This document shows, in pieces, positions 1 to 56,233 of a stretch of DNA of 56,233 bases. A model generated the notes under the pieces. The model worked only from the letters and a program-made list of their open reading frames with translations, was not told where the DNA came from and made no database searches. The DNA lies in the NCBI RefSeq assembly GCF_000379445.1, contig NZ_KB902246.1:1-56233 (forward strand), given 5' to 3'. The position numbers and the translations under genes were made by a program. Each line of letters starts with the position of its first letter. Position 1 is the stretch's first letter. The DNA comes from Fangia hongkongensis FSC776 = DSM 21703 (GTDB lineage: Bacteria > Pseudomonadota > Gammaproteobacteria > Francisellales > Francisellaceae).

Positions 1-237
<237 letters not shown>

Positions 238-243
238 GAAAAC

Positions 244-263
244 TGTCCGGATTAGTGTTGACA
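244..263 (+). repeat. Terminal inverted repeat (right end) of the IS3-family element
   Basis: TGTCCGGATTAGTGTTGACA lies just past the OrfB stop codon and directly abuts the interrupted IS5-like gene. Its position and composition fit an IS3 end. The partner repeat is outside the window. Confidence 0.6.
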
Positions 264-470
264 CTCCAAGAAAAGAGCCGCGATTAAACGAGAAGGCTTG
301 CTTTGACGACCTGAATCTTCACTAAAGTAGTTTGATAGATAATCATCTAGCTTCTCCCAATCAATAAAATCAGCTAATAAGCAAAGTTTATGAGAAAGAT
401 CAATTTGCTCTGATAATTCTGGTTTGAATAGGTCTTTGGTTTCTTTGAATTTTTGCTCTTTATTACGCAT
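252..470 (-). pseudogene. IS5-like transposase, N-terminal fragment interrupted by the IS3 element
   Basis: About 69 residues from MRNKEQ to SRLIAALFL resemble the N-terminal DUF772-type region of IS5/IS4-family transposases, with a helical region followed by GRQSKPSRLIAALF. The next four residues (ECQH) and the stop come from the IS3 end, so the gene was cut by that insertion and has lost its catalytic domain. A start at 470 is preferred over an upstream in-frame ATG at 533, because the codons before 470 fall in an inverted repeat and do not resemble the family. The fragment is non-functional as a transposase. Confidence 0.6.
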
Positions 471-471
471 G

Positions 472-516
472 AAATTGCAAGGTTTTGCATGGTTGATACC
501 ATAAATCTTGCAATTT
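472..516. repeat. Inverted repeat upstream of the IS5-like fragment
   Basis: AAATTGCAAG (472-481) is the exact reverse complement of CTTGCAATTT (507-516), and an inner ATGGT/ACCAT pair extends the hairpin. It sits immediately upstream of the likely transposase start at 470. It may be part of the element's end or an mRNA hairpin that limits transposase translation. Confidence 0.4.
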
Positions 517-533
517 ATCTTGCGAAATTTCAA

Positions 534-744
534 GTGCTAACACACTGCTTATATAGCTTTAAGGCATTTTTCAGGGGCGACTAAGTAGTCTGCCCTACCC
601 ATCAATATATCATGACCTATTGTAATATCTTGCGACTTTATTGCGACCTCAGAGGTATTTAATTTGTTACCCCAAGCAAAATCACTTCTTAAATGGTAGA
701 TTTTGAAAACAAGCGAGAAAGCTTATATTTAAAGGCTTTGAAGA
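534..744. other. Intergenic stretch between IS remnant and tRNA-Val
   Basis: No open frame, RNA gene or clear terminator is recognisable. It probably holds the remaining end of the IS5-like element near 534-560 and the 3' flank of tRNA-Val. Confidence 0.4.
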
Positions 745-822
745 TGGTGGTCGCTACTGGACTCGAACCAGTGACCCCTACCATGTCAAGGTAGTACTCT
801 AACCAAGCTGAGCTAAGCGACC
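745..822 (-). tRNA. tRNA-Val (anticodon GAC)
   Basis: Read on the minus strand, the sequence folds as a tRNA. The acceptor stem is GGTCGCT/AGCGACC, the D-arm is GCTCAGCTTGGTTAGAGT, and the anticodon stem-loop is CTACC-TTGACAT-GGTAG with anticodon GAC. The T-arm is CTGG-TTCGAGT-CCAG, followed by discriminator A and an encoded CCA (745-747). It decodes GUC/GUU-type valine codons. It lies beside IS remnants and an accessory block, as is common at island boundaries, but no second copy of its 3' end is seen in the window. Confidence 0.95.
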
Positions 823-889
823 AATTGAAAATTGATTATAAGATCATGGTGTAAATATTCAAGTATTTTCTTGTGTTTTGTTTCATTTT

Positions 890-1477
890 TTAGCTGTTTT
901 CTGCCCCATGATAGCACCAATGCCAAGGCTCATAGATAACCCCTTTGTCATTGTCTCTTGGATAGCTTAAATAAAAGCCAAATTTCTGTGCATTTTCCAT
1001 GAGCCAACCAAAGGCTTCAGTTTGCTCAAAAGACTCTGTCAACACTTCATCTTCCTCAGATGAAGTCAAATCGAGTGCACGACCCGTATGATGCTCACTT
1101 AAACCCGGCAGCACATTTACTTTAACAATATCTTCTAATAATTGCCCTTTTTCCAGTTTTCTTTGAATTAAATCATACTGGTACTGATAACTTCTAAATG
1201 CCGAGACAATTGATAGATAGATGCCTTCCTTTAGCCCCGCTTGCTGCATTCTCTGCCAAGCAAAAAATGTCTCTCTATCCATTTTAATCTCACGATTAAA
1301 TACATCTTTGCCTGCATTGATAAGGAGATGATAAGGACACTCGCTAAAAAGCTTGGATGCTTCAGGGAAATTATTTTTAGATAAGCCAAGTGATATATAA
1401 ATTCTAGTAAGTATCACTTTATTTTGCCTTGAGAACTTCATGCACATATTGTTCAAAATAACATCATCTTTCATCAC
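890..1477 (-). CDS. M15-family D,D-carboxypeptidase-like protein (VanY type)
   Basis: This 195-residue protein carries the M15B/VanY signatures. SAFRS lies at 92-96, the zinc motif S-x-H-xx-G-x-A-x-D at 127-136 (H129, D136), and EPWHW at 183-187 with catalytic E183 and zinc ligand H186. The family removes the terminal D-Ala (or hydrolyses similar D-amino acid bonds) from peptidoglycan stem peptides. No convincing signal peptide is visible: the first 35 residues are mixed charged/hydrophobic. The protein may therefore be cytoplasmic or start further downstream. It is the last gene of a minus-strand run after two nucleotidyltransferase genes, 21 bp from the nearer one. Exact substrate is not known. 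Confidence 0.85.
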   Translation of the reverse strand: MMKDDVILNNMCMKFSRQNKVILTRIYISLGLSKNNFPEASKLFSECPYHLLINAGKDVFNREIKMDRETFFAWQRMQQAGLKEGIYLSIVSAFRSYQYQYDLIQRKLEKGQLLEDIVKVNVLPGLSEHHTGRALDLTSSEEDEVLTESFEQTEAFGWLMENAQKFGFYLSYPRDNDKGVIYEPWHWCYHGAENS

Positions 1478-1498
1478 TACCGTACTCTATATTTTAAA

Positions 1499-1900
1499 TT
1501 ATTCACATCGCCTGTTATCAGCTTCATAATGTTCGAGAATTTCCTTTCTATCTTCATTCAGCTGGAAATACATTGTATATGCACGGTCTAAATATGCATC
1601 ATAACTCCCCTCACTAAAAAGGACTTCTCCTTGTGATACAATCTGAAATCTAAATACTTCAGAGGCACGCTCAAGATTAACCAGATCGATATCTCTATCT
1701 AACATTATTGCAAGTTCTTGAGCAATTTCCCAGCGTTCAACATTTGATATTTTAGGCTCTGTAATAAAAGCCAAATCAATATCAATATCACTATCTACTG
1801 TATTTTCGCCTTTTGCATAGCTGCCAAATAGAATTAACAGCTTTAAAGGCATACGCTCTTGTAAAAAGCGAATAATCTTATCTTGATCTACCTGATTCAT
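1499..1900 (-). CDS. MntA-like minimal nucleotidyltransferase
   Basis: This 133-residue protein has the GSX10DXD signature of minimal nucleotidyltransferases (G26-S27 ... D38-x-D40) and a third acidic residue at about D72 in DRDIDLVNLE. The triad therefore looks intact. The C-terminal half (EVFRFQIVSQGEVLF, then LNEDRKEILE) resembles MntA antitoxins of type VII toxin-antitoxin pairs, which AMPylate a HEPN RNase toxin. No separate canonical hepT gene adjoins it. The only HEPN-like domain nearby is fused to another NTase in the upstream gene (76 bp away, same strand). It could be an orphan antitoxin or could act on the fused HEPN domain. Confidence 0.75.
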   Translation of the reverse strand: MNQVDQDKIIRFLQERMPLKLLILFGSYAKGENTVDSDIDIDLAFITEPKISNVERWEIAQELAIMLDRDIDLVNLERASEVFRFQIVSQGEVLFSEGSYDAYLDRAYTMYFQLNEDRKEILEHYEADNRRCE

Positions 1901-1976
1901 CCTAGCACATACTCATCAACTAACTTACCACATTAAAAGCTCACTACTTACCAGCCTAATGACAAGGCCACATAAA

Positions 1977-2723
1977 TCACTGCTCTTCTTTCAATAAACC
2001 CTCCATCAAGAAGGAAATTTTATCTCTAAATCGATCTAATAGGTCATAGAAATCATCTTTAATGGCATAATACACCTCTTTTGCCATATCTTCATGATAA
2101 GTATGTGAGGTTAAATTGCGCTTATCAAGCATTTTGAGCCATACGCTAATTTCTACAATAATACCTTGCTTAAATGCTTCACGAAAAGCTGAACGCGGAC
2201 TATTAACCTCAACACCAACGTAACGTAAATAAGCCTTCATGAGCTTCCAGCAAAGCTCATAGCAAAACTCAAAGCGCTGAATTGTTGCATCCAAATACAT
2301 ATCATCTTGATAGATATCCTTTTCCAAAGCCTCATCTAGGCGCGCTAATGCTGAGCTATAATCTTGAAGTTTCTCAGTTAATAAAGCCAATGACATCCAC
2401 ATTTCCTCCTTATTTGAACCATCCAATAGTATAATGCCATCTGACAATATATGCTGATATATCTTCTTATCCTGCACAAAATTGAGATCAACAATATCTA
2501 CATTCAGGCTAAGCGCACTATTTGCAAATGCATCACTTAGATGACAGTCACTATTAAACTCAATGGCAAGATTAATATCAGAGGTAGTCAAATAATCACG
2601 CCTTGCTCTTGATCCAAATAAAATCACTTTCTTAAGGCTCGCTCTATGCTGATGCAAAATGCCCATCATTATCATGAAGTCATTGGGAGATAGTCCGAAT
2701 ATTTTTAAGGGCTTCATTTGCAT
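1977..2723 (-). CDS. Fused nucleotidyltransferase and HI0074-type HEPN-like protein
   Basis: The 248 residues hold two domains. Residues 10-100 are a minimal nucleotidyltransferase (KKVILFGSRARRDY). Residues 112-240 resemble the HI0074 'nucleotidyltransferase substrate-binding' family, a HEPN-like helical bundle, with the motif RNLTSH (R202, H207) fitting the RX4-6H RNase signature. In the NTase domain the GSX10DXD motif reads D49-I-N51, so the second metal-binding Asp is replaced by Asn (codon AAT); D76 is kept. The transferase may therefore be weak or dead. Such pairs normally occur as two genes, and fusion plus loss of one acidic residue is unusual. Probable toxin-antitoxin or defence-type module; function not demonstrated. 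Confidence 0.7.
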   Translation of the reverse strand: MQMKPLKIFGLSPNDFMIMMGILHQHRASLKKVILFGSRARRDYLTTSDINLAIEFNSDCHLSDAFANSALSLNVDIVDLNFVQDKKIYQHILSDGIILLDGSNKEEMWMSLALLTEKLQDYSSALARLDEALEKDIYQDDMYLDATIQRFEFCYELCWKLMKAYLRYVGVEVNSPRSAFREAFKQGIIVEISVWLKMLDKRNLTSHTYHEDMAKEVYYAIKDDFYDLLDRFRDKISFLMEGLLKEEQ

Positions 2724-2745
2724 TTACTCATAACACTTCCATTTG

Positions 2746-3969
2746 TTACTTCGCACCAAACCCGGTTAAGATCGTATACAAGGTTTTAATGACAATCTTA
2801 ATATCTAAAATTAAAGAGTAGTGTTTTACATAATACAAATCATATTGGAGCTTAATTTTTGTCTCATCTTGATCACTTGCATAACCATGCATTACCTGAG
2901 CCCAACCAGTAATACCAGGGCGCACCAAATGGCGTAAGCGATATAATGGAATAGCTTTAGAAAACTGATCTACAAACACTTTTTGCTCTGGTCTTGGTCC
3001 AATTAAGCTCATATCACCCTTTAAGATATTCAAAAACTGCGGCAGCTCATCAATGCGAAATTTGCGCATAAACGCACCAAATTTAGTAATACGCATATCA
3101 CCTTGTGTTGCAAATTTTGCGCCATCTTGCTCAGAGTTTTTTACCATACTTCTAAACTTATATATTTTAAACTCTTTCCCATTTTTCCCCACACGATATT
3201 GATTATAAAATATGGGACGCCCCATTGTAATTACAATAATAAATGCAATAGCCACAAAAAATATTAACAGTAAGGGTAATAACAATATTGATAGTAAAAA
3301 TTCAATTGTATTTTTAAGCCATTTGTACCATATCGGAATCGAAAAGCCTGCATACATCCAGCTTTCATTTAACTGCTCTAGAGATAGACGCTGCTCAATC
3401 AGTTCCTCATACTCTTTGAGAGTTAAAACTGGCATATCACATAAATTAGCATGAAAAATCATCTGGTTCCAATTATCATCGTATTGATACTTACGATCAA
3501 CCACAACTGCATCTACAGCGTTAGTATCATGAGGGGTTAGATCAGATTTAACAATTAGTTTTACTTTTTTACTCTGAGGAACTCTTTCTTGAAGATCTGG
3601 ATGAACTAATATTTTATAAGGTTGAGAAAAGAGCCTTACCACTAAAAATCTAACTAGCGTAGTAACAATAAACCAGCTCACAATTGAAAACCCACCCACC
3701 AGAAGCACATGAGATGCTTTTCTAAGTACAATACTCACCGCAATGACAACCACCAAAAACAATAGTGTTACAACAATAAGATGTGTGTAGTATTCAAGTA
3801 GCACCATGGTTCGTTGATAACGAAAAACCCAACAAAAACCAAAAATTACTATCAAAAAAACCACAGATGTCTGGCTTAAACTCCAAACTTTCATATATAA
3901 AGCAAGACATATAGCAAAAGCTATAAATTCAAAGATAAAAGCTGTAATGGAGGATTTGTTCATTAACAA
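2746..3969 (-). CDS. Initiating sugar-phosphate transferase (polyprenyl glycosylphosphotransferase)
   Basis: The 407-residue protein belongs to the WbaP/WcaJ-type bacterial sugar transferase family. It moves a sugar-1-phosphate onto undecaprenyl phosphate at the inner membrane to start repeat-unit assembly. The N-terminal ~100 residues form about four membrane helices, then comes a soluble middle domain, another hydrophobic segment near 215-255, and the cytosolic catalytic domain. Family motifs are visible: KFRSM, RKFRIDELPQF, DMSLIGPRPE and VRPGITGWAQV. It is the last gene of the minus-strand polysaccharide cluster. The sugar donor cannot be told from sequence; an HexNAc or hexose 1-phosphate is possible. 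Confidence 0.88.
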   Translation of the reverse strand: MLMNKSSITAFIFEFIAFAICLALYMKVWSLSQTSVVFLIVIFGFCWVFRYQRTMVLLEYYTHLIVVTLLFLVVVIAVSIVLRKASHVLLVGGFSIVSWFIVTTLVRFLVVRLFSQPYKILVHPDLQERVPQSKKVKLIVKSDLTPHDTNAVDAVVVDRKYQYDDNWNQMIFHANLCDMPVLTLKEYEELIEQRLSLEQLNESWMYAGFSIPIWYKWLKNTIEFLLSILLLPLLLIFFVAIAFIIVITMGRPIFYNQYRVGKNGKEFKIYKFRSMVKNSEQDGAKFATQGDMRITKFGAFMRKFRIDELPQFLNILKGDMSLIGPRPEQKVFVDQFSKAIPLYRLRHLVRPGITGWAQVMHGYASDQDETKIKLQYDLYYVKHYSLILDIKIVIKTLYTILTGFGAK

Positions 3970-4031
3970 TTTTCAATTTGTGAAATTTAACACTTATTAT
4001 ACAGCTGGGAAATACTTTTGAAAGCCAACTC

Positions 4032-4844
4032 TTAAAAAATTCCGCCCCATTTGCGCCAATACTTAAATGCAGATTTAATTGCTTCATTACGCAATTTTTT
4101 ATTTTTATATGCATCTCCTTGATATTCGTGCAATACCTTAACCTCTGGAGTATAAAGTATTCGTGAAATTTCCAACGCTCTCCTAGACAAGTCACAGTCA
4201 TCCATATAATAAAAAAATTGTTCATCAAAACCTTTAACCTCTTTAAAGATAGGAGTTTGAAAAAACATAAAACAGCCAGTGCAATTGGGAATATCATAAA
4301 TTTCTTTTTCATATGAATGATCTTGATATTCATATTTTTCTAGATACTTTTTAAAAAAAGGTTTTTTATGTTTTAATGTGAATCGCAAAAACTGAGAGAA
4401 TAAAGTTGGATTTTTTTTGCATGAAAACTGCTGTTTCTGATGTTGATCGTATACTGCTGGAGTTAACAACCCGAACTCTTTTCTTTCTTGCATTATGGTT
4501 ATTGCTTGCAAAAAAGTATCTTCACAGAAGATAATATCTGGGTTTACTACTAAATGGTAATCACTCTTTAACCTAGGAATAACAAGGTTATTTCCATAAC
4601 CATACCCACCATTTTTTTCAGAATGTATGAATTCAAAGGATATATTAGAATATTTAGCATCTAATAAATTAGCTTTATAATCAACTTTTTGTGTAATGTC
4701 ATTATTAACAATATATAAATGAAATGTGACTTGCATTTCTGATTGCGCACGTAATACAGAACTACTGTAGGACGATAGAAAATTCTCTAGCATTTCTAAT
4801 GGGTGTTTATAAAGCACAACCGTTGATGTTATTATCGTATTCAC
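4032..4844 (-). CDS. GT2-family glycosyltransferase, rhamnosyltransferase-like
   Basis: The 270 residues form a GT-A fold glycosyltransferase. An N-terminal STVVLYKH strand is followed by the nucleotide-binding SEKNGGYGYGNN segment, the acidic VVNPDIIF motif near residue 100, and GFDEQFFYYMDDCDLSRR in the second half. The latter is typical of WbbL/RfbF-like rhamnosyltransferases. Together with the rml genes just upstream this makes dTDP-L-rhamnose the likely donor (inference). It is cytosolic and acts on the lipid-linked repeat unit. It starts 9 bp after the oxygenase gene. Confidence 0.8.
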   Translation of the reverse strand: MNTIITSTVVLYKHPLEMLENFLSSYSSSVLRAQSEMQVTFHLYIVNNDITQKVDYKANLLDAKYSNISFEFIHSEKNGGYGYGNNLVIPRLKSDYHLVVNPDIIFCEDTFLQAITIMQERKEFGLLTPAVYDQHQKQQFSCKKNPTLFSQFLRFTLKHKKPFFKKYLEKYEYQDHSYEKEIYDIPNCTGCFMFFQTPIFKEVKGFDEQFFYYMDDCDLSRRALEISRILYTPEVKVLHEYQGDAYKNKKLRNEAIKSAFKYWRKWGGIF

Positions 4845-4853
4845 ATATAATCC

Positions 4854-5645
4854 CTATTTTCGGTATACATCTTCAGCAGATTTAACACCTGCTCTTTTCT
4901 TAATTAACTCTACCACATCAACATCTCCTTTTTGAGCGTTACTTGGTGCAAAAAGTGCTTTTCCTCTTCGCGAAACATTCTCTCTAGGCTCTGAAAGATA
5001 GTAAATAGCCAAAGAGCGACGTGCCTCATTCTCTGGGCAAGTAATTGCTTCGGGTAGACCATGCCAGCTATTACATGTTGTATCAAAAATAACAGCACGA
5101 TTAAATAATGGTTCAACTGATTTAATCAAGTCTTTAGGTTGATTTTCTTTCTCATCATGAGACCAAAGACCCAAAGAGCCGCCCCATTTTGCATCATAGT
5201 TTTCATTGATATATAAGATAATATTTAGCCTTCTTTCCATCGCTAGCTTTGGATGAATAGAATAATCAAGGTGTGTATTTAATTTTCCACCAGCCCCATG
5301 AGCGTGCCAACCACCTCCATTAAGCCCCATATCTGGCCATAACTCAACTTCTGGCATCATCTTGTTTAGCTTTTCTATAAAACGCTGACTATTTAAATAT
5401 GCAAAAAACTGATATGTTGTTTTGGGAAATGCCTCCCAATGATTATATGTTTTTTTATATTCTATCGCATTTTTGTATTTATACCATAAGTCACTATCTA
5501 AAGATGGAAATTCTTGGTCTAATTTTCTTGCAAGCTCCAAATCCAAAAAATTATCCACCACAACATGCGGGAATGGAGCTGCTTGACCAAAGCTCTCTTT
5601 CAATGACCCAAAATCTGAAAAAACTTTTACTTCAAGATCTAACAT
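4854..5645 (-). CDS. 2-oxoglutarate/Fe(II)-dependent oxygenase
   Basis: The 263-residue protein has the double-stranded beta-helix oxygenase signature. The iron motif is H125-x-D127 in NTHLDYS, the distal ligand is H195 in SWHGLP, and an Arg at 209/210 (ARRSLAIYYL) is suited to bind 2-oxoglutarate. Residues 138-160 (RRLNIILYINE...WGGSL) match prolyl-4-hydroxylase-like enzymes. It uses O2 and 2-oxoglutarate to hydroxylate a substrate. It is embedded between rmlB and a rhamnosyltransferase-like gene with tiny spacers, so its target is plausibly a sugar, lipid-linked glycan or LPS component, but the sequence does not say which. Confidence 0.85.
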   Translation of the reverse strand: MLDLEVKVFSDFGSLKESFGQAAPFPHVVVDNFLDLELARKLDQEFPSLDSDLWYKYKNAIEYKKTYNHWEAFPKTTYQFFAYLNSQRFIEKLNKMMPEVELWPDMGLNGGGWHAHGAGGKLNTHLDYSIHPKLAMERRLNIILYINENYDAKWGGSLGLWSHDEKENQPKDLIKSVEPLFNRAVIFDTTCNSWHGLPEAITCPENEARRSLAIYYLSEPRENVSRRGKALFAPSNAQKGDVDVVELIKKRAGVKSAEDVYRK

Positions 5646-5648
5646 ACC

Positions 5649-6653
5649 TTAAACTCCTAAATAAAACTCAATCGTTTGTTTAAACATCTTTTCAAAATCC
5701 TGCGAAGGTTTCCATCCTAGTTTATCTTGAATCTTACTATTATCAATTGCATAACGCCAATCATGCCCCTTACGATCTTCAACGAAACTAATAAGTCGCT
5801 GGTGTGGAGCATTATGCGGATGGTATTTATCCATCAAATGACAGATTGTTTTCACTAAAGTTAAATTATCCACCTCATTTTTACCACCGACATTGTAAAC
5901 TTCTCCTACTTTTCCTTTGTTAAGTATACAACTAATCGCATCACAATGATCCGCGACATAAAGCCAATCACGAATATTACTTCCATCACCATAAACTGGA
6001 ATTTTTTTCTGGTTAATACAGCTATTGATCACGACAGGAATCAGTTTTTCAGGATGTTGGTAAGGTCCATAGTTATTTGAGCAGTTTGATATTGTAACGG
6101 GTAGTTTATAGGTGTGATAATATGATCGCACAATATGGTCAGAGCCTGCTTTTGATGCTGAATAAGGTGAATTAGGCTCATAGGCTTTCGTCTCAATAAA
6201 AGAAGGAGCCTCTTTTGTTAAAGTACCATAAACTTCATCTGTTGATACATGATGGAAACGACATTGATCTTCATTTAGTTTTTTCTCATCCAACCAAAAC
6301 TGTTTAGCCTGTTCTAAAAGATTAAAAGTCCCCATCACATTGGTTTCAAAAAATACTTTAGGACCTGATATTGAATTATCTACATGTGACTCCGCAGCAA
6401 AATGCACGATAGTATCAACATTATAATCCCTTAATACTTTTGCTACTTGATTTTCATCACAAATATCACCTTGTATAAAAATGTGATCTTCAGCATTTGG
6501 CAAATTCTCAAGATTCTTTAGATTACCCGCGTATGTTAATTTATCATAAGATATCACTTTCTGACATTGATTTTCTGACAATAGTAATCGCACAAAATTA
6601 CTGCCAATAAACCCGGCAGCACCCGTTACTAAAACCACGTTAGCTTGATACAT
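5649..6653 (-). CDS. rfbB: dTDP-glucose 4,6-dehydratase
   Basis: This 334-residue extended SDR enzyme has the NAD-binding GAAGFIGS motif at 11-18, the HFAAESHVDNS signature of RmlB, the catalytic STDEVYG and YSASK, and the RDWLYVADH motif. It converts dTDP-D-glucose to dTDP-4-keto-6-deoxy-D-glucose, the second step of dTDP-L-rhamnose synthesis. Full length for the family. It is part of a complete rmlA-C-D-B set whose order here (reading the minus strand) is A, C, D, B. The stop codon is 3 bp from the next start. Confidence 0.95.
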   Translation of the reverse strand: MYQANVVLVTGAAGFIGSNFVRLLLSENQCQKVISYDKLTYAGNLKNLENLPNAEDHIFIQGDICDENQVAKVLRDYNVDTIVHFAAESHVDNSISGPKVFFETNVMGTFNLLEQAKQFWLDEKKLNEDQCRFHHVSTDEVYGTLTKEAPSFIETKAYEPNSPYSASKAGSDHIVRSYYHTYKLPVTISNCSNNYGPYQHPEKLIPVVINSCINQKKIPVYGDGSNIRDWLYVADHCDAISCILNKGKVGEVYNVGGKNEVDNLTLVKTICHLMDKYHPHNAPHQRLISFVEDRKGHDWRYAIDNSKIQDKLGWKPSQDFEKMFKQTIEFYLGV

Positions 6654-6666
6654 TTTTTCACCCTAT

Positions 6667-7527
6667 TTATATATTTGAACTTGCTTCTACTGTTTCTTTA
6701 ATATAGTCAAGCCAATGATGTTGAGTAATTTGATAGTCATTCAATATTTTATTACAACTCAACCCTGAATTTTGTGGCCTTCTTGCTTTTAACGGATAAT
6801 CTTTTGTCTCAATTGCCTCAACTGTTTTAACTTTACTATCTTGCACATAGGGTAAAATACCAGAGGCCAGCTGATGCCATGTAGTTAAGGGGTAGCTACT
6901 GTAATGGTATGTACCCCAATGATGTGTTTTATGTTGCATAATATCTAATATTACACGCGCAATATCTCTTGCTGCAGTAGGTGCACCATACTGATCAGCA
7001 ATCACAGCTAGCTTTTCTTTTACTTTTGATAAGCGAGCAATAGTTTTGACAAAGTTGTTTCCATGACGCCCAAAAACCCAGCTTACGCGAAGAATAAGGT
7101 GCTTCTCTAACTTCTGGACTTGCTGTTCACCTTTTAGTTTTGATAAACCATATATTCCACACGGGCTAGTCATATCCAGCTCGTTATAAAGTATTGTTTT
7201 TTTCCCATCAAACACATAATCAGTAGAAATATGCAATAGAGGCATATCATACCTTTGACACATTTCTGCAATCACGCCTACTGCCTGATGATTAACACGA
7301 TCAGCCAATTCAGGCTCATCTTCCGCTTTATCTACTTGAGTATACGCTGCAGCATTAACCACAAAATTATAATTATGCTGCTTTTCAAAAAACTGTCTTA
7401 TAGCTGTCAAGTCCGTTAAATCAAGCTCATCTCTTCCTGTCATATCAAAAGAAATATTACGTGCTTTACAAGCTTCAACCAGCTCATAACCAACTTGACC
7501 ATTTTTACCAATGATTAAAATATGCAT
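6667..7527 (-). CDS. rfbD: dTDP-4-dehydrorhamnose reductase
   Basis: The 286 residues start with the Rossmann motif IGKNGQVGYEL and carry the RmlD signatures NAAAYTQVDKAEDEP, STDYVFDG, YGLSKLKGE and LRVSWVFG. The enzyme uses NAD(P)H for the last step to dTDP-L-rhamnose. Its length is normal. The gene lies 3 bp from rfbC and 13 bp from rfbB, so it is translated in the same operon. Confidence 0.95.
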   Translation of the reverse strand: MHILIIGKNGQVGYELVEACKARNISFDMTGRDELDLTDLTAIRQFFEKQHNYNFVVNAAAYTQVDKAEDEPELADRVNHQAVGVIAEMCQRYDMPLLHISTDYVFDGKKTILYNELDMTSPCGIYGLSKLKGEQQVQKLEKHLILRVSWVFGRHGNNFVKTIARLSKVKEKLAVIADQYGAPTAARDIARVILDIMQHKTHHWGTYHYSSYPLTTWHQLASGILPYVQDSKVKTVEAIETKDYPLKARRPQNSGLSCNKILNDYQITQHHWLDYIKETVEASSNI

Positions 7528-7530
7528 AGA

Positions 7531-8106
7531 CTAGCTCCAATCCTGATACTTTGGTAACTTACCCTGTTCAAGCAGCTGATCAATTGTTAGTGCTTTTTGG
7601 TCTTTTTCCGACAAACATATATTTACTTCAGAGACAGGCCAATCAATTGCAAGCTTAGGATCATCCCATTTCAATGCCAACTCTGATTGAGGGTAATAAT
7701 AATCAGTACATTTATAAAAAAAATCTGCCGTATCACTTATCACAATAAAACCATGTGCAAATCCAGGCGGTACCCAAAATTGACGTTTATTGTCCTCACT
7801 TAGTTCAACAGCTACAGACTGACCGAAAGTTGGTGAATCAACTCGTATATCAACTGCAACATCAAAGACTGAGCCTTTTAACACACTAACAAGCTTGCCT
7901 TGAGTATGCTCTTGTTGATGATGAAGCCCTCGTAGCACACCTTTAGCTGAACGCGATAGATTATCCTGAACAAACGGATAATTCATCTCTAGCATTTCTT
8001 GATAGCGACTTTGCGAAAAACTTTCATAAAAGAAGCCGCGATGATCTCCATAGATCTTGGGCTCAATAATTTTAACCTCGGAAATAGTTGTATTAATAAT
8101 TTTCAT
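7531..8106 (-). CDS. rfbC: dTDP-4-dehydrorhamnose 3,5-epimerase
   Basis: The 191-residue cupin-fold epimerase shows the RmlC hallmarks GFFYESFS, NLSRSAKGVLRGLHHQ (catalytic His in GLHHQ), GKLVSVLKGSVFDVAVDIR, and WVPPGFAHGF. It isomerises dTDP-4-keto-6-deoxyglucose at C3 and C5. It sits between rfbA (10 bp) and rfbD (3 bp). Family length is typical. Confidence 0.95.
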   Translation of the reverse strand: MKIINTTISEVKIIEPKIYGDHRGFFYESFSQSRYQEMLEMNYPFVQDNLSRSAKGVLRGLHHQQEHTQGKLVSVLKGSVFDVAVDIRVDSPTFGQSVAVELSEDNKRQFWVPPGFAHGFIVISDTADFFYKCTDYYYPQSELALKWDDPKLAIDWPVSEVNICLSEKDQKALTIDQLLEQGKLPKYQDWS

Positions 8107-8116
8107 TTAGACTTTC

Positions 8117-8986
8117 CTAAACCAAATTCAGCAAATACTGACCATAGCCAGTTTTCTTTAAAGGGTCTGCCAATTCTAATAATTTATCTTTACTAATCCA
8201 ACCCTTATGAAAGGCAATTTCCTCCAAGCAGCCAATTTTCAACCCCTGCCGATGCTCAACTGTAGCAATAAACTGAGATGCCTCCATCATTGAATCATGC
8301 GTTCCAGTATCAAACCATGCATAACCTCTTCCCATTAATTCAACCTGAATTTGTGACTGTTCAAGGTATATTTGATTCAAACTACTGATTTCAAGCTCAC
8401 CCCTTGCTGAGGGTTTCACCTCTTTTGCATATTCACACACTTTAGCATCATAATAATATAAACCTGTCACAGCAAAGTTAGATTTCGGCTTTTCAGGTTT
8501 CTCAATAATAGAAAGTACTTTACCTTGATCATCAAACTCAACCACACCATAACGTTCAGGATCATGTACTTTATACCCAAACACCGAAGCTCCACCAGAG
8601 CTTAATACCGCTTCTTTTGCTTTCAACAGAAGCTGAGGCAAACCATGTGCATAATAGATATTATCTCCAAGCACCAGACAAGCTGAATCACCAGCTAAAA
8701 ATTCTTCTGCCAAAATAAAAGCTTGCGCCAAACCATCTGGAGAGGGTTGTACAATATACTCAAATTTCATACCCCATTGAGTCCCATCTCCCAGTAAACG
8801 CTTGAAAGCAGCTTGATCATGCTCTGTTGTAATAATTACAACCTCTGTTATTTCAGATAACATCAGTATCGACAAAGGATAATAAACCAATGGTTTATCA
8901 TATATTGGGATCATTTGTTTACTTATACCGCAAGTTGCAGGATAAAGTCTTGTCCCACTGCCACCTGCTAAAATTATTCCTTTCAT
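8117..8986 (-). CDS. rfbA: Glucose-1-phosphate thymidylyltransferase
   Basis: The 289 residues begin GIILAGGSGTRLYPAT, the nucleotide-binding signature of RmlA. QMIPIYDKPLVYYPL, LGDNIYYAHGL and GRGYAWFDTGTHDS are also present. It makes dTDP-glucose from dTTP and glucose-1-phosphate and is the committed step for dTDP-rhamnose. Its ATG overlaps the stop of the upstream glycosyltransferase by 4 bp (ATGA type), indicating translational coupling. Confidence 0.95.
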   Translation of the reverse strand: MKGIILAGGSGTRLYPATCGISKQMIPIYDKPLVYYPLSILMLSEITEVVIITTEHDQAAFKRLLGDGTQWGMKFEYIVQPSPDGLAQAFILAEEFLAGDSACLVLGDNIYYAHGLPQLLLKAKEAVLSSGGASVFGYKVHDPERYGVVEFDDQGKVLSIIEKPEKPKSNFAVTGLYYYDAKVCEYAKEVKPSARGELEISSLNQIYLEQSQIQVELMGRGYAWFDTGTHDSMMEASQFIATVEHRQGLKIGCLEEIAFHKGWISKDKLLELADPLKKTGYGQYLLNLV

Positions 8987-10107
8987 TTAGCCTCCCATGA
9001 TTTTAAAGCTTGTTGCAACCGCTTTGCTGCATCTTTCCATTTAAATTTACGCGCTGTTTGAATCCCCTTCTGAGACAGCTTCTCCTGTAGTTTCTTATCA
9101 GAAGATAGCCCTATTACTTCTTTATATAATGATAGATAATCTCCAACAGGCACAATTAAAGAATTATCTTTATCAGTGGCGTACTCTCTATATCCTTCAC
9201 AATCAAAAAGTACACAAGCACAACCTCTTGCCATAGCCTCCAACGGTGGCATTCCAAAACCTTCAAACAGAGATGTTGAAACAAATATGTCACACTTATC
9301 ATAAAACTTTATACTTTCTTCATCAGTATTTGAAGAAAATAATTTAATGTTAGATAAATCAAATTTAGATAAATCATCATGAGACATCACAATAAACTTA
9401 AACAATTGGTTAGTGCTATTCGAAAGTTCATTAGCTAGCCTTACAAAATAATTAAATCCTTTTTTATGATGGATTCTACCAACAGTGCCAATAGTTATAA
9501 CTTCAAAACTCTCTATCATCTCAGTGTTTCTGATGATAGGTTTTAAAAAATATTCTTCTGACAGTGAGGGAGATACTTTTATCGGAGAGACCCTCTCTTC
9601 TGATATATAGTAAGGCTTACTAAAAAGACAGCACATAATATAATCTGAGTTAGTCACATAATAGCTATTTTTTAATTTATATGACATGCGCTGTAATGCC
9701 TTATACATTAGAAGCATAGCCCAATTGAACTTCACATGTTTATCAAATAAATAATAGTCATTTCCTTGAATAAACCTAATATATTTTTTCTGAGAAAAGA
9801 TCAAAAAAGAACAAACCATAGGATCTGAAACTATTAAAAAACCATCCATTGTTTTTAATCGACGAAGAAAATAAATCACTGCCCCAATTTTACTTAATCT
9901 TTTCTTACTCTCCATCAATGTTACAACATCTGTGTTTATCATTCCCTTTAAATTAGTCTCACCAGCTGAATCTGGCAAAACTGTATAGATAGAAACCTCA
10001 TACTTAGAATTTGTAGCCAATTCATTTGCCAAATGAATAAACACCTTATTCCCACCACCAATTTTCAAAGAGGGGAGTACAAAGACATACTTATCACGCA
10101 CTAGCAT
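8983..10107 (-). CDS. GT1-family glycosyltransferase (GT-B fold)
   Basis: From the ATG at 10107 (MLVRDKYVFVLP) the protein is 374 residues. This start is preceded by a GAGGGTG ribosome site and overlaps the end of the upstream wzy-like gene by 14 bp. It is preferred over an in-frame start at 10146 that would lie deep in the neighbour. The N-terminal half has the donor/acceptor loop KIGGGNKVF. The C-terminal half has the GT4/GT1 signatures GRIHHKKGFNYF and STSLFEGFGMPPLEAMARG, with the paired Glu (E-x7-E) that binds the nucleotide sugar. It is cytosolic or peripheral at the membrane. Sugar specificity unknown. Confidence 0.8.
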   Translation of the reverse strand: MLVRDKYVFVLPSLKIGGGNKVFIHLANELATNSKYEVSIYTVLPDSAGETNLKGMINTDVVTLMESKKRLSKIGAVIYFLRRLKTMDGFLIVSDPMVCSFLIFSQKKYIRFIQGNDYYLFDKHVKFNWAMLLMYKALQRMSYKLKNSYYVTNSDYIMCCLFSKPYYISEERVSPIKVSPSLSEEYFLKPIIRNTEMIESFEVITIGTVGRIHHKKGFNYFVRLANELSNSTNQLFKFIVMSHDDLSKFDLSNIKLFSSNTDEESIKFYDKCDIFVSTSLFEGFGMPPLEAMARGCACVLFDCEGYREYATDKDNSLIVPVGDYLSLYKEVIGLSSDKKLQEKLSQKGIQTARKFKWKDAAKRLQQALKSWEAK

Positions 10108-11461
10108 CACCCTCACTAAGAGGCTTAGATTGTTTGTGCTGCCCACTATAAATAATTGCTAGGGAAAAAGCCAGCCATATAATACCTAAAGGATATTGAA
10201 ATAAGGGCGCGACAGCAGATATGGCTAGGTATGCAACTAGTAAAGCCATCCCGTACACCCTATCAACTTGATTAGTTTGCCTTCTTGCATGTAAACCAAC
10301 CCTTATAATTAGGTATAAAAATACGATCATCCCAACAACTCCAAATACATAAGGGATAAAAAGTAATATACTAAAACTTTTAGCCCCTATAGCAGTCCCT
10401 GATACTTTAATAGCATCCACATTACTCCACGCAAAGCCGTGACCAACTAAAAAACTTCTGACATTTTCAAATAAAGACAAAAATGTCACCTTTACTGCAT
10501 CCCAGCGCCCTTTAGCACTAAGGTCTTGAAAGTGAAATTTATCAATTGTCCAATCTAACATGCTCTCAATTTCATTGAAAAAAAATGAAGACAGAATAAC
10601 TATAAACAATAAACATACACTGCTTAATTTTATTACAATTTTTAGATTTAAAAACCTGAAATTCATCAACAATATCACTAATAATGCTATGTAGGCAGCC
10701 CTAGTATTACTAATGAAGAGAGCACAAACACTAACAAACACCCCCCCCATAAATGCTCTATTTATAAGCAACTTTGTTCGTTTAGCATAGAAGAGTAAAA
10801 TAATAGTCAGTACGGAGCTTTCACCCACCCACGTAGTTTCTGAAAATAATGCAGCCGGGCGTGTTTCAAGGTTATACATATATAAGTTCAGCGGATTACC
10901 CCAGATGCCATCATAGTAATTTAAAATATGCTGCACTATAGAAAAGGCTAAAATACAAACTAAAATAGTAAGAGCTATAACAATAGACTGCTTAAGATGT
11001 TTTCTCACATATAAGTAAGTACAATATGTGATAAAAATTTGAGCATAATAATATTTTATGCCATACAAAACCCCAAGCTCATTAAAATTAAATAGCCAAA
11101 AACCCAATATGTATGAAAACCAAATAATCGATATAATCATTATTCCCCAATTAAGTTTTATATACTTATGGTATAAGCATAAAAATACAAAGAGAATACT
11201 AACGTAATACCATATATATACAAAGCCAAAAGAAATTAGCAAGGGTGCTGTTAACATTAGCGATAGGCAAAGCAAACTAAAGATCACATGTTTAGCGAAA
11301 AGTCTATAAAGAGTAAATGTAATAGCGCACAAGAAAAACCAAATGTATATAGCTAAGGGATTCCCAGTATTCACTGGAAAAATTAGACAAATCAAACACA
11401 GAGAAAAGGTCATAAATATGCCTGGTAAAATTATACTCTTATACACTATACTTATTCCCAA
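10094..11461 (-). CDS. wzy: O-antigen polymerase/ligase-like membrane protein (Wzy candidate)
   Basis: The 455-residue, strongly hydrophobic protein has roughly 10-12 predicted membrane helices. It has a larger periplasmic-type loop around 270-340 and the ISNTRAAYIALL segment (250-261) typical of the Wzy_C/O-antigen ligase family. In a cluster with wzx and no other polymerase candidate, Wzy is the likely role: joining lipid-linked repeat units in the periplasm. WaaL cannot be excluded. The start is uncertain: the frame opens with TTG at 11461 and has no clear ribosome site; an ATG at 11413 is another option. Codons 238-241 contain a run of eight G (C on the plus strand), a possible slippage site. 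The gene is very AT-rich otherwise. Confidence 0.75.
   Translation of the reverse strand: MGISIVYKSIILPGIFMTFSLCLICLIFPVNTGNPLAIYIWFFLCAITFTLYRLFAKHVIFSLLCLSLMLTAPLLISFGFVYIWYYVSILFVFLCLYHKYIKLNWGIMIISIIWFSYILGFWLFNFNELGVLYGIKYYYAQIFITYCTYLYVRKHLKQSIVIALTILVCILAFSIVQHILNYYDGIWGNPLNLYMYNLETRPAALFSETTWVGESSVLTIILLFYAKRTKLLINRAFMGGVFVSVCALFISNTRAAYIALLVILLMNFRFLNLKIVIKLSSVCLLFIVILSSFFFNEIESMLDWTIDKFHFQDLSAKGRWDAVKVTFLSLFENVRSFLVGHGFAWSNVDAIKVSGTAIGAKSFSILLFIPYVFGVVGMIVFLYLIIRVGLHARRQTNQVDRVYGMALLVAYLAISAVAPLFQYPLGIIWLAFSLAIIYSGQHKQSKPLSEGDASA
10741..10748. repeat. Poly-C(8) tract inside the wzy-like gene
   Basis: Eight consecutive C on the plus strand (G on the coding strand, spanning Met238-Gly-Gly-Val241). 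It is the longest G/C homopolymer I noticed in this AT-rich window. In its present length the gene is in frame. Confidence 0.9.
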
Positions 11462-11493
11462 GTTTAAACATACATATAAAAAAACATCTATAT

Positions 11494-12276
11494 TCAGTAT
11501 TTTTCATGTCTATTACTTATAAATTTTTTATACCATCTTTGAAGGATTGATTTGAATGGCATCTTTAGTATACAGTAGATTAATGAGTTAATAATTATAC
11601 ATTTCAATCTTATTAGCACACAAATTCTATTATGTGTCTGAACTTTCCATATCTCCAAGATAGAGTGAAATTTAGATGACTCCCCTCCCTTTCTCATTGC
11701 TGTAATTTCTGAGTTTAAGTATATAAATCGAGCACCACTGCGCACAAAACGCAAAAACAAGTCTTGATCAGCTGCAGATTTATACATTATATTGTAACGC
11801 ATTTGATACAAGTCCTTTGACACAAAACAGGTGGGGTGATTTAAACACATAAAATTAGCAAGCTGACTCAATGGCAACGGTTTAACTACGTATCCATCTT
11901 CTTTTTTTTCGTTAAAAACCACCAAGTTCCCATAGTAAATCACTCCAACACTTTCACCAGATCGCTGAATTCCTAGATATACACTCTCAAGGACATTATC
12001 TAAATAAAAGTCATCAGCATTAAGCATTGCAATAAACTTTCCTTTAGAAAGGGAAATACCTTTATTCATAGCATCATAGATCCCATTATCAGGTTCAGAA
12101 ATAATTACAGCGAAATTATCACGATATTTATCTATTACTCCAAGAGTGCCATCAGTAGAGCCGCCATCAATGATTATATGTTCATAGTCTTCAAATGACT
12201 GGTTCTTGACACTTAATATAGTTTTTTCTATTGTAGTTATTGCATTGTAGCACACTGTAATAATACTAAATTCCAT
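11494..12276 (-). CDS. GT2-family glycosyltransferase (WcaA-like)
   Basis: The 260 residues begin FSIITVCYNAITTIEKTI and continue with YEHIIIDGGSTDGT and PDNGIYDAMNKGI, then the DXD-like MLNADDFYL near residue 90. This is the classic GT-A pattern of family 2 enzymes found in O-antigen and colanic acid clusters. It probably adds one sugar to the lipid-linked repeat on the cytosolic face. The C-terminal ~45 residues are hydrophobic/basic, suited to membrane association. An A8 run at 11902-11909 lies in the gene. Donor sugar unknown. Confidence 0.85.
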   Translation of the reverse strand: MEFSIITVCYNAITTIEKTILSVKNQSFEDYEHIIIDGGSTDGTLGVIDKYRDNFAVIISEPDNGIYDAMNKGISLSKGKFIAMLNADDFYLDNVLESVYLGIQRSGESVGVIYYGNLVVFNEKKEDGYVVKPLPLSQLANFMCLNHPTCFVSKDLYQMRYNIMYKSAADQDLFLRFVRSGARFIYLNSEITAMRKGGESSKFHSILEIWKVQTHNRICVLIRLKCIIINSLIYCILKMPFKSILQRWYKKFISNRHEKY

Positions 12277-12300
12277 TCGCTATCACCGCATTAAATATAG

Positions 12301-13041
12301 TTATACTTTATATAGCCCCAATTTAAATATAATACGCCTAATAAAATTTCGCAGCACACCTACATTGTAAGGTAGTCCTGTACTCCCTGAAGTCCCTATA
12401 ACTTCTGGTAGGCACCTGAAAGTTTGCTTACAAAATTTAACAGATGGGTACCTTGAAGATTGGCTTTTATGATTTAGCACATCATGGAACAAATGCTCCA
12501 TATAGTATCCTTTTTCATCACATATTTTATACGCATATGGGTAAATGTAATTAGTAAATAAATTTACATTTATTTTAAAAAATCTTGTATCAAGCGAGTC
12601 ACGAGAAGATAGACCCGCTAGAATAAAAACATTCTCATCCTCATGGTGAAAACTCAATATTTTATTAATATTTTTCACTATTAGTCGACCTGTTAACTTA
12701 TAAAAACATGTTACACCTTGCCTCAAAATTTTACTATTTTGAACAGCATAATTTATCAACTCACACTCCATATACCCTTTGCTTTTATTAGCTGACATAG
12801 CATGATTGTGCGTAATGAATTCAATCTCCTTATTATAGGTAGCCGCTAAATCAATCCAAAAGGCTTCATGCCCCCATCCCTCACTATTTTCACAGACTAT
12901 TATTTTATTAAAACTAGAATTTTTTAAAATATAGTATAATGCATCATAATACTGTTTTTTACGAGCAACAGAAGAACTTAATACAACAAAAGAAGAAAAA
13001 GGGGTTATGGTTGCTGTAATCAATAGTGTATCAACAACCAT
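12301..13041 (-). CDS. Uncharacterised polysaccharide-cluster protein, possible glycosyltransferase
   Basis: I do not recognise this 246-residue protein with certainty. It begins with a hydrophobic strand (VDTLLITATITPFSSF) and contains NKIIVCENSEGWG, KGYMECELINYA, YKLTGRLIVKN and SLDTRFFKI. These look like a nucleotide-sugar binding fold of small unclassified transferases sometimes found in O-antigen clusters. The C-terminus is basic. It lies 25 bp from the GT2 gene and 31 bp from wzx on the same strand. This argues for a role in repeat-unit assembly. Enzymatic activity is inferred from context only. Confidence 0.5.
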   Translation of the reverse strand: MVVDTLLITATITPFSSFVVLSSSVARKKQYYDALYYILKNSSFNKIIVCENSEGWGHEAFWIDLAATYNKEIEFITHNHAMSANKSKGYMECELINYAVQNSKILRQGVTCFYKLTGRLIVKNINKILSFHHEDENVFILAGLSSRDSLDTRFFKINVNLFTNYIYPYAYKICDEKGYYMEHLFHDVLNHKSQSSRYPSVKFCKQTFRCLPEVIGTSGSTGLPYNVGVLRNFIRRIIFKLGLYKV

Positions 13042-13072
13042 TTCTACACCCCTCTCACTATTTTTACTATAA

Positions 13073-14305
13073 TCATACTTTTCCCTTTTGAGTGACTCTC
13101 ATTAATTTAAACACCAAAAAAGCCATAAGAACTGTAACCACATACTCAGAGATTACAACAGAATATGCCATAGCAATTGAACCAAATAATTTAACACAAG
13201 AAAGCACTAAAACTAAATTAACCATTCCAGCAATAAAATATACTCTAGTGCAAAACTTCTCTTTTCCAAAAGGAACTAAAAAATGCATACTAAGGACTGA
13301 ACTTAACGCAACTGCTGGCAACATTGCTCCCAGTATTATCAGAATAGCTTGAGCATCTGCATACTGATACCCTAAAAACACATTAATAAGTAAATTTGAA
13401 AAGAACAAAATAATTAAATAGAAAAAAAAACCAATCATAGTTATAAGCACTAGCATCCATTTAAAAAGCTTTAACCCCGCGTTTATATCTTTATCAAACC
13501 TTTGAGCCATCTCAGGGAATAAAGCTTGTGAGATAGGTGATATCAATGAACATGCGGCTCTCACCAACTTTTCTGCACCAGCAAAATAAATAAGCTGCAC
13601 ACCTACGGCTAACCATCCAAGATACACCACATTAAAACTTGTATAGAAGCCAACGAATGATATTAATAAAAAAGCAGAAAACGTTTTCCTGATCTCAACC
13701 ACTGCAAATGACCATTTAAAGCACCAAACCCGTAGCCCCCAGAACTGTCTTATTAAAATGATGTATGTACTTAGCCCTAAAAATTTTGAAATCATAAGGA
13801 TTGCTACTATCCATTGAATATCGCCACCAAAATATATTACTAAATAAACCCCCACAATTAAAAAAAGCATACTTATGAATTCAGAAACTAATGGCACAGT
13901 TAGCTTTCTCAACCCCTGAAAGAACCAAGTATAATTAAAGCCTAAAATAGTAGCATATCCCCAACTCAGAAGATAAATCATAGAAGACAAGTAAAGTGAC
14001 AAAGCCAATGAAATGATAAGCAAAATAACAGATAGCAATATTTTCGCTGACACAACTGAATAAAGCTTTATTTGTAAGTCAATTTTGTCACAATGATTTT
14101 TAGCAATTTCCCTAGTTGCACTAATAATAAATCCAAACTCAACAACAATACTCATCCAAGTTCCTAAGCTTACGAGATATAGGTAATACGCAAAATCATC
14201 TTGATCTAGATAATGAGCTATCAAAGGCAGCACAAGCAAAGGAGATAGCATCAATATTACACGAATAATATAAAATGCTAACGTATTATAAAGAAGTATC
14301 TTCAC
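13073..14305 (-). CDS. wzx: Wzx-type O-antigen flippase (polysaccharide transporter)
   Basis: The 410 residues are almost entirely hydrophobic, with about 12 membrane helices. They match the RfbX/MATE-like polysaccharide exporter family: LPLIAHYLDQDDFAYYLYLVSLGTW, EFGFIISATREIA, NYTWFFQGL and AGAEKLVRAACSLISPISQALFPEMA. It flips undecaprenyl-linked repeat units across the inner membrane. Its stop is 3 bp... its start is 4 bp from the end of the fcl gene, indicating one transcript. An A9 tract (13422-13430) encodes FFF near residue 292 and is a possible slippage site. Confidence 0.85.
   Translation of the reverse strand: MKILLYNTLAFYIIRVILMLSPLLVLPLIAHYLDQDDFAYYLYLVSLGTWMSIVVEFGFIISATREIAKNHCDKIDLQIKLYSVVSAKILLSVILLIISLALSLYLSSMIYLLSWGYATILGFNYTWFFQGLRKLTVPLVSEFISMLFLIVGVYLVIYFGGDIQWIVAILMISKFLGLSTYIILIRQFWGLRVWCFKWSFAVVEIRKTFSAFLLISFVGFYTSFNVVYLGWLAVGVQLIYFAGAEKLVRAACSLISPISQALFPEMAQRFDKDINAGLKLFKWMLVLITMIGFFFYLIILFFSNLLINVFLGYQYADAQAILIILGAMLPAVALSSVLSMHFLVPFGKEKFCTRVYFIAGMVNLVLVLSCVKLFGSIAMAYSVVISEYVVTVLMAFLVFKLMRVTQKGKV
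13422..13430. repeat. Poly-A(9) tract inside wzx
   Basis: Nine consecutive A on the plus strand encode Phe codons on the minus strand. The frame is open at this length. A runs of eight are common in this AT-rich region, so significance is modest. Confidence 0.8.
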
Positions 14306-14309
14306 TATG

Positions 14310-15323
14310 TTACTCAGCCATAAACTTAGCAGTGTAATGAGTATATATCTCTTTTACACCTTCTATGAGTGCTATTTCCGCTTCCCATCCTAAAGCCTTC
14401 AAAACCCCCACATCTAATAGCTTTTTCATAGTGCCATCAGGCTTTGTACTATCCCATAAGATTTCACCCTTGAAACCTACAATCTTACGAATCTTATCAG
14501 CTAAATCTTTGATACTAACATCCTCACCACAGCCAATATTAATCAAAGGCGGGGAGTCAACGGCTTCAACATAACCATTATATATAGAGGGTGGTAAATT
14601 TAACACAAATATACACGCACTTGCCATATCATCAGCATGCAAAAACTCACGCCTAGGTCTACCACTTCCCCAACATGACACGCTAGCAAGATTATTTTCT
14701 TTAGCTTCATGAAACTTTCTGATAAGTGCTGGTAAAACATGTGAGTTATTTAAATCGTAATTGTCATTTGGTCCATATAGATTTGTTGGCATCACAGACA
14801 AATATTTTGTCCCAAATTGACGGTTGTATGCCCAACACATTTCTATCCCTGCTATTTTTGCGATAGCATAAGGTCTATTTGTCAACTCCAACGGGCCGGT
14901 TAATAGATACTCTTCTTTAATGGGTTGGGGGCATTCTTTAGGATAAATACAAGAGCTCCCGAGAAAAAGTAGTCTATCCACATTATATTTAAAAGCTAAT
15001 TTTATGACATTTTGCTGTATATCCAAATTGGTCGAGATAAACTCAGCAGGGTAAGTACTATTAGCATAAATACCTCCTACTTTAGCTGCCGATAAAAACA
15101 CAAACTCTGGCTTCACTTCATTAAATAGTTTCTCAACTTGAACAGGGTCTTTTAAGTCAACTTGCAATGAACGATAATTATTAAACTCTTCAATTGGTTT
15201 TTTGCTATTAAACGTATAACTAACGTTATCATAGCCGTCTTTTTCAAGCCTTCTTAAAATAGCACTTCCAACCATTCCTGCGCCGACAACTAAAATCTTC
15301 GCATCTTTACCCATGTATGTCAT
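14310..15323 (-). CDS. fcl: GDP-L-fucose synthase
   Basis: This 337-residue SDR enzyme (from the ATG at 15323, which has an AGAGAG ribosome site upstream) has the Rossmann motif GAGMVGSA, AAKVGGIYANSTYPAEF, SSCIYPKECPQPIKEE and the catalytic YAIAK (Tyr-x3-Lys). The LYGPNDNYDLNNSHVLPALI and RREFLHADDMA motifs are those of WcaG/Fcl. It epimerises and reduces GDP-4-keto-6-deoxymannose to GDP-L-fucose with NADPH. A GTG nine bases upstream (15332) is an alternative start. It follows gmd by 22 bp, its natural partner. Confidence 0.93.
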   Translation of the reverse strand: MTYMGKDAKILVVGAGMVGSAILRRLEKDGYDNVSYTFNSKKPIEEFNNYRSLQVDLKDPVQVEKLFNEVKPEFVFLSAAKVGGIYANSTYPAEFISTNLDIQQNVIKLAFKYNVDRLLFLGSSCIYPKECPQPIKEEYLLTGPLELTNRPYAIAKIAGIEMCWAYNRQFGTKYLSVMPTNLYGPNDNYDLNNSHVLPALIRKFHEAKENNLASVSCWGSGRPRREFLHADDMASACIFVLNLPPSIYNGYVEAVDSPPLINIGCGEDVSIKDLADKIRKIVGFKGEILWDSTKPDGTMKKLLDVGVLKALGWEAEIALIEGVKEIYTHYTAKFMAE

Positions 15324-15345
15324 ATATAACACTCTCTAGTAACAG

Positions 15346-16458
15346 TTATTCAAATTGCTGTTTAATTTCATAGCCACCTTGTTTTAGATAAAGCGCTTTT
15401 TTCATAAGTGAAATATCCGAACTCATCATATCTGCAACGAGCATTTTCAGATCATGTTTAGGCCTCCAATTAAGCTTTTGATGCGCTTTAGTTGGATCAC
15501 CAATTAATAAATCAACCTCTGTTGGTCTAAAATACCGGGGATCCACTGCTATCACTTCCTGACCGATAGGTAACTGATATTCTGGGTTATCACAAGCCAC
15601 AACATAGCCTTTTTCTTCAACTCCTTCCCCTTTAAACTCAAGTGTTATGCCAACTTCTTTAAATGACATTTTGACAAACTCGCGAACTTCAGTGGTAATA
15701 CCCGTTGCCATTACCCAGTCTTCTGCTTTATCAGCTTGTAAAATAAGCCACATCATCTCGACATAATCTTTGGCATGACCCCAGTCTCGTTTAGCATTTA
15801 AGTTACCCAAATATAATTTATCCTGCAGCCCCAAAGCAATTTTAGATACAGCACGCGTAATTTTACGCGTAACAAATGTCTCACCTCTGACTGGAGATTC
15901 ATGATTAAATAAAATTCCATTACAAGCGAAAATATCATAGGCTTCACGATAATTCACAGTAATCCAATAGGCATACATCTTCGCCACAGCATAAGGAGAG
16001 CGAGGATAAAATGGGGTATTTTCACTTTGAGGAATCTCCTGCACTTTACCATAAAGCTCTGAAGTAGATGCTTGATAAACACGTGTCTTCTTCTCTAGCC
16101 CTAATATCCTTATTGCTTCTAATATACGCAGCGTACCGATACCATCGGCATTGGCAACATATTCAGGGGTTTCAAAACTTACATGCACATGACTCATCGC
16201 AGCCAGATTGTATATTTCATCTGGCTTAATTTCAGAGATGAGCCGTGTTAGATTTAGCGAATCAGTCATATCACCATAATGTAAAAAAAAGTGATTATCG
16301 CCTTGATGCCCTTTGTATAAATGATCTATTCGATCGGTATTCATTAAACTGCTTCTTCTAACTAAGCCATGGACTTCATAACCCTTATCAAGCAAAAACT
16401 CAGCCAAATAAGAGCCATCTTGCCCTGTTACACCAGTAATTAATGCTTTTTTCATCAA
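15346..16458 (-). CDS. gmd: GDP-mannose 4,6-dehydratase
   Basis: The 370 residues start with [19 protein letters not shown], the Gmd NADP-binding signature. [38 protein letters not shown] and [12 protein letters not shown] are also present. It makes GDP-4-keto-6-deoxy-D-mannose from GDP-mannose and feeds fcl. Its size is typical. The gene is 9 bp after manC and 22 bp before fcl. Confidence 0.95.
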
Positions 16459-16467
16459 TTCACCTTC

Positions 16468-17883
16468 CTAAAATCTTATTGTGTCATCTTCAGAGATATA
16501 ATTTCCTGATTGTATCTCTAACATTTCAAGTGGGAGAACACCAATTGCAAATACCTGATGTTTTTTTAAAGGAGTAATATTAATCGACATACCTTCAGAT
16601 AACAAGTGCTCTTCTCCTTCTATTATCACCTTAGCTGCACCACTTAAAACAGTAAAATACTCACTTCGATGATGATGCATTTGTAAAGAGCTTTTCGCCC
16701 CTACTTTGAAATAAAGCTTATTGATAATAAACTTCTCGCCCTTAACAAGCTGATCACTGTATCCCCAAGGGCCATAATGCCGCTTATGCCTGATATGCTC
16801 TTGGCGATTATCCTTTTTAAGTTTATTCACAATTAATTTAATATCTTGAGCTTTTTTAGCATCGGCAACAAGAATGGCATCGGCTGTCTCAACAATCACC
16901 AAATCTTTTACACCAACTGCAGAAAGCATACGGCTATGTGTGCGAAAATAACAGTTCTTTGAGTCGACTTGATATACATCTCCCTTTGTAATATTCCCAT
17001 TTTGATCTTTCTCTCCAAGCTCAAACAGTGCTTTCCAAGATCCCACATCGGACCAGCTCGTTTTTAAAAGTGGGATAACTTGCACATTTTCAGCCTTTTC
17101 CATCACCGCATAATCAACGGAGATATCCTCACACTGGGAAAAACTCTCCTTTGGAATACGGATAAAATCCAAATCTTGTTGTTTTTTACTAAACTCGCAA
17201 GAGCAAATCTCGTATATCTTGGGCTTGTATTTTCTTATTGCATCTAGATAAGCCTTTGCTTTAAATAAAAATATACCACTATTCCAATAAAACCCATCTT
17301 CTGTAATATATTTTCGAGCAGCTTCTAATTCAGGCTTTTCAATAAAGCGTTTAATATAATAAGAAAAGTTATTCTTTTTCTCTCCAATTTCAATATAACC
17401 ATAGCCAACCTCTGGCGCCTTAGGTTTAACCCCAAACGTATAAAGTTCATGATCAGAAACGTTTAAACCTTTAAATATACTCATTAATTCTAAATTATCT
17501 TGAATATAATGATCCGAAGGTAAAACCAACATAATGCCGTCAGGGTTGCTTTCCAACACAGCCAAGGCAGCAAGCGCAATAGCAGGAGCCGTGTTTCTAG
17601 CGCAAGGCTCCAAAATAATTTTTGCATTCTCAACACCTATTCCACGGAGCGACTCGGCAACCTGAAAACGATGTGCTTCATTACAGACAATCAAAGGCGA
17701 GTGGAACATTGACTTATTACTAAAACGTAAGCAGGTGTTCTGCAATAAATTCTTATCATCAATCAGAGGAATAAACTGCTTTGGCGATTTTTGACGGGAT
17801 AATGGCCACAGACGTGAGCCTGACCCACCTGATAAAATTACTGGGTAAATCTTAGCTTCTTTTAGCCTGTTTTTTACCGCCAT
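16468..17883 (-). CDS. manC: Mannose-1-phosphate guanylyltransferase / mannose-6-phosphate isomerase
   Basis: The 471-residue bifunctional enzyme has an N-terminal nucleotidyltransferase domain (VILSGGSGSRLWPLSR, then FIEKPELEAA and ISVDYAVMEKAENV). It also has a C-terminal cupin isomerase domain from about residue 360, with QMHHHRSEYFTVLSG. It supplies GDP-mannose for gmd. No separate phosphomannomutase (manB) is present in the window, so that step must be encoded elsewhere. This is the first gene of the polysaccharide operon on the minus strand; the promoter should lie in 17884-18069 but no convincing -35/-10 pair was seen. Confidence 0.95.
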   Translation of the reverse strand: MAVKNRLKEAKIYPVILSGGSGSRLWPLSRQKSPKQFIPLIDDKNLLQNTCLRFSNKSMFHSPLIVCNEAHRFQVAESLRGIGVENAKIILEPCARNTAPAIALAALAVLESNPDGIMLVLPSDHYIQDNLELMSIFKGLNVSDHELYTFGVKPKAPEVGYGYIEIGEKKNNFSYYIKRFIEKPELEAARKYITEDGFYWNSGIFLFKAKAYLDAIRKYKPKIYEICSCEFSKKQQDLDFIRIPKESFSQCEDISVDYAVMEKAENVQVIPLLKTSWSDVGSWKALFELGEKDQNGNITKGDVYQVDSKNCYFRTHSRMLSAVGVKDLVIVETADAILVADAKKAQDIKLIVNKLKKDNRQEHIRHKRHYGPWGYSDQLVKGEKFIINKLYFKVGAKSSLQMHHHRSEYFTVLSGAAKVIIEGEEHLLSEGMSINITPLKKHQVFAIGVLPLEMLEIQSGNYISEDDTIRF

Positions 17884-17966
17884 AAAACCTTAAAACCTTT
17901 TATTCCTGTCAAACTCAACACATAATAAAGATTAAGAACTATTTACTCAAGACAAAAAGGGGGATT

Positions 17967-17985
17967 AATTTTAAATTTTTAATTC
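17967..17985. repeat. Left copy of a 19-bp direct repeat flanking the four-helix-bundle gene
   Basis: AATTTTAAATTTTTAATTC here differs at one position from the copy at 18464-18482 (AATTTTCAATTTTTAATTC), which lies on the other side of the four-helix-bundle gene. Further AT-rich degenerate copies (CAATTTTGAATTC, TTTGAATTTTCAATTCTC) fill 17986-18075. Confidence 0.6.
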
Positions 17986-18069
17986 TCAATTTTGAATTCA
18001 ACATTCAGCTAATAGCGTTCTACCATCAAATTAGCCACATTACTCGCCTTTGAATTTTCAATTCTCAAT

Positions 18070-18438
18070 TTAACATTTATCATTTAACCGCGATGACTTC
18101 ACGATACTTGTCAGAAGTTTAATAAGTTCATCAATATCTTCCTTTAAACTTTGAACATGCGTATCTTTGATATTCAAGCACTCTGTTGCGATAAGTAAAT
18201 CAATCCAATACTGAGTTTCTCTAGCTTCCTTACTGGCAATACTCATTTTAGCTATAAAGTCATTTTTGCTTTGCCCTGCCTGCGCCTCATTAATATTTGC
18301 ACCGATTGATGTACCACTTCGAAGTAACTGCTTTGACAATACATACTCTTTTTTGTCATCACACAAATATCTATAAAGTTTCACAATCCTTATTGCAAAC
18401 TCAAAGGCTTTATCCAAAACGATATTTTCAGTTTTCAA
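18070..18438 (-). CDS. Four-helix-bundle protein (S23/TIGR02436-like)
   Basis: The 122-residue, all-helical protein has the recognisable pattern of the four-helix-bundle family: AFEFAIRIVKLYRYL, KKEYVLSKQLLRSGTSIGANINEAQ, FIAKMSIASKEARETQYWIDLL and ELIKLLTSIVKSS. The family includes proteins encoded in 23S rRNA intervening sequences and the Avd accessory protein of diversity-generating retroelements. No reverse transcriptase or rRNA is nearby, so neither role is supported here. The gene stands alone between the polysaccharide operon and pepA, flanked by matching AT-rich direct repeats and a heptamer array, which suggests a mobile cassette. Function unknown. Confidence 0.8.
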   Translation of the reverse strand: MKTENIVLDKAFEFAIRIVKLYRYLCDDKKEYVLSKQLLRSGTSIGANINEAQAGQSKNDFIAKMSIASKEARETQYWIDLLIATECLNIKDTHVQSLKEDIDELIKLLTSIVKSSRLNDKC

Positions 18439-18463
18439 TGCTCACCCTCCGGGGTTCATTTAT

Positions 18464-18482
18464 AATTTTCAATTTTTAATTC
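18464..18482. repeat. Right copy of the 19-bp direct repeat
   Basis: AATTTTCAATTTTTAATTC matches 18 of 19 bases of the copy at 17967-17985 in the same orientation. It runs straight into the heptamer array that begins at 18478. Confidence 0.6.
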
Positions 18483-18568
18483 ATAATTCATAATTCATAA
18501 TTCATAATTCATAATTCATAATTCATAATTCATAATTCATAATTCATAATTCATAATTCATAATTCAT
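18478..18568. repeat. Perfect tandem array, 13 copies of the heptamer AATTCAT
   Basis: Ninety-one bases consist of exactly 13 uninterrupted AATTCAT units. The array lies 40 bp upstream of the four-helix-bundle start (minus strand) and about 216 bp upstream of the pepA start (plus strand). Such arrays change copy number by slippage and could alter promoter spacing. The rest of the gap (18569-18784) holds only the presumed pepA promoter; no other element was recognised. Confidence 0.97.
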
Positions 18569-18784
18569 AATTTTATCCGCTAACGCACATATTGAATAGT
18601 CTTTTATTATCCGCACTTACAGCATACAAATCACCAATCAAGCTAAGCTTCTTCGTTCTTACAAATGCTAATACCACTTGATTGATTCGGTTAAAATATG
18701 AGACACTCTTTGGGCTAAAACTCAGTAACTAAATGCTTAAATGCCGTTTTCAGACTGATAAAAAGAACAAAAATGAGGTATTTT

Positions 18785-20191
18785 ATGAATATTACAGCCG
18801 TACAATCTTTAAATGCAGCTGCGCAAGCTGTGTTTTTATTTGAAGATGAAACCACCTCAATTGAGGCGATCAATAAAGCCATATCCAAAGGCTTATTCAC
18901 AGGCAAACTTGCCTCCACCTTACCTGTTAATGATGGTGAGACACTTTATATCACAGTTGGTTTAGGCAAAAAAGATAAACTTAAAACAACCGCTACGAGA
19001 AAGGCAGTGGATGCACTTTTCAAAGCACTTAAATCACTTAGTGTGACACAATTTGCTGTTGATACTAATAAACTTGGAAATGATGCTGTTCGCATATTCA
19101 CTGAAGCGCTTATTAATAGCAGCTATCACTTTGATGCACTTAAATCAGATAAAGACAGTTACCAGCTAAGTGATATACAAATCCTAGCGGATGATACTAA
19201 AAAGGCACAGCATGATATTTCAATTGCTAGCGCTATCGCAAATGGTCAAAACTACGCTAAAGATTTAAAGAATTTCCCAGCGAATGTTTGTAACACTGAT
19301 TACTTATTAAATGAGGCAAAAAAACTTGCTGAGAAAAATGACAATGTTACTCTACACTATTTAGATGAAAAGAAAATGCATGAGCTTGGCATGGGCTGCA
19401 TTACTGCCGTAGGTCAAGGCTCAAAAATGCCAAGTTATATTGCCTGCATGGAATATTATGGCGCTGAAGATAAATCACAAAAGCCTATTATCCTTGTCGG
19501 TAAGGGGCTTGTTTATGACACAGGAGGACTTTGCTTGAAACCATGGCAAGGGATGGCAACGATGAAAATGGATATGGGCGGCGCTGCTGCTGTATTTGGT
19601 ACCATGAAGGCAATTACAGATTTAAATCTTCCTGTGAATGTTATTGGTGTTGTTGCCCTTGTTGAAAACTCTATTGATGGCGCTTCTTTTAGACCTGGCG
19701 ATGTGCTTAAAAGCATGAAAGGTATTACCGTTGAAGTTGGCAATACGGATGCTGAAGGTCGTTTGGCACTTTGTGATGCTTTAACTTATATTGAAAAATA
19801 CAACCCTGAAGTTGTGATTGATGTTGCTACTTTAACCGGCGCAATGGTGATCTCCCTCGGCGGTAAAATTTCAGGCTTATTTGGCAATGATGACAAGCTT
19901 GTCGAAGCATTAAAAGATGCCTCCAAAGAAGCAAAAGATCCCGCTTGGCACCTTCCTCTTTTTGAAGATTATCATGAGCAGCTTAAAAGTGAAGTGGCTG
20001 ATATGAACAACATCGGCGGTCCTGCAGCAGGCTCTATTACAGCGGCGCTATTTTTATCTCGCTTTACTGAAGATTACCGCTGGGCACACTTAGATGTTGC
20101 TGGAAGCGCAATGGGCGGATTTGATAAAGCCACAGCAAGCGGTCGCCCCGTTCCACTTCTTACTCAGTATATCCTAGATCAAATTAACTAA
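18785..20191 (+). CDS. pepA: Leucyl aminopeptidase (M17 family)
   Basis: From the ATG at 18785 (MNITAVQSLN), which has a GAGGT ribosome site about 8 bp upstream, the protein is 468 residues. An in-frame ATG at 18773 lies before that site. The C-terminal catalytic domain holds the M17 two-metal centre in VGKGLVYDTGGLCLKP, MKMDMGGAAAVFG and NTDAEGRLALCDAL, giving the Lys/Asp/Asp/Asp/Glu ligands and catalytic Arg. It removes N-terminal residues from peptides in the cytosol. It is slightly shorter than E. coli PepA. PepA-type proteins also bind DNA; that cannot be judged here. It converges on the lysR gene with a 15-bp gap and no terminator. Confidence 0.9.
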   Translation: MNITAVQSLNAAAQAVFLFEDETTSIEAINKAISKGLFTGKLASTLPVNDGETLYITVGLGKKDKLKTTATRKAVDALFKALKSLSVTQFAVDTNKLGNDAVRIFTEALINSSYHFDALKSDKDSYQLSDIQILADDTKKAQHDISIASAIANGQNYAKDLKNFPANVCNTDYLLNEAKKLAEKNDNVTLHYLDEKKMHELGMGCITAVGQGSKMPSYIACMEYYGAEDKSQKPIILVGKGLVYDTGGLCLKPWQGMATMKMDMGGAAAVFGTMKAITDLNLPVNVIGVVALVENSIDGASFRPGDVLKSMKGITVEVGNTDAEGRLALCDALTYIEKYNPEVVIDVATLTGAMVISLGGKISGLFGNDDKLVEALKDASKEAKDPAWHLPLFEDYHEQLKSEVADMNNIGGPAAGSITAALFLSRFTEDYRWAHLDVAGSAMGGFDKATASGRPVPLLTQYILDQIN

Positions 20192-20206
20192 TAGGGTAAA
20201 TCTCAA

Positions 20207-21100
20207 CTACACTTTCTTCATTATCAACTGGATTAACTCCTCGATAATATTCTTTGCTCTACCGCCTTTCAAGCAAACAAAATAGCTCTCAACAGGCGGC
20301 TTCTTTACACTTATTTCTTTATCTAATTGATACAAAGACGGATCTTTAGCAATATTTTGAATAAGATTGCTCGGTAAAAAACCATATCCCAGGCCTGAAA
20401 CGATGGCATTATAAATACTTAAATAGGAGTTCATATAGCGAATATTTCTCTCAGGGATAGGCAGAAGGTTAACATCACTATCAATCAATACAGCTTTTTG
20501 CCCACTCAAAATCTTCTGCCTTTTACTTGCCTCTAATATATGTTGATGATCATCTAAAAGGAGCTTTCTCGCAATATACGGATGAAAAACAATGGCTTTA
20601 TAATGAAATGCTTGAAAGTCATCCTTTTGCAACGCTTTTAGCTCATCATCTGATAAAACAACAATTGCTACATCAATCTTATTGGCTTTAAGTGCATTTA
20701 ATTGCGCTTTTTTACTCATTACAGCAACATCAACTTCAAGGTGTTTTTTAACCTTTTTTAGTCGGCAAAGCATCGATAGCAAGCTTTGCTCAAAAATATG
20801 ACTCATTGCAAAGCGCACCAGCGTATAAGATTCACGAATTGCTGGTACCTCCACCTCCTCCAACACATTAATCTCTTGCAAGATAGGGATAATTTTTTGA
20901 TAAAAACGCTCCCCTTTATCACTCAAGCTCACCCGATTTTTATGTCTCACCAGAAGATCAAACCCAAGCGCAAGCTCTAGGTTTTGCAGCTGCTTAGTCA
21001 CCGCAGGTGGCGTCAAAAAAAGCTGATCTGCTGTTTGTCTTAAATTGAGCGTTTTAGCCACCGATGAAAACACTTTTAGTTGCTGCAATGTAAAACTCAT
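20207..21100 (-). CDS. LysR-family transcriptional regulator
   Basis: The 297 residues start with a winged helix-turn-helix (FTLQQLKVFSSVAKTLNLRQTADQLFLTPPAVTKQLQNLE, residues 3-43) followed by the usual effector-binding domain. It resembles CbbR/CysB-type LysR proteins in the first 60 residues. It is transcribed away from the NTF2-like and MFS genes across a 124-bp gap that contains a perfect 18-bp palindrome, so it probably regulates them and itself. Inducer unknown. Confidence 0.9.
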   Translation of the reverse strand: MSFTLQQLKVFSSVAKTLNLRQTADQLFLTPPAVTKQLQNLELALGFDLLVRHKNRVSLSDKGERFYQKIIPILQEINVLEEVEVPAIRESYTLVRFAMSHIFEQSLLSMLCRLKKVKKHLEVDVAVMSKKAQLNALKANKIDVAIVVLSDDELKALQKDDFQAFHYKAIVFHPYIARKLLLDDHQHILEASKRQKILSGQKAVLIDSDVNLLPIPERNIRYMNSYLSIYNAIVSGLGYGFLPSNLIQNIAKDPSLYQLDKEISVKKPPVESYFVCLKGGRAKNIIEELIQLIMKKV

Positions 21101-21135
21101 TCACACCTCCAAGGTATTTATATTAACTTTATTTT

Positions 21136-21153
21136 AATATTTAGTTAAATATT
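21136..21153. promoter_or_regulatory. Palindrome between divergent lysR and NTF2-like genes
   Basis: AATATTTAGTTAAATATT is a perfect inverted repeat (8-bp arms, 2-bp centre) midway in the divergent promoter region. It fits a regulator binding site, for example the LysR protein's own operator. A TATACT -10-like hexamer for the plus-strand genes lies at 21183-21188. Confidence 0.45.
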
Positions 21154-21224
21154 ATTCAATTTTAATAAACACTTGATGTCATTATACTCCCACTTAGAAA
21201 TCAAAAACCACAAAAGGACAACAA

Positions 21225-21662
21225 ATGTCAGAGAATCACTTAAACATTGTTAAAAACTACCTAAGCCATTTGAAAAATAAAGAGCTTGAACTTGCTATGA
21301 GTTATGTAGCTGATGACACCATATGGCACAGCGACAATATCAACGCACCTTGGAGTGGCACACATCACGGTAAAAAAGCGCTTCTAAAACACCTAGAGAA
21401 CATCAAGAAGTACACTAAATCTTTTAAAAAGGAAGTGTATGATCTTGTTGCTGGGGAAAACTCCAACTATGTCTATGAATACGGGCATCTAAGCTGTGAA
21501 TTTCCTCATACCCAAGAGATCTTCAACACTTACATCATCTCTATCTATGAGATCATTGATAGAAAGATTCACTCCTACCGCGTTCTAGAGGACAACAAGT
21601 CACTCTATCAAATTTACCACCAATGCAATTTAGCAACAAGATCGCTATCGCATAGCAAATAA
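21225..21662 (+). CDS. NTF2/SnoaL-like small protein
   Basis: The 145 residues have the cone-shaped NTF2/SnoaL pattern: an N-terminal helix (NIVKNYLSHLKNKELELAMSYV), then DDTIWHSDNINAPWSGTHHGKKALLKHL and a set of beta strands ending in RVLEDNKSLYQIYH. Members serve as small-molecule isomerases, hydrolases or binding proteins; no activity can be assigned. It is followed after 9 bp by the MFS gene, with which it should be co-transcribed under control of the divergent LysR regulator. An AAAGGA ribosome site precedes the ATG. Confidence 0.7.
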   Translation: MSENHLNIVKNYLSHLKNKELELAMSYVADDTIWHSDNINAPWSGTHHGKKALLKHLENIKKYTKSFKKEVYDLVAGENSNYVYEYGHLSCEFPHTQEIFNTYIISIYEIIDRKIHSYRVLEDNKSLYQIYHQCNLATRSLSHSK

Positions 21663-21671
21663 GGAACAAAC

Positions 21672-22892
21672 ATGACATCCACACATCCACTTATCCGCTA
21701 CCTTATCTACCTTCTAGCATTACTGTCTATTTTAACCGTGAATATTTACCTGCCTGCCATGCCTATACTGCAGCATTTATTCCATGCAGCAAAATCAGAA
21801 ATTGCATTAACGGTCGGTTTTTATATGCTTGGATTAGCTATTGGCATTCCCTTATATGGCGCGCTATCTGATCACCTTTCGCTTAAAAAAGTCCTATTGA
21901 CAGGAATTTCTCTTTTTATTGTTGGCAACATCATTGCCATTTTTAGTCATTCAGTGTCCATGCTCATTATTGCTCGCCTGATTCAAGGAATTGGCGCTGC
22001 GAGTGCGTTATCTCTTTGGCAGGCAATTGCGATCAAATATTTCAAAGAAACTTCAAAACATATTATTTCAAGCGGTTATATGATTATTGGCTCAATGCCT
22101 GCTTTAGCACCCATTATTGGCGGTAGTGTATTGTCACTCACCAACTGGCAAGGGATCTTTATCTTCTTGATTATTCTTGCTGTAATTGTTTTTGTACTGA
22201 GCAAAAGCCTTAATGCCGAGCCAAAAGAAAAACATCAAACAACTGATCATGAGAAAAGCCATCTTTTTATCGCAATCTTAAAGGAATATAAAGGCGCGCT
22301 TAGCAATCCCAAGTTTGTCCTCTACGCCCTTGCGAGCGCCATGGTATACAGTAGCGCCTATGTTTATTTTTCCCAAGTACCGTTTTTATTAGCAAAAATC
22401 GGCTATAACACCCAATCTCTAAGCTTATTTTTCATTCCCATATCCGTGGCTTTTCTTCTTGGCGGAACCTTTGCCAAATTCACCCTCAGACGCAATATTC
22501 AATTTAAGATCACACTTAGCATTGGCGTTATTAGCTTTGCTTTAGCGCCAATTTTGAGTGTTTTTGCAGAGGCATTCACACTTAATGGATTTTTACTCAT
22601 GGCGCCATTTTTTCTACTGACCATCGGCGCAGGCATCCTTATGCCAACACTAGTCGGTCATGCCTTATCACTACAACATAAAAGAGCAGGAACCGCAGCC
22701 TCTACAATTGGAACACTGCAAAACATTATTGCCTTTCTTTTAAGCTCAATGGGCGCCTATCTTGCAGAGTATGGCTATCACGGACTGGTTATCAGCTACT
22801 TTATACTCACCTTGCTTTTAATTGCATTTGTAATCATCGCTGCAATTTTGCCAGAGAAAGGTATCAAACCTGCTTACTGTAACGCCCCGTGA
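21672..22892 (+). CDS. MFS multidrug efflux transporter, Bcr/CflA type
   Basis: The 406-residue protein has about 12 membrane helices and the drug-resistance MFS features of the Bcr/CflA group: [12 protein letters not shown] at the end of helix 1, [23 protein letters not shown] (motif A) and [18 protein letters not shown] (motif B region). It exports small molecules using the proton gradient. It is the second gene after the NTF2-like protein. Its 3' end overlaps the convergent secA gene by 19 bp. Confidence 0.88.
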
Positions 22893-25591
22893 CATTGCTT
22901 ATACTTTTTGCCTGAACCACAAGGACAAGGATCGTTCCTTTTTACTTTTGGCGTTGGACGAACATAAGGCTCATGCGCTTTTGCAGCTGCCTCTTCTTCT
23001 TTTTGCTCACTCACGCCTACACCTTCTAGCACATCCTCATGCTGCGCTTCGATATTGGTAATGGTATTCTTCCACTCATCTTCCATCTTTTGCGCTTCTT
23101 CAGGTGATTGAATGCGGATTTTCGCCAAATTAGAAATCACCTCATACTTAAAGCTATCAAGCATACTTGAGAACAGCTCAAATGATTCTTTTTTATACTC
23201 ATTTTTAGGATCTTTTTGTGCATAACCTCTAAGATTAATGCTGTTTCTCAAATGATCCATGGCATTCAAATGCTCACGCCAATGTGTATCTAAAGCTTGC
23301 ATTAACGTCACTTTTTCAAAATGACGAATCGCCTCTTTCTCAAGGTTCTCAGTTTTTTCATTGTACTCTTTAACAATCGCATCAATTACAATTTCTTTGA
23401 GCTTATCATCAGCAAGGGTATCATCTTCTGCAATCATCTTCTTGAGATCAACTTTAATTGCAAAATCACTTAAAAGCGCAGCCTCAAGCCCTGAAATATC
23501 CCACAGCTCCTCCATCGAGCCCTCTGGTACAAAATTATGAAATAACCTCTCTGCAACATCATAGCGCATATTCTCGATAATCTCTGAGACATCATCCTTA
23601 CCAAGCAAATCTTCTCTTTGCTTATAGATAACCATACGCTGCTCATTGGCAACATTGTCATATTCAAGAAGATTCTTACGAATATCAAAGTGATACTGCT
23701 CCACCTTGCCTTGCGCTTTGGCAATGAACTTACTCATCATGCCAAACTGTAAAGACTCACCACCAGAGAGCGCTTTTTTCATCCTTGCGGCCAAAGTTGG
23801 CGAGGCAAAGATTCTTAATAAATTATCATCCATTGATAGATAAAAGCGGCTTTCACCTGGATCCCCCTGTCTGCCAGATCGTCCACGAAGCTGATTATCT
23901 ACACGCCTTGAGTCGTGACGCTCTGAACCTAAAATACAAAGCCCACCCGCTTCAATTACCGCTTTATTTCTAAGCTTCCAACTCTCTTTGATTTCAGCTA
24001 TCTCAGCCTCAGTTGGGTTTTCAATCTCCTGAATTTCAGCTTCCCAGTTACCCCCCAAGATAATATCTGTTCCGCGCCCTGCCATATTCGTCGCGATTGT
24101 GACATTTCCTGGATAACCTGCCTGTGCAATAATGCCGGCTTCTTTCTCATGCTGTTTGGCATTTAAGACATTGTGTTTTACTTTTTGCTTTCGAAGCAAA
24201 GTTGAAAGGATTTCAGAGGTTTCAATTGATGCTGTTCCCACCAATATCGGCTGAGCTTTTGCCACACGCTCTTTGATGTCCTCAACAATTGCATGGAACT
24301 TATCTTTCTGGTCACCAAAAATGCGATCATGATGATCAATACGCTTTGGTGGTTTATTGGTTGGAATCACAACCACCTCAAGCTTATAAATCTCATGAAA
24401 TTCAAAAGCCTCAGTATCTGCCGTCCCTGTCATGCCTGACATTTTGTTATATAGCTTAAAGAAGTTTTGAAAGGTGATGGATGCCAGTGTTTGGTTCTCA
24501 CCTTGAATTTTCACCCCTTCTTTCGCTTCAACAGCTTGATGTAAACCATCTGACCAGCGCCTGCCATCCATTGCCCGCCCAGTATTTTCATCAATAATCA
24601 CAATCTCTTGATCACGAATAATATAATCAACATTCAGCTGGTATAGACTGTGTGCACGCAAACAGGCATTGAGATAATGCATTTTTGTGACATGCTGAGG
24701 GCTATATAGATTATCACCTTCCTCGAGCACACCTGCTTTTATCAACATACTCTCAACTTTCGAGTGCCCCTCATCAGTCAAATAGGCTTGTTTTGATTTC
24801 TCATCAACATAGTAGTCCCCTTCTGCCTCACCTTCTTCAAGCTCTTCTTTTTCTTGCTTGCTAAGCGTTGGAACAATTTTGTTAAATAAAAGATACATCT
24901 CAGAGCTATCTTCTGAGGCACCTGAAATAATCAGCGGTGTTCTTGCCTCATCAATTAAAATAGAATCCACTTCATCGATAATGACAAAGTTTCTTGAGCG
25001 CTGCACCTGCTCTTCTTTGCTAAATGCCATATTATCGCGAAGATAGTCAAAACCAAATTCATTGTTTGTTCCATAGGTGATATCACAGCTGTAGGCTTCT
25101 TTTCTTTGCTCTGGGGATAAATTAGCAACAATCACCCCTGTACTTAACCCTAAAAAGCCATAGATTGAGCCCATAAGCTCAGCATCACGAGAGGCCAAAT
25201 AGTCATTGACCGTAATAACATGCACGCCATTACCTGTCAGTGCATTTAAATAAGCTGGCAAAGTTGCCACAAGTGTTTTACCTTCACCTGTTCGCATTTC
25301 AGCAATCTTTCCAGAGTGAAGCACCATACCACCGATAAGCTGCACATCATAATGGCGCATTCCTTTAACACGCTTTGCTGCTTCTCTCACAACCGCAAAA
25401 GCCTCAGGCAAAAGCTGCTCCAAGGTTTGTCCCTTTGCTAAGCGTTCTTTAAACTCTATGGTCTTATTTTTAAGCGCATCATCTGTCAGCTTTTCAATAT
25501 CTGCTTCCAAGGCATTAATTTTGTTCACCGTCTTTTTCATTTTTTTGATCAGACGGTCGTTTCGACTACCAAAGAGTTTTTTTACAATCAT
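22874..25591 (-). CDS. secA: Preprotein translocase ATPase SecA
   Basis: The 905 residues cover the whole SecA architecture. They include the N-terminal [17 protein letters not shown], Walker A ([17 protein letters not shown]), [19 protein letters not shown], the second motor domain with [14 protein letters not shown], the [13 protein letters not shown] motif, and a C-terminal zinc finger ([13 protein letters not shown]). It drives export of unfolded proteins through SecYEG. It is divergent from the DUF721 gene, an arrangement shared with other gammaproteobacteria. Its 3' end overlaps the MFS gene. Confidence 0.98.
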
Positions 25592-25668
25592 TAAAGATCC
25601 AATATCATAAGTTTATTTCAAATCTACTGCTTTGGGATTATACTGGAACTTATACCATAACAAAAGTA

Positions 25669-26121
25669 ATGCGCATGAAAATGGCGAAGAAGCCTGAAAG
25701 AAGTGTTAAGACGATTTTAAACAATAAACGCTCAAATACCTTATCGCTGATTTCACAGCAATTTGCCCGTACGCAAAAAGCGCAAAAAGCACTTTCACAC
25801 TTCGATATCCCCTACTTCGCTCATGTTAAAGTAAGCTTTTTTGATGGCAAAAAGCTTGTTTTCAGCACCACAATTCCCGAGCTTATTGGCAAATTTCGTG
25901 AACTGGAATCCGCACTTATCCATCTTCTAAAAAGTGAGCCTTTGTTTTGTGATCTATGTGAGATAAAAACCAAACTTTATTTCCCCCAAAACCAGCAACA
26001 CAAAGACAGCGCATTACCTTTATCGCAAAATACAAAAGAGCGCTTTGAAAAACTGGCTAATTACAGTGACAATAAAGCCATCTCTCAGGCGATTGATAAG
26101 CTTCTTAAAAAATCGCGTTAA
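25669..26121 (+). CDS. dciA: DUF721 protein, probable DciA-type helicase loader
   Basis: The 150-residue basic protein matches the DUF721 pattern. There is an N-terminal helix region (RSVKTILNNKRSNTLSLISQQ), a compact KH-like middle (HVKVSFFDGKKLVFSTTIPELIGKFRELESALIHLL), and a low-complexity C-terminal tail. DUF721 proteins next to secA include DciA, which helps load the replicative helicase DnaB in bacteria without DnaC/DnaI. Here the assignment rests on weak residue similarity plus the secA neighbourhood. Three in-frame ATGs (25669, 25675, 25681) leave the exact start open. Confidence 0.65.
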   Translation: MRMKMAKKPERSVKTILNNKRSNTLSLISQQFARTQKAQKALSHFDIPYFAHVKVSFFDGKKLVFSTTIPELIGKFRELESALIHLLKSEPLFCDLCEIKTKLYFPQNQQHKDSALPLSQNTKERFEKLANYSDNKAISQAIDKLLKKSR

Positions 26122-26166
26122 GCTTTACAGCATTGATATCAAGTGTTATAAATACATCCCGTACTT

Positions 26167-26241
26167 GTTCCGATAGTTCAACGGATAGAATAAGCCCCTC
26201 CTAAGGGCTAGATGTAGGTTCGATTCCTACTCGGAACACCA
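26167..26241 (+). tRNA. tRNA-Arg (anticodon CCT)
   Basis: A 75-base cloverleaf with acceptor GTTCCGA/TCGGAAC and anticodon stem-loop AGCCC-CTCCTAA-GGGCT (anticodon CCT, reading AGG). The T-arm is GTAGG-TTCGATT-CCTAC, with discriminator A and encoded CCA (26239-26241). It closely resembles tRNA-Arg(CCU) of other gammaproteobacteria. It stands alone between dciA and a convergent MFS gene. Confidence 0.95.
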
Positions 26242-26257
26242 CTTTGTATTAAACTCA

Positions 26258-27670
26258 TCATGCTTTCGCTTCACATTTAACAGCACCAGCATTACCTTTA
26301 AGCCTTGATGCCAACGAAAGATTCACAGCTATCAGCACAATAAAAACATAAAAACTGATATGGTAAATCTTTGCATCCACGTTATACAGTGACAAGCCAA
26401 AATTTGAAATTAAAGTATTTAAAATAAATGCACTGATTCCAACGCCCATCGATGCTGAAAACTGTCTCATGGTAATATCAATTGCCGTTCCTTTCGACAT
26501 TTCATTTGATTTTAGATCCATATAGGTTAAGGCGCCAAGCGAGGAACCCACCATCACCACACTCACACCAAAGAGAAACTCAACAACAATGATGTAAATA
26601 ATATCTGAATGAATACTGATATTGGCAATTGCATATAGCCAGATCATACATAAGATCATATTGATTAACAGCATTTTTTTAAAACCATAACGCTCAATAA
26701 AACGGCGCGCCGAGCTTCTCGCTGTGATAAAACCACAAGCAATCGGCAAGGTTAAAAGGCCAGAGACTGCGGGGGTATAGTTGAAGCTTGCCTGATACAT
26801 AAGTGGTAACAAAAAGGCAACTGCCGTATTCACAGCAAAAAAGATGCCATTCATGAAAATACTGAGCTTGAATGATTTAATACGCATTAATGAAAAATCA
26901 AACACCGCTGTTTTCTTAAAAGCACAGTGAAATAACAGCATGATAAACAGAAAAATACTAACAATGCCACTTGCATAAACAACCCATCTATCAACAAAAT
27001 CATAATGTCCAAGCATTTGTACCGCAAAAGTAAAAAGCACCAATGAAATCCCTACCATTATAAATCCTGGAATATCAAACTCTTGGCGCTTCTCTTCCAC
27101 ATATTGAATAATATATTTTGCTACAAAACCTAGGATGATTACACCAACAGGCACATTGATGAAGAAAATCCAATGCCAAGACAAATAGCTACAAATAACA
27201 CCACCTAAAAAAGGACCAAGGACAAACCCCAGCATCGCCGGCGTAAATATTACGCTTTGCACTTTAACAAGCTCACTTCGATCAAATAGTTTTAGAATGA
27301 CAATTCTTGCAACAGGGTTCATAAGCGCCCCACCAATCCCTTGAATAAAGCGCATAATGGTGAGCAAAATAATATTATGACTCAGACCACAGCCTAAAGA
27401 GGCCAGTGTGAAGATCCCAAGTGAGATAAGAAGTGTTTTTTTCGTACCGAAGCGATCTGCACACCAACCACTAATCGGGATAAAAACAGCAAGACTCACA
27501 TAATAACTTGCCACAGCATATTTAAGAAGCACAGGACTAATAGCAAAATCTTTGGCAATACTTGGCACCGCAGTATTAATAATGGTGGTATCTAAAAACT
27601 CCATAAAAATAACCACAGCCACAATGATTGGGATAATAATTTTAAGTTTATTTTTATCTGCTGATTCCAA
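26258..27670 (-). CDS. MFS transporter, DHA2 (EmrB/QacA-like) drug exporter
   Basis: The 470-residue protein has about 14 membrane helices. It shows DHA2 signatures: MEFLDTTIINTAVPSIAKDF in helix 1 (motif D1), GWCADRFGTKKTLL (motif A), RFIQGIGGALMNPVARIVIL (motif B) and GFVLGPFLGGVICSYLSWHWIFFINVPVG (motif C). It exports drugs or metabolites by proton antiport. The only plausible start is TTG at 27670, since a TGA stop precedes it by 11 codons and no ATG is available; the ribosome site is weak, suggesting low translation. Divergent from the lysine catabolic operon. Confidence 0.88.
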   Translation of the reverse strand: MESADKNKLKIIIPIIVAVVIFMEFLDTTIINTAVPSIAKDFAISPVLLKYAVASYYVSLAVFIPISGWCADRFGTKKTLLISLGIFTLASLGCGLSHNIILLTIMRFIQGIGGALMNPVARIVILKLFDRSELVKVQSVIFTPAMLGFVLGPFLGGVICSYLSWHWIFFINVPVGVIILGFVAKYIIQYVEEKRQEFDIPGFIMVGISLVLFTFAVQMLGHYDFVDRWVVYASGIVSIFLFIMLLFHCAFKKTAVFDFSLMRIKSFKLSIFMNGIFFAVNTAVAFLLPLMYQASFNYTPAVSGLLTLPIACGFITARSSARRFIERYGFKKMLLINMILCMIWLYAIANISIHSDIIYIIVVEFLFGVSVVMVGSSLGALTYMDLKSNEMSKGTAIDITMRQFSASMGVGISAFILNTLISNFGLSLYNVDAKIYHISFYVFIVLIAVNLSLASRLKGNAGAVKCEAKA

Positions 27671-27995
27671 TGTTAGCCAAGTGTTATTTTGTCCTATTTG
27701 TGCTCATGCTGTAGATTTCCAGAACATATTGCAACCAAGAACAAGCACTTTTTAAGTGTTTCGTTAACTGTTGATAACAACTTCCACCTCCAGCACAACT
27801 TGTTTAATAATTTTTAATTACTATTATCATTTACATCTTGTAAAATTCCTCCTAGAATGTAGGGGATTTATCGCTTAACCACGGAATGCTTGGGCGATAT
27901 TGTGTATTAAATCTAGTTTTAAAAAATATAACCATAACTTATCCGCTGGCCGCCAATGCGTATCGCTAGCGCATAACCAAACTTAAGGAGGATGT
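27671..27995. promoter_or_regulatory. Divergent control region between the MFS gene and the lysine operon
   Basis: The 325-bp gap has no gene. It contains three small inverted repeats: CACTT-TTT-AAGTG (27746-27758), TTTAC-N5-GTAAA (27830-27844) and TATCGC-N19-GCGATA (27869-27899). A possible plus-strand promoter (TTGTTT 27800-27805, 16-bp spacer, TATTAT 27822-27827) would start transcription near the second repeat, so repression there is conceivable. A strong AAGGAGG ribosome site (27985-27991) precedes the first operon gene. Confidence 0.35.
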
Positions 27996-29168
27996 ATGAG
28001 TAATGTTTTAATTTTTGGTGCAGGACGTGTTGGTCGACTAGCCTCTGCATTATTAGCATCAAGTGGAGAGTATCATGTACATTTAGTTGATGTCGCACCA
28101 ATCAAACACACACTGGCACTTGGAAAGCATCAAAAAAATCTCACCACCAATACACTTGATGTAACAGACAGTAGCGCAGTTGAAAGCTACATCACATCAC
28201 ATCAGATATCTGCTGTTGTATCGGCACTTCCTTATTATTTAACACGCAAAGTCGCTGAAATTGCCAAATCAACCTCTGTACATTACTTTGATCTGACTGA
28301 AGATGTTGAAACAACCAATTATGTCAAAACCTTAGCACAAGAGGCTAAACAAATTTTTGCACCACAATGTGGGCTCGCACCCGGTTTTATCAGCGTAGTC
28401 ACCAATGATTTAATCAAACAGTTTGATCGTGTTGATACAGCAAAAATGCGCGTTGGCGCCTTACCTGTCAACATCAGCAACCCACTTCAATATGCGCTAA
28501 CTTGGTCAACAGCAGGACTGATTAATGAATATGTTAAACCTTGTGTTGCTATTGAAAACTACGAATTATCAACATTAAAACCACTTGAAGATTTAGAAAC
28601 GATTAAAATCGATGGACTTACCTATGAGGCATTTAATACATCAGGGGGCATTGGTTCACTCAAGGACACCTATTTAGGCAAAGTTAAAAACATTAACTAC
28701 AAAAGCGTGCGCTACCCAGGTCACTGTGAAAAACTGCGCTTTTTAATCAACGATTTGAAATTGAAAGATAAGCAAGATCTACTCTGTGACATCTTTGAAA
28801 ATGCACTGCCACATGTTGATAACGACGTTGTGCTGGTTTATGTGTCAACTGAAGGGTATATTAACGATGCATTTTGTGAAAAACACTTTGCTAAAAAATT
28901 TCACTCTTTAAATGCCTTTGGTCACAACTGGACAGCACTTCAACTAACCACTGCATGTGGGCTTTGTGTTACCATTGATCTCGCGTTAAAAGAGAATAAA
29001 TTCACATCCGGATTCGTTGAGCAAGAGCAGATTACGCTTGATGAGATGATGGACAACCGCTTTGGTTATTATTACCGCTACAATTGCTTAAAGGGCGTAA
29101 AAGATAGTGACACTGATGCCCATAAGCATAATATAAACAATAATATCAACGACATCCAAATACTATAA
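27996..29168 (+). CDS. Saccharopine dehydrogenase-like enzyme, probably L-lysine 6-dehydrogenase or saccharopine oxidoreductase
   Basis: The 390 residues have the N-terminal Rossmann motif FGAGRVGRLASALLASS and the family features VVSALPYYLTRKVAEIA, HYFDLTEDVE, PQCGLAPGFISVV and VRYPGHCEKLRFL. This fold is shared by saccharopine dehydrogenase (glutamate-forming) and L-lysine 6-dehydrogenase, and the ~390-residue length fits both. Since no lysine-ketoglutarate reductase partner is present, direct oxidation of lysine to aminoadipate semialdehyde is attractive (inference). It opens a four-gene operon with aminoadipate semialdehyde dehydrogenase 12 bp downstream. Excellent ribosome site AAGGAGG. 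Confidence 0.75.
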   Translation: MSNVLIFGAGRVGRLASALLASSGEYHVHLVDVAPIKHTLALGKHQKNLTTNTLDVTDSSAVESYITSHQISAVVSALPYYLTRKVAEIAKSTSVHYFDLTEDVETTNYVKTLAQEAKQIFAPQCGLAPGFISVVTNDLIKQFDRVDTAKMRVGALPVNISNPLQYALTWSTAGLINEYVKPCVAIENYELSTLKPLEDLETIKIDGLTYEAFNTSGGIGSLKDTYLGKVKNINYKSVRYPGHCEKLRFLINDLKLKDKQDLLCDIFENALPHVDNDVVLVYVSTEGYINDAFCEKHFAKKFHSLNAFGHNWTALQLTTACGLCVTIDLALKENKFTSGFVEQEQITLDEMMDNRFGYYYRYNCLKGVKDSDTDAHKHNINNNINDIQIL

Positions 29169-29180
29169 TTAGGAGCCAAT

Positions 29181-30689
29181 ATGAGTTCTATGAATGCTTA
29201 TGCGCAAAAGCTAAGCCAATATGCAAGCAAGTTCAAATCCAATGAGTTTATTGAAAGCTTTAACCCTGCTAATGGTGAGCTTTTAGCACGTGTGCCAAGC
29301 CTTGATGTCTCACATTTAAATGACACCATTAATGAGGCTGAAAAGGCGTTTCACACATGGCGATCAATTCCCGCGCCGAAACGTGCAGAGCTGATTCGTT
29401 TAATTGGCGAGGCATTAAGAGAGGATAAAGACAGGCTCGGCAGCCTTGTGTCTTTAGAGATGGGCAAATCGAAACAAGAAGGTGACGGTGAAGTCCAAGA
29501 AATGATTGACATGGCTGATTTTGCTGTTGGTCAGGCACGCATGCTTTATGGAAAATCCATGCACTCTGAGCGCCCAGATCACCGAATGTTTGAACAATGG
29601 CACCCTCTTGGTGTTGTTGGTGTTATTTCCGCTTATAACTTCCCGGTTGCAGTATGGTCATGGAATGCTTTTATTGCTGCCATTTGCGGTAATACCGTTG
29701 TCTGGAACCCCTCTCCAAAAACGCCGCTTTGCGCCCTTGCCATTCAAGAGATTTGCGATAGGGTAATTAAAGAGCATGATTTCCCGCACGTTTTCCACTC
29801 TGTCATTTCACAAAGCGTAGAGGTTTCTAAGCATCTGGTTAATGATAAACGTGTTGCACTTTTATCATTCACAGGCTCAACTGAGGTTGGGCGTGACGTT
29901 GGCGCTCAAGTTGCAAGACGTTTTGGAAAATCCCTATTAGAGTTAGGTGGTAACAATGCGGCAATTATTGATGAATCAGCAGATCTAAAACTTGCTATTC
30001 CAGCTGTGGTGTTTGGTGCAGTTGGCACAGCAGGTCAGCGCTGCACATCCTTAAGACGCCTTCTTGTCCATGAAAAAATCTACGCTCAGGTAGTTGAAAA
30101 GCTTAAAAGTGCTTATGAACAAATTACTGTTGGTGACCCACTTGATAGCAAAAACCTGATGGGACCTCTAATCGATCAAAACCTTGTTGGCATCTATAAA
30201 AATGCAATCAATCGCATCAAGGAGCTTGGTGGCACCATTGCTTTTGGTGGCAATGTTATTAAGAAGCCCGGCAATTATGTTGAGCCAACATTAGTCGAAG
30301 CAGATCCAAACTGGGATGTTGTCAATCGTGAAAACTTCTGCCCTATTTTGTTTGTAATGCCATTTAAAGATTTAGATGAAGCCATTGCTATTAACAATCA
30401 AGTTGAGCACGGACTCTCTTCTGCTATTTTCACCCAAAATATCCGTAATTCTGAGCGATTTTTATCTTATGCCGGAAGTGACTGCGGTATTGCCAATGTC
30501 AATATTGGCACCTCTGGCGCTGAAATTGGCGGTGCCTTTGGTGGAGAGAAAGCAACAGGTGGTGGCAGAGAAGCCGGCTCTGATGCATGGAAAGCCTATA
30601 TGCGCCGCCAAACAGTTACGATGAACTGGAGCTCTGAGCTACCTTTAGCACAAGGCATTAAATTCTCATTAGGAGATAGTGATGAGTAA
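29181..30689 (+). CDS. amaB: Aminoadipate semialdehyde / piperideine-6-carboxylate dehydrogenase (ALDH7 type)
   Basis: The 502-residue aldehyde dehydrogenase resembles the antiquitin/ALDH7 branch. Features are [49 protein letters not shown] with the catalytic Glu, and [13 protein letters not shown] with the nucleophilic Cys. Family members oxidise alpha-aminoadipate semialdehyde (in equilibrium with piperideine-6-carboxylate) to alpha-aminoadipate with NAD(P). Its place between a lysine/saccharopine dehydrogenase and a DUF1338 enzyme supports that role. Its stop overlaps the next start by 8 bp. Confidence 0.82.
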
Positions 30690-31479
30690 ATTAATTGACC
30701 AGCTTTGGCAACAATATAGCGATGACAATCCGCATGTTGTCGAAATCTATAAGCTTTTCACTTTAGATAACACGCAGGTTTTAAATGATCATATCGCGCT
30801 TCGCACTATTAACGATCCGCGTATTGATATTAATCTCCTTGCTGCACCTTTTATAAAAGAGGGTTATTTTGAAAATGGTGAGTATCACTTTGAAGTGAAA
30901 AAGCTCTATGCCAAGCACTTTGAGCATGAGGATCCAACAAAACCCAAAATTTTTATTAGTCAATTATTGCTGGAGAAATTTAGCCCCTTTACGCAAAGCG
31001 TGATTAAAGAGACTTTAGAGGCAATTCCACAAGCACTTTTATCAGACCCCGCTACCTTGCTGGTTTCTGGAAATTCATGGGGCAAACCAAGTTTCCAAGT
31101 CTATCAAACACTACTTGAAGAATCAGAATATGCCGCTTGGTTTTATGTCTTTGGTTTCAGAGCAAATCATTTTACTGTTTTTATTAATGCGCTTGAGCGG
31201 TTTGATGAAGTCTTTGAAGTCAATCAATTTCTTAAAGACAGAGGCTTTGAGTTAAATAGCTCTGGCGGAGAAATCAAAGGCACTCCAAATGATTTGTTGG
31301 AACAATCGAGTACGACATCTGGCAAGATACTCGTTACATTTCAAGAAGGCAAATATGAGATTCCTTGCTGCTATTATGAGTTTGCGAAACGCTACCCAGA
31401 TCACACCGGCAAACTCTATCAAGGCTTTGTTGCACAATCTGCCGATAAAATCTTTGAAAGCACAAATCTAAAGGCGTAG
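30682..31479 (+). CDS. hglS: DUF1338 2-oxoadipate dioxygenase/decarboxylase-like enzyme
   Basis: From the ATG at 30682 (AGGAGA site upstream; a GTG at 30679 is possible) the protein is 265 residues. DUF1338 proteins of the HglS type convert 2-oxoadipate to 2-hydroxyglutarate in an Fe(II)-dependent step. The expected metal ligands appear as His in NDHIALRT, His in RANHFTVF and Glu in CCYYEFAKR. It overlaps the ALDH stop by 8 bp and precedes an aminotransferase, the gene set expected for lysine catabolism through 2-oxoadipate. It is shorter than many HglS proteins (~460), nearer the compact DUF1338 form. Confidence 0.75.
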
Positions 31480-31519
31480 ACTAACTCTATTCTCGCTTTT
31501 ATCTAATTGGAGCCTATCC

Positions 31520-32812
31520 ATGAATAATGCCGATCTTTGGCAAATGCGCCTTGAAGAGGTGCCACTTGCCCTTGCCAATAATACAAAAGTTACACTCAAA
31601 TCTGCTAACAATGCCACTTTGATTGATATGGATGGCAAAAAATATATTGATTTTGCAGGCGGGATTGGCTGCATGAACATTGGCCATAATCACCCAAAGG
31701 TAATCGAAGCGATAAAAGCACAAGCCAATCAATTTATTCAGCCGTGCTTTCATTTAATGCTTCATACTCCTTATCTTGAGCTTGCTAAACAGCTTAATAA
31801 CATCACCCCCGGCACTTTCCCCAAACAGACCATGCTTTGCAACAGCGGCGCTGAAGCAGTTGAAAATGCAATTAAAGTCGCGCGCTTTAGCACAGGGCGC
31901 TCTGCGGTTGTCACGTTCACTGGTGCCTTTCATGGCAGAACCTACCTCTCTATGAGCCTAACAAGCAAAGTCAAGCCTTACAAATACGGCTTTGGGAGTT
32001 TAATGCCTGATATTTATCGCATGCCCTATCCAAGTGATGATACCTCCCTTGAAGCTTTTAAGCGAAACTGGAGTCAATTAATTTTATCCGAAGTTGCCGC
32101 AAGTGACATTGCTGCCATTATCATTGAGCCTGAACTAGGGGAAGGCGGATTTATCCCTGCCAATAAAAAGGTGATGCAGTATATCCGCACACTTTGTGAC
32201 GAGTATGACATCATCTTTATTGCCGATGAAATTCAAACGGGATTTTATCGCACAGGGAAATGCTTTGCTGTGGAACATTTTGATCTTGCCCCTGACATTC
32301 TGGTAATGGGAAAATCACTTGCCTCAGGCATGCCATTAAGTGCACTTACTATCAAAGAGACCCTCCTTAAAAAAATGACCCCTGCAACGCTTGGTGGCAC
32401 CAACTCTGGCAACCCAATTGCCTGTGCTGCTGCACTTGCTAGTCTTGATATCTATCAAAGTGAAGACTTTGAACACAAAGTTGCCACCCTTGCTGAGAAA
32501 GTAAGGTGCTTCTTTGAAGGGGAGAAAAAAACTTATCCATTTATTGGCAAGATCACAGGACTTGGCGCAATGATTGGGGTTCATTTTGTTAATGATAATA
32601 ATCAACCTGCTCCAGAGTTACTGCAAGCATTTAGATCCATTTGCTTAGAAAATGGACTTTTAGTGCTTGCCTCAGGTGAGTATAAAAGCACACTTAGAAC
32701 CTTAATGCCTTTGACAATCAATGATGCTGAGCTAAACCGTGCTTTTGAAATCATGGCAAAAAGCTTCTCCTTACTTGCTGAAAAACACTTAAACTCGACT
32801 CAAACAATCTAA
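31520..32812 (+). CDS. Class III PLP aminotransferase (lysine/aminoadipate or GABA type)
   Basis: The 430-residue fold-type I aminotransferase shows YIDFAGGIGCMNIGHNHP, CNSGAEAVENAIKVAR, FTGAFHGRTYLSMSLTS, FIADEIQTGF (PLP-binding Asp) and VMGKSLASGMPLSA (Schiff-base Lys). It is closest in pattern to GabT. In this operon it should either transaminate alpha-aminoadipate to 2-oxoadipate, giving the DUF1338 substrate, or act on lysine itself (lysine 6-aminotransferase). The first fits the order of reactions better. It lies 40 bp after the DUF1338 gene with a GGAG ribosome site. Confidence 0.82.
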   Translation: MNNADLWQMRLEEVPLALANNTKVTLKSANNATLIDMDGKKYIDFAGGIGCMNIGHNHPKVIEAIKAQANQFIQPCFHLMLHTPYLELAKQLNNITPGTFPKQTMLCNSGAEAVENAIKVARFSTGRSAVVTFTGAFHGRTYLSMSLTSKVKPYKYGFGSLMPDIYRMPYPSDDTSLEAFKRNWSQLILSEVAASDIAAIIIEPELGEGGFIPANKKVMQYIRTLCDEYDIIFIADEIQTGFYRTGKCFAVEHFDLAPDILVMGKSLASGMPLSALTIKETLLKKMTPATLGGTNSGNPIACAAALASLDIYQSEDFEHKVATLAEKVRCFFEGEKKTYPFIGKITGLGAMIGVHFVNDNNQPAPELLQAFRSICLENGLLVLASGEYKSTLRTLMPLTINDAELNRAFEIMAKSFSLLAEKHLNSTQTI

Positions 32813-32911
32813 AGCTATTTAGAAAGATTAAATAGTGCAATATATTTTCTGCCTACACCCCTGTCTTTTATAGTGCTACAATCTATCATTATAAATAAAC
32901 AGGAAAGAGAC

Positions 32912-33886
32912 ATGGCACTCACTCAATTTATTAATACTAAAGAGTTCATAAAACTCCTTCTTTTATCGCTGCCAGGGGCAATCGTTGCTGCCATTACCTT
33001 GCAAAGCTTCTGGCTTCTTGCGACATTATATTCTGCTGTTGTTATCATTCCTCACGCACAACATCAAAACAATGTGATTGCTATTATCAAATTAATAGTG
33101 CTTTTTCTTGTGACGATTCTTCTAAGTCACTGGGCTCAGCATCATGTCACTTACTTTATCATTTTCTTACTGGTGCTCTCGATACCTCTTGGCATTATGG
33201 AGCGCTACAATGATAGTTTTCGCACCATCGGCGCTTGGATATTTATTGGTTTAATTTATACCAGCTTTGAGATTACACCCTTTACTGGCACCCTGACCGC
33301 CTCAAAAGTCATTTCACTTTTCATTGTCAGTCTTGCCGGTGTAATTATTGCGCTGATTGCTCATCGCATATTGTTTAAGCATGAAAAACACTACCACCCT
33401 CAAATCTATTTTTGCTGGCAGGATATTCCAAGTTATTTTATTTATTTTCTTCCTCTTCTTATTACACTTTTGATCTGGGTTAACTTTCCCATTAACGAGG
33501 CGCAATGGCTCATTTGGTCTTCTTTGTCTGTGGCTTATTTCAGCTTTCGCCAATCTGTTAACAAAATCAAACAGCGCACCACAGGGCTTGTAGTTGGTCT
33601 TGCCATTGGGCTTATTTATATCCATTTTTACCCTCATAGCAATATTTATATCACTAGCATTGCCTTTATCTTTGTTATCATCAGCTTAAAAGGCTTTGAG
33701 CATTACACACTTGCTTTTGCTATTCGCTGCTTTGCAGTTATTGCTATTGCGGGCCCAAGCTTTATAGGTCCGGGCAGTGCACGTTTTGTCGATGTGATTA
33801 TTGGTGGCGTGATCGGTGTGATTAGTAGCGCTATTTTAAGTAGCACACAAAAGTATTCTCTTCGCCATTCAAACAAAAAAAACTAG
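32912..33886 (+). CDS. FUSC-like integral membrane protein
   Basis: Starting at the ATG at 32912 (AGGAAAGAG ribosome site; an upstream in-frame ATG at 32873 has none) the protein is 324 residues with about ten membrane helices in two groups. There is a short basic cytosolic stretch between them. The FRQSVNKIKQRTTGLVVGLAIGL segment is typical of the FUSC/aromatic acid exporter-like families. Substrate unknown. It follows the lysine operon after a 99-bp gap and may have its own promoter. Confidence 0.6.
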   Translation: MALTQFINTKEFIKLLLLSLPGAIVAAITLQSFWLLATLYSAVVIIPHAQHQNNVIAIIKLIVLFLVTILLSHWAQHHVTYFIIFLLVLSIPLGIMERYNDSFRTIGAWIFIGLIYTSFEITPFTGTLTASKVISLFIVSLAGVIIALIAHRILFKHEKHYHPQIYFCWQDIPSYFIYFLPLLITLLIWVNFPINEAQWLIWSSLSVAYFSFRQSVNKIKQRTTGLVVGLAIGLIYIHFYPHSNIYITSIAFIFVIISLKGFEHYTLAFAIRCFAVIAIAGPSFIGPGSARFVDVIIGGVIGVISSAILSSTQKYSLRHSNKKN

Positions 33887-34015
33887 TCTCACAAACGCTT
33901 TTTCGTTACCATATTTGATAATGAAATAGACACTCAAACCAACGGCAAATCATTTTATGGCATTTACAGCATAAAAGTTTGTCATTGGGATAAATAATAG
34001 AATTAGGACACCTTC

Positions 34016-36454
34016 GTGCAACAAGATTATAACTTCTATGAGATTGAAAAAAATATTCAACAATCTTGGCAAGAAAACAAAGCATTTAAAGCGATTAAAG
34101 ATGATTCACGTGAAAAATTTTATGCACTTTGCATGTTACCCTACCCAAGCGGCTCCTTGCACATGGGACATGTTCGCAATTACACACTAGGTGATGTTAT
34201 TGCCCGTTATCAAAGAATGCTTGGCAAAAATGTGCTTCAACCAATGGGTTGGGATGCTTTTGGCTTACCTGCTGAAAATGCAGCCATTAAACACAAAAAA
34301 GCCCCTAGCGACTGGACTCATAGCAACATTAAATATATGAAAGAGCAGCTTAATTCGCTTGGCTTTGCCTATGATTGGGATCGTGAAGTGACTACTTGCA
34401 ATGAGGATTATTACAAATGGGAGCAGTGGTTTTTTATCAAGCTATATGAAAAAGGCTTAGTCTATCGAAAAAACTCTGTTGTCAACTGGGATCCTGTAGA
34501 TCAAACCGTACTTGCCAATGAGCAGGTCATCGATGGCAAAGGCTGGCGCTCTGGCGCCACCGTTGAGAAAAAAGAAATTCCACAATGGTTTGTTAAAATC
34601 ACCGACTATGCCGATGAGCTTTTAGCCGATTTAGACAAGCTTGATGGTTGGCCAGAGGCGGTGAAAACTATGCAGCATAACTGGATTGGTAAATCAAAAG
34701 GTGTGAATGTGTCTTTTGATGTTGCTGATACAGATGAAACTCTACATGTCTTTACCACACGCCCAGATACACTTATGGGCGCCACTTATTTAGCAATTGC
34801 ACCTGAGCACCCACTTGCTCTTAGCGAAGCAAAAACAAATTCTGAGCTTGCTGAGTTTATCAAAGAATGTCAAAAAAGCTCCACCATGGAGGCAGATCTT
34901 GCCACACAGGAGAAAAAAGGGATTAAAACCCGCTTTAAAGCCATTCACCCTTTAACCGGCGAACCTGTTGAAATATGGGCAGCAAACTTTGTCCTGATGG
35001 GATATGGAACAGGAGCTGTGATGTCCGTGCCTGCCCATGACCAACGTGACTGGGAATTTGCACAAAAATACAATCTTCCTATCAAACAAGTGATTGCACC
35101 TGATCACGGTGAAAAATGCGATTTAAGCCAAGGCGCCTTTGAGGCAAAAGGTGTGATTATCAACTCTGGTGAGTTTAATGGACTTCACTTTGATGCCGCT
35201 TTTAAAGCAATCTCTGAAGCACTCGTTGCAAAGGGAAAGTGTGAGGTGACAACACAGTATCGCTTAAGAGACTGGGGTGTATCGCGTCAAAGATATTGGG
35301 GCTGCCCTATTCCAATGATTCATTGTCAAAGCTGCGGCGTGGTCCCTGAAAAGCTTGACAACCTACCGGTCCAACTACCAACTGATGTACACTTAGATGG
35401 CGCAAGCTCTCCACTTAAAACGACCGAAAGCTTTTATCAAACAACTTGCCCGAATTGTGGCGCCAATGCCCAGCGTGAAACAGACACCTTTGATACCTTT
35501 ATGGAGTCTTCTTGGTATTACGCACGATACTGCTCACCAAAGGCAGATCAAATGTTAGATGATGAAGCAAATTACTGGCTTCCAGTCGATCAGTATATCG
35601 GCGGCGTTGAACATGCCATCATGCACCTTTTGTATGCGCGTTTCTTTCATAAACTCATGCGTGATGAAGGCTTGGTCAACTCAGATGAGCCATTTACACA
35701 CCTATTAACACAAGGCATGGTATTAAAAGATGGTGCCAAGATGTCAAAATCAAAAGGAAACACTGTTGATCCGCAGCTCCTTATTGAGAAATATGGCGCA
35801 GATACTGTTCGCTTATTTAGCATGTTTGCTGCTCCTCCTGAGCAATCTTTGGAGTGGTCTGATAGTGGCGTTGATGGTGCACACCGCTTTTTAAAGAAAA
35901 TTTATAATTATGCCTTTGAGCATAAAGATCATACCCAAAGCAACTATCAGATCAATCCCGATACGCTGTCTTTAGAGGATAAAAAGGTGCGCTTTGAAAT
36001 GCATAGTAATTTAAAACAAGCGCTTTATGATCTTTCTAAAACACAGCTTAACACCGTTGTATCTGCATGCATGAAGATATTCAATGCGCTTCAAGCTAGC
36101 AAAAACCCAATGGTGCAAACTGAAGGGCTTGATATTTTGCTTCGTCTTTTACAACCATTTACACCGCATATCAGCGCTTTTTTATATCAAACACTTGGCT
36201 TTGGAAATAACATCCTTGATGTGCCATTTCCTGAAGTTGATAATAAAGCTTTGGTACAAGATGAGTTCACTTTAGTCATTCAGGTTAATGGAAAACTTCG
36301 CGCTAAAATGGATGTATCTAGTAGCTTTGATCAAAAGACATTAGAAGATATTGCACTTAAACATGAAAGTATTAGCAAAGCACTTGAAGGCAAAGATGTC
36401 AAAAAAGTTATCTATATTCCTAAGAAGTTAATGAATATAGTTGTAGGAGCATAG
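34016..36454 (+). CDS. leuS: Leucyl-tRNA synthetase
   Basis: The 812-residue class I synthetase has the HIGH motif as HMGH in [14 protein letters not shown], the editing domain ([20 protein letters not shown]), KMSKS in [12 protein letters not shown], and two CxxC pairs in the zinc-binding insertion. The start is GTG at 34016 with AGGA upstream. It charges tRNA-Leu. It is somewhat shorter than the E. coli enzyme (860). lptE follows 3 bp later, a pairing common in gammaproteobacteria. Confidence 0.97.
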
Positions 36455-36457
36455 CAT

Positions 36458-37075
36458 ATGTTTAACCAGACAATTAAAAAACACTTTTTATTAAAGCTCA
36501 TTATCGTTGTTACTTTTATTGCACTGTTATATGGATGTGGCTTTCATCTTCGTGGCTGGAACGAAGGCATGCCTAAATTCATGCAAAAAGTCTACATTGA
36601 ATACAAAGGCAACGATTTTAGCTTTCTCAACACCATGAGCTCAGCGATTACTTCAACAGGTGCTAAAATTGTTGAATCACCAGAAGATGCTAATTTAATC
36701 GTCAACATCCAAAATGCTGGATCCAGCTCAAGGTTAATTGGGATTACAGGTGGTGCATCCTCTAATCAGTACATGTTAACTTATATGGTGAGTTATCAGG
36801 TGTTAGATAATCACTACCATATTATCCTAAACGACCAAATCACCACGGCAACACAAAGTTATAATACCAATGCAACTCAGCAGCTTAGCAACAATACACA
36901 GCAGCAGCAACTACTAAGCGATTTGCAATCTCAAGTGGCAAATAATATCGTGACACAAATTCAAACCATCAGCCAAACACAGTATGAAAACGCGCAGCAA
37001 AATGCTACTGTCGACAGCCCAAAGGAAGCTACTGATAATGCTAACAAATCTAGCAAAAAATCCGCAAATGAGTGA
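36458..37075 (+). CDS. lptE: LPS-assembly lipoprotein LptE
   Basis: The 205-residue protein has an N-terminal lipoprotein signal ending LLYGC (Cys27) followed by GFHLRGW, the LptE hallmark. LptE plugs the LptD barrel that inserts LPS into the outer membrane. Residues about 140-205 are rich in Gln/Asn/Ser and probably disordered. It sits directly after leuS, as in many gammaproteobacteria. It overlaps the next gene by 8 bp. Confidence 0.88.
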   Translation: MFNQTIKKHFLLKLIIVVTFIALLYGCGFHLRGWNEGMPKFMQKVYIEYKGNDFSFLNTMSSAITSTGAKIVESPEDANLIVNIQNAGSSSRLIGITGGASSNQYMLTYMVSYQVLDNHYHIILNDQITTATQSYNTNATQQLSNNTQQQQLLSDLQSQVANNIVTQIQTISQTQYENAQQNATVDSPKEATDNANKSSKKSANE

Positions 37076-37484
37076 TTATTCGTTCAGTGAAACTTCGCCA
37101 AGCGCAGAGGATTATTTAAGGCTACGAGAATTGACTGGCATGAGTAAACGCTCACAAAAAGGCGCTACAATAGCCCTTAGAAATTCACTTTTTGCCACTT
37201 TCATTTATCAACATGACACACTCATAGGAATGGGAAGAGTGATTGGTGATGGTGGCTGCTTCTGCCAAGTTGTTGATATAGCCGTTCACCCTGAGCACCA
37301 AGGGCAAGGTCTAGGCAAAAAGATCATGCACAAAATCATATCATTCATTGATGAGACTTTACCTGAAAATACACTTACCAGCCTCCTTGCAGATGTTCCT
37401 GCGGATAAACTTTATAAAAAATTTGGCTTTAAACCCACTGCACCACAATCAGTTGGAATGGGATATTATACAATAAAGTCATGA
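37068..37484 (+). CDS. GNAT-family N-acetyltransferase
   Basis: Starting at the ATG at 37068, which overlaps the lptE stop (ATGAGTGA), the protein is 138 residues. An in-frame ATG at 36984 lies well inside lptE and is less likely. The acetyl-CoA-binding motif A is VDIAVHPEHQGQGLGKKIM, followed by motif B in ADVPADKLYKKFGFKP. Substrate unknown; small-molecule amine or protein N-terminus are possible. Coupled to lptE, it may simply share its transcript. Confidence 0.8.
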   Translation: MSDYSFSETSPSAEDYLRLRELTGMSKRSQKGATIALRNSLFATFIYQHDTLIGMGRVIGDGGCFCQVVDIAVHPEHQGQGLGKKIMHKIISFIDETLPENTLTSLLADVPADKLYKKFGFKPTAPQSVGMGYYTIKS

Positions 37485-37523
37485 AAACTTTTACCGGGAT
37501 ATTAAGCGTAGCTGAGTAATTCT

Positions 37524-38186
37524 CTAGTCCTTAATTCCTTTATACACCGTGATAAATACCTCATCAATACTAAGCTGATCTGTATTCACAATCACTGCAT
37601 CTTCTGCAGGAACAAGCGGTGCTACTTTACGATTTCTATCTTGAAAATCTCTTTTTTCGAGCTCTGATAATATGATGTCATAATCAGCCGCCTCACCCTT
37701 TTCTCTTAGCTCATCAAAGCGTCTTTTGGCGCGTATTTGACTTGATGCTTCTAAGAAAAATTTATGCTTCGCCTGAGGAAATACAACAGTGCCCATATCT
37801 CTGCCATCAGCAACAAGACCATTGCCTATCGATGCAAAATCGCGCTGTTTTTGTAATAACATTTCTCTTAACTTTGCAAGCGCTGCCACCTTTGATGCGA
37901 GCATACCCACCTTTTCTTGGCGAATTCTTTTTGTGACATCTTGATTGTTTAAATAGGCATGCGTTTGACCATCTTGTGACGCAAAATGAATATCAAATAA
38001 ACTGAGTGCTTTAACAACTGCCTTTTCATCGTCAAGATCAACATCATTATCAAGCAACCAAAGCGCAGCCAAACGGTAAATGGCACCACTATCCAACAAG
38101 ATGTAATTAAGCTTTTGGGCCAACTTTCTTGCCAATGTTCCTTTACCAACACCACTTGGGCCATCAATGGTAATAATATTATGCAT
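37524..38186 (-). CDS. cmk: Cytidylate kinase
   Basis: From the ATG at 38186 the protein is 220 residues. It starts with MHNIITIDGPSGVGKGT, the P-loop, and has DGRDMGTVVFP and the arginine-rich RAKRRFDELREKG of the lid. It phosphorylates CMP/dCMP. The alternative TTG at 38195 adds three residues. It overlaps the serC stop by 8 bp (ATGCATAA), so the two genes are translationally coupled, a serC-cmk association known in gammaproteobacteria (usually with aroA between, absent here). Confidence 0.95.
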   Translation of the reverse strand: MHNIITIDGPSGVGKGTLARKLAQKLNYILLDSGAIYRLAALWLLDNDVDLDDEKAVVKALSLFDIHFASQDGQTHAYLNNQDVTKRIRQEKVGMLASKVAALAKLREMLLQKQRDFASIGNGLVADGRDMGTVVFPQAKHKFFLEASSQIRAKRRFDELREKGEAADYDIILSELEKRDFQDRNRKVAPLVPAEDAVIVNTDQLSIDEVFITVYKGIKD

Positions 38187-39222
38187 AGTTTTCAAAATCC
38201 TTCATTACTGAGATCAAACACTCAACATCTTTTAAACTCACTGCATTATAAAGACTAGCGCGACAACCACCAACACTTCTGTGTCCTCTTAAGCCATAAA
38301 TATTATGCTTCTCACTATACGCCAGAAAAATATCCGTTAAATCTGGATCGTTTAGCTGAAAAACCACATTCATCTGTGAGCGTTTATCCTTAGGAACAGT
38401 ATTACAATAGAGCTTTGAGCCATCAATATAATCATAAAGCAAATCAGATTTTTGCTGATTGAGCTTAGCAATATATTGAAGCCCACCTTTTTCCCACAAA
38501 TCCCTTAGCACAAGCTCAGTTCCTGCCCAGCCAATTACATTAGGGGTGTTATTGAGTGACTCTGTTTTAGCCGTTAAAGCATAATCTAAAACCTGAGGAA
38601 TTGGCGATTTACGATGTGTTTTTGCCAGCAATGACTTTTTAATCAGGATCACTGAGATACTTGGCAAGCCAATATTCTTCTGTGCGCCAGCATAAATTAA
38701 ATCATACTTTTCTATTTCAATTGGCTTAGATAAAAAACTCGATGACATATCACAAACAAGCGGAATATCCACACCAGGCACACTTTTAAACTGCGTGCCG
38801 TCAATGGTTTCATTTTCAGTATAATGCACATAGTCATACGAAGAATAATCTGTAATCGTTTGATCCAAAGAAAGCTTATCAATCTCAATAAAATTCTCTG
38901 CCTCTTTAATGGCTTTTTTTGCCCAATAACCAGAGTCGAGATAAAGCGCCTTTCCTTTATTATTAAGATTCATAGGCACAGCTGCAAACTGCGCAGTTGC
39001 CCCACCTGCCATTAGCAGTATTTCATACTCCTTTGGCAATGAAATCAGCAAACGTAAATGATTGATGATACTATGATAGATATCAATAAAAACTGGATCA
39101 CGATGTGATATGGATAACAAGGATATTCCTTGATCTTGATAATTGATAATCATTTCAGAGAGCGCTTTGTAAACACTTTCTGGCAATTTAGATGGACCGG
39201 CACATAAATTTACTTTTGACAT
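38179..39222 (-). CDS. serC: Phosphoserine aminotransferase
   Basis: The 347 residues begin NLCAGPSKLPESVYK and carry LLMAGGATAQFAAVPMNL, CDMSSSFLSKPI and YAGAQKNIGLPSISVI (Schiff-base Lys). RGHRSVGGCRASLYNAV is at the C-terminus. It makes 3-phosphoserine in serine synthesis and 4-phosphohydroxythreonine in PLP synthesis. There is no Shine-Dalgarno sequence before its ATG. Instead a perfect palindrome ends 2 bp upstream of the start. Confidence 0.95.
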   Translation of the reverse strand: MSKVNLCAGPSKLPESVYKALSEMIINYQDQGISLLSISHRDPVFIDIYHSIINHLRLLISLPKEYEILLMAGGATAQFAAVPMNLNNKGKALYLDSGYWAKKAIKEAENFIEIDKLSLDQTITDYSSYDYVHYTENETIDGTQFKSVPGVDIPLVCDMSSSFLSKPIEIEKYDLIYAGAQKNIGLPSISVILIKKSLLAKTHRKSPIPQVLDYALTAKTESLNNTPNVIGWAGTELVLRDLWEKGGLQYIAKLNQQKSDLLYDYIDGSKLYCNTVPKDKRSQMNVVFQLNDPDLTDIFLAYSEKHNIYGLRGHRSVGGCRASLYNAVSLKDVECLISVMKDFENYA

Positions 39223-39224
39223 TT

Positions 39225-39243
39225 AAGTTAAAACATTTAACTT
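39225..39243. promoter_or_regulatory. Palindrome abutting the serC start codon
   Basis: AAGTTAAAACATTTAACTT is a perfect inverted repeat (8-bp arms, 3-bp centre) immediately upstream of the serC ATG (39222), where a ribosome site would be expected. It may be an operator or an mRNA hairpin that limits initiation. Confidence 0.4.
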
Positions 39244-39374
39244 TATCGTGAGAAAAGTATATACCAATCACTTAGCATTTTTCAGTATTTTTAACACTTA
39301 ATATCTAAATGCGGATAACAGGAAAATCCAAGCACTACCTTGGTCTACTTCGATAGCACTTAGATAAATTCATC

Positions 39375-39399
39375 ACTGTCGCTGGAGATAGACGACAGT
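39375..39399 (-). terminator. Hairpin downstream of the porin gene, possible terminator
   Basis: ACTGTCG and CGACAGT form a 7-bp stem with an 11-base loop about 20 bp after the porin stop. No good T-run follows, so it is a weak candidate. Confidence 0.25.
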
Positions 39400-39418
39400 C
39401 TTTGATTGATTTGATTTA

Positions 39419-40825
39419 TTAGAAGTATACAGATAAATCAACTGTATAAGCATTTGAGTGCTGGCCATTGTACATATGCATATAAGCATATTCCAAACCA
39501 ACCAATACATTCTCAGTAAAGAATGGTCTTTGCGCAGAAGCAATCACCATTTTATTCACACCAGAGCCTGGAATAGTTACAGCTGAAGGTGTTTTTGCTG
39601 CTGTGCCACTTGTGGAGCTAACAGTCGTATAACCATTTGGCGCTGAACCACTTAAGGTAATTGGCAGATTATTGGTATTATACGCACCGTTATAAGAAAG
39701 CGCAAAGTTAGTAGAGCGACCATAGATCACAGGTGATAGACCCGCTGATACATACCAAGCACCTGCATAGCCATTATTTGTCATATCAGATTTATTAGTT
39801 GCTTGCGCCCAACCAGCACCAACGCCATAGATATCATAGTTCAAGCTGCCTTCAAAGTTAACCGCGCCAATGCGCTTAGTATTTGCTGAACCACCTGTTG
39901 CTACATCAAATGAAGTATTACCAGAGCCATTAACATTATACAAATAACCACCATTTGCACCATAGCTCCATTTCCCATGCTCACCGCCATAGAAAACAGC
40001 GTATGCAAAGTTGCTGCTATGATCAGTTGTCTGGAATAACGTTAAGTTCGTGCTTAAGCCATCTTTATAGTAGTTAACAGAGACATTTGACTCACGAGAT
40101 GGTCTAAATAACATTTGCGTTAAAGAACCAGTCCATGGACCACCACCAGCAAATGAACCAAATGGAATACGGTTTTTACCGACAGTTGCATAAAGTGGGA
40201 AATCTGCCAAGTTACCGAAGATCACTAATGCATCACTGACAGATGGATCATTTACCTGATCTGCTGATAAGGTTAATTCCGTAGTAACATAACGACCTAG
40301 GTTTGCAGCAGTGTATAAATTTGCCGTTGTAATATAAATACCACGACCTGATTGGTAGGTATATGGCGGATTTGTCTCGCCTGTTTGAGTTGCTCTTGTA
40401 ATCGTACTACCATTCCACGCCTGCGCATCAGCTTCTAAATAACCGCCAAATACAAGCGCTTTATCGCTGTAGTTATTACGCTGTTTTAATAGTCCTAATG
40501 CAAATTGTGAAGAAGATAGCATTCCCATAGGAACCACACCTTTTGTCACATCTGAGAACAAGAAGTTTTGAATCTCACCCATATTTGTTGGCACTGTAAC
40601 CTCTTTGCCATTAGCACCAGAGACGCCTGAAGATGGTGCTGCTACTTCTGTTTGATTTTGCATTTGTTGCTGCTGTGCTTGCAACTTAGCAATATCTTTT
40701 TGAAGCTGTGCAATTTGCGCCTGAACTGATGCATTATCAGTGCTTTGAGACGCCGTTGTGTCTGCTGCATATAAACTTGCAGACATAGCTGTCGCTAGTA
40801 CAGCCATACTCATTTTCTTTAACAT
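39419..40825 (-). CDS. Outer-membrane porin, DUF3573/LbtU-like
   Basis: The 468-residue protein has a signal peptide (MLKKMSMAVLATAMSASLYA, cleavage near residue 20) and a short Gln-rich coiled coil at about 30-60 (QAQIAQLQKDIAKLQAQQQQ). A long beta-barrel rich in aromatic/Gly alternation follows, ending in Phe, the usual outer-membrane sorting residue. The pattern fits the DUF3573/LbtU porin family that I know from Francisella and Legionella, some members of which take up siderophores or iron. The coiled coil resembles that of trimeric or peptidoglycan-associated porins. It is divergent from the malic enzyme gene. Substrate unknown. Confidence 0.75.
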   Translation of the reverse strand: MLKKMSMAVLATAMSASLYAADTTASQSTDNASVQAQIAQLQKDIAKLQAQQQQMQNQTEVAAPSSGVSGANGKEVTVPTNMGEIQNFLFSDVTKGVVPMGMLSSSQFALGLLKQRNNYSDKALVFGGYLEADAQAWNGSTITRATQTGETNPPYTYQSGRGIYITTANLYTAANLGRYVTTELTLSADQVNDPSVSDALVIFGNLADFPLYATVGKNRIPFGSFAGGGPWTGSLTQMLFRPSRESNVSVNYYKDGLSTNLTLFQTTDHSSNFAYAVFYGGEHGKWSYGANGGYLYNVNGSGNTSFDVATGGSANTKRIGAVNFEGSLNYDIYGVGAGWAQATNKSDMTNNGYAGAWYVSAGLSPVIYGRSTNFALSYNGAYNTNNLPITLSGSAPNGYTTVSSTSGTAAKTPSAVTIPGSGVNKMVIASAQRPFFTENVLVGLEYAYMHMYNGQHSNAYTVDLSVYF

Positions 40826-40933
40826 TTTATCCCCTTCCTACTTATTTGGATCATTTACCACACACTTCTCATGTGCTTGTACAACAAGATACCTCAACAT
40901 AAAACAAAAGAAAAGTCCTAAGAATATAATTTT

Positions 40934-40963
40934 TTGACAAAAACGTAATCTTACAGTTATGAC
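40934..40963 (+). promoter_or_regulatory. Sigma-70-like promoter for the malic enzyme gene
   Basis: A consensus -35 (TTGACA, 40934-40939) is followed after 17-18 bp by TTATGA/TATGAC (40957-40963) as a weaker -10. It lies about 80 bp before the malic enzyme start, oriented towards it. The rest of the 214-bp divergent gap should hold the porin promoter, not identified. Confidence 0.5.
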
Positions 40964-41039
40964 ACGCTTCACATCTTAAAAATTTCTTCTAAGCTTAGTG
41001 AATAAACGAGGTATTCCCCACAATCACCAAGGAGACGTT

Positions 41040-42755
41040 ATGTTATTTACCATCGTAAAAGATAAATCTGGCAAGGTTACAAAAATCAAAACTAAGCTTG
41101 ATGCCACTAGCATTTTAGATAACCCAATCCTTAATAAAGGCTCTGCATTTACCCAAAAAGAGCGTGATACTTTTTCGTTAAATGGTAAGCTCCCTGTGCA
41201 AGTGGAAAATATGTCTTTACAACTCATGCGTGTCTATAGACAGTTTAAAGAAAAAGAAAATAATATCCAAAGAAATGTTTTTTTAAACACCCTTCACGAT
41301 GGTAATACCACCCTCTTTTATAAGTTTGCCTCTGAGCACATTGATGAAGTACTTCCTGTTGTTTACACCCCGACTGTCGGTGATGCTGTTGAAGCTTACT
41401 CTGCGGAGTTTAGGCGTCCAGCTGGGGTATATCTTTCTTATGATCAACAAAAAGATATGGATAAAATTCTTGCCTCACATGCCAAAGAAAAACAGATTGA
41501 TTTTGTGATTGTCACCGATGGCGAGGCTGTTCTTGGTATTGGTGATTGGGGTGTTGGTGGCATGGATATTAGCATTGGGAAGCTAATGGTTTATATTATT
41601 TGCGCTGGCATTAACCCTGCAAATGTTCTACCTGTGCAACTGGATGTTGGCACAAACAATGAAAAACTTTTAAATGATCCTTTGTATTTAGGGTCAAAAC
41701 ACCCAAGAGTGACTGGCAAAAACTATGATGATTTTATCAAGAGCTTTGTAACAAGTGTCAAAAAACACTTTCCTAATGTCTATCTACATTGGGAAGATTT
41801 TGGCCGCTCACATGCAAGAAGCATCTTAGAGCGTTATCGAAATGATCTTTGCACATTCAATGATGATATGCAAGGCACAGGCATTGTTGCAACCGCCAAT
41901 GTGATTTCAGCCATTGAAGCGACCAAAACGAAATATAAAGATCATGTTGTTGTGATGTTTGGCGCAGGAACCGCAGGCTGCGGCATTATGGATCAGATTT
42001 TTGATGCATTTGTTGCAAGCGGAATGAGCAAAAGCGAAGCGAAAAAGCGTTTTTATATCATTGATCGCTTTGGATTAGTGGTTGATGATATGAAAGATCT
42101 ACCTGACTTTCAAAAGCCTTATGCAAGAAAACGAAGTGAAGTGAAAAAGTGGGATGTAGCCAATCAAGATGATATTTCACTTTTGGAGGTTGTCAAAAAT
42201 GCAAAAGCAACGATTTTAATTGGCTGCTCAACGGTGAAAGGCGCTTTTAATAAAGCAATTGTTACTCAAATGGCAAAAAACATTGCTCGCCCTGTTATTA
42301 TGCCATTATCTAACCCGAACTCTCGCTGTGAGGCAGATCCCAAAGATCTAATTGAATGGACTGACGCCAAAGCAATCATTGCCGCTGGAAGCCCTTTTCC
42401 TGAGGTACATTACAAAGGCAAAGTTTATGAAGTATCTCAAGGTAATAACGCCTTTATCTTCCCAGGGCTTGGACTTGGCGCCATTGCAGTGAAAGCAACC
42501 AAAATGTCAGACAGCATGATTCGCGCAGCTTGCCATACACTTAGCGCATTCTCCCCGCTTCGAAAAAGTCTTGATAACCCTGTATTACCACCCATTCATG
42601 ATGCCGTTACCATTAGCACAGCGGTTGCTATTGCCGTTGCCAAAGAGGCAATTAAAGAAGGACTTTCCTCTGTTAAAGCAAAAGAATCAGACGCCGAAGC
42701 TCTGGTTAAAAAAGCACAGTGGAGACCAGAGTATGTGCCACTCACTAAAGGCTAA
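41040..42755 (+). CDS. NAD(P)-dependent malic enzyme
   Basis: Starting at the ATG at 41040 (AAGGAG at 41028-41033) the protein is 571 residues. An in-frame start at 40998 precedes the ribosome site. Motifs of the large malic enzyme type are visible: VVYTPTVGDAVEAYS, VTDGEAVLGIGDWGVGGM, WEDFGRSHARSILERY, CTFNDDMQGTG (metal ligands) and the NAD-binding FGAGTAGCGI. It decarboxylates malate to pyruvate, linking the TCA cycle to pyruvate and supplying reducing power. It is larger than the bacterial MaeB catalytic domain and resembles SfcA/MaeA. Followed by a hairpin. Confidence 0.92.
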   Translation: MLFTIVKDKSGKVTKIKTKLDATSILDNPILNKGSAFTQKERDTFSLNGKLPVQVENMSLQLMRVYRQFKEKENNIQRNVFLNTLHDGNTTLFYKFASEHIDEVLPVVYTPTVGDAVEAYSAEFRRPAGVYLSYDQQKDMDKILASHAKEKQIDFVIVTDGEAVLGIGDWGVGGMDISIGKLMVYIICAGINPANVLPVQLDVGTNNEKLLNDPLYLGSKHPRVTGKNYDDFIKSFVTSVKKHFPNVYLHWEDFGRSHARSILERYRNDLCTFNDDMQGTGIVATANVISAIEATKTKYKDHVVVMFGAGTAGCGIMDQIFDAFVASGMSKSEAKKRFYIIDRFGLVVDDMKDLPDFQKPYARKRSEVKKWDVANQDDISLLEVVKNAKATILIGCSTVKGAFNKAIVTQMAKNIARPVIMPLSNPNSRCEADPKDLIEWTDAKAIIAAGSPFPEVHYKGKVYEVSQGNNAFIFPGLGLGAIAVKATKMSDSMIRAACHTLSAFSPLRKSLDNPVLPPIHDAVTISTAVAIAVAKEAIKEGLSSVKAKESDAEALVKKAQWRPEYVPLTKG

Positions 42756-42808
42756 TGTTGCCAACATGCAAAGTTTGAATATGTCTATACTTTAACTCAT
42801 AAACCCAT

Positions 42809-42841
42809 AGCCCACATCTTGACTCGATAAGATCATGGGCT
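42809..42841 (+). terminator. Hairpin after the malic enzyme gene, possible terminator
   Basis: AGCCCA (42809-42814) pairs with TGGGCT (42836-42841), and inner ATCTT/AAGAT extends the stem with a small asymmetric loop. CTTTG follows rather than a long T-run, so it is a moderate candidate. Confidence 0.4.
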
Positions 42842-42949
42842 CTTTGAATGTCAGCCAGTACTGATCACACACAAAATCCAGCGCTTTGATTGAAAACACT
42901 GGGCTTTTATATCATAATATCCAACCAAATTAGAACATCATTTGTATAT

Positions 42950-43903
42950 ATGCAACTGCTACGACTTGCAGATTTAAACAGACAAAATCAAAATACTTTC
43001 AACAAAGGCAGCATTGTCACCATCGGTAACTTTGATGGTATGCACCTTGGTCACCAGCATATTTTGTCCACGATTAAACAATTAGCCAAAGCATCTAACA
43101 TGCTCTCCTGTGTGATTTGCTTTGAACCGCAGCCAAAAGAGTTTTTCATGAAGCAAAATGCGCCCAAACGTATTAGCCCTTTTCGTGATAAGATGCTGGC
43201 TTTTAAGCAGGCAGGCATCGATACAGTGCTCTCGCTTAATTTTAATCAAAAACTTGCTGAACTTTCTGCTCAGGATTTTATTGATGAGATTTTACTCAAG
43301 GGACTCAATGCAAAAACAGTGGTTATTGGGGATGATTTTAGATTTGGCAAAAACAGAGAAGGCGATTACACCCTCTTGCAACAGCAAAGTACAAAGGGAA
43401 ACTTTACAGTTCAAAACACGAACCCCTATCTTATTGACAATCAACGCGTCAGCAGTAGCCATATTCGCAAGCTTTTGACACATGGTCACTTTGATGAAGC
43501 ACAAAAGTTCCTAGGACATCCTTATGCTTTAAGCGGACGCATTCATCATGGACAAAAAAATGGTCGAAAACTTGGTTTTCCCACGATCAACATTCCAATC
43601 CCTGTGGATGTTGTTGTTTCAGGGGTTTATGTTGTGAAAGTTTACTTAAAAGGCAAAGTCCACTTCGGTGTCGCAAATATTGGCATCAGACCTACTTTTT
43701 GCGGAAAACTACGACTGCTTGAAACATATATTTTCAATTTTGATCATGACTTATACGGTCAATATGTTACGATTGAGTTTTTGAAATTCATCCGCGGCGA
43801 GAAGAAGTTTGAAAATTTTAATGCGCTTGTAGCGCAAATTCAATCAGACAAAAAAACCGCAGAAGATTGGATTACAAACAATATAACTTGGATTCGAAGT
43901 TAA
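42950..43903 (+). CDS. ribF: Bifunctional riboflavin kinase / FAD synthetase
   Basis: From the ATG at 42950 (MQLLRLADLN) the protein is 317 residues, the usual size. An in-frame ATG 60 bp upstream would add an unfamiliar N-terminus. The FMN adenylyltransferase domain has VTIGNFDGMHLGHQHIL and SSSHIRKLLTHG. The C-terminal kinase domain has GRKLGFPTINI (riboflavin/ATP binding) and ANIGIRPTF. It makes FMN and FAD. ribF-ileS-lspA is a conserved order in gammaproteobacteria. Confidence 0.95.
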   Translation: MQLLRLADLNRQNQNTFNKGSIVTIGNFDGMHLGHQHILSTIKQLAKASNMLSCVICFEPQPKEFFMKQNAPKRISPFRDKMLAFKQAGIDTVLSLNFNQKLAELSAQDFIDEILLKGLNAKTVVIGDDFRFGKNREGDYTLLQQQSTKGNFTVQNTNPYLIDNQRVSSSHIRKLLTHGHFDEAQKFLGHPYALSGRIHHGQKNGRKLGFPTINIPIPVDVVVSGVYVVKVYLKGKVHFGVANIGIRPTFCGKLRLLETYIFNFDHDLYGQYVTIEFLKFIRGEKKFENFNALVAQIQSDKKTAEDWITNNITWIRS

Positions 43904-43919
43904 AAAGTACCAACACTGA

Positions 43920-43945
43920 CATGCCGACAAGAACAAGCAGGCATG
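43920..43945 (+). other. Small hairpin in the ribF-ileS gap
   Basis: CATGCC (43920-43925) pairs with GGCATG (43940-43945) around a 14-base loop, 55 bp upstream of ileS. It could be an attenuating or processing hairpin or be fortuitous. Confidence 0.2.
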
Positions 43946-44000
43946 CAAACTTTTAATTGCGAAATAAATACTAAATATACAATAAAGGGCAACAGATAAA

Positions 44001-46805
44001 ATGGCAGATTACAAAAGCACGCTTAACTTGCCAAAGACGTCTTTTTCAATGAAGGCAAACCTTGCACAAAAAGAGCCAATGCGCCTAAATGCATGGACGA
44101 AAAAAAAGCTTTATCAGCGTATTCGAGCGCATAATGAAGGACAAGAGAAATTTATTTTACATGATGGTCCTCCGTATGCTAATGGAGATATTCATGTTGG
44201 TCATGCAGTCAATAAAATTCTAAAAGACATTGTCGTTCGCTCTAAGACATTTTCAGGATATGATGCCCCTTATATCCCTGGTTGGGACTGCCATGGACTG
44301 CCGATTGAGCTTAAAGTTGAAAAAGAGATTGGCAAACCAGGGGTTGATGTTGATGCGAATGTCTTTCGTAAAGCTTGTCGAAAATACGCATTAAAACAAG
44401 TCAAGCGTCAACGTAAAGACTTTGAGCGTCTTGGCATTCTTGGACAGTGGGATGACCCATATCTCACCATGAACTTTGCTTATGAAGCGAATATGGTTAG
44501 AACCTTAGCTAAAATCATTGAAAATGGTCACCTTGCAAAAGGCTTTAAACCGGTTCATTGGTGTTGTGACTGCGGATCTGCTTTGGCTGAAGCTGAGGTG
44601 GAATATAAAAATAAGATTTCACCTGCAATTGATGTGAAATTTGCCTTAGAGAATATCAGTGCTTGGCAAGAAGCTTTTGCTGTCCATAAACTTGAAAAAC
44701 CTGCATCAATTGTCATTTGGACAACAACGCCTTGGACACTCCCAGCTAACCAAGCTATTGCCATTTCTAATGATGTTGGTTATTCCCTTGTTGATATTGG
44801 CGATGAGTATCTTATCCTTGCCTCTAACCTGATAGAAGTTATCCTTAAACGAGCGGGTGTTCATACTTATATTGTGATTGATGAAATAAAAGGTGAAAAG
44901 CTCACAGGCTTAAAAGCACACCATCCTTTTTATGATCGCATTGTTCCCATTGTACATGGTGATCATGTTACTACTGATTCAGGAACAGGTGCTGTACATA
45001 CCGCACCAGCTCACGGGGTGGAGGATTTCACACTGTCTAAAGCGCATAATCTGCCGATAGATAACCCCGTTGATAATAATGGACATTACCTTGAATCGAC
45101 ACCACTTTTTGCTGATGAGTTTGTTTTTGATGCCAATGAGCATGTCATTGAAGTATTGAAAGAAAATCATAAACTCCTTGCAATTCATAAGCTTGATCAC
45201 AGTTATCCACACTGCTGGCGCCATAAAACGCCACTTATTTTTCGTGCAACACCACAATGGTTTATTAGCATGGAGAAAAAAGGTTTACGCAATCAAGCAA
45301 TGAGCGCAATTGATACCACTGAGTGGATTCCATCTTGGGGAAAAAATCGTATTGATGCCATGATATCTGATCGCCCAGACTGGTGTATTTCACGCCAAAG
45401 AACTTGGGGTGTTCCGATTCCTTTATTTACTGATAAAAATACAGGCGCTCTTCACCCTGATACATTAGAGATTATGGAAAAAGTAGCCGCCTTGATTGAG
45501 AAAGGTGGCGTTGAGGCTTGGTTTAATGCTGATAGCAGTGATTTTATTGATGACGTCGCTAATTATGAACGCGTAACTGATACCTTAGATGTGTGGTTTG
45601 ACTCAGGCTCTACCAATGCCTGTGTGCTTGAGCATTTTAAAGATCTTCGCTTCCCTGCAGATTTATACTTAGAAGGGTCAGATCAGCATCGAGGCTGGTT
45701 CCAAACCTCACTATTAATCGCACTTGCAAGAAGAAATGAGGCGCCTTTTAAACAAGTATTAACTCACGGCTTTACCGTAGATGCTGAAGGCAAAAAAATG
45801 TCTAAATCTCTCGGAAATGTTGTCTCTCCGCAAGAGGTAGTGGACACATTGGGCGCAGATATTTTGCGATTATGGGTCGCTTCAACAGACTATCGCTCAG
45901 AGATGACCGTCTCAGATGAAATCCTCAAGCGCACAGCCGATACTTACCGCCGACTCAGAAATACCGCGCGCTTTTTGCTTTCAAACTTACAAGGCTTTAA
46001 TCCTGAGACAGATCTTGTTCCTTTCGATCAACTTATTGCCCTTGATAAATGGGCTGTTGCAAAAGCACATAATGTACAAAATAGTATTATTAAAGCGTAT
46101 GATGAGTATCAATTTCACATTGTCACCCAAAATATCCATCATTTTTGCTCAATTGAAATGGGTAGCTTCTATCTTGACATTATTAAAGATAGACAATATA
46201 CCGCTAGCACAAATGGACATCCGAGAAAATCTGCACAAAGCGCGATGTATCATATCGTTCAAGCGCTTGTACGCTGGATGAGCCCTATCTTATGCTTTAG
46301 CGCTGATGAGATATATGATGCTATTCCAGGGGAAAACGAGGAGCTTCTTTTAGAAAAATGGTACAATCAATTAGAAGATATTAACGCTTCAGATGGCTTT
46401 GATATGGCTTATTGGGAACAAATCCAGCAAGTACGCTCTGAGTGCAATAAACTCTTAGAATCAAAACGTGCAGAAGGTGAAATTGGCGCATCTTTAGAAG
46501 CTGAAATAACCCTGTATGTTAAAGATGAGCTTTATCATGCTTTGGATAAACTCAAAGATGAGCTTCGCTTTGCACTTATTGTATCAAATGCAACAATCAA
46601 GCCGTATCTTGAAGCACCTGACAGTGCAATACAAACATCTATTGACACACTGAAAGTGGATATCTCAAAAGCACAAGGTAAAAAATGTGAGCGCTGCTGG
46701 CATAGACAAGAGTCTGTTGGCGCCTCTGAGGAGCATCCAGATATTTGTTCACGTTGTATTGAAAATATTACCACTGAAAAAGGAGAGAGGCGTGAATTTG
46801 CGTAA
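44001..46805 (+). CDS. ileS: Isoleucyl-tRNA synthetase
   Basis: The 934-residue class I synthetase has HVGH in DGPPYANGDIHVGHAVN, the WDCHGLPIELKVEKE and WTTTPWTLPANQAIAI (editing domain) signatures, KMSKSLGNVVSPQ, and a C-terminal zinc site (CERCWHR ... CSRC). It charges tRNA-Ile and edits Val. This is the standard bacterial form with C-terminal zinc. It overlaps lspA by 14 bp. Confidence 0.98.
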   Translation: MADYKSTLNLPKTSFSMKANLAQKEPMRLNAWTKKKLYQRIRAHNEGQEKFILHDGPPYANGDIHVGHAVNKILKDIVVRSKTFSGYDAPYIPGWDCHGLPIELKVEKEIGKPGVDVDANVFRKACRKYALKQVKRQRKDFERLGILGQWDDPYLTMNFAYEANMVRTLAKIIENGHLAKGFKPVHWCCDCGSALAEAEVEYKNKISPAIDVKFALENISAWQEAFAVHKLEKPASIVIWTTTPWTLPANQAIAISNDVGYSLVDIGDEYLILASNLIEVILKRAGVHTYIVIDEIKGEKLTGLKAHHPFYDRIVPIVHGDHVTTDSGTGAVHTAPAHGVEDFTLSKAHNLPIDNPVDNNGHYLESTPLFADEFVFDANEHVIEVLKENHKLLAIHKLDHSYPHCWRHKTPLIFRATPQWFISMEKKGLRNQAMSAIDTTEWIPSWGKNRIDAMISDRPDWCISRQRTWGVPIPLFTDKNTGALHPDTLEIMEKVAALIEKGGVEAWFNADSSDFIDDVANYERVTDTLDVWFDSGSTNACVLEHFKDLRFPADLYLEGSDQHRGWFQTSLLIALARRNEAPFKQVLTHGFTVDAEGKKMSKSLGNVVSPQEVVDTLGADILRLWVASTDYRSEMTVSDEILKRTADTYRRLRNTARFLLSNLQGFNPETDLVPFDQLIALDKWAVAKAHNVQNSIIKAYDEYQFHIVTQNIHHFCSIEMGSFYLDIIKDRQYTASTNGHPRKSAQSAMYHIVQALVRWMSPILCFSADEIYDAIPGENEELLLEKWYNQLEDINASDGFDMAYWEQIQQVRSECNKLLESKRAEGEIGASLEAEITLYVKDELYHALDKLKDELRFALIVSNATIKPYLEAPDSAIQTSIDTLKVDISKAQGKKCERCWHRQESVGASEEHPDICSRCIENITTEKGERREFA

Positions 46806-47280
46806 TTCACAAATCCGCTGGATTATTCTTAGCTTTTGCGTTATTGCTATCGATTTATTAACAAAGTCCCTAGCAAGCAAGTATCTTATCTATGCAACGC
46901 CTGTAGAGGTATTGCCTTTTTTTAACCTGACTTTGCTTCATAACTACGGCGCAGCATTTAGCTTTTTAAGTAATGCCAATACACTATGGCAGGTGGTTTT
47001 ACTCTCCAGCATTGCCATCATTGTTGCACTTGTCATTTTTATCTGGCTTTTGCGTTTACCAAAGCAAAAAGCCAATAACCTTAATGCAGCTTCTTTAGCT
47101 TTAATCTTAGGCGGCGCAATTGGCAACTTATATGACAGGATGATTCATGGTTATGTCGTGGATTTTCTTGACTTTCATATTGCACATTACCACTGGCCTG
47201 CTTTTAATATCGCAGATAGCGCTATTTGCATCGGCGCTGTTGGTATTATTCTATTAAGCTTTGGCAAGAAGAAAGCTTAA
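46792..47280 (+). CDS. lspA: Lipoprotein signal peptidase
   Basis: With the GTG start at 46792, preceded by AAAGGAGAG, the protein is 162 residues with four membrane helices. Longer in-frame extensions run inside ileS. The catalytic Asp pair lies in GNLYDRMIHGYVVDFLDFH and NIADSAICIG. NYGAAFSFL is the conserved loop. It cleaves prolipoprotein signal peptides after lipidation. It is translationally coupled to ileS. Confidence 0.97.
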   Translation: MNLRNSQIRWIILSFCVIAIDLLTKSLASKYLIYATPVEVLPFFNLTLLHNYGAAFSFLSNANTLWQVVLLSSIAIIVALVIFIWLLRLPKQKANNLNAASLALILGGAIGNLYDRMIHGYVVDFLDFHIAHYHWPAFNIADSAICIGAVGIILLSFGKKKA

Positions 47281-47483
47281 CATCACTTCTCAGATCAAAG
47301 GATACTTTCTCTCAAGCTTTTACTTCATTTAACATAAAGCACTTTAACAATGCTATAAGTATCTTTCTAAATGATTAAAAATGTTTCAATTTATTTGTAT
47401 ATTTTGCAATTTCTATAATTTTGTCTATGGTTACTATGGGTCTTGTATCCAAACAAATGTTTAGTAACAAAGGAGAGATTCGT

Positions 47484-47708
47484 ATGAAAGGCTTAAAATG
47501 GATAGCATTACTTTTAATCATTATTGGTGGAATTAACTGGCTATTAATTGGCGTCTTTAACTTCAACTTAGTCCACTTTATTTTTGCAAAAGTCTATGTT
47601 ATTGAGCGGATTATTTATGTTATTGTTGGTATTAGCGCACTTATATGTATCCCTATGCTTAAAAGCTGTTGTGCGAAATCTTCCTCCGATACTAAAGATA
47701 AAGAATAA
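47484..47708 (+). CDS. DUF378 small membrane protein
   Basis: From the ATG at 47484 (AAAGGAGAG upstream) the protein is 74 residues with two membrane helices (WIALLLIIIGGINWLLIGVF and VIERIIYVIVGISALICI) and a short polar tail. GGINWLLIGVF-NLV matches the DUF378 family. Function unknown. A TATAAT -10-like hexamer at 47414-47419 suggests its own promoter. It ends at a strong terminator shared with acnA. Confidence 0.8.
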   Translation: MKGLKWIALLLIIIGGINWLLIGVFNFNLVHFIFAKVYVIERIIYVIVGISALICIPMLKSCCAKSSSDTKDKE

Positions 47709-47723
47709 ATAAAATAGAAACTA

Positions 47724-47751
47724 AAAAGGCCGATGATCATCGGCCTTTTTA
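47724..47751. terminator. Bidirectional intrinsic terminator between the DUF378 gene and acnA
   Basis: A fully symmetric 28-base palindrome: A5 then GGCCGATGATCATCGGCC then T5. The GC-rich stem followed by a T-run in both directions makes it suitable to end both converging transcripts. Confidence 0.9.
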
Positions 47752-47760
47752 ATGCAGCTT

Positions 47761-50451
47761 TTATGCCATCATATTTTTAAGAACAGTTTGTAAAATACCA
47801 CCGTTTTTCAAATAATCAACATCAACATCCGCATCCAGTCTTGCTAATGCTTCAAACACGGTCGTATGGCCATTATCATGCACAGCTTCAACCACCACAT
47901 TTTGACGCGGCTTAATATCATCCAGGCCTTTGATCGTAAAGCTTTCTGTACCATCAAGCCCAAGTGTTTTTGCGCTTTGTCCATCAATATACTGAAGTGG
48001 AAGCACGCCCATCCCAACTAAATTAGAGCGGTGAATACGCTCATAACTCTCAGCAATAACAGCCTTCACACCTAAAAGGAAAGTCCCCTTAGCTGCCCAG
48101 TCACGAGAGGAGCCTGTGCCATATTCTTTTCCTGCTAGAACCACAAGTGGTGTGTTTGATGCTTTGTATTTCATTGCCGCATCAAATACATATTGAATCG
48201 AGCCATCTGGATGATATTTTGTTACACCACCTTCTGTGCCCGGCGCTAACAAGTTACGAATGCGAATATTAGCAAACGTACCACGCATCATAACCTCATG
48301 ATTTCCACGTCGAGAGCCATATGAATTGAAATCTTTTTTCTCTACACCATGAGCCTTTAAATATTGACCCGCTGGATACTCCTCAGGAATAGCACCTGCT
48401 GGAGAAATATGATCTGTTGTTACAGAATCTCCCAACATTAAAAGCGTCCTAGCGCCAGTGATATCCAAAGAGCCCTTACCTGAATCTGCAAAGTTTTCAA
48501 AGAAGCTTGGACATTGGATGTAGGTTGATTTTTCATCAAACTCATATAACTTGCCTTCAGGGGCAGAGAGTTTTTGCCAATCTTCTGTTCCATCAAGCAC
48601 AGTTGCGTAAGACTTTGCGAACATTTCAGCGTTAATTACCTTAGATTGAAGCTCAGCAATATCATGCGAACTTGGCCAGATATCTTTTAAATACACATCT
48701 TCACCATGTTGATCCTGACCAATTGGATCATTTTCAGGATCAAAATCAACCGTTCCAGCAATAGCATAAGCCACAACATGAATTGGAGATGCCAAATAGT
48801 TTGCTTTCACATCTGGGTTAATTCTGCCTTCAAAGTTACGGTTTCCTGAACCAACTGAAGTCACAACCAAATCACCTTCATTAATGGCATCAATAATCGG
48901 CTGATCAAGTGGTCCTGAGTTTCCGATACAAGTTGTACAACCATAACCCACAATATCAAACTTTAATGCTTCTAGATATTTTAACAGTCCTGATTTTTCC
49001 AAGTATTGTGTTACCACTTGAGAACCGGGGGCAAGTGAGGTTTTGACATATGGTTTAACTGTAAGCCCTTTTTCAACAGCTTTTTTTGCAAGAAGCCCAG
49101 CACCCAGTAATACCGATGGGTTTGATGTATTGGTGCAAGATGTAATTGCTGCAATTGCAACACTACCGTGCGTAATATCACAATCTAAACCCTTTACCTG
49201 TACTTTTTTCTTTGTTTCTTCTTCCGTTAAGCCAAAACCATGAAGTCCCGCTTCATGTGTTAAGCATTCTTTAAATGACTTTTTCAAATCATGCATTGCC
49301 ACTCTGTCTTGTGGGCGCTTAGGGCCTGCTAGCGTTGAATCAACAGTAGACATATCAAGCTCAATAATGGTTGAATACTCAGGCTCTTCAGCACTATCAT
49401 GACGGAATAAATACTGCTCTTCATATACCTTCTTAGCTAAATCGACATATTTCGCACGGTTAGTATTTTTGAAGAACTCAAGGGTGACATCATCTACTGG
49501 GAAAAAGCCCATTGTTGCGCCATACTCTGGCGCCATATTAGCAATGGTTGCTCTATCAGGTAATGGTAAGTGTTTTAGACCTTCACCATAATATTCAACA
49601 AATTTACCAACAACACCATGTTGGCGTAGAAGCTCAGTTAAACGAAGTACAAGATCTGTTCCCGTAACGCCTTCTCTTAACTTGCCCGTTAATTTAACAC
49701 CAACAACATCTGGTAGCACCATATAATAAGGCTGACCTAACATCACAGCTTCAGCTTCAATACCGCCAACACCCCAACCCATAACGCCAACACCATTAAT
49801 CATAGTTGTATGCGAGTCGGTACCAACCAACGTATCTGGGTATGCAACCAGTTCATTATCTATGTTTTTAACCAAAATGCCCTTTGCTAAGTATTCCAAA
49901 TTCACCTGATGAATAATACCCATTCCAGGCGGGACAACCACAAAATCATCAAATGCTTTTTGTCCCCATTTCAACAAAGAATAACGCTCACCATTACGCT
50001 CAAATTCTTTTTCCACATTTTTCTTTAATGCATCTTTTGTCCCATAGTAATCAACCTGTACTGAGTGATCGATAACCATTGCAGTATCAACAAGTGGATT
50101 AATTTTATCTGCATTGCCACCAGCATCTTTAATTGCTTGGCGCATTGCTGCTAGATCAACTACCGCAGGAACACCCGTAAAATCCTGCATAACAACACGT
50201 GCTGGCATGTGCGGGACCTCTGGTCTTACTTTAGCTTTCGCATCCCAGTTTAGGACATTTTTGACATCTTCTTCTTTGACTTTATAGTTGTCGATATTAC
50301 GCAGTTGGTTTTCAACCAACACACGAATTGAATAAGGCAAACGCGTAATATCTTTACCTGTTTCAGCTGCAAGTTTTTGCAGACTGTAGGCAATATATTC
50401 TTCAGATGCACTTTGAATGACAACTTTGGAGGCTCTTTTTAAATCGCTCAT
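47761..50451 (-). CDS. acnA: Aconitate hydratase
   Basis: The 896-residue protein has the AcnA/IRP-type domain order and the 4Fe-4S ligands in [17 protein letters not shown] and [14 protein letters not shown]. The substrate-binding [21 protein letters not shown] and [16 protein letters not shown] lie in the C-terminal swivel domain. It isomerises citrate and isocitrate in the TCA cycle. Its start is preceded by AAAGGAG. It lies 105 bp downstream of prpB on the same strand. The neighbouring methylisocitrate lyase-type gene makes a role in methylcitrate metabolism possible as well. Confidence 0.95.
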
Positions 50452-50556
50452 TCGGATTGCTCCTTTGCTATTTTGATTTGGACAATAAAACTGCCGCTAT
50501 GTTAATGGATTTCGCTCCTGTTGTACAGACTGACAAGTGAGGATAGCAAACCATTT

Positions 50557-51420
50557 TTAGGCGGTTTCTCTTTGTATGTTATCGATTATATTTTCGTATT
50601 GTTGATAATTTAATATCTCATATAACTGCTCTCGTGTTTGCATTTGATCAATAATACTTTTTTGAGAGCCTTTATTAAGAATGCTATTAATTGCGCTTTC
50701 GGCTGCCTGATTCATCATTCTTGCTAATGTTACAGGGTAAAGTGCCATGCTTATTTCTACCTCAGTCAGCTCTTTTTGACTAAAGTATGGTGTCTCACCA
50801 AACTCTGTCATATTTGCCAACACAGGTGCCTTAACTGATTGAGTAAATAACTGATACTCATCAAGTGTGTGAAGCGCTTCGATAAAAATGCCATCGGCGC
50901 CAGCTTCTAAATAAGCATTTGCCCTATCAATTGCACCATTTAGTCCTTCTTTAGAAAAACTATCTGTTCTGGCAAGAACCATAAAATCACTATCTGTTTT
51001 CGCATCAACACAAGCTTTAATGCGATTGCACATTTCAGTTACGCTAACCAGCATTTTATTGGGCCGATGTCCACAGCGCTTTTGTGTTATTTGATCTTCA
51101 ATATGAAGCCCCTTTGCTCCAGATTTGATAAGCTTTTTCACCACTCTTTGTGTTCCAAGCAAACCACCCCAGCCAGTATCGATATCAACAAGTAAAGGTA
51201 AATCACAAGCATCTGTTATCCGATCAACTTCAACTAATACATTATCAAATGAAGTCAATCCTAAATCAGGCAAGCCATACTGATTTGCCGATAAAACACC
51301 GCCTGATAGGTATATTGCTTCTCCACCCATTTTCTTTACCATCATCGCACTTAACGCTGTGGGTGTGCCAATGATAGGCAAAACTCTCTGCCTGTTATGT
51401 AGTAATGTTTTAAAATCCAT
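50557..51420 (-). CDS. prpB: Methylisocitrate lyase-type enzyme (isocitrate lyase/PEP mutase family)
   Basis: The 287-residue TIM-barrel enzyme has YLSGGVLSANQYGLPDLG, LPLLVDIDTGWGG (metal-binding Asp), GLHIEDQITQKRCGH (active-site Cys loop KRCGH) and VLARTDSFSKEGL. PrpB splits 2-methylisocitrate into pyruvate and succinate in propionate breakdown. prpC and prpD are not in the window. It precedes acnA. A GTGTA-N7-TACAC palindrome lies about 40 bp upstream of the start. Confidence 0.88.
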   Translation of the reverse strand: MDFKTLLHNRQRVLPIIGTPTALSAMMVKKMGGEAIYLSGGVLSANQYGLPDLGLTSFDNVLVEVDRITDACDLPLLVDIDTGWGGLLGTQRVVKKLIKSGAKGLHIEDQITQKRCGHRPNKMLVSVTEMCNRIKACVDAKTDSDFMVLARTDSFSKEGLNGAIDRANAYLEAGADGIFIEALHTLDEYQLFTQSVKAPVLANMTEFGETPYFSQKELTEVEISMALYPVTLARMMNQAAESAINSILNKGSQKSIIDQMQTREQLYEILNYQQYENIIDNIQRETA

Positions 51421-51457
51421 CTTATTTCTACCTCTTGAGTTTTAAGCTACGCTCATA

Positions 51458-51474
51458 GTGTACTTTGCATACAC
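51458..51474. promoter_or_regulatory. Palindromic operator candidate upstream of prpB
   Basis: GTGTATGCAAAGTACAC on the minus strand is an inverted repeat with GTGTA/TACAC arms and a 7-bp centre, about 38 bp before the prpB ATG. Position and symmetry suit a GntR- or TetR-type repressor. No regulator gene is adjacent. Confidence 0.35.
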
Positions 51475-51549
51475 AAATAACCCTAATTAGAAAAAGTATA
51501 GAATTCATTAGAAAATATATGCTATTTTATTTTCCTCTCAAAGAAACAC

Positions 51550-51578
51550 TGTAAAATACAGGCCGATATGTATATAAT
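51550..51578 (+). promoter_or_regulatory. Candidate promoter of asnS
   Basis: A perfect TATAAT (51573-51578) follows TGTAAA (51550-51555) after 17 bp. It points to asnS, 60 bp downstream. The -35 matches the consensus only at three positions. Confidence 0.4.
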
Positions 51579-51637
51579 CTCGTGACAAAATTTAAAATAA
51601 AAAGCCAATATCTCTATGGCAAATTTAGGCGATTATC

Positions 51638-53041
51638 ATGAGTAATACTTACAGTATAAAGGCATTATTTTCAACACCTGAGCTCATTGAACAAGAAGTG
51701 AGTGTACAAGGTTGGGTACGCAGCAGGCGTGATTCCAAAGCAGGAATTTCTTTTTTAGCCATTCATGATGGCTCCACTTTTGACCCTATCCAAGCTGTCA
51801 TTGATTCAAGCTTAGGCAATTATAAAGATGAGATTTTAAAACTCACAAAAGACTGTGCTGTCACAGTGACAGGCAAGCTTGTTCGCTCTCAAGGAAAAGG
51901 ACAGTCTGTTGAGATTCAGGCTCTAGCAGTCAATGTAATTGGTTGGGTAGAAGATCCTGAAACCTACCCTGTGTCACCGAAAAGACATACGATGGAGTAT
52001 CTTCGCGAACATGCACATCTTCGTGTTAGAACAAACTTGATTGGCGCTGTTGCCCGCATGCGACATACACTGGCCAATACAATTCATAACTTTTTTGATC
52101 AAGAAGGGTTTTTCTGGGTGAATACCCCTATTCTTACTTCCAATGACTGCGAAGGCGCGGGTGAGTTGTTTCGTGTATCAACCTTAGATGCACTTAAACC
52201 ACCTGTCACAGATAATGGAAAAGTTGACTATACACAGGATTTCTTTTCACAGGAGACTTTTCTAACCGTCTCTGGACAACTAAATGTTGAAACGTACTGT
52301 AGTGCACTTAGCAAAGTCTATACGTTTGGACCCACCTTTCGTGCAGAGAACTCAAATACATCTCGCCATCTGGCCGAGTTCTGGATGGTTGAACCTGAGG
52401 TTGCCTTTGCCAATTTAAATGATGATGCTGATTTAGCTGAACGCTTACTTAAATATGTTATTACTGAGGTAACAGCAAAGCGAAGTGATGATATCGCTTT
52501 TTTTAATCAGTTCGTAGAAAAAGGCCTTGTTGATAAGCTTAAAAATGTACTTGATAATAAGTTTATTCGTCTTGAATACACTGATGCCATTGAGATTCTA
52601 CAACAGGCTAAGAAAAAATTTGAGTTCCCTGTGACATGGGGGGCTGACTTACAATCAGAACATGAGCGCTTTTTATGTGAAGAGCACTTTAAATCTCCTG
52701 TGATTTTAATGAATTATCCAAAAGATATTAAAGCTTTTTACATGCGCCTAAATGATGATAATAAGACCGTTGCTGCAATGGATGTTCTTGTTCCTGGAAT
52801 TGGAGAGATTATTGGCGGCTCACAGCGTGAAGAGCGCTTAGATGTCCTTGATAATCGAATTAAAGAAACTGGCGTTGATGCGAGCTCACTGTCTTGGTAT
52901 CGTGACTTACGCCGCTATGGTAGTGTGCCACATGCAGGCTTTGGACTTGGGTTTGAGCGTCTTTTAGGGTATCTGACAGGAGTGCCTAATATTCGTGATC
53001 TTATCCCATTTCCTCGTACACCTGGCAATGCCAAATTCTAG
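51638..53041 (+). CDS. asnS: Asparaginyl-tRNA synthetase
   Basis: The 467-residue class II synthetase has an N-terminal OB-fold anticodon domain ([25 protein letters not shown]). The class II motifs are motif 2 in [21 protein letters not shown] and motif 3 in [27 protein letters not shown] and CEGAGELF fit AsnRS rather than AspRS. It charges tRNA-Asn directly. murJ starts 2 bp after its stop. Confidence 0.97.
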
Positions 53042-53043
53042 GA

Positions 53044-54588
53044 ATGTCACATAGCAAAAAACTTATCAAGCCAACACTTCTTATTGGCTTTTTCACCTTA
53101 CTATCACGTATTTTAGGTTTTATTCGAGATATTCTATTTGCCAAATTTTTTGGTGCATCTGGCACAATGGAGGCATTTTTAGTCGCCTTTAGAATTCCCA
53201 ACTTTATTCGAAGGCTTTTTACCGAAGGTTCCATCGCACAAGCACTTATTCCTGAATTAAATAAAAGAAGTATAAGTCAAAAAAGGCTCAATGCTTTTAC
53301 CGCACAACTTATTGGAATCTTAGGGTTAGCCCTTTTTCTTCTTACTATTATTGGCATTGTCTTTTCTACGATACTTGTTTTGATATTTGCGCCTGGATTT
53401 GTTGAATCACCAGAGAAGTTTACTCTTGCAAATAACTTATTAAAAATCATGCTGCCATTTGTGTTTTTTATGTCCATAACATCAATATTTGCCAGCGTGC
53501 TTCAAACTTTTCAGCGCTTTTCTATCCCCGCGATCACACCAAGCATCTTGAATATTGCTATTATTACTGGACTTTATATTTCTTATTTATTTCATACCCC
53601 AATTTATGCCGTTGCTTGGTCTGTTACTTTAGCAGGAATGCTCCAATGCCTTATTCAAATCCCTTTTGTTCTTCGCCTTGGGATATCGCTGAAACCGGTT
53701 TTCAGGCGCCCTTCAAAAAAAACCAAGCGATTTTTTAAAAGCATTGCCCCTGCTATTTTTGGCGCCTCTATCGTTCAAATAAGTCTACTCCTTGATACTA
53801 TTTTTGCCTCTTTTCTAGTAACAGGGTCCTTATCTTGGCTATACTACCCTGATAGAGTCAACCAGTTCCCGCTTGGCATTTTTGGCATTGCCTTAGCAAC
53901 TGTTTTACTGCCTCACCTATCTAAAAAAATGAGTGTATCTGAGTATAATAACATCCTAAATTGGGGTATTAAGCTTGCGCTACTTTTAACCATACCGGCA
54001 GCAAGTGCGCTTTGTGTATTATCAAAACCTATTATAATTACACTTTTTTATCATGGTGAGTTTAGTTTTTTTGATGTTACGCAATCACAACGCGCAATGA
54101 TTGCCTTTGCCATTGGCCTTATTAGCTTTATTTTTATTAAAATATTTATCTCGGCTCTATATGCCAAACAAAACACTACCTCGGCAATGAAGGTAGGTTT
54201 ATTGTGTATACTGGTGAATATTATCAGCAACCTTATTCTAATTAGTCTTCTGAAATCACACGCCCTTGGCTATTTAGCCCTTGCCATTTCAACAAGCCTA
54301 ACTGCAACAATAAATGCGCTTTTGCTCCTTTGGGTTTTATGCAAAAAACATCACTTTTCTCTACATCGCTCACAAGTACTACTAATTCTCCGTATTCTCA
54401 TAGCGAGCATGATTATGTGTATTGTACTGATATTCATACAAGGGGAGATCAACTTTTGGCTATCTCATAGTACGCTTTTCAAGCTTTTGTATTTATTTGC
54501 AATAATCTTCATTGGCGCATGCATTTACTTTCTAAGCTTAATCATCCTTGGCATAAAGGTAAAAGACTTCTCCATAGCACATTCATAG
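53044..54588 (+). CDS. murJ: Lipid II flippase MurJ
   Basis: The 514-residue MOP-superfamily protein has 14 membrane helices and the MurJ signatures TLLSRILGFIRDILFAKFFG, FRIPNFIRRLFTEGSIAQALIPE and YYPDRVNQFPLGIFGIALATVLLPHLS. It flips lipid II across the inner membrane for peptidoglycan synthesis. It starts 2 bp after asnS. Its stop is one base from the stop of the convergent adhesin gene, leaving no room for a terminator between them. Confidence 0.97.
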   Translation: MSHSKKLIKPTLLIGFFTLLSRILGFIRDILFAKFFGASGTMEAFLVAFRIPNFIRRLFTEGSIAQALIPELNKRSISQKRLNAFTAQLIGILGLALFLLTIIGIVFSTILVLIFAPGFVESPEKFTLANNLLKIMLPFVFFMSITSIFASVLQTFQRFSIPAITPSILNIAIITGLYISYLFHTPIYAVAWSVTLAGMLQCLIQIPFVLRLGISLKPVFRRPSKKTKRFFKSIAPAIFGASIVQISLLLDTIFASFLVTGSLSWLYYPDRVNQFPLGIFGIALATVLLPHLSKKMSVSEYNNILNWGIKLALLLTIPAASALCVLSKPIIITLFYHGEFSFFDVTQSQRAMIAFAIGLISFIFIKIFISALYAKQNTTSAMKVGLLCILVNIISNLILISLLKSHALGYLALAISTSLTATINALLLLWVLCKKHHFSLHRSQVLLILRILIASMIMCIVLIFIQGEINFWLSHSTLFKLLYLFAIIFIGACIYFLSLIILGIKVKDFSIAHS

Positions 54589-54589
54589 T

Positions 54590-56233
54590 CTATCCAAAGT
54601 AGCGTAAAAGCGCATTTTTTAGTTTTGCTAATTCATATCTTTGTACATTTGCTGATATTGCTTTATCAAGTGCTATACTCGACACTGGGACATTAGTGGA
54701 CTTCGTATTTTCTTCAACAGTTTGAAGACTCTTTTGCGCATCAGTCTCTGCTTTATTTTTTAGTGAATCATCTTTTTGAGCTAATTGATCACTTCTTTGG
54801 CTATTTTCACCGTCATTACTAGAGTTAGATGCGGTTAAAGATTCCTCTTGCTCTGGAAGCGTTTGATTGTCTAAGTCATCCTCCTGCACAGTCTCTAGCT
54901 CTGACTCAACTCTCACCTCTAGCAAATCATCTTCTTCATTGCGCTCTTCAAACAAACCTAAGTTACTAGCTGTAGATAAAATTGGCAGCTCAGAGTCATG
55001 AGATATTACAGGGGGTACTTTAAGTTCAGTAAGACTTTCATCGGAAATGACTGAGCGAATAGCCACCTTATCAGTTGAAGATGATATCACACTCTCTGAA
55101 AAGCCTTCATTGTCTAGAAAAGCAACTTTTAAGGAAAGCTGCTTACCTACATCCTCATCTGTTAATAAATACTCTATACTGCTAGCGCCATTAATCACTT
55201 CTCCATTGCGCAGCCACTGGTAATTTACTTCACCTACACCTTCAATATCTTCAATGTCAAAACTACCGCTCAGGAAGCTCCCTGCCTGCACCAAACCAGA
55301 AATAGTGACACTCCCAGTTGCACTATCATTCACAGCTATCACATTAATTGTCATTAGATAGGCTGTTTCACTATAACTCTCTCCATCACTTACTTTAAAA
55401 TTAAAACTTGCGTAATTATCAGCATGCTCATTTTCACCTGACACAAAACGAAAACGTCCTTCATTTAAATGATCTGCACTGATAATTTGACCAGTGACTA
55501 GATCTTGCCAAGCATCTTGGTTACTGACATCATATTGCAACGTACCTTGCGTTACCAAAGAGGTAATTTGAATACTTTCAAGCGTATCTCCATTATCAAT
55601 ATCTGAGAAGTTGAAATCACTAGCAGAAAAGATATAACGTTGATCTTCATTAATATTGATTGTATTATTCTCTGCAGTTGGTGGAGTGTTTTCATCATTC
55701 ACCGCATTCACTGTAATCGATACCGTATCACTATCCGTTAAAGGCGTGCCATCATTATCTGTCGACAATACGGTTAAGGTATCACTGCCATTAAAGTTTA
55801 AGTCCCCTTGATAACTCAAACTCGACAAAGTCGCATTAATATCACTTTGATTACCACTGATCGTTAAACTGCTACTACCATTTGCACCACTACTAATACT
55901 CGCGCTTCCCGATAAACTCACCGTTAATGTCCCATCATTCACACTTAATTGTGTCGAGGCCATGCCCTCAACATCCGAGACACTAATACCACTGATACTC
56001 AATGCAGTATCCTCATCTACACTCTGTGAACTAGGAACCGTATTCACCGGAGCATCATTCACCGCAGTCATACTCACCGTTGAGCTGATATTGGGTGCAG
56101 AGACATTATCATTATTTCCAACATTACTCCCACTGTCTGTCAAACTGGTAATGGTTACTACTCTGCTTGTTGTACTTGGATCTTCTGAGCTATGACTAAA
56201 TGCTAAACCATCAATCAATGTCTCAACTGCAGC
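54590..56233 (-). CDS. C-terminal part of a large cadherin/VCBS-like repeat adhesin, runs off the right edge
   Basis: The frame is open to the window end (AAVETLIDG before the first listed Met), so this is a partial gene. The visible ~547 residues have three parts. Near the edge are Ca-binding cadherin-like repeats of about 100 residues bounded by TVNAVNDE/TAVNDAPV. Next is a domain with NTININEDQRYIFSASDFNFSDIDNGDTL and a VQAGSFLSGSFDIEDIEGVGEVNYQWLRNG module. The last ~170 residues form an acidic Glu/Asp/Ser-rich tail ending RYELAKLKNALLRYFG. No RTX type-I secretion signal, LPxTG or barrel anchor is recognised at the C-terminus. Probably a surface or secreted adhesin. Confidence 0.8.
   Translation of the reverse strand, partial: AAVETLIDGLAFSHSSEDPSTTSRVVTITSLTDSGSNVGNNDNVSAPNISSTVSMTAVNDAPVNTVPSSQSVDEDTALSISGISVSDVEGMASTQLSVNDGTLTVSLSGSASISSGANGSSSLTISGNQSDINATLSSLSYQGDLNFNGSDTLTVLSTDNDGTPLTDSDTVSITVNAVNDENTPPTAENNTININEDQRYIFSASDFNFSDIDNGDTLESIQITSLVTQGTLQYDVSNQDAWQDLVTGQIISADHLNEGRFRFVSGENEHADNYASFNFKVSDGESYSETAYLMTINVIAVNDSATGSVTISGLVQAGSFLSGSFDIEDIEGVGEVNYQWLRNGEVINGASSIEYLLTDEDVGKQLSLKVAFLDNEGFSESVISSSTDKVAIRSVISDESLTELKVPPVISHDSELPILSTASNLGLFEERNEEDDLLEVRVESELETVQEDDLDNQTLPEQEESLTASNSSNDGENSQRSDQLAQKDDSLKNKAETDAQKSLQTVEENTKSTNVPVSSIALDKAISANVQRYELAKLKNALLRYFG

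Follow-up and report, generated by a model that had tools for sequence, protein, structure and literature searches.

A four-helix-bundle gene between tandem heptamer arrays in Fangia hongkongensis: a possible small mobile element akin to 23S rRNA intervening sequences

In the REP/REPIN and RAYT system, a gene for an HUH (Y1) transposase lies between inverted repeats, and gene-less inverted pairs are found elsewhere. A second system is provided by the intervening sequences of 23S rRNA. As described in the available sections of one report on Coxiella (PMC4990558), such a sequence holds an S23p ORF within 28-bp terminal inverted repeats, with tandem GACAGAT heptamers before the ORF, and RNase III cleaves it at the terminal stem. 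According to the same sections, S23p seems not to be produced in vivo and its ORF is decaying; function and origin are called unclear, and older proposals of descent from a mobile element or transposon are quoted. Heptamer repeats have also been described in their own right. The available text of PMC4679880 reports intergenic TAACTGA heptamers in Beggiatoaceae, Cyanobacteria and Bacteroidetes, with no evident transfer mechanism, and that of PMC4692102 reports 70 and 75 inverted pairs of GGGAATC heptamers in two Xanthomonas, generally not associated with mobile elements and keeping their gene context between the two species in 83% of cases. In these available texts, neither account of heptamers names the PF05635 family: "23S" and "four helix" occur 0 times in both, as does "S23" in PMC4679880. 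Finally, PF05635 is said in the part of PMC10053308 at hand to resemble Avd, and the Xcc0516 structure to consist of five four-helix bundles. The literature searched, which left out most subscription journals and preprints, yielded no report linking PF05635 genes outside rRNA with heptamer arrays.

The gene and its flanking arrays in the window

The window is the whole stretch of DNA analysed, 56,233 nucleotides of Fangia hongkongensis FSC776 = DSM 21703 (contig NZ_KB902246.1). The relevant features are listed below.

16468..17883, minus strand: manC-like mannose-1-phosphate guanylyltransferase gene, same direction as the window gene
17967..18007: 3'-side array, outer block (period-7 score 16)
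18049..18086: 3'-side array, inner block, holding the stop codon of the gene (period-7 score 17)
18070..18438, minus strand: four-helix-bundle (S23/IVP) gene, 122 aa, with a TTG start and GGAGG upstream (both by eye)
18458..18572: array 5' of the gene, about 16 heptamers, mostly AATTCAT on the plus and AATTATG on the minus strand (period-7 score 98)
17967..18572, minus strand: proposed whole element (array, gene, array), about 606 bp, with boundaries set by analogy with Microcystis
18773..20191, plus strand: aminopeptidase (Peptidase_M17) gene, divergent from the window gene

The window ORF scored above the curated cut-offs of both PF05635 (E 1.4e-28; 99.6 bits, cut-off 33.8), its sole Pfam match, and TIGR02436, "four helix bundle protein" (E 5.8e-32; 110.2 bits, cut-off 24), and is hence an S23p-type ORF. 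Solved structures exist for relatives of the protein (2rld, 2gsc). The profile search found one PF05635 match in the 2.95-Mb genome, and the Pfam scan found no HUH (Y1) transposase match in the gene. Compared with REP/RAYT, the likeness lies in the gene between inverted repeats and in gene-less inverted pairs, both seen in relatives rather than in the window, whereas the protein is PF05635 instead of an HUH transposase and the ends are heptamer arrays whose unit changes by locus. Diversity-generating retroelements are similar through the resemblance of PF05635 to Avd (PMC10053308, in part); no reverse transcriptase was found among the 12 window ORFs scanned. With the 23S rRNA intervening sequences of Coxiella, and of Leptospira as cited there, the locus shares the protein family by name and tandem heptamers before the ORF, and most of its relatives share an ORF within inverted ends too (PMC4990558, in part). 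In contrast to these, the window copy sits outside 23S rRNA, between the manC-like and aminopeptidase genes, both arms are heptamer arrays, and copies lie in intergenic spacers. Two 23S motifs were found in 0 of 405 loci, some of which lack the gene.

A first-pass annotation had described a solitary gene flanked by near-identical 19-bp direct repeats 497 bp apart. The repeats are there, AATTTTAAATTTTTAATTC at 17967 and AATTTTCAATTTTTAATTC at 18464, with the 122-aa ORF between them, yet they are not discrete 19-bp units: they are in-phase parts of longer period-7 arrays of the form AATTNNN. A scan of the whole window at periods 4-13 placed all period-7 arrays at 17967-18007, 18049-18086 and 18458-18572; the one array of another period is weak, has period 6 and lies at 1767-1795. 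The stop codon of the gene (18070-18072) falls inside the left array. A reading of the direct repeats as a target duplication was ruled out, the repeats being in-phase slices of the arrays.

The arrays are also confined within the genome as a whole. All 15 forward matches of AATTNNNAATTNNNAATTNNNAATT lie within 17967-18572, against 0 for a backward control, and runs of four AATT motifs spaced in 7-bp phase are found in the 2,946,743-bp genome on both sides of the PF05635 gene and nowhere else. The distribution of AATTNNN in its own genome is far from that of a simple AT-rich background; the case that the repeats might turn up all over the genome, raised by the annotation, did not occur for this pattern. 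The backward control gave 0 matches in the window's genome and did give matches in 10 of 30 family genomes, so the AATTNNN pattern is a clean test for the window's genome only. Comparing the left and right flanks of the window gene gave a direct score of 26 and an inverted score of 22, where the best of 500 shuffled left flanks reached 22 and 14. Since AATT is self-complementary, direct and inverted arms cannot be told apart from the window alone.

Period 7, arm orientation and selection among relatives

In the window's own family, the gene was found in 6 of 31 genomes, own included, and its flanks carry other heptamers, such as AGAAGGT and AGAGTTA. Because the heptamer sequence varies among related genomes, we measured periodicity instead of sequence; and as the unit differs from locus to locus, no single repeat was usable as a search query. 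A first sample comprised the best 80 of at least 236 confirmed loci, taken from named genomes across many phyla, with one viral contig added. In the 150-bp flanks of these 80 best loci, composition-corrected self-match peaked at lags 7, 14 and 21 (0.090, 0.071 and 0.057 on one side of the gene, 0.093, 0.071 and 0.058 on the other), while stretches 1 kb from the gene lacked these peaks. Lag 7 was the best of lags 2-13 in 47/80 and 50/81 flanks of the same sample, compared with 4/72 and 8/73 controls. A second sample covered 369 genomes of the window's class, the Gammaproteobacteria, 77 of them with PF05635. Its flank test used 47 genes from 50 loci, 46 of them with both flanks, and lag 7 came out best in 32/47 and 29/46 flanks versus 8/45 and 0/40 controls. 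One genome of the second sample (G304) has the coordinates of one in the first (G038); the two are probably one species, and different genes were used.

Specificity was assessed in 60 stretches of 8-16 kb around PF05635 genes (898,062 bp). They held 182 period-7 arrays, whereas each other period from 4 to 13 gave 3 to 30. Of these arrays, 65 lay at most 300 bp from a found family gene, that is, in 4% of the sequence, and 41 of the 61 found PF05635 genes were touched by period-7 arrays. Period 7 is thereby enriched about ninefold at the gene. The majority of genes have arrays and the majority of arrays (117/182) lie away from a found gene, a count to be read with the fact that the HMM found genes in 55 of the 60 stretches, so that some "solo" arrays adjoin missed copies, for example at L155.

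In the first sample (best 80 of at least 236), the mean inverted score between the arms of a locus was 19.1, compared with 11.2 for direct and 10.0 for inverted pairing with the arm of another locus; inverted exceeded direct in 66 loci against 11, with 2 ties, out of 79. The second sample agreed, with 37 against 9 of 46 loci. Measured against dinucleotide-resampled flanks, inverted arms were significant (p<0.01) in 94 of 125 loci and direct arms in 22. The annotation's direct orientation is hence at odds with most relatives, and the window, with its self-complementary unit, leaves both readings (inverted 22, direct 26). The 31 loci lacking significant inverted arms include L084, L085, L094, L098 and L103, which are mutual close relatives.

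The 5' arms have in common a degenerate heptamer, A-R-T-K-N-N-N, which the AATTNNN of the window fits. Over the 93 arms scoring at least 14, the shared motif reached a log-likelihood of -658, compared with a mean of -721 (sd 3.7, best -716) in 10 column shuffles, and the 5' arm was more than half purine in 73 and less than half in 14. The arm unit correlated with protein relatedness in 93 loci (Mantel r 0.48; maximum of 2000 permutations 0.16), also after arm G+C was taken into account (r 0.33; maximum of 1000 permutations 0.16), which indicates that the arms move or evolve together with the gene. In the 88 loci with arms scoring at least 16, arm mismatches were 83 of G.U type and 83 of A.C type. 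This symmetry bears no RNA-wobble signature and argues for a process at the DNA level, against selection on RNA pairing.

The gene shared its direction with the upstream neighbour in 72 of 95 loci and with the downstream one in 73 of 89. Between co-directional neighbours, it was sense in 56 and antisense in 8, among 85 loci with both neighbours called. The dN/dS of the window gene against its near relative L021 was 0.062, at a dS of 1.9 that is near saturation; the 26 listed pairs with computable dS ranged from 0.005 to 0.30, 21 of them at 0.03-0.15. Judged by these ratios, the gene is under purifying selection where this is measurable.

Copies, filled and empty sites, and arrays elsewhere

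One Microcystis genome holds two copies in different gene neighbourhoods, 89.9% identical over 523 bp of array, gene and array, with no further match outside it; one of the two sites is common to another Microcystis genome. In Microcystis, TAACTGA arms enclose PF05635 genes. Read by eye, 4 of 12 Microcystis genomes carried the gene at site A, 3 had hairpins there that lack the gene and consist of other heptamer units, 1 had an unrelated insert, and the 4 others had arrays that do not enter the gene count. At site B, also read by eye, 6 of the 12 genomes held the gene and 4 had different cores enclosed by like arms; of the last two, one showed a different hairpin and one a single array.

The purH-purD junction is filled in three genomes of three species, with units AATTAGG, AGATAGR and AGAGTGA. 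Among 30 purH-purD loci, 12 have a short heptamer-free spacer by eye (L226, L228, L235, L239, L240, L243, L244, L245, L247, L249, L252 and L253), and the remaining 15 have other inserts or a spacer that is not readable. The three proteins are 63-67% identical, against 86-93% identity between their host DNA and that of L224, and relatives elsewhere are as close to them (63-65%) as they are to each other. Protein divergence in excess of host DNA divergence, together with equally close relatives elsewhere, makes independent insertions the favoured explanation from sequence comparison, though a single old resident with a fast-changing gene and arms may account for the three copies instead. Empty and filled spacers are short and too different for calling a target duplication, and no transposase, nuclease domain match or target duplication was found for the element.

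The near relative L021 is 75.7% identical to the window over 18042-18525, and in the 1.5-kb flanks array stretches were the only other matches. At L022 the element lies between gmd and fcl, two genes that are adjacent in the window. We found pepA in 30/30 family genomes, own included; the other 29 pepA loci have no period-7 array in about 1.5 kb upstream, and gene order is different where looked at, so that no empty site can be read for the window copy.

In eight genera, nine copies lie beside tRNA-Gln(CTG), the gene just upstream, with different arms (L350, L356, L359, L363, L364, L366, L369, L370 and L373), L359 and L369 being without significant inverted arms. The tRNA-Gln label clusters in the tree (9 rows, 2 changes; shuffled mean 8.6, 0/500 as low); that tree has 22 open forks of 55 and was used for this clustering alone, which near copies make easier. 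By eye, further PF05635 copies precede tRNA-Leu or tmRNA-like sequence (L037, L041, L042, L067 and L047). Incidentally, a 1.54-Mb contig of genome G503 (L361, L362) carries 10 weak, nearly identical PF05635 matches, with another that is weaker still, and most lie near its two ends; no Rfam match was found in the two stretches. Plasmids and phages were rejected as carriers, since a search with the window protein gave rare PF05635 matches on both (26/72,556 and 2/50,697).

Arrays also occur without the gene. Of 30 family genomes, 13 had AATTNNN arrays; 3 of these carry the gene, 7 gave no PF05635 match and 3 were outside the PF05635 search. In three cyanobacterial genomes (Microcystis/Nostocales), three TAACTGA units in tandem gave 569-1252 overlapping matches versus 1-9 PF05635 matches, counted among the matches listed in a search of 50 of the 80 first-sample genomes (best 80 of at least 236). 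L296 has gene-less array pairs in a genome without a PF05635 match. A link of solo arrays to gene presence within one family was looked for, and none was seen: within the family of G048, period-7 arrays numbered 0 in 269,701 bp of pieces from PF05635-positive genomes and 5 in 300,869 bp from PF05635-negative ones, all 5 in one genome.

An inverted partner within 200 bp was found for 23 of 108 solo arrays against 5.6 expected, and a direct one for 11 against 7 expected. We defined compact pairs by a gap of 300-700 bp, a score of at least 15 and inverted above direct; 63 stretches held 27 of them, 26 of which enclose a PF05635 gene (hand count). Away from the gene that had brought the stretch in, 4 of 5 compact pairs did so (hand count). 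Over all gaps of 150-4000 bp in these stretches, the 114 array pairs comprised 57 inverted and 57 direct, and 41 enclose the gene, so the inverted excess is confined to compact pairs.

Some arrays have other company. AAA-ATPase_like/PDDEXK_9 genes lie beside or between arrays at L409 (1-2376), L422 (3743-5874) and L137 (3538-5192), with a nucleotidyltransferase gene also near the arrays of L409; the genes of L137 and L422 were assigned by similarity. Possibly, the ATPase and nucleotidyltransferase genes are a second cargo, bearing in mind that most such loci, L137 excepted, were brought in by their array. Heptamer arrays run in frame into coding sequence at L411 and L414 (1492-1532) and L413 (1496-1532), three heptamers making 7 codons; examples are the N-terminus of an fcl-like protein and the interior of an rmlD-like ORF, both named by eye. 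Two related genomes without a PF05635 match (G008, G015) have a long AATTAAG array in an apparent ATP synthase operon (L418, 1501-1581; L420, 1497-1562), where by eye it separates an atpB-like from an atpE-like gene. By eye, a GGGCGGGACACCCGCACCC-like core stands beside heptamer arms at L188 (6374-6497), L171 (14072-14178) and the upstream flank of L068; these are two gene-less hairpins and one gene-bearing flank from different Clostridia-like genomes.

A candidate element, its alternatives and its meaning

Comparison among genomes shows, at the level of the family, period-7 arrays on both sides of the gene, mostly inverted arms, the same unit of array, gene and array at different sites, heptamer-free empty sites, mostly sense orientation between co-directional neighbours, and purifying selection where measurable. 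We consider it an even call that the feature is a small mobile element of about 0.4-0.6 kb, in which two heptamer end arrays flank a single gene, and that it is kin to the 23S rRNA intervening sequences. The annotation's suggestion of a mobile cassette with an S23/IVP protein is supported for the family by the Microcystis copies, the purH-purD site and purifying selection; for the window's own copy, we infer mobility from its relatives.

Such an element might work as follows. The 5' arm, along the gene, is a tandem array of the degenerate heptamer A-R-T-K-N-N-N, here AATTATG and variants, and the 3' arm would normally be its reverse complement. Because the arms are complementary, a folded single strand could form a hairpin whose loop holds the gene. 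The protein, of the Xcc0516/Avd fold type, would bind the arms and might thereby help host replication or recombination enzymes to copy the hairpin and place copies in intergenic spacers; host enzymes are invoked because the element encodes no transposase. Slippage and template switching in the hairpin could renew the unit while keeping the arms complementary. The intervening sequences of 23S rRNA would be copies that landed in rRNA, and gene-less array hairpins would be derivatives or products of the same process.

A possible alternative, which we are inclined to doubt, is that heptamer-array hairpins are an independent class of bacterial repeats, which slippage and template switching would create and recombination between arrays would spread, with the four-helix-bundle gene as one passenger among several that does not act on them. 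Arrays without the gene are indeed common, the core between like arms at a Microcystis site is the gene in 6 of 12 genomes and something else in further ones, PF09820/PDDEXK_9 and nucleotidyltransferase genes stand beside arrays, direct pairs equal inverted ones over all gaps (57 vs 57), and the available text on Xanthomonas heptamers does not tie them to mobile elements (PMC4692102). However, a mere passenger sits poorly with the compact inverted pairs, 26/27 of which, and 4/5 off centre, enclose PF05635, or with an arm unit that tracks protein relatedness; the empty purH-purD sites offer no array to land in, and AATTNNN in the window's genome is confined to the one gene.

The complementarity of the arms may also be explained by their acting in RNA: the stem of a sense transcript would be cut by RNase III and the insert released from mRNA or rRNA, making insertion harmless, and selection on RNA pairing would keep the arms complementary. 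The Coxiella insert, with its 28-bp terminal stem and RNase III cleavage (available sections of PMC4990558), and the orientation bias of 56 sense to 8 antisense agree with this, but selection on RNA pairing predicts an excess of G.U-type over A.C-type mismatches where we counted 83 and 83, and the window element, folded as single-stranded DNA, did slightly better than 20 shuffles (z -1.69), one of which was as good. We regard the RNA explanation as unlikely. Quite improbable, in our judgement, is an ordinary host or defence gene whose arrays are phase-variation or expression repeats. The 5' array does adjoin the gene start, dN/dS is low, and the tRNA-Gln copies group together in the tree and hold the same position in eight genera; yet phase variation requires no mirror-image array behind the gene, the distribution is patchy (6/31 family genomes, own included, and 77/369 in the class), and two near copies occupy two sites of one Microcystis genome.

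If the mobile-element reading is taken further, PF05635 elements might form a class of their own, transposase-free, with tandem-heptamer ends that are rewritten at or after each move and yet stay mirror images, and with a pentameric four-helix-bundle protein reading A-R-T-K-N-N-N. We think this somewhat unlikely; if true, it would account for rRNA intervening sequences and for some of the unexplained heptamer excess in bacterial genomes. The TAACTGA and GGGAATC repeats are like the arrays at PF05635 genes in being intergenic and of period 7 (PMC4679880 and PMC4692102, in part). The arrays at PF05635 genes unite, through one protein family, three separate observations: S23p intervening sequences, the bacterial heptamer excess and the TAACTGA/GGGAATC arrays. 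Period 7 with inverted arms offers a signature by which such elements may be listed genome-wide, and the role of S23p and the movement of intervening sequences become testable, with a protein, candidate binding sites and defined empty sites in hand.
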